14,409 bases of DNA from a bacterium (GTDB lineage: Bacteria; Hydrogenedentota; Hydrogenedentia; Hydrogenedentiales; SLHB01), in the NCBI GenBank assembly GCA_024231375.1, contig JAAEQP010001527.1, positions 1 through 14,409 of the forward strand, written 5' to 3'. A program made the translations under genes and the position numbers. Shown here in pieces: positions 1-14,409 of the stretch (its first letter is position 1; every line of letters begins with the position of its first letter). The notes under the pieces were generated by a model. That model had not been told where the DNA came from. It saw nothing but the letters and a program-made list of their open reading frames with translations, and made no database searches.

Positions 1-1537
1 ATCCTGCAACCATAGCAACCATGGCCAGTACCACTGCGCTCAGGCCGGTTCGAGCGGTGGTGAACCGACTCAGAACGTCCGCGCCGTAGCCCAACCCCTT
101 CACAAGAATCGCTTCCTGAACCGGCTTCAGGCCGAACACTGCGCTGCCCCCTGCCAACAAGGCGAGCACGGCACCGGTGGAACTGGCACGCTTCCAGTAT
201 AGCCCGGCCACGGTTAGGGCAAAGGCACCCGTGAAATAGATTCCGCCACTCACGGTCATGAAATCCCACAACCGCTGGCCAAGGGGGTAGAAATAGCTGA
301 TGACGTAGATGACGACGCCGGTAACAACGATCAGGGCGCGCGCCATGAAGACTTGAGTCTTCTGCGAGAGGGGCCGCCCCATCATCTCGGCGATGGGCAC
401 GCAAACATCGTTCACGATGACCGAACTCCAGCAGAGGAAGTAGCTGTCGTGGGTGGACATGAACGCCGCGATCATGGCTGCGGTGATGAGGCCGATAATC
501 CCGACCGGCAGGATGCGCCCCAGGAAGATGGGCATGGCGTAGAGCGATCCTACCGCTTCAACGCCCTCCTCCGCAGGGAAGAATGCGCCGTTCAGGAACG
601 CCGACTGTTTGATGTAGACAAACGCGCAGATGCCCCAGAAGCAGGGCACCATGATGCGGACCGCGTAGGACAGCGAAGCCCACATGAACTGCTTCTTCAG
701 CACGGTCTCGCTTTCGCAGGCCAAGGCGCGCGCCACGGACGTGGGCCACAAGGCACACCCCACCAGACCGGCCGAGAACAGCGTCCAGATGATGTACTCG
801 ATGCCGAAGGAACTCTCGGCGTCCAGCGGGTTGAAGCCCTTGCTGCCTTTCAGCTCCGCCATGGTCGCGAAGATGCGGTCCCATCCGAGGTGGCTTACAG
901 CCAGCACGGTCGCCAGGATAAGGCCGAAAGCCAATACCACGAACTGCACGTAGTCGGTCAGCACCACGGACACCATGCCGCCCAAAACCGTGTAGAACAA
1001 CACCAGTAGAAGCAGCACCAACATGACAACGGCCAGAGCCGCGTCGCTCTGCATGCCTGTGATGCCCACGATGAACTTGGCGCCGGCGTTCAGGAACATG
1101 CCCATGTTGAGGATACCGCCCGCGCTCAACATGATACCGCCCAGAATCCGGGTCTTGGGTCCAAAGCGTTTTCCGTAGAATTCCGGGATGGTCAGAACCT
1201 CATGGCGTCGCAATCCACCCAGGATGAAGCCGGTCACGCCGATGAAGAACGAGGCCACGCCCGCGATGGCGGCAATGTGAAATGCCGCGAATCCACCACT
1301 GAAGCCCATCTCCGCGTTGTACATCACGGTGACCAGGCCGAGTTCCGTTCCTGTGAGTGTGGCGATTCCCAGCGCGGTCCGAATGCCGCGGCCGGCGACG
1401 ACATAGTCCGCCATATCCGCCACATAGCGGTTGGCGATCAACCCGATGACAACGGAGATGGCGAGATACACGGCGACGATGGCCCAGTCGAAGGTGGTGA
1501 AGTTGGTTCCCGCGACGATCTGGCTCAGTTGATCCAT
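1..1537 (-). CDS. Sodium:solute symporter (SSS family), 3' end cut by window edge
   Basis: This is an inner-membrane carrier of the SSS family, which uses the sodium gradient to import sugars, inositol, amino acids or organic acids; the substrate is not readable here. I translated 512 residues by hand from the ATG at 1537, with no stop before base 1. Hydrophobic helices run throughout. Family hallmarks are the FYTVLGGMVSVVLTDYVQF segment (about residues 181-199), the AAMIAAFMSTHDS stretch (about 353-365) in the region that binds sodium in family structures, and DFMTVSGGIYFTGAFAL near residue 425. The length fits the family (about 500-600), so only a short C-terminal part is missing. The start is supported by the MDQLSQIVAG N-terminus just before helix 1 and by an in-frame TAG a few bases upstream; the ribosome binding site is weak (AAGGG, about 13 nt away). 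It probably imports the substrate or product of the upstream oxidoreductases (inference). Confidence 0.93.
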   Translation of the reverse strand, partial: MDQLSQIVAGTNFTTFDWAIVAVYLAISVVIGLIANRYVADMADYVVAGRGIRTALGIATLTGTELGLVTVMYNAEMGFSGGFAAFHIAAIAGVASFFIGVTGFILGGLRRHEVLTIPEFYGKRFGPKTRILGGIMLSAGGILNMGMFLNAGAKFIVGITGMQSDAALAVVMLVLLLLVLFYTVLGGMVSVVLTDYVQFVVLAFGLILATVLAVSHLGWDRIFATMAELKGSKGFNPLDAESSFGIEYIIWTLFSAGLVGCALWPTSVARALACESETVLKKQFMWASLSYAVRIMVPCFWGICAFVYIKQSAFLNGAFFPAEEGVEAVGSLYAMPIFLGRILPVGIIGLITAAMIAAFMSTHDSYFLCWSSVIVNDVCVPIAEMMGRPLSQKTQVFMARALIVVTGVVIYVISYFYPLGQRLWDFMTVSGGIYFTGAFALTVAGLYWKRASSTGAVLALLAGGSAVFGLKPVQEAILVKGLGYGADVLSRFTTARTGLSAVVLAMVAMVAG

Positions 1538-1828
1538 GGCTACTGCATTGCCCTTCGCAACTCAGTGTTGAGAAACTCTCTCGTCTCCGTCATGCCGAGC
1601 GCCGGCGAAGCATCTCGCATTCCAGGGCGATTTCCGGGAGAACGAGATCCCTCACTTCGTTCAGGATGACGGAAAGGGGACATCCCTTCCGTCCTGTTGT
1701 GGCTGCGAGCCGCCATCCCCACCCCACGCTTGTTGGGAAACACACGGCGTTACGCGCGTTCTTCACATGAAGGATGATACCGGCACAGCGAAGCGGTTTT
1801 CGGTTCGACCGAGGACCGTCGAAATGGC
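1538..1828. other. Non-coding interval between hydrolase-fold gene and symporter
   Basis: This 291-bp stretch contains no gene I can support. It holds the imperfect palindromic repeat at 1589-1670 and a small inverted repeat at 1804-1823 (TTCGAC, 8-nt loop, GTCGAA) just after the stop of the hydrolase-fold gene. That small hairpin is not followed by a T run on the minus strand, so it is not a convincing intrinsic terminator. Small reading frames here encode peptides containing HPERSEGSR or NEVRDL, which are translations of the repeat, not genes. A symporter promoter may lie here, but I see no clear -35/-10 pair. Confidence 0.6.
1589..1670. repeat. Imperfect palindromic intergenic repeat (HPERSEGSR/NEVRDL type)
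   Basis: The left arm, 1589-1617, begins GTCATGCCGAGCGCCGGCGA and ends CATCTCG. The right arm, 1643-1670, begins CGAGATCCCTCACTTCG and ends TTCAGGATGAC. The reverse complement of the right arm (GTCATCCTGAACGAAGTGAG, then GGATCTCG) aligns with the left arm with several mismatches, so the 82-bp unit can fold into a long imperfect stem with a loop of about 25 nt. Translated, it gives peptides such as RHPERSEGSRSP and SVILNEVRDLV. From memory, such peptides recur as spurious 'hypothetical proteins' in many phyla, which marks a dispersed DNA repeat and not a coding sequence. It ends 51 bp before the symporter start, so it may sit in the symporter 5' leader. No second copy was seen in the window. 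Confidence 0.75.
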
Positions 1829-2860
1829 TCAGAGCCACCGTTCGAACCACTCGTCAGCCAAGGCAAGCGTTTCAGGCGTGAGGCAGCGTCCATCCTTGTG
1901 TTCATGGTTGCACAAGGCATCGGACTCGCCCAGGAACTCGTATATCTTCCCCGCAAGCTTCGCGGCCTTCCCGCAGCTCTTCGTCTTGGCGAGGATGTCG
2001 TCATTGAGTGCCGTGAGCAGCAGGATGGGGCTCGGCGCGGCCATGGCGAGCACGTGTTCCCAGTCGAAGGGAAATTCCTTCGTCTCAACGGATTCGCGCA
2101 ACTTGGGCAAGATGGTGAGTCCATCGTCGTCCACCCACCGCGCCGCATTGGTGTCTTCGGTGAATCGGGTGAACCCGCAACTGGCCACACAGGCCTGCAC
2201 CCGTTCGTCGAAGGCCGAAAGCACGAGCGCATTGCACGCGCCCAAACCGTGGCCGATAACGCCCAAGCGCGCGCTGTCGACTTGCTTGAGTTCCGCCAAC
2301 ACATCCAGGGCATGCACATGGTCCGCCATCATCTTCCCGAGCATGGACATCTCGGGTTGGTCGGCGTAGAAACTGGCTGACTCGAACGCCTTCAACCGGC
2401 TGGACCCACGTTCGCCCGCGGTGACGCAATCCGGCGCCAAGGTGACGTATCCCATTTCGGCATAGTGCCGGGCGAAGGCCAGCAGGGGATTGCCCTGAAT
2501 GCCCGCAGGTTCGTCCTTGCCTTGGGCTGTCCGGTCGTGACAGCACAGAAGCGCGGGCATTTCCTCGTGTCCGTCCGGCACGAACAGCCACGCCGTCACC
2601 CGCGTCCACTCGTCCACGAAGTAATTCACGCGGCTTCGGGTGTATCCCGCTTGGTCGGTTTCGTCGATCGTCTTCGCTTGCAGGTCCGCTCGCACACTCG
2701 GCAATGCGCCCAAGGTGCGCGCGATGGACTTGATGATCGACTTCCGAGCCTTGGGCCACTCGGCGATGCTCTTCATGTTGCCAAGATCGACCATACCTTC
2801 CCAATCACTCCCGCTATTCCGTTCAACCTTCCAGGCCGCCCGAACCGACTGCAAACGCAT
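1829..2860 (-). CDS. Alpha/beta-hydrolase fold protein (dienelactone hydrolase/acetylxylan esterase-like), nucleophile Ser replaced by Gly
   Basis: The product is 343 residues if the start is at 2860. Its layout matches dienelactone-hydrolase/abhydrolase proteins: an N-terminal helical part (SIAEWPKARKSI), an oxyanion strand with LLCCHDRTAQGKDEPAG (about 104-120), the nucleophile elbow GVIGHGLGACNAL (200-212), CGFTRFTEDTNAARW (228-242), an acid-strand region LTALNDD (about 282-288), and a histidine loop NHEHKDGR (318-325) before a final helix EWFERWL. The elbow should read G-x-S-x-G but here reads GHGLG, with codon GGT at residue 205, so the usual serine nucleophile is absent. It may be catalytically dead, use another residue, or reflect a one-base change. 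No signal peptide is seen, so it is likely cytoplasmic. The start is uncertain: Met23 (2794) and Met29 (2776) are alternatives, and none has a good ribosome binding site. It follows the cytochrome b gene by 53 bp or more. Confidence 0.85.
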   Translation of the reverse strand: MRLQSVRAAWKVERNSGSDWEGMVDLGNMKSIAEWPKARKSIIKSIARTLGALPSVRADLQAKTIDETDQAGYTRSRVNYFVDEWTRVTAWLFVPDGHEEMPALLCCHDRTAQGKDEPAGIQGNPLLAFARHYAEMGYVTLAPDCVTAGERGSSRLKAFESASFYADQPEMSMLGKMMADHVHALDVLAELKQVDSARLGVIGHGLGACNALVLSAFDERVQACVASCGFTRFTEDTNAARWVDDDGLTILPKLRESVETKEFPFDWEHVLAMAAPSPILLLTALNDDILAKTKSCGKAAKLAGKIYEFLGESDALCNHEHKDGRCLTPETLALADEWFERWL

Positions 2861-2913
2861 GGTAGAGGGACGGGCAAGGAAACGTCAAATCCCGTCCGGT
2901 CCCTACCGCGCAC

Positions 2914-3633
2914 CTACGCGTCGCCGCCCTCGGCGCCTCCGCTTCCTTCACCACCGGTGGCTTCCCACCACAAGGGATGATGATGCTTGGCCCAGTCGTT
3001 GGCCACGTACCCGGTCAAGATGGACCACAGGGTGCCTGGGTTCGCGAGTGTAGCCAGATAGGCGTGAACGATCCCAAGCACCACAAACGCCAGCGTACCG
3101 TAGCGGTGGGCGATCAGCACCATTGTCTGGCCCTTTGCACCAAAGCCGGGCGCCACCAACAGCACCCCCGTGGCCATGGAGATCACGCCTAGAACGCCCG
3201 CGACCCAGAAGAAACCCTTCTGGCCCGCATTCAAACGCCCCGCCGGAACGTCTTGGCTCCCACCAAGGTAGCCGCCGAACCGCTTGGCCCACTCGAGGTC
3301 GTGCGGTGCGAACCGGCCGTCGGACGCCCACGTGACGACCATGGCCACGATGCCCAGTGTGAATACCGGTGCGGCCCAGCCGTGGACCACCCAGAGCAGG
3401 CCCGACAGGCGTTCCTCGTTGCCGACGGACGCCATGAACCCCGTGACCGCAAGCACGAGGAATCCCACCAAGGTCACGAGATGGATCAGCCGTTCCCAGA
3501 CGCTGAACCGGTGAATGCGCGGTTTGGTCTTGTCGATGGACACCCAACGCGGACGAAAAACCACTAGGTGGGCCAAACAGGCCGCGACGGTTCCAAGGGT
3601 CGCTACCATGAATATCGTACGAAACATGGTCAT
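2914..3633 (-). CDS. Membrane cytochrome b subunit, formate dehydrogenase gamma/thiosulfate reductase type
   Basis: This integral membrane di-haem cytochrome b belongs to the Ni-hydrogenase/formate dehydrogenase cytochrome b family, which passes electrons between a periplasmic redox partner and the quinone pool. From 3633 it has 239 residues with about five hydrophobic segments (roughly 5-25, 48-68, 80-101, 140-162, 170-195). Candidate haem-ligand histidines are H41 or H51 in RIHRFSVWERLIHLVT, H84 in VVHGW, H176 in IAHRYGT and H190 in GIVHAYLA. The C-terminal NPGTLWSILTGYVANDW followed by AKHHHPLWWE closely resembles the end of FdnI/FdoI proteins. It ends in a Gly/Glu-rich tail. Two in-frame ATGs lie at 3633 and 3627; the second (MFRTIF) is better, with AAGGA 7 nt upstream against 1 nt for the first. 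It follows the seven-haem cytochrome by only 4-10 bp, so the two products probably form a complex. No molybdopterin or iron-sulfur subunit is in the window. Confidence 0.9.
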   Translation of the reverse strand: MTMFRTIFMVATLGTVAACLAHLVVFRPRWVSIDKTKPRIHRFSVWERLIHLVTLVGFLVLAVTGFMASVGNEERLSGLLWVVHGWAAPVFTLGIVAMVVTWASDGRFAPHDLEWAKRFGGYLGGSQDVPAGRLNAGQKGFFWVAGVLGVISMATGVLLVAPGFGAKGQTMVLIAHRYGTLAFVVLGIVHAYLATLANPGTLWSILTGYVANDWAKHHHPLWWEATGGEGSGGAEGGDA

Positions 3634-3637
3634 ATCC

Positions 3638-5695
3638 TTATCGGTTCACGCGCTTGCCGGTGGCCACGAGGGCGCGAAACGCCGATTCGAGGCCAAGCAC
3701 ACCGTACCAAGCGAGGATGAAGGTCAACGCGCCGATGAGCAGCGCCATGCCACCCAGGAAGACGCCGCGGAACCGCGCCATTCCGCCCAAGGCGGCCAGG
3801 AGGGTCTCGGGCTGCTCCTGAAGGTCCAACATGCGCAGCGACGGACGCACACCCAGTCCCGTGACCGGCGATTCCGGCGCGACTTTCGCGCAGAAGAAGG
3901 GGGCGTCCTTGTCGTGACAGTCACGGCATCCGTTGGCGCCCAAGGCCTGCGCGGCTGGCCGCACATCGTGACCGATGGCCCAGGTGTAGGGGTTGGCCAC
4001 AGGATGCTCCGCGGATGTCATGGAGGTATCCGATTTCCTGGCGCGCACAAGACCGTCCGCGACGTATACCGGCTCACCGCCGAGAGACTCGTCCTCGGCC
4101 AGCATCGCAAGGACCTTAAGAACCTGATCCCGGTTCAATCGCCGATCGACCTCGGGTTCCTCTACCTCTTCCGTTGGTGCGGTCTCAGGCTCCTCGGCCT
4201 CTTCGGTCTCGGCATCAGCTTCCTCGGCTTCCTCGGCCTCCGCAGCCTTCGCGGCTTCGGCAGCGGCCTCGGCGGCCGCTTTGGCTTCCGCAACGCGTGC
4301 AGCCTTCTCCTCGGCGCGCACACGGTCGACGGCGGCGGTCACGACGTCCAAAGGCAACGGCGTGACTTCCTCTCCGTTCCGGACGCCCCAGAACGCCGGC
4401 CAGACCAGGTCGTAGAGGCCCGTGATGCCAGCCTCATCGCGCATGAAGACAGGGGAGGCGATGTACGGCAGATCCGTGTACCACCGGGCACGGCCGTGTA
4501 CGCCCAACCGGTTGGCGCGCGAGGTGCGCACGGTACCCGTCTTGGCGCCCGGCCACGGACCACTGTGACACGACGTACACGTCATTTTCTCGATGTGTAC
4601 CGCGGGCAATCCCAGATGCTTGGGCGTGGGCGCCATGAATCGTCCGCCCATGGCGTGACCGCCTGGGGCCGTTTCGTCGCCCATGTGGCAGCCGCGACAC
4701 GACAGCGTCGCGTTGAACGGGTCGGTCTCCTCGCCTTCGAATCCGCGCACCATGTCGTGGTCGAGTCCGTTGCGATGGCAGTCCACGCACGTCATACCCC
4801 GCGCCATGTGTACGTCGCCATCCTGCTGCCAATCCGCCGGTTTGGGACAGCACGCGGCGCCTTCCGACCCGGTTTCACAGGGGTCCCACGCAGTGTGGCA
4901 GAAGTAGCAGCGATTCGCGGGCGGTTTCCGCGGAATGTCAAAAAACACCCGGTTCTTGTCGTCGAACCGGCTGGCGTCATAGGACACGCTGGGCGGCGCG
5001 GCCCATGGATTGTCAGGATTCGGGCCATCGATGGGGTCGTAGCTGTCGGGCAACCGCGCAGCCACGTTGTCGACCACGGCCAGTCCACTGGCCGCCGTCG
5101 CCGCCCACCGGAAGTTCTCGCGGGCGAGTTGCTTCACCCACTCGCTCATATCCTGGTGCAGGTCGGCGTTGTGACAGGCCAAGCAGTTGATCTCGACCGG
5201 CCCGGACACGTGCCAGCGCGCGTTGGGATCCGGCACTTCGTCGTCCAGTTCAGCCATGTCGCCGCCGGGCGTGTGGCGTCCAAAGGTCTTGGTGAACTGC
5301 CAGGGCGTCAGACCGAAGGCATCCGGCGTCCAGACGCCGGGCCACTCGCGGTTCGACACCGGGGCCTGGGTGCCCGTGTTGACATCCACGAGAAACCATG
5401 GTTCGCCGGAACGCCCCGGTTTCCCGCCGTCGACATGCGAGTTGAAGTGCCACCCGCTGCCGATGGTTTCGTAGTCGTGGCACTTGCCACACGTGATGCG
5501 CGGTGAGAAGGGCCTCGGTTCCACGTCGTTCGGGCCGATTTCCTCGCCGTATTCGTCGTACAGAGGGATAAGGTGGACGGGCAGCGTACGGCTCCCGTCT
5601 TCGTGGGTGTTGATGGTCTCGAAATCCACAGGAGCGCCAAACGCGCCGACGGCCGTGAACACGAGAATCGCTGTGAATGCCGCTCCCTTACTCAA
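3638..5695 (-). CDS. Seven-haem c-type cytochrome, exported, C-terminal membrane anchor
   Basis: The 685-residue product has an N-terminal signal (AFTAILVFTAVGAFGA, about 6-21) and seven CxxCH haem-binding motifs: CGKCH 69-73, CLACH 171-175, CYFCH 263-267, CVDCH 303-307, CRGCH 333-337, CTSCH 373-377 and CRDCH 590-594. Extra cysteines cluster at 273, 282 and 283, with another at 602. An Ala/Glu-rich linker (about 455-516) separates haems 6 and 7, and a hydrophobic helix (about 644-666, GVFLGGMALLIGALTFILAW) should anchor the protein, leaving the haem domain in the periplasm. The start is TTG at 5695, overlapping the upstream Gfo/Idh stop as TTGA, with GGGGAG 8 nt upstream. With the downstream cytochrome b it should move electrons between the quinone pool and a periplasmic substrate or enzyme. 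I do not recognise the exact family; octahaem tetrathionate reductase-type and other multihaem reductases are possible relatives. Confidence 0.92.
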   Translation of the reverse strand: MSKGAAFTAILVFTAVGAFGAPVDFETINTHEDGSRTLPVHLIPLYDEYGEEIGPNDVEPRPFSPRITCGKCHDYETIGSGWHFNSHVDGGKPGRSGEPWFLVDVNTGTQAPVSNREWPGVWTPDAFGLTPWQFTKTFGRHTPGGDMAELDDEVPDPNARWHVSGPVEINCLACHNADLHQDMSEWVKQLARENFRWAATAASGLAVVDNVAARLPDSYDPIDGPNPDNPWAAPPSVSYDASRFDDKNRVFFDIPRKPPANRCYFCHTAWDPCETGSEGAACCPKPADWQQDGDVHMARGMTCVDCHRNGLDHDMVRGFEGEETDPFNATLSCRGCHMGDETAPGGHAMGGRFMAPTPKHLGLPAVHIEKMTCTSCHSGPWPGAKTGTVRTSRANRLGVHGRARWYTDLPYIASPVFMRDEAGITGLYDLVWPAFWGVRNGEEVTPLPLDVVTAAVDRVRAEEKAARVAEAKAAAEAAAEAAKAAEAEEAEEADAETEEAEEPETAPTEEVEEPEVDRRLNRDQVLKVLAMLAEDESLGGEPVYVADGLVRARKSDTSMTSAEHPVANPYTWAIGHDVRPAAQALGANGCRDCHDKDAPFFCAKVAPESPVTGLGVRPSLRMLDLQEQPETLLAALGGMARFRGVFLGGMALLIGALTFILAWYGVLGLESAFRALVATGKRVNR

Positions 5696-7077
5696 ACCGT
5701 GAACTCCCCGGGTCCGAACTCAATGACACGGTTGGCTTCGACGGCTTCGTTCACCTTGAGAACTTCGACGGCGGTTTCGTATCCGACTTCCGCCGGGCAG
5801 TTAAGGGGCGTTCCCTCGCGGACGGCGTCGAAGAAGTTCTCCAGATGAGGTTGGTGGACCGGCTTATCCAATTCGACGGGCAGGTCCCACGCGCCGAGCG
5901 GTTTCGATACGCGAACATCCTGATTGACATCGGTCGCGTCGCCGGCCGGCGCCTCGGCAACCACTTGGTCCAGCAGCCCGGCTCGCGCCAACTGCTCCCA
6001 CCGCTCCTGATCGGCGTGGGCCTCTTTCAGGAAGTGGTTTCCGCGCTGTGGCACTTCCGAGATCACCAGGGTTCCGTCCACGCCCATGAAGTTCTCGTAG
6101 AACCCTCCATTGCTCGTGGTGGTGAGAACCTGGTAGAACGCTCGGGCCACGCCCTGCTCCGTCTCGTACTCGTAGACGGCCATGACGTTGTCGTACCATT
6201 CGTGGTGGGGATAGAAATCGACGCCGCCACTTGCCATCACTGATTTCGGATGGGTGCCGAAGACCCAGTTGAAGATGTCGATCTGGTGCGATCCCAGGTC
6301 CACGATCGGTCCGCCACCGTACTTGCGGTACCACCGCCAGTTGCGGAAGTGTTGCATGGAGTCATAGCCGTACTTCGCGAGGGTCTCCTCGGGGATCTCG
6401 TAGCGTTTCGGCCATCCCAGGTCCTCGCTCTTCGCCCGGTTCCATTGACCGTAGCCCTGCGTGACGCGGCCGACTAGGGCCTCGTCGCGAATCATCCGGT
6501 CGATGGCGTGCTTGTACCGCGGATTGCTCCGGCGCTGGTGGCCAATCTGAAGGGCCTTACCCGTCTCGCGCTGCTTGAGCACCATGGCCTTCGCTTTTTC
6601 GAGACTGTTGGACATCTCCTTCTCGCAGTACACGTGAAGTCCAGCGTCCATACAGGCGATAGCGTGCTCGGCGTGCATGAAGTCCGGCGTGGCCACGATG
6701 GCCACGTCGAGGTCCTTCTCCTGTGCCAGCAGTTCGCGGTAGTCCTCGTAGACGTTGACGTCGTGACCGTACCGCTTCAGCGTGCGCGATCCGCGCGTCT
6801 GGCTGTATCCCCAGATGTCGCACACCGCCTTGAACCGCAGGCCGGGGATACGCAGCGCGGCGCTCATGAGCACCATGCCCTGCGCACCAAGGCCGATGAG
6901 GGCCACATTCAGTTCTTTGGTTCCAGGAGTGGGTCCGGCCTCAGCGGCCTTGTCCTGTGCGACGCTCTTGCGCGCCAGCAACAAACCGGCCCCCAGGGTC
7001 GCAGTGGACGCCATGAACCCGCGTCTGGTGGTCCCCTCACTCCTCGATTTCGATTGATTCGTCTCGTTTTCAGGCAT
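5692..7077 (-). CDS. Gfo/Idh/MocA family oxidoreductase, Tat-exported (EKE variant)
   Basis: This NAD(P)-dependent sugar/polyol dehydrogenase-family protein has 461 residues from the ATG at 7077. That start has GAGAGGTGG just upstream and leaves a Tat signal (TTRRGFMAS, residues 16-24, then a hydrophobic stretch); the longer frame up to 7197 would run into the preceding gene. The Rossmann fold begins VALIGLGAQG (58-67), with IVATPDFMHAEHAI near 127-140. The motif normally EKP reads CEKEMSNS (EKE at 152-154), which moves or removes the proline that shapes the cofactor/substrate site. The C-terminal domain carries GSHQIDIFNW (262-271), the usual place of the active-site histidine. Folded export through Tat suggests a tightly bound cofactor in the periplasm, as known for Zymomonas glucose-fructose oxidoreductase. 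The 4-bp overlap with the cytochrome gene suggests a joint role. Substrate unknown. Confidence 0.92.
   Translation of the reverse strand: MPENETNQSKSRSEGTTRRGFMASTATLGAGLLLARKSVAQDKAAEAGPTPGTKELNVALIGLGAQGMVLMSAALRIPGLRFKAVCDIWGYSQTRGSRTLKRYGHDVNVYEDYRELLAQEKDLDVAIVATPDFMHAEHAIACMDAGLHVYCEKEMSNSLEKAKAMVLKQRETGKALQIGHQRRSNPRYKHAIDRMIRDEALVGRVTQGYGQWNRAKSEDLGWPKRYEIPEETLAKYGYDSMQHFRNWRWYRKYGGGPIVDLGSHQIDIFNWVFGTHPKSVMASGGVDFYPHHEWYDNVMAVYEYETEQGVARAFYQVLTTTSNGGFYENFMGVDGTLVISEVPQRGNHFLKEAHADQERWEQLARAGLLDQVVAEAPAGDATDVNQDVRVSKPLGAWDLPVELDKPVHQPHLENFFDAVREGTPLNCPAEVGYETAVEVLKVNEAVEANRVIEFGPGEFTV
5704..5709 (-). promoter_or_regulatory. Ribosome binding site fixing the TTG start of the seven-haem cytochrome
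   Basis: On the minus strand GGGGAG lies 8 nt before the TTG at 5695, inside the last codons of the upstream Gfo/Idh gene. The stop TGA (5694-5692) and start TTG (5695-5693) overlap as TTGA. No ATG offers a better start that keeps the signal peptide, so a translationally coupled TTG start is favoured. Confidence 0.7.
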
Positions 7078-7169
7078 CACGCCACCTCTCGTTTCTTCCC
7101 TATGCCGCACGTCCACGCGTGCTTGACCTGAGCATACCTCAACGCTTGTATACGATGCCAATCGGCCGT

Positions 7170-8129
7170 CTACTTCTCGTCTTGGAAACCGCGCCACTCC
7201 TCGGCCAACTGGTCCTCAGTCAAATCGCCACGGTGAATCACCAGCCTGTAACGCAGTCGAATGGGGACACCCTTGGGCATCGGGACCAGTGCTCCACCGG
7301 GATGGATGGGTTGGAAGAAGTTGAGCGTCGGATATTCACGCCATTCTTGAGGATGACCGGGATTCGACGCATGTTGAAGCAGTGCCACACCACTCCGTCC
7401 GGACCCGCCCGGAAACTGGGCAGTATAGTCTGCCCAAGCCCTACGGTCCGCGGCCTCAACTGGGTCGGTATAGAGCGCGATCCGTTGCCCCTTGCCGGTG
7501 GCCATTCGGATGTTGAAGCCGCTATAGGCGGCCTCGATCCTCCCACAGAAGCGCAACCCGTCCACGACTGGCGTCAGGACGATGTCGAAATCCACTGCGC
7601 GGCCCAGCGAAGACTGTCGATACACCCGAATTGTGGCGACCTCGTCAACCACCTTCTCTGAATCATCCCACATCCACCTGCAGTGACTACGGATAACGAC
7701 GCTGTCGGAGGGGTTCTCGATGGTGGGCACTTCCACGGGGCGAGCCCACAGTCCCCCGGTCACGGGACCCGTGTAAGGATTGCGGACCGCAAACATGTCG
7801 CGCGTCTCGCCGTTCCATTCCACAGTGGCCCAGGCCCAATTCACCGCGCGGTGATGCACATGGTCGGAGGGGAAATCCTCCGTCATGAGTTCGCCGTCCA
7901 GACCGTACAGGGCACAGACATAGTCGCCACGCGCGAATGCCGGGTCCACACCCTCGGGAACGGGTGTCGTCCCCTGGCTGTAGCGTAGAACAGGCGTGCC
8001 GCGGTCAGACACGTCAACAAACCGGGTTTCGGCATCGTAAACGGCGCGCAGGCTGTCGCTATCCACTTCTTCAGCCGCCGTGGCCGCGGCGCCCAGGGAC
8101 AGAAGACCGACCACGAGACGCAGGCTCAT
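7170..8129 (-). CDS. PmoA-like DUF6807 family protein, exported
   Basis: The 319-residue product starts with a signal peptide (MSLRLVVGLLSLGAAATAAEE; likely cleavage near residue 19). It matches what I remember of the DUF6807/'PmoA' family (Pfam PF14100), common in Planctomycetota, Verrucomicrobiota and Bacteroidota: FPSDHVHHRAVNWAWATVEW (about 86-105), WMWDDSEK (152-159), the central beta-rich part, GFNIRMATGKG (204-214), LLQHASNPGHPQEWREYP (250-267) and the final RLRYRLVIHRGDL (291-303). The histidine pair of DHVHHR is a conserved feature. The family name is misleading: there is no link to particulate methane monooxygenase. Its function is not established; the fold is thought to resemble carbohydrate-related beta-sandwich proteins. 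It starts 3 bp after the preceding Gfo/Idh stop, with GGAG about 10 nt before the ATG, so the two are co-transcribed and probably act on the same compound class. Confidence 0.88.
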   Translation of the reverse strand: MSLRLVVGLLSLGAAATAAEEVDSDSLRAVYDAETRFVDVSDRGTPVLRYSQGTTPVPEGVDPAFARGDYVCALYGLDGELMTEDFPSDHVHHRAVNWAWATVEWNGETRDMFAVRNPYTGPVTGGLWARPVEVPTIENPSDSVVIRSHCRWMWDDSEKVVDEVATIRVYRQSSLGRAVDFDIVLTPVVDGLRFCGRIEAAYSGFNIRMATGKGQRIALYTDPVEAADRRAWADYTAQFPGGSGRSGVALLQHASNPGHPQEWREYPTLNFFQPIHPGGALVPMPKGVPIRLRYRLVIHRGDLTEDQLAEEWRGFQDEK

Positions 8130-8132
8130 CTG

Positions 8133-9146
8133 CTAGATCTCCGAGATGGCTACAGGGCGGCCTTCCTGTGCAGACCTATCAGCCGCGAGACACACCGCCA
8201 TGGTCTTGGCTCCGTCGTCCAGGTCGGGCAGAGGCTGCTTGTCGTCGATGATGCAGTCCAGCAAGTGCGACACTTCGCCCTGGAACGGGTGATGGGCCAC
8301 ATCGCCGCTGTCCGGCAACACGCACGGGATGGTTGAGAACGCGTTCTGGCCGGGGAACAACTTGGGTGCATACACCCGATCATTGCGGAGCGATCCCTCC
8401 GTGCCGTAGACGCAGATGTTGAACACGTAAGGCATTTGGGCGTCGAAACAGCTCGCGGTACGGCCGATGATGCCGTCTTCGAATTTCACGATGGCGCTGA
8501 GGGTGCCGGGGTACTCGATGGGGTTCTCGGTCTTCACCTGGTAGGCGCAGACCTCGACTGCGTCGCTACGTGCGAACCAGCGGAGCGCGTCCACGGCGTG
8601 GCACCCGCCCGCGAGAATGGAGGTCCCGCCCTGATCGACAGTGCCCAGCCATTTCTCCTCGGGTGCGCACCAGATGCGATGCAGATAGTCCACTTCGACC
8701 ATGAAGACGTTGCCGAACGCGCCCTGTTCGATGAGACTGTCGACGGTTTGCAGTAGAGGGTTCCAATGCAGCACGAAACTGACGACGGTCTTCACGCCGG
8801 TCTTATTCACGGCCTCCTGCTGCCTACGCACATCGTCCATGGTCAAGGCCACGGGCTTCTCAATGACGACATGCTTGCCCGCCTCGGCGGCTGCCACCAC
8901 GTAATCCGTGTGCAGATCGTGGGGCGTAGCCACGACTACGATGTCCACATCGTCGCGCTGAAGGGCCGCCGCGTAATCCGTCTCCACGCCGCATTGGATT
9001 TGGTGCTTGTCACGACAGGCCTCGGCATTCGCCTTCGACCGGCTGACCAGTGCAGTCACTTCGGACCGCGCATCGTGGGTGAACCCTTTGATGTACTCGT
9101 CGGCCACCCAACCACACCCGACAATCGCTGCTCCCAACGTCTTCAT
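8133..9146 (-). CDS. Gfo/Idh/MocA family oxidoreductase, cytoplasmic
   Basis: This is a 337-residue NAD(P)-dependent dehydrogenase-family protein without a signal peptide, close to the usual 330-390 residues of soluble members. Nucleotide-binding motif AAIVGCGWVADEY occupies about 6-18; VVATPHDLHTDYV is near 71-83; the canonical catalytic motif is intact as VIEKPVALT (94-102, EKP 96-98); the C-terminal domain carries AGGCHAVDALRWF (179-191) with the active-site histidine. The start is well fixed: AGGAGG lies 7 nt before the ATG at 9146. It is the first gene after the hairpin at 9178-9216 and runs 3 bp into the DUF6807 gene. Likely substrate class is a sugar, inositol or sugar acid, but nothing in the sequence identifies which. 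Confidence 0.93.
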   Translation of the reverse strand: MKTLGAAIVGCGWVADEYIKGFTHDARSEVTALVSRSKANAEACRDKHQIQCGVETDYAAALQRDDVDIVVVATPHDLHTDYVVAAAEAGKHVVIEKPVALTMDDVRRQQEAVNKTGVKTVVSFVLHWNPLLQTVDSLIEQGAFGNVFMVEVDYLHRIWCAPEEKWLGTVDQGGTSILAGGCHAVDALRWFARSDAVEVCAYQVKTENPIEYPGTLSAIVKFEDGIIGRTASCFDAQMPYVFNICVYGTEGSLRNDRVYAPKLFPGQNAFSTIPCVLPDSGDVAHHPFQGEVSHLLDCIIDDKQPLPDLDDGAKTMAVCLAADRSAQEGRPVAISEI

Positions 9147-9177
9147 GCCTCATCCTCCTCTATTCGCCCCGAAAGAA

Positions 9178-9216
9178 CGCTGGGGCACGCACCCGACATC
9201 GGCCCGCGCCCCAGCG
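9178..9216 (-). terminator. GC-rich hairpin after the HEAT/discoidin gene, possible terminator or attenuator
   Basis: A perfect 9-bp inverted repeat, CGCTGGGGC (9178-9186) and GCCCCAGCG (9208-9216), has a 21-nt loop. On the minus strand it forms 24 nt after the HEAT/discoidin stop codon and is followed by TTCTTTCGGGG, a short pyrimidine-rich run and not a full T tract. It could be a weak intrinsic terminator or a processing/stability element that separates expression of the genes on either side. Confidence 0.45.
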
Positions 9217-9239
9217 GCATGCATTCTCACTCGCTCGCG

Positions 9240-11534
9240 CTACTTCATCGTGATGGTCATCTCGTGGATGGACCAGTAATTTCCGTCGGCCTTGCCCGTC
9301 TGTACGATACGCAGGTACCGCCCGCTGTTGGCGCCCAGCTTGATCTCCATCACGGGCGTCTTCCCCTCACCCGTGGCGACGGGGTCACCGAGGTTGTCGG
9401 GATTGTTGGACACGTACACGTCGTAGCCGCGCGGGTAATCGTGCGCAGATCCCGACGTATCCAGGACAATGGAATCCATCCGCGCGTCGTCCCAGCCGAC
9501 GTCCAACTGGAACCATTCACCACCCTTCATGACTGTGCCCGTGTCCCATCGTGTTCCGGGGTTCTTGTCAAACGCGTTCTTCCAGGCCCCCGCGTTGTGC
9601 GACGCCGTTGCCGTGCATCCTTTCGACCGAATCTTGCCCAATGCCTGCTTGGCCTCCGCCTTCAGCGCCTCGTCATCGAGGTAGGCCTCCACCACAGCCA
9701 CCACTTCTTTCGCGCCGACATTCGCCATGCCGGACAGAATCAGTTTCTTCTCGTCAACACGCGTGGCCACCTCCATTGAGTCTTGATAGAGTTTGAGCGT
9801 GTCCAAGGCCGGACGGTCGCTCGGAAGCCCCACCATGCGCACGAACCCGCGAAGGGCAAGAATCCGATGGACTTCCGCATCCGCATCCGTAGCCAGCGTT
9901 CTGAGGTCGTCCACGGGCGCCGCGTTCGGCCATTCGGCCAGAGCGCGAATCGCTGCGTCTTTCACGTCAGCATTTGCGTCCCCCATGGCCGTACGAATCG
10001 GGTCCAGAGCCGTGTTGTCGCCGATGAGGGGAAGCGTGCCCAGCAACGCGCACTTCGCACGCGCGTCTGTAGCGCCCGGCAAGGCTGCCAAGACTGCCGC
10101 AGCGCGTTGATTTCCATCCGGCACCTGCTTCGCCAGCGTCACGACCGTCTTGGCGGCCTGCTTTCGCTCGCCGTCTGTCTTCGCCTTGACGAGACAATCA
10201 ACAACCGCCGGCAACTCGCCGACAGTACCGATCTCCGCCAACGAACTCAGCGCAGCCTTGCGCACGCCTTCGTCCGCGTCCGACGTAGCGGCCAGCACCG
10301 ACGGTACCGCGTTAGCAGTCCTGCGTTCGGTCGCCGCGCGTATCAACTCAACGTGAACGGCGGACCCGGCGCCGCCCATCTGCTCGACGATGGCCTCGTC
10401 CACGCGGTCGCCTTGTAGCCGTGTCAGGCTGGCTTGGGCCGCTTTACGCGCCGGCCCTTCGGAACCGGCGGCGGCATCCGCAAGCATGGACACAACCGAC
10501 TCGTCACCAATGGCGCCCAATGCACTCAGTGCGGCGGCCTGCACGGAAGCGTCTTCGCTTTCGGCAGCCTTCGTGACGGCCGGAAGGGAAGCCGCGTCGC
10601 CGCGGTCGGCCAAGGCGTCCAGCATCAGCACTTGCACACTGGGACTGCACCTTCCGAGTTGCCCCGCAAACGCCTTCGTGGCGCCCTTCGCAGGCATTGT
10701 GCGCACCAGTCCAGCAGCCACGGCCTGCATGGAAGCGTCGTCGCTTGCGAGGAGGTCGAGAATCATGGGAACACTCTTCTTCCCTTGGGCCTTCACCAAT
10801 CCTTGCAGGGCCGCAACGCGGAATTGCCGGGGCTGCTCCGCTTCATACATTTCGTTGTAGATCTTGGACGCGCCGGACTCTTTGCCCGCGGCGAGGAGTC
10901 GGTCAGCACAGAGAAGGTACGAATCGGCTGCCAGAGCCGAGTTACCAGCCATCGGCGCCAGAACGGCAATCGACTCCTTGCCACCGATGCGGCCAAGCGC
11001 CACAATTGCGGCTTCGGACACGGCTGCGTCGCCGTCCTCCGCCAACGGTGCAAGCGCGGCCACGGCAGACGGAGTCTCCCGCACACCCAGCGAATTGATG
11101 ATGCCGACCTTGCCCGCACCGCTCGCGCCGGCCAGCGCGGCCAAGAGCGCGTCGCCGGCCGCCTTTCCGGCAATGCGTTCCAAGGCATACCGGGCCATGT
11201 CAGCGGTCTTCTCATCCGCCAACAACGCCGCGACAGCCGCCACGTTCTCGTCCGACCCGATGAGCGACAGTTGCCTGCACACGAACTGCTTGGACTCGTA
11301 CGTAGCGTCCGTGCCCAACAGGCCAGCCAGCGCCGCCGCCAACTCTTGGCGTTGTGCGTCCGATGCGACGGATGCACGGGCCATATCCTCCACTACCGTC
11401 AACGCCTCACGGCTCTGCCCGAATTTGTACTGCGCGATAGCGTCGATGGCCGTTTGCTGGTTCTGCGCCAACGCAGGAAGCGTCGCACACACAGCCAACA
11501 CAACTACCGTCAAGATCCCCATCCAGCGATTCAT
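9240..11534 (-). CDS. Secreted HEAT-repeat protein with C-terminal discoidin (F5/8 type C-like) domain
   Basis: The 764-residue product starts at the ATG at 11534, with GGAGGG 7 nt upstream; an in-frame TTG at 11552 is less likely. A signal peptide (GILTVVVLAVCATLPALAQ, about 6-24) is followed by a long alpha-helical array of about 30-residue HEAT/PBS-lyase-like repeats (roughly 80-640). These have recurring phrases such as AVSEAAIVALGRIG, SVQAAALSALGAIGDES, GVRKAALSSLAEIG and DVKDAAIRALAEW. The last 125 residues (about 640-764) read as a discoidin-type beta-sandwich: ATASHNAGAWKNAFD, TRWDTG, WFQLDVGWDDARMDSI, GYDVYVSNNPDN, GRYLRIVQTG and YWSIHEMTI. Such domains bind carbohydrate or surface polymers, and HEAT arrays bind proteins. 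It has no catalytic motif and is probably an exported scaffold or binding protein that may bring a glycan close to the exported oxidoreductases (inference). It lies 49 bp downstream of the preceding Gfo/Idh gene. Confidence 0.9.
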   Translation of the reverse strand: MNRWMGILTVVVLAVCATLPALAQNQQTAIDAIAQYKFGQSREALTVVEDMARASVASDAQRQELAAALAGLLGTDATYESKQFVCRQLSLIGSDENVAAVAALLADEKTADMARYALERIAGKAAGDALLAALAGASGAGKVGIINSLGVRETPSAVAALAPLAEDGDAAVSEAAIVALGRIGGKESIAVLAPMAGNSALAADSYLLCADRLLAAGKESGASKIYNEMYEAEQPRQFRVAALQGLVKAQGKKSVPMILDLLASDDASMQAVAAGLVRTMPAKGATKAFAGQLGRCSPSVQVLMLDALADRGDAASLPAVTKAAESEDASVQAAALSALGAIGDESVVSMLADAAAGSEGPARKAAQASLTRLQGDRVDEAIVEQMGGAGSAVHVELIRAATERRTANAVPSVLAATSDADEGVRKAALSSLAEIGTVGELPAVVDCLVKAKTDGERKQAAKTVVTLAKQVPDGNQRAAAVLAALPGATDARAKCALLGTLPLIGDNTALDPIRTAMGDANADVKDAAIRALAEWPNAAPVDDLRTLATDADAEVHRILALRGFVRMVGLPSDRPALDTLKLYQDSMEVATRVDEKKLILSGMANVGAKEVVAVVEAYLDDEALKAEAKQALGKIRSKGCTATASHNAGAWKNAFDKNPGTRWDTGTVMKGGEWFQLDVGWDDARMDSIVLDTSGSAHDYPRGYDVYVSNNPDNLGDPVATGEGKTPVMEIKLGANSGRYLRIVQTGKADGNYWSIHEMTITMK

Positions 11535-11583
11535 TCCTATGCCCTCCGGCAAACCACGGCCTGAAGCCGGTTTCAGTTGATGT

Positions 11584-12912
11584 CTACAAACGCCACGGAC
11601 TCCGGGCCGGACGCCACGTGAGCCGGTTGGCCTCGTCGTCGCCGATGAACTGCTCCGCGACGGGGTCCCACTTGAGGGGCCGCTTCAGCACGTATGAAAT
11701 GTTGCCCAACTGACACACCGTCCCGGTGCGATGCCCCACTTCGGCGTGGGCGATGGGTTTCTCGCGGGTGCGGATGCAGTGCAGCCAATCCTCCCGATGT
11801 CCCATGCCACGTCCAAGATGGTCGTCGTCGGGGCCAAGCCGCGTTTGAAGGATATTTGCCGGGTCCGCCTTGATGAATCCACGGTCGACCCGGATCGTGC
11901 CCTTGGTGCCATGGAACACGCAGCCTGCCTCGCCGCCGTGATGCATGGGGATCCCGTTCTCGTAGATGAAGGTCATGCGACCGTCGTCTGTGCTGCCGGC
12001 CGGAAGAATCTCCACCGGGCCCGAATGATCCATATCCATAGCCCATTGAGCGATGTCGAAATGGTGTGCGCCAAAATCGCTTAGCGACCCGCCCGCATAA
12101 TCCCTGAAGTACCGCCAGTGGGGATACCCATCGTAATCAAGGGGACACAATGTGGAGCTGTACGGACGCCACGGCGCAGGTCCGAGCCACAGGTCCCAGT
12201 CCAACGTCGGCGGCACGGGTTCTTCGGGCAAATCCCATCCGGGCGCCGGCGGACCACCCACGTTGATGTCGACGCTCTTCAGTTCGCCGATGGCGCCGCA
12301 TCGCACATACTCGGCGGCGCGCCGGAACCGGCCGGCGTATTCGGATCGCTGCTGGCTTCCCGTCTGGAACACACGCCCGTATCGTTCCACCGCGTCGACA
12401 AGGGCCCGGCCTTCGGCGATGGTGCGGGTCAGCGGCTTCTCGCAGTAGACGTCTTTGCCTGCTTTGAGCGCCTGGATGGAGTTGATGGCATGCCAGTGGT
12501 CCGGGGTCGCAATGCACACGGCGTCAATGTCGTCGCGGGCAAGCAACTCGCGAAAATCACGGTACATATCGCATCCGGAGTAGCCCGCGCGATCGCCACG
12601 GCCTGCGTAGGCGTCCTCAACCATTTTCTTGCTCTGTTCGAGCCGTTTGGATTCGACATCGCTCACGGCAAGAATTTGGACATCGGAATGGTTCCGGAAA
12701 GCATTCACGTGGGACTGACGTCCCTGTTTCCCCACCCCGATGAACCCCAAGGTAATCCGGTTGCTCGCCGCTACGGCCCCGTCCGCGCCAAGCGCGGAAG
12801 AGGGAATGATGTAGGGAAACGCGACGGCCGCGGCCGTGGCTGCGGCCCCCTTGCGCAGAAAGTCCCGCCGCGTGCATTTCGCTCCGCGTGCTTTGTTCAC
12901 GGAATCGCTCAT
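11584..12912 (-). CDS. Gfo/Idh/MocA family oxidoreductase, Tat-exported (second of tandem pair)
   Basis: The 442-residue product starts at the ATG at 12912, with GAGGAAG 8 nt upstream; a longer open frame to 13089 would overlap the preceding gene. A Tat signal (CTRRDFLRKGAAATAAAVAF, about 13-32) is followed by PYIIPSSALG. The Rossmann motif ITLGFIGVGKQG is at 53-64; CIATPDHWHAINSI near 133-146; the canonical YCEKPLTRT has EKP at 158-160; GAHHFDIAQW at 281-290 carries the putative catalytic histidine. The C-terminus ends in RSPWRL, the R-x-P-W type tail that many members of this planctomycete/verrucomicrobial subfamily share. It resembles the upstream gene product in layout and many motifs, so the two look like an old tandem duplication. 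Substrate unknown; periplasmic location is expected. Confidence 0.93.
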   Translation of the reverse strand: MSDSVNKARGAKCTRRDFLRKGAAATAAAVAFPYIIPSSALGADGAVAASNRITLGFIGVGKQGRQSHVNAFRNHSDVQILAVSDVESKRLEQSKKMVEDAYAGRGDRAGYSGCDMYRDFRELLARDDIDAVCIATPDHWHAINSIQALKAGKDVYCEKPLTRTIAEGRALVDAVERYGRVFQTGSQQRSEYAGRFRRAAEYVRCGAIGELKSVDINVGGPPAPGWDLPEEPVPPTLDWDLWLGPAPWRPYSSTLCPLDYDGYPHWRYFRDYAGGSLSDFGAHHFDIAQWAMDMDHSGPVEILPAGSTDDGRMTFIYENGIPMHHGGEAGCVFHGTKGTIRVDRGFIKADPANILQTRLGPDDDHLGRGMGHREDWLHCIRTREKPIAHAEVGHRTGTVCQLGNISYVLKRPLKWDPVAEQFIGDDEANRLTWRPARSPWRL

Positions 12913-12934
12913 AGTGTCTTCTTCCTCATCTCGA

Positions 12935-12950
12935 CCGTGGCTGACCACGG
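12935..12950 (-). promoter_or_regulatory. Small hairpin in the leader of the second Gfo/Idh gene
   Basis: A perfect inverted repeat CCGTGG-CTGA-CCACGG lies 22 nt upstream of the ATG at 12912, immediately before the ribosome binding site. It could be an operator half-site pair or an RNA stem affecting initiation. No T run follows, so it is not a terminator. It may be chance in GC-rich DNA. Confidence 0.25.
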
Positions 12951-13001
12951 GGTTGCAGTGCGGAACGGCGGTGCGTTTGGGCGCAGGCCCGCCTGACTTG
13001 A

Positions 13002-14345
13002 CTACAGATGCCACGTACCACGGCGTGCGCGCGTCAGTTTCCGGTCGGCCTCGGGATCGTTCACGAATCGTTCGCGCACCGGATCCCACTGGGCCTTGCG
13101 TCCAAGCTTCATGACAATGTTACCCAGATGGGCGATGGTGATGGCGCGGTGGGCCGCTTCGATGGGTGTGATGGTCTTCGCCCGCGTCTTGCGGCATTCC
13201 AGGAAATTGCCGTGATGATTGTTGCTTCGGTAGAGCTGCGTCTCGTTCGGTCCGATGCGCTCTTCGAGCAGGGACTTGGGGTCTGCATCCCATCCACCGC
13301 GGTCCACCCACACCCAACCGTCGGTGCCGATGAAGCGCGCGCCGCCCCGTACACGGTTCGACACCACCATCGTGAAGCCCTTCGGCGCAACGGGCGACGC
13401 ACCGGGCGCGTACTTACACTCGAACCTGTAGCTAGTGGCGGCGTTCCAGAGCCCGTCGCGGGGGTATTCCACTTCAATGGGAGTCACCTCGACCGGGCCC
13501 GTGCCCTCGGTGCCCATGCCCCAGTTGGCGATGTCGCCATGGTGGGCGCACCAGTCGGTGAGTTGTCCGCCCGAGTAGTCCAGAAGCCAGCGGAAATTCC
13601 CATGGCAGCGCTTCACGGTGTAGGGCGCTTGCGGGGCCGGGCCCAGCCACAAATCGTAGTCGAATCCTTCGGGAATCGGCATCTCGGGCTGCGGGCCGCA
13701 ACTCGGACCGGTGGGCAGTCCCACCTCAACGGTGTGAACCTCGCCAATGCGGCCGTTGCGCACCAGTTCGCACGCCGGACGGAACCGCCCCGTCGACCGC
13801 TGCCAACTGCCCGTCTGCCACACCGTGCCGTACCGGTTCACGGCGTCGCACATGGCGCGGCCTTCGGAGATGGTGAGGGCCAAAGGTTTCTCGGCGTAGA
13901 TGTCCAACCCGGCTGTGGCTGCAGCGATGGCGGGAATGGCATGCCAGTGGTCGGGGGTCGCAATCGAGGCCGCGTCCAGGTCGCCCCGCACGAGCAGCTC
14001 GCGAAAATCGTTGTAGCCTGCGCAGTCCTCGTTGCCGTAGCGCTGGTTGACAATACCGATGGCCCGGTCGCGGTGTGCCTTGTCCACGTCGCACACGGCC
14101 ACCACTTGGACTTCCTTGAACCCAAGAAAGTTTCTCATGTTCCCAGTGCCCATGCCGCCAAGGCCGATACATCCGATCACCGTGCGATTGCTGGGTGCGA
14201 CCGTGCCGTCAAGACCGAGTGCCGACGCGGGAACGATGTAGGGTGCGGCTACTGCCGTCGCGGCAAGCGCCGACGTGCGTTTGAGAAATCCGCGGCGGCT
14301 CACCTGCCCGCCCGACAAGTTGCTCTTGCTCAGACGCTTGCTCAT
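13002..14345 (-). CDS. Gfo/Idh/MocA family oxidoreductase, Tat-exported (first of tandem pair)
   Basis: The 447-residue product starts at the ATG at 14345, with AGGAG 8 nt upstream. A Tat signal (VSRRGFLKRTSALAATAVAA, about 15-34) is followed by PYIVPASALG. Then come the Rossmann motif CIGLGGMG (59-66), SIATPDHWHAIPAI (127-140), the intact AEKPLALT (EKP 152-154) and DWCAHHGDIANWGMG (264-278) with the likely catalytic histidine. The tail is RRGTWHL, a variant of the R-x-P-W ending of the subfamily. It is co-directional with the next Gfo/Idh gene, 89 bp away. The 64 bp beyond its start reach the window edge; a TAG on the minus strand at 14400-14398 could end a preceding gene, but too little is visible to say. 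Likely acts on a sugar or polyol in the periplasm; substrate unknown. Confidence 0.94.
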   Translation of the reverse strand: MSKRLSKSNLSGGQVSRRGFLKRTSALAATAVAAPYIVPASALGLDGTVAPSNRTVIGCIGLGGMGTGNMRNFLGFKEVQVVAVCDVDKAHRDRAIGIVNQRYGNEDCAGYNDFRELLVRGDLDAASIATPDHWHAIPAIAAATAGLDIYAEKPLALTISEGRAMCDAVNRYGTVWQTGSWQRSTGRFRPACELVRNGRIGEVHTVEVGLPTGPSCGPQPEMPIPEGFDYDLWLGPAPQAPYTVKRCHGNFRWLLDYSGGQLTDWCAHHGDIANWGMGTEGTGPVEVTPIEVEYPRDGLWNAATSYRFECKYAPGASPVAPKGFTMVVSNRVRGGARFIGTDGWVWVDRGGWDADPKSLLEERIGPNETQLYRSNNHHGNFLECRKTRAKTITPIEAAHRAITIAHLGNIVMKLGRKAQWDPVRERFVNDPEADRKLTRARRGTWHL

Positions 14346-14409
14346 TGTGTGTTCTCCTGTTCGCTTGATGGAATGGACGGCGTCCCGCGAATCCCTTCTA
14401 ACGGGCCAC

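Follow-up and report, generated by a model that had tools for sequence, protein, structure and literature searches.

An exported Gfo/Idh oxidoreductase encoded with a seven-haem cytochrome c and a formate-dehydrogenase-gamma-type cytochrome b: a candidate periplasmic dehydrogenase:quinone oxidoreductase

Introduction

Formate dehydrogenase N of Escherichia coli (FdnGHI) combines a catalytic part in the periplasm with an electron wire and a cytochrome b of the gamma type. The gene set described here likewise encodes these three kinds of subunit, but where FdnGHI has a molybdenum catalytic protein and an iron-sulphur wire, it has a Gfo/Idh oxidoreductase and seven c-type haems. Enzymes of the Gfo/Idh family normally work with a soluble cofactor and typically carry an EKP motif. 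Zymomonas GFOR is an exported enzyme that retains its cofactor; it and DgpA have the Gfo/Idh fold in common with our protein (approximately 20–23% identity), but both regenerate the cofactor by means of a second sugar, whereas the present set has cytochromes. To our knowledge, no cytochrome has been described for GFOR or DgpA, and electron disposal outside the cytoplasm by an exported, NAD(P)-holding Gfo/Idh enzyme has been described only with a second sugar as acceptor. LacABC is not a Gfo/Idh enzyme; it is a flavin-dependent member of the GMC family and has a cytochrome c subunit.

DgpA is described as a Gfo/Idh enzyme working by a ping-pong mechanism in which NADH stays bound and the oxidant is a 3-oxo sugar (PMC11239390), BT2158 as a periplasmic glycoside 3-dehydrogenase of Bacteroides (PMC11300592), and LacABC, together with a DUF1080 hydrolase, as a system for lactose oxidation in the Caulobacter periplasm, beside PF06439 proteins (PMC9007349). 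LacABC resembles the system that we propose below in that sugar is oxidised in the periplasm, at the membrane and beside PF06439 proteins. The BT2158 type is an exported Gfo/Idh enzyme like ours, many relatives of which lie near 3-keto-disaccharide hydrolases. ApbE-linked extracytosolic electron transfer systems have ApbE beside membrane and multihaem cytochromes, as do most relatives of our locus with enough flanking sequence, but they have a flavinylation motif, whereas the module families conserve no canonical one. The words Gfo and Planctomyc are absent from the main text of two surveys of ApbE-linked systems (PMC8238504, PMC11334425), and the main texts of genome papers on Caldithrix abyssi and freshwater Verrucomicrobia contain no Gfo. 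A literature search covering titles and the starts of abstracts, with few subscription papers and no supplements, returned no account of the three-gene set.

The window, i.e. the whole stretch of DNA that we analysed, comprises 14,409 nucleotides from a bacterium of the Hydrogenedentota. We class its three-gene set as a variant of the periplasmic dehydrogenase:quinone oxidoreductases, distinct from formate dehydrogenase, from BT2158-family enzymes and from tetrathionate reductase.

Results and Discussion

The three genes adjoin on the minus strand in the order exported Gfo/Idh oxidoreductase (7077 to 5692), seven-haem cytochrome c (5695 to 3638) and cytochrome b (3633 to 2914), as an earlier note on this DNA had described. 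Two finer claims of that note also hold: the first two genes overlap at letters 5692–5695, which read TTGA on the minus strand and combine the TTG start of the cytochrome c gene with the TGA stop of the Gfo/Idh gene, and the cytochrome b gene, said to follow within 4–10 bp, begins 4 bp beyond the stop codon of the cytochrome c gene, or 10 bp when counted from its second ATG. All neighbouring genes mentioned here are on the same strand. On the upstream side, family scans identified a DUF6807 protein (7170–8129), also present in the closest of the loci surveyed below (L006, from a Hydrogenedentota assembly), a Gfo/Idh protein without export signal (8133–9146) and, beyond a gene for a HEAT-repeat protein with a C-terminal F5/8-type domain (9240–11552; tblastn match in 26 of 80 loci), two further exported Gfo/Idh proteins that keep the EKP motif (11584–12912 and 13002–14345). 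On the downstream side, an alpha/beta hydrolase (acetyl xylan esterase-like; 1829–2860) and a sodium:solute symporter (2–1537, extending past the window edge) occupy positions equivalent to those in L006; synteny between the two loci runs from the HEAT gene to the symporter, except for one extra Gfo/Idh gene. Among the ten window genes scanned, none matched a molybdenum catalytic or iron-sulphur subunit, and a formate dehydrogenase complex was therefore rejected.

The Gfo/Idh gene (5692–7077) encodes 461 residues from an ATG at 7077, with a Tat signal whose arginine pair lies at residues 18–19. Its product passes the Pfam cut-offs of PF01408 (65.7 bits; cut-off 24), PF22725 (53.2; 27) and PF02894 (48.8; 22.9), and its structure model (pLDDT 87.9) supports the Gfo/Idh fold. 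In an alignment of 50 rows, the twin-arginine pair is kept in at least 90%, and the glycine motif and Asp87 are invariant. The EKP motif is absent from the window protein and replaced by EKEMS, which is found in 119 of the 120 relatives listed. With the BT_2158 glycoside 3-dehydrogenase family (NF058561), the protein scores only 79.7 bits against a cut-off of 750. With its glycine motif and Asp87, it may hold an NAD(H) carried out through the Tat system.

The cytochrome c gene (3638–5695) encodes 685 residues, with a signal peptide, seven CxxCH motifs and, in the structure model (pLDDT 78.1), a membrane-type helix at the C-terminal end (residues 643–676). The histidines of all seven CxxCH motifs, as well as seven further ones (41, 83, 296, 313, 360, 367 and 576), are invariant in 53 of 53 rows hand-picked from the 120 relatives listed. 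In an 81-row alignment drawn from the loci, the first six of these further histidines are kept in 80 or 81 rows, and His576 is a histidine in 26, a different residue in 4 and gapped in 51, as many rows end before that position. Cytochrome frames contain seven CxxCH motifs in 69 of the 80 loci and six in 11. As there is one further invariant histidine for each of the seven haems, all of these haems are probably bis-His, and a protein with seven such haems and no open catalytic haem would be suited to electron transfer, as a wire and not a reductase. The best match among solved structures is a weak one, to octahaem tetrathionate reductase (1sp3); that identity was rejected on the TIGR04315 score (17.9 bits versus 375) and on the presence of seven CxxCH motifs versus eight haems. 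An Ala/Glu-rich low-complexity insert lies around residues 450–520; relatives differ widely in length.

The cytochrome b (2914–3633; 239 residues, PF01292) passes the NCBI model for formate dehydrogenase gamma (TIGR01583; 121.6 bits, cut-off 115.85), and its only solved sequence relative is FdnI (1kqf_C, E 1.5e-10), with which it has NAGQK and WAK-HHP stretches in common. Its candidate haem ligands are His51, His84, His176 and His190. The last three align to His57, His155 and His169 of FdnI, whose haem ligands we take to be these and His18; His51 stands at the expected place of the first ligand, beyond the printed alignment. The FdnI alignment and the gamma-type score lend support to the part of the earlier note that had electrons exchanged with the quinone pool. 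Among 72 cytochrome b sequences including that of the window, His84 is retained in 70, His176 in 64, His190 in 37 and His51 in 9, eight rows being gapped at the His176 and His190 positions. Thus, the window protein has the full ligand set, whereas most relatives retain one of the two pairs, so that the quinone site or the electron path may differ between cytochrome b branches. A relative (locus L005) scores 35.3 bits with TIGR01583, below the 115.85 cut-off.

The conservation of the gene order was surveyed from the cytochrome c side. At least 1297 relatives scored E 0.001 or better among 7998 candidates; a profile built from 38 of the 120 relatives listed retrieved 215 from a collection of species genomes, and the best 80 of these 215, all from metagenome-assembled genomes, were taken as loci. 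Gfo/Idh proteins were assigned to the window subfamily at 240 bits or more on its own profile, other Gfo/Idh frames reaching at most 136 bits. In 73 of the 80 loci (best 80 of 215), a subfamily Gfo/Idh gene lies directly upstream of the cytochrome c gene on the same strand. In two, the upstream Gfo/Idh is only a fragment, cut by the contig end (L003) or a masked stretch (L038), and two contigs start at the cytochrome (L018, L068). Three loci have the cytochrome without a subfamily Gfo/Idh upstream (L063, L064, L072): one of these genomes carries a subfamily member elsewhere (L064; 647 bits), and the best Gfo/Idh matches of the other two reach only 157 (L063) and 120 bits (L072). A cytochrome b profile match adjoins the cytochrome c in 71 of the 80 loci, and a locus missed by that profile (L045) has a PF01292 protein at the same place. 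Going by their record titles, the loci come from Planctomycetota, Hydrogenedentota, Omnitrophota, KSB1, Calditrichota, Acidobacteriota, Bacteroidota, Verrucomicrobia, Aminicenantes and other phyla. Two local variations were seen: a tandem pair of subfamily Gfo/Idh genes ahead of the cytochrome (L048:3609-6643; 681 and 524 bits), and, in the Gfo/Idh place, a gene of another kind that looks RhuM/Fic-like on visual inspection only (L072:148-1146).

Because this survey was anchored on the cytochrome, we added a reciprocal one anchored on the Gfo/Idh protein, covering 294 genomes of the phylum to which the L005 genome belongs (E 1e-80 or better, at most five candidates scored per genome). The subfamily was found in 16 of the 294 genomes, and cytochrome c adjoins it in 12 of these 16, two of which have an ApbE gene in between (L093, L095). 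The other four carriers have no adjoining cytochrome: in two, the Gfo/Idh gene stands alone (L082/L097, L094/L100), in one, it is followed by discoidin-like, Agl23-like and ApbE genes (L092/L098), and in one, it is accompanied by ApbE only (L096/L102). The cytochrome was present at 424 bits or more in 17 genomes, 13 of them shared with the Gfo/Idh protein (hypergeometric P ~1e-16), and, when weaker matches are included, in 24 genomes, 14 of them shared; in one genome (G138), the Gfo/Idh gene and the cytochrome cluster are far apart. Divergence of the two proteins is correlated across 74 sets (r 0.82, versus a null maximum of 0.24 in 199 permutations), in a distance correlation that uses no tree and to which common descent of the hosts adds. 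The earlier note had proposed to look for the three-gene order in other genomes and took Gfo/Idh homologues unlinked to cytochromes as a sign against its idea; the order is kept, and linkage prevails from both directions. The conserved order, together with the co-occurrence across the fixed set of 294 genomes, also leads us to reject the view that the genes are chance neighbours.

The same note had considered that the cytochromes might normally stand next to a different catalytic subunit. For close relatives, this is not so; it is true of distant members only. Ten of the 24 cytochrome-positive genomes lack a subfamily Gfo/Idh protein. Among these ten, an FGE-sulfatase-type protein (Pfam) lies just before the cytochrome in L110, L111 and L115, and a protein of like length with a similar start takes its place in L116, L117 and L118. 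A distant seven-haem cytochrome and its cytochrome b lie beside an FAD/4Fe-4S dehydrogenase (L114:3277-8007), which is a natural electron donor for the cytochrome pair. One further locus has the cytochrome b, discoidin-like and Agl23-like genes without the subfamily Gfo/Idh (L112), and one contig ends just upstream of the cytochrome (L109). The distant arrangement of a seven-haem cytochrome next to an FGE-sulfatase-type protein also includes ApbE and another twin-arginine Gfo/Idh protein (L115:2447-7838, Pfam-checked; L111 and L116–L118, by profile).

The surveys also revealed partners that were new relative to the earlier note. Downstream of cytochrome c, 51 loci have 9 kb or more of sequence; 41 of these 51 encode a discoidin-like protein there, 39 an Agl23-like membrane protein and 40 ApbE. 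The Agl23-like assignment was confirmed in L005 (TIGR03663; 189.4 versus 126.25 bits) and ApbE in L010 (PF02424); the discoidin-like family match is weak except in L011. An example is L005:13971-17340, where the three genes come after cytochrome b; most loci whose flank is long enough have them at corresponding positions. In the window, as in L006, the hydrolase and symporter genes follow the trio instead, and no apbE gene is present within its short flank. Eight carrier genomes have only one to four ApbE genes each, so the linkage of ApbE to the module is far above chance. Matches to 3-keto-disaccharide-hydrolase profiles occur in 36 of the 61 loci with more than 5 kb of upstream sequence, 30 of these 36 on the same strand within 8 kb.

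We propose, with a probability of roughly 55%, that the trio forms a membrane-bound periplasmic dehydrogenase:quinone oxidoreductase passing electrons from a sugar derivative through c- and b-haems to menaquinone. The exported Gfo/Idh protein would bring NAD(H) from the cytoplasm within its fold and oxidise a sugar derivative, namely a glycoside hydroxyl, perhaps at C3; the electrons would leave it, possibly via a flavin, for the membrane-anchored wire of seven bis-His c-haems and reach menaquinone through the b-haems of the gamma-type subunit. The 3-keto-disaccharide-hydrolase matches near the loci point to the substrate class; textbook potentials, the gamma-type cytochrome b and the FAD/4Fe-4S neighbour in L114 argue for flow toward quinone. 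The proposal further draws on the conserved order, the co-occurrence and correlated divergence of the two proteins, the invariant histidines and the kept twin-arginine pair; weighing against it are the four of 16 Gfo/Idh carriers with no adjoining cytochrome, the three loci with the cytochrome but no subfamily Gfo/Idh upstream, the single ligand pair of most cytochrome b relatives and the flavin-related points taken up below. As to where exported Gfo/Idh proteins send their electrons, the gene set offers a directly testable answer, with periplasmic sugar oxidation as an entry point of respiration. Since the set is spread over many phyla and every one of the 80 loci stems from a metagenome-assembled genome, it may play a part in how uncultured bacteria turn over carbohydrates.

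Three other accounts were weighed. The one that survives best, although we consider it improbable, is that the enzyme is a redox-neutral NAD-dependent glycosidase, which oxidises C3, eliminates, hydrates and re-reduces, while the cytochromes only rescue enzyme stuck with NADH or work for other exported enzymes. A glycosidase of this kind would have no use for an electron acceptor, yet a seven-haem wire accompanies the Gfo/Idh gene in 73 of 80 loci and in 12 of 16 carriers, and many loci have distinct 3-keto-disaccharide hydrolases close by. Next comes the possibility, also unlikely, that a second sugar serves to regenerate the cofactor bound to the Gfo/Idh protein, as in GFOR and DgpA, and that the cytochrome pair is merely co-regulated and has another donor; the overlapping genes of the window, the fixed order across many phyla and the correlated divergence exceed what co-regulation needs. 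Least probable of the three is an outward or reversed flow, in which quinol electrons pass via cytochromes b and c to a substrate at the Gfo/Idh protein or to an outside acceptor. Against it, reduction of NAD by menaquinol is unfavourable by textbook potentials, and all seven haems appear to be bis-His, with no open site.

The weakest step of the dehydrogenase:quinone oxidoreductase route is the conversion of hydride into single electrons. NADH donates a hydride, haems accept single electrons, and no converter between the two is encoded in the window; the electron route of the earlier note, supported at its quinone end by the cytochrome b, misses this step. A flavin would solve it, and the ApbE gene of most relatives suggests that one sits between hydride and haem, which makes the ApbE of the module a sharp question for this step. 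ApbE attaches FMN at D-x-x-[ST]-G-A-[ST] (PMC12052999). No conserved [ST]GA[ST], and hence no conserved canonical target motif, was found in the six module families, where scattered matches occur in 4 of 81 cytochrome c, 2 of 48 PMT, 2 of 48 ApbE and 1 of 54 discoidin rows. We put forward, tentatively, a possible version of the route in which hydride from the Gfo/Idh protein would pass to a flavin that the module's ApbE has attached at a non-canonical site and be split into single electrons for the seven c-haems, the b-type cytochrome and quinone, in a widespread respiratory sugar-dehydrogenase complex. If so, this complex would be the missing electron acceptor of sugar oxidation by exported Gfo/Idh enzymes.

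Other ApbE targets were sought in the carrier genomes. FMN_bind (PF04205) is present in 6 of 8; neither it nor NQR2/RnfD (PF03116) was matched in the L057 or L059 genomes, drafts in which absence is not certain, and the single ApbE match of the L057 genome is the module's own. A degenerate DNA pattern for the motif gave 6 forward (control 5) and 23 reverse hits (control 11) in the L057 genome, and 48 (control 37) and 58 (control 38) in the L059 genome, and is too loose. Five of the 29 places in the L057 genome were inspected; at three of them a reading frame contained the motif, but no product was clearly a flavoprotein. Elsewhere, a candidate D-A-V-T-G-A-T reading lies approximately 2.6 kb from a non-module ApbE gene (genome G005, contig C28, near 111866-115357).
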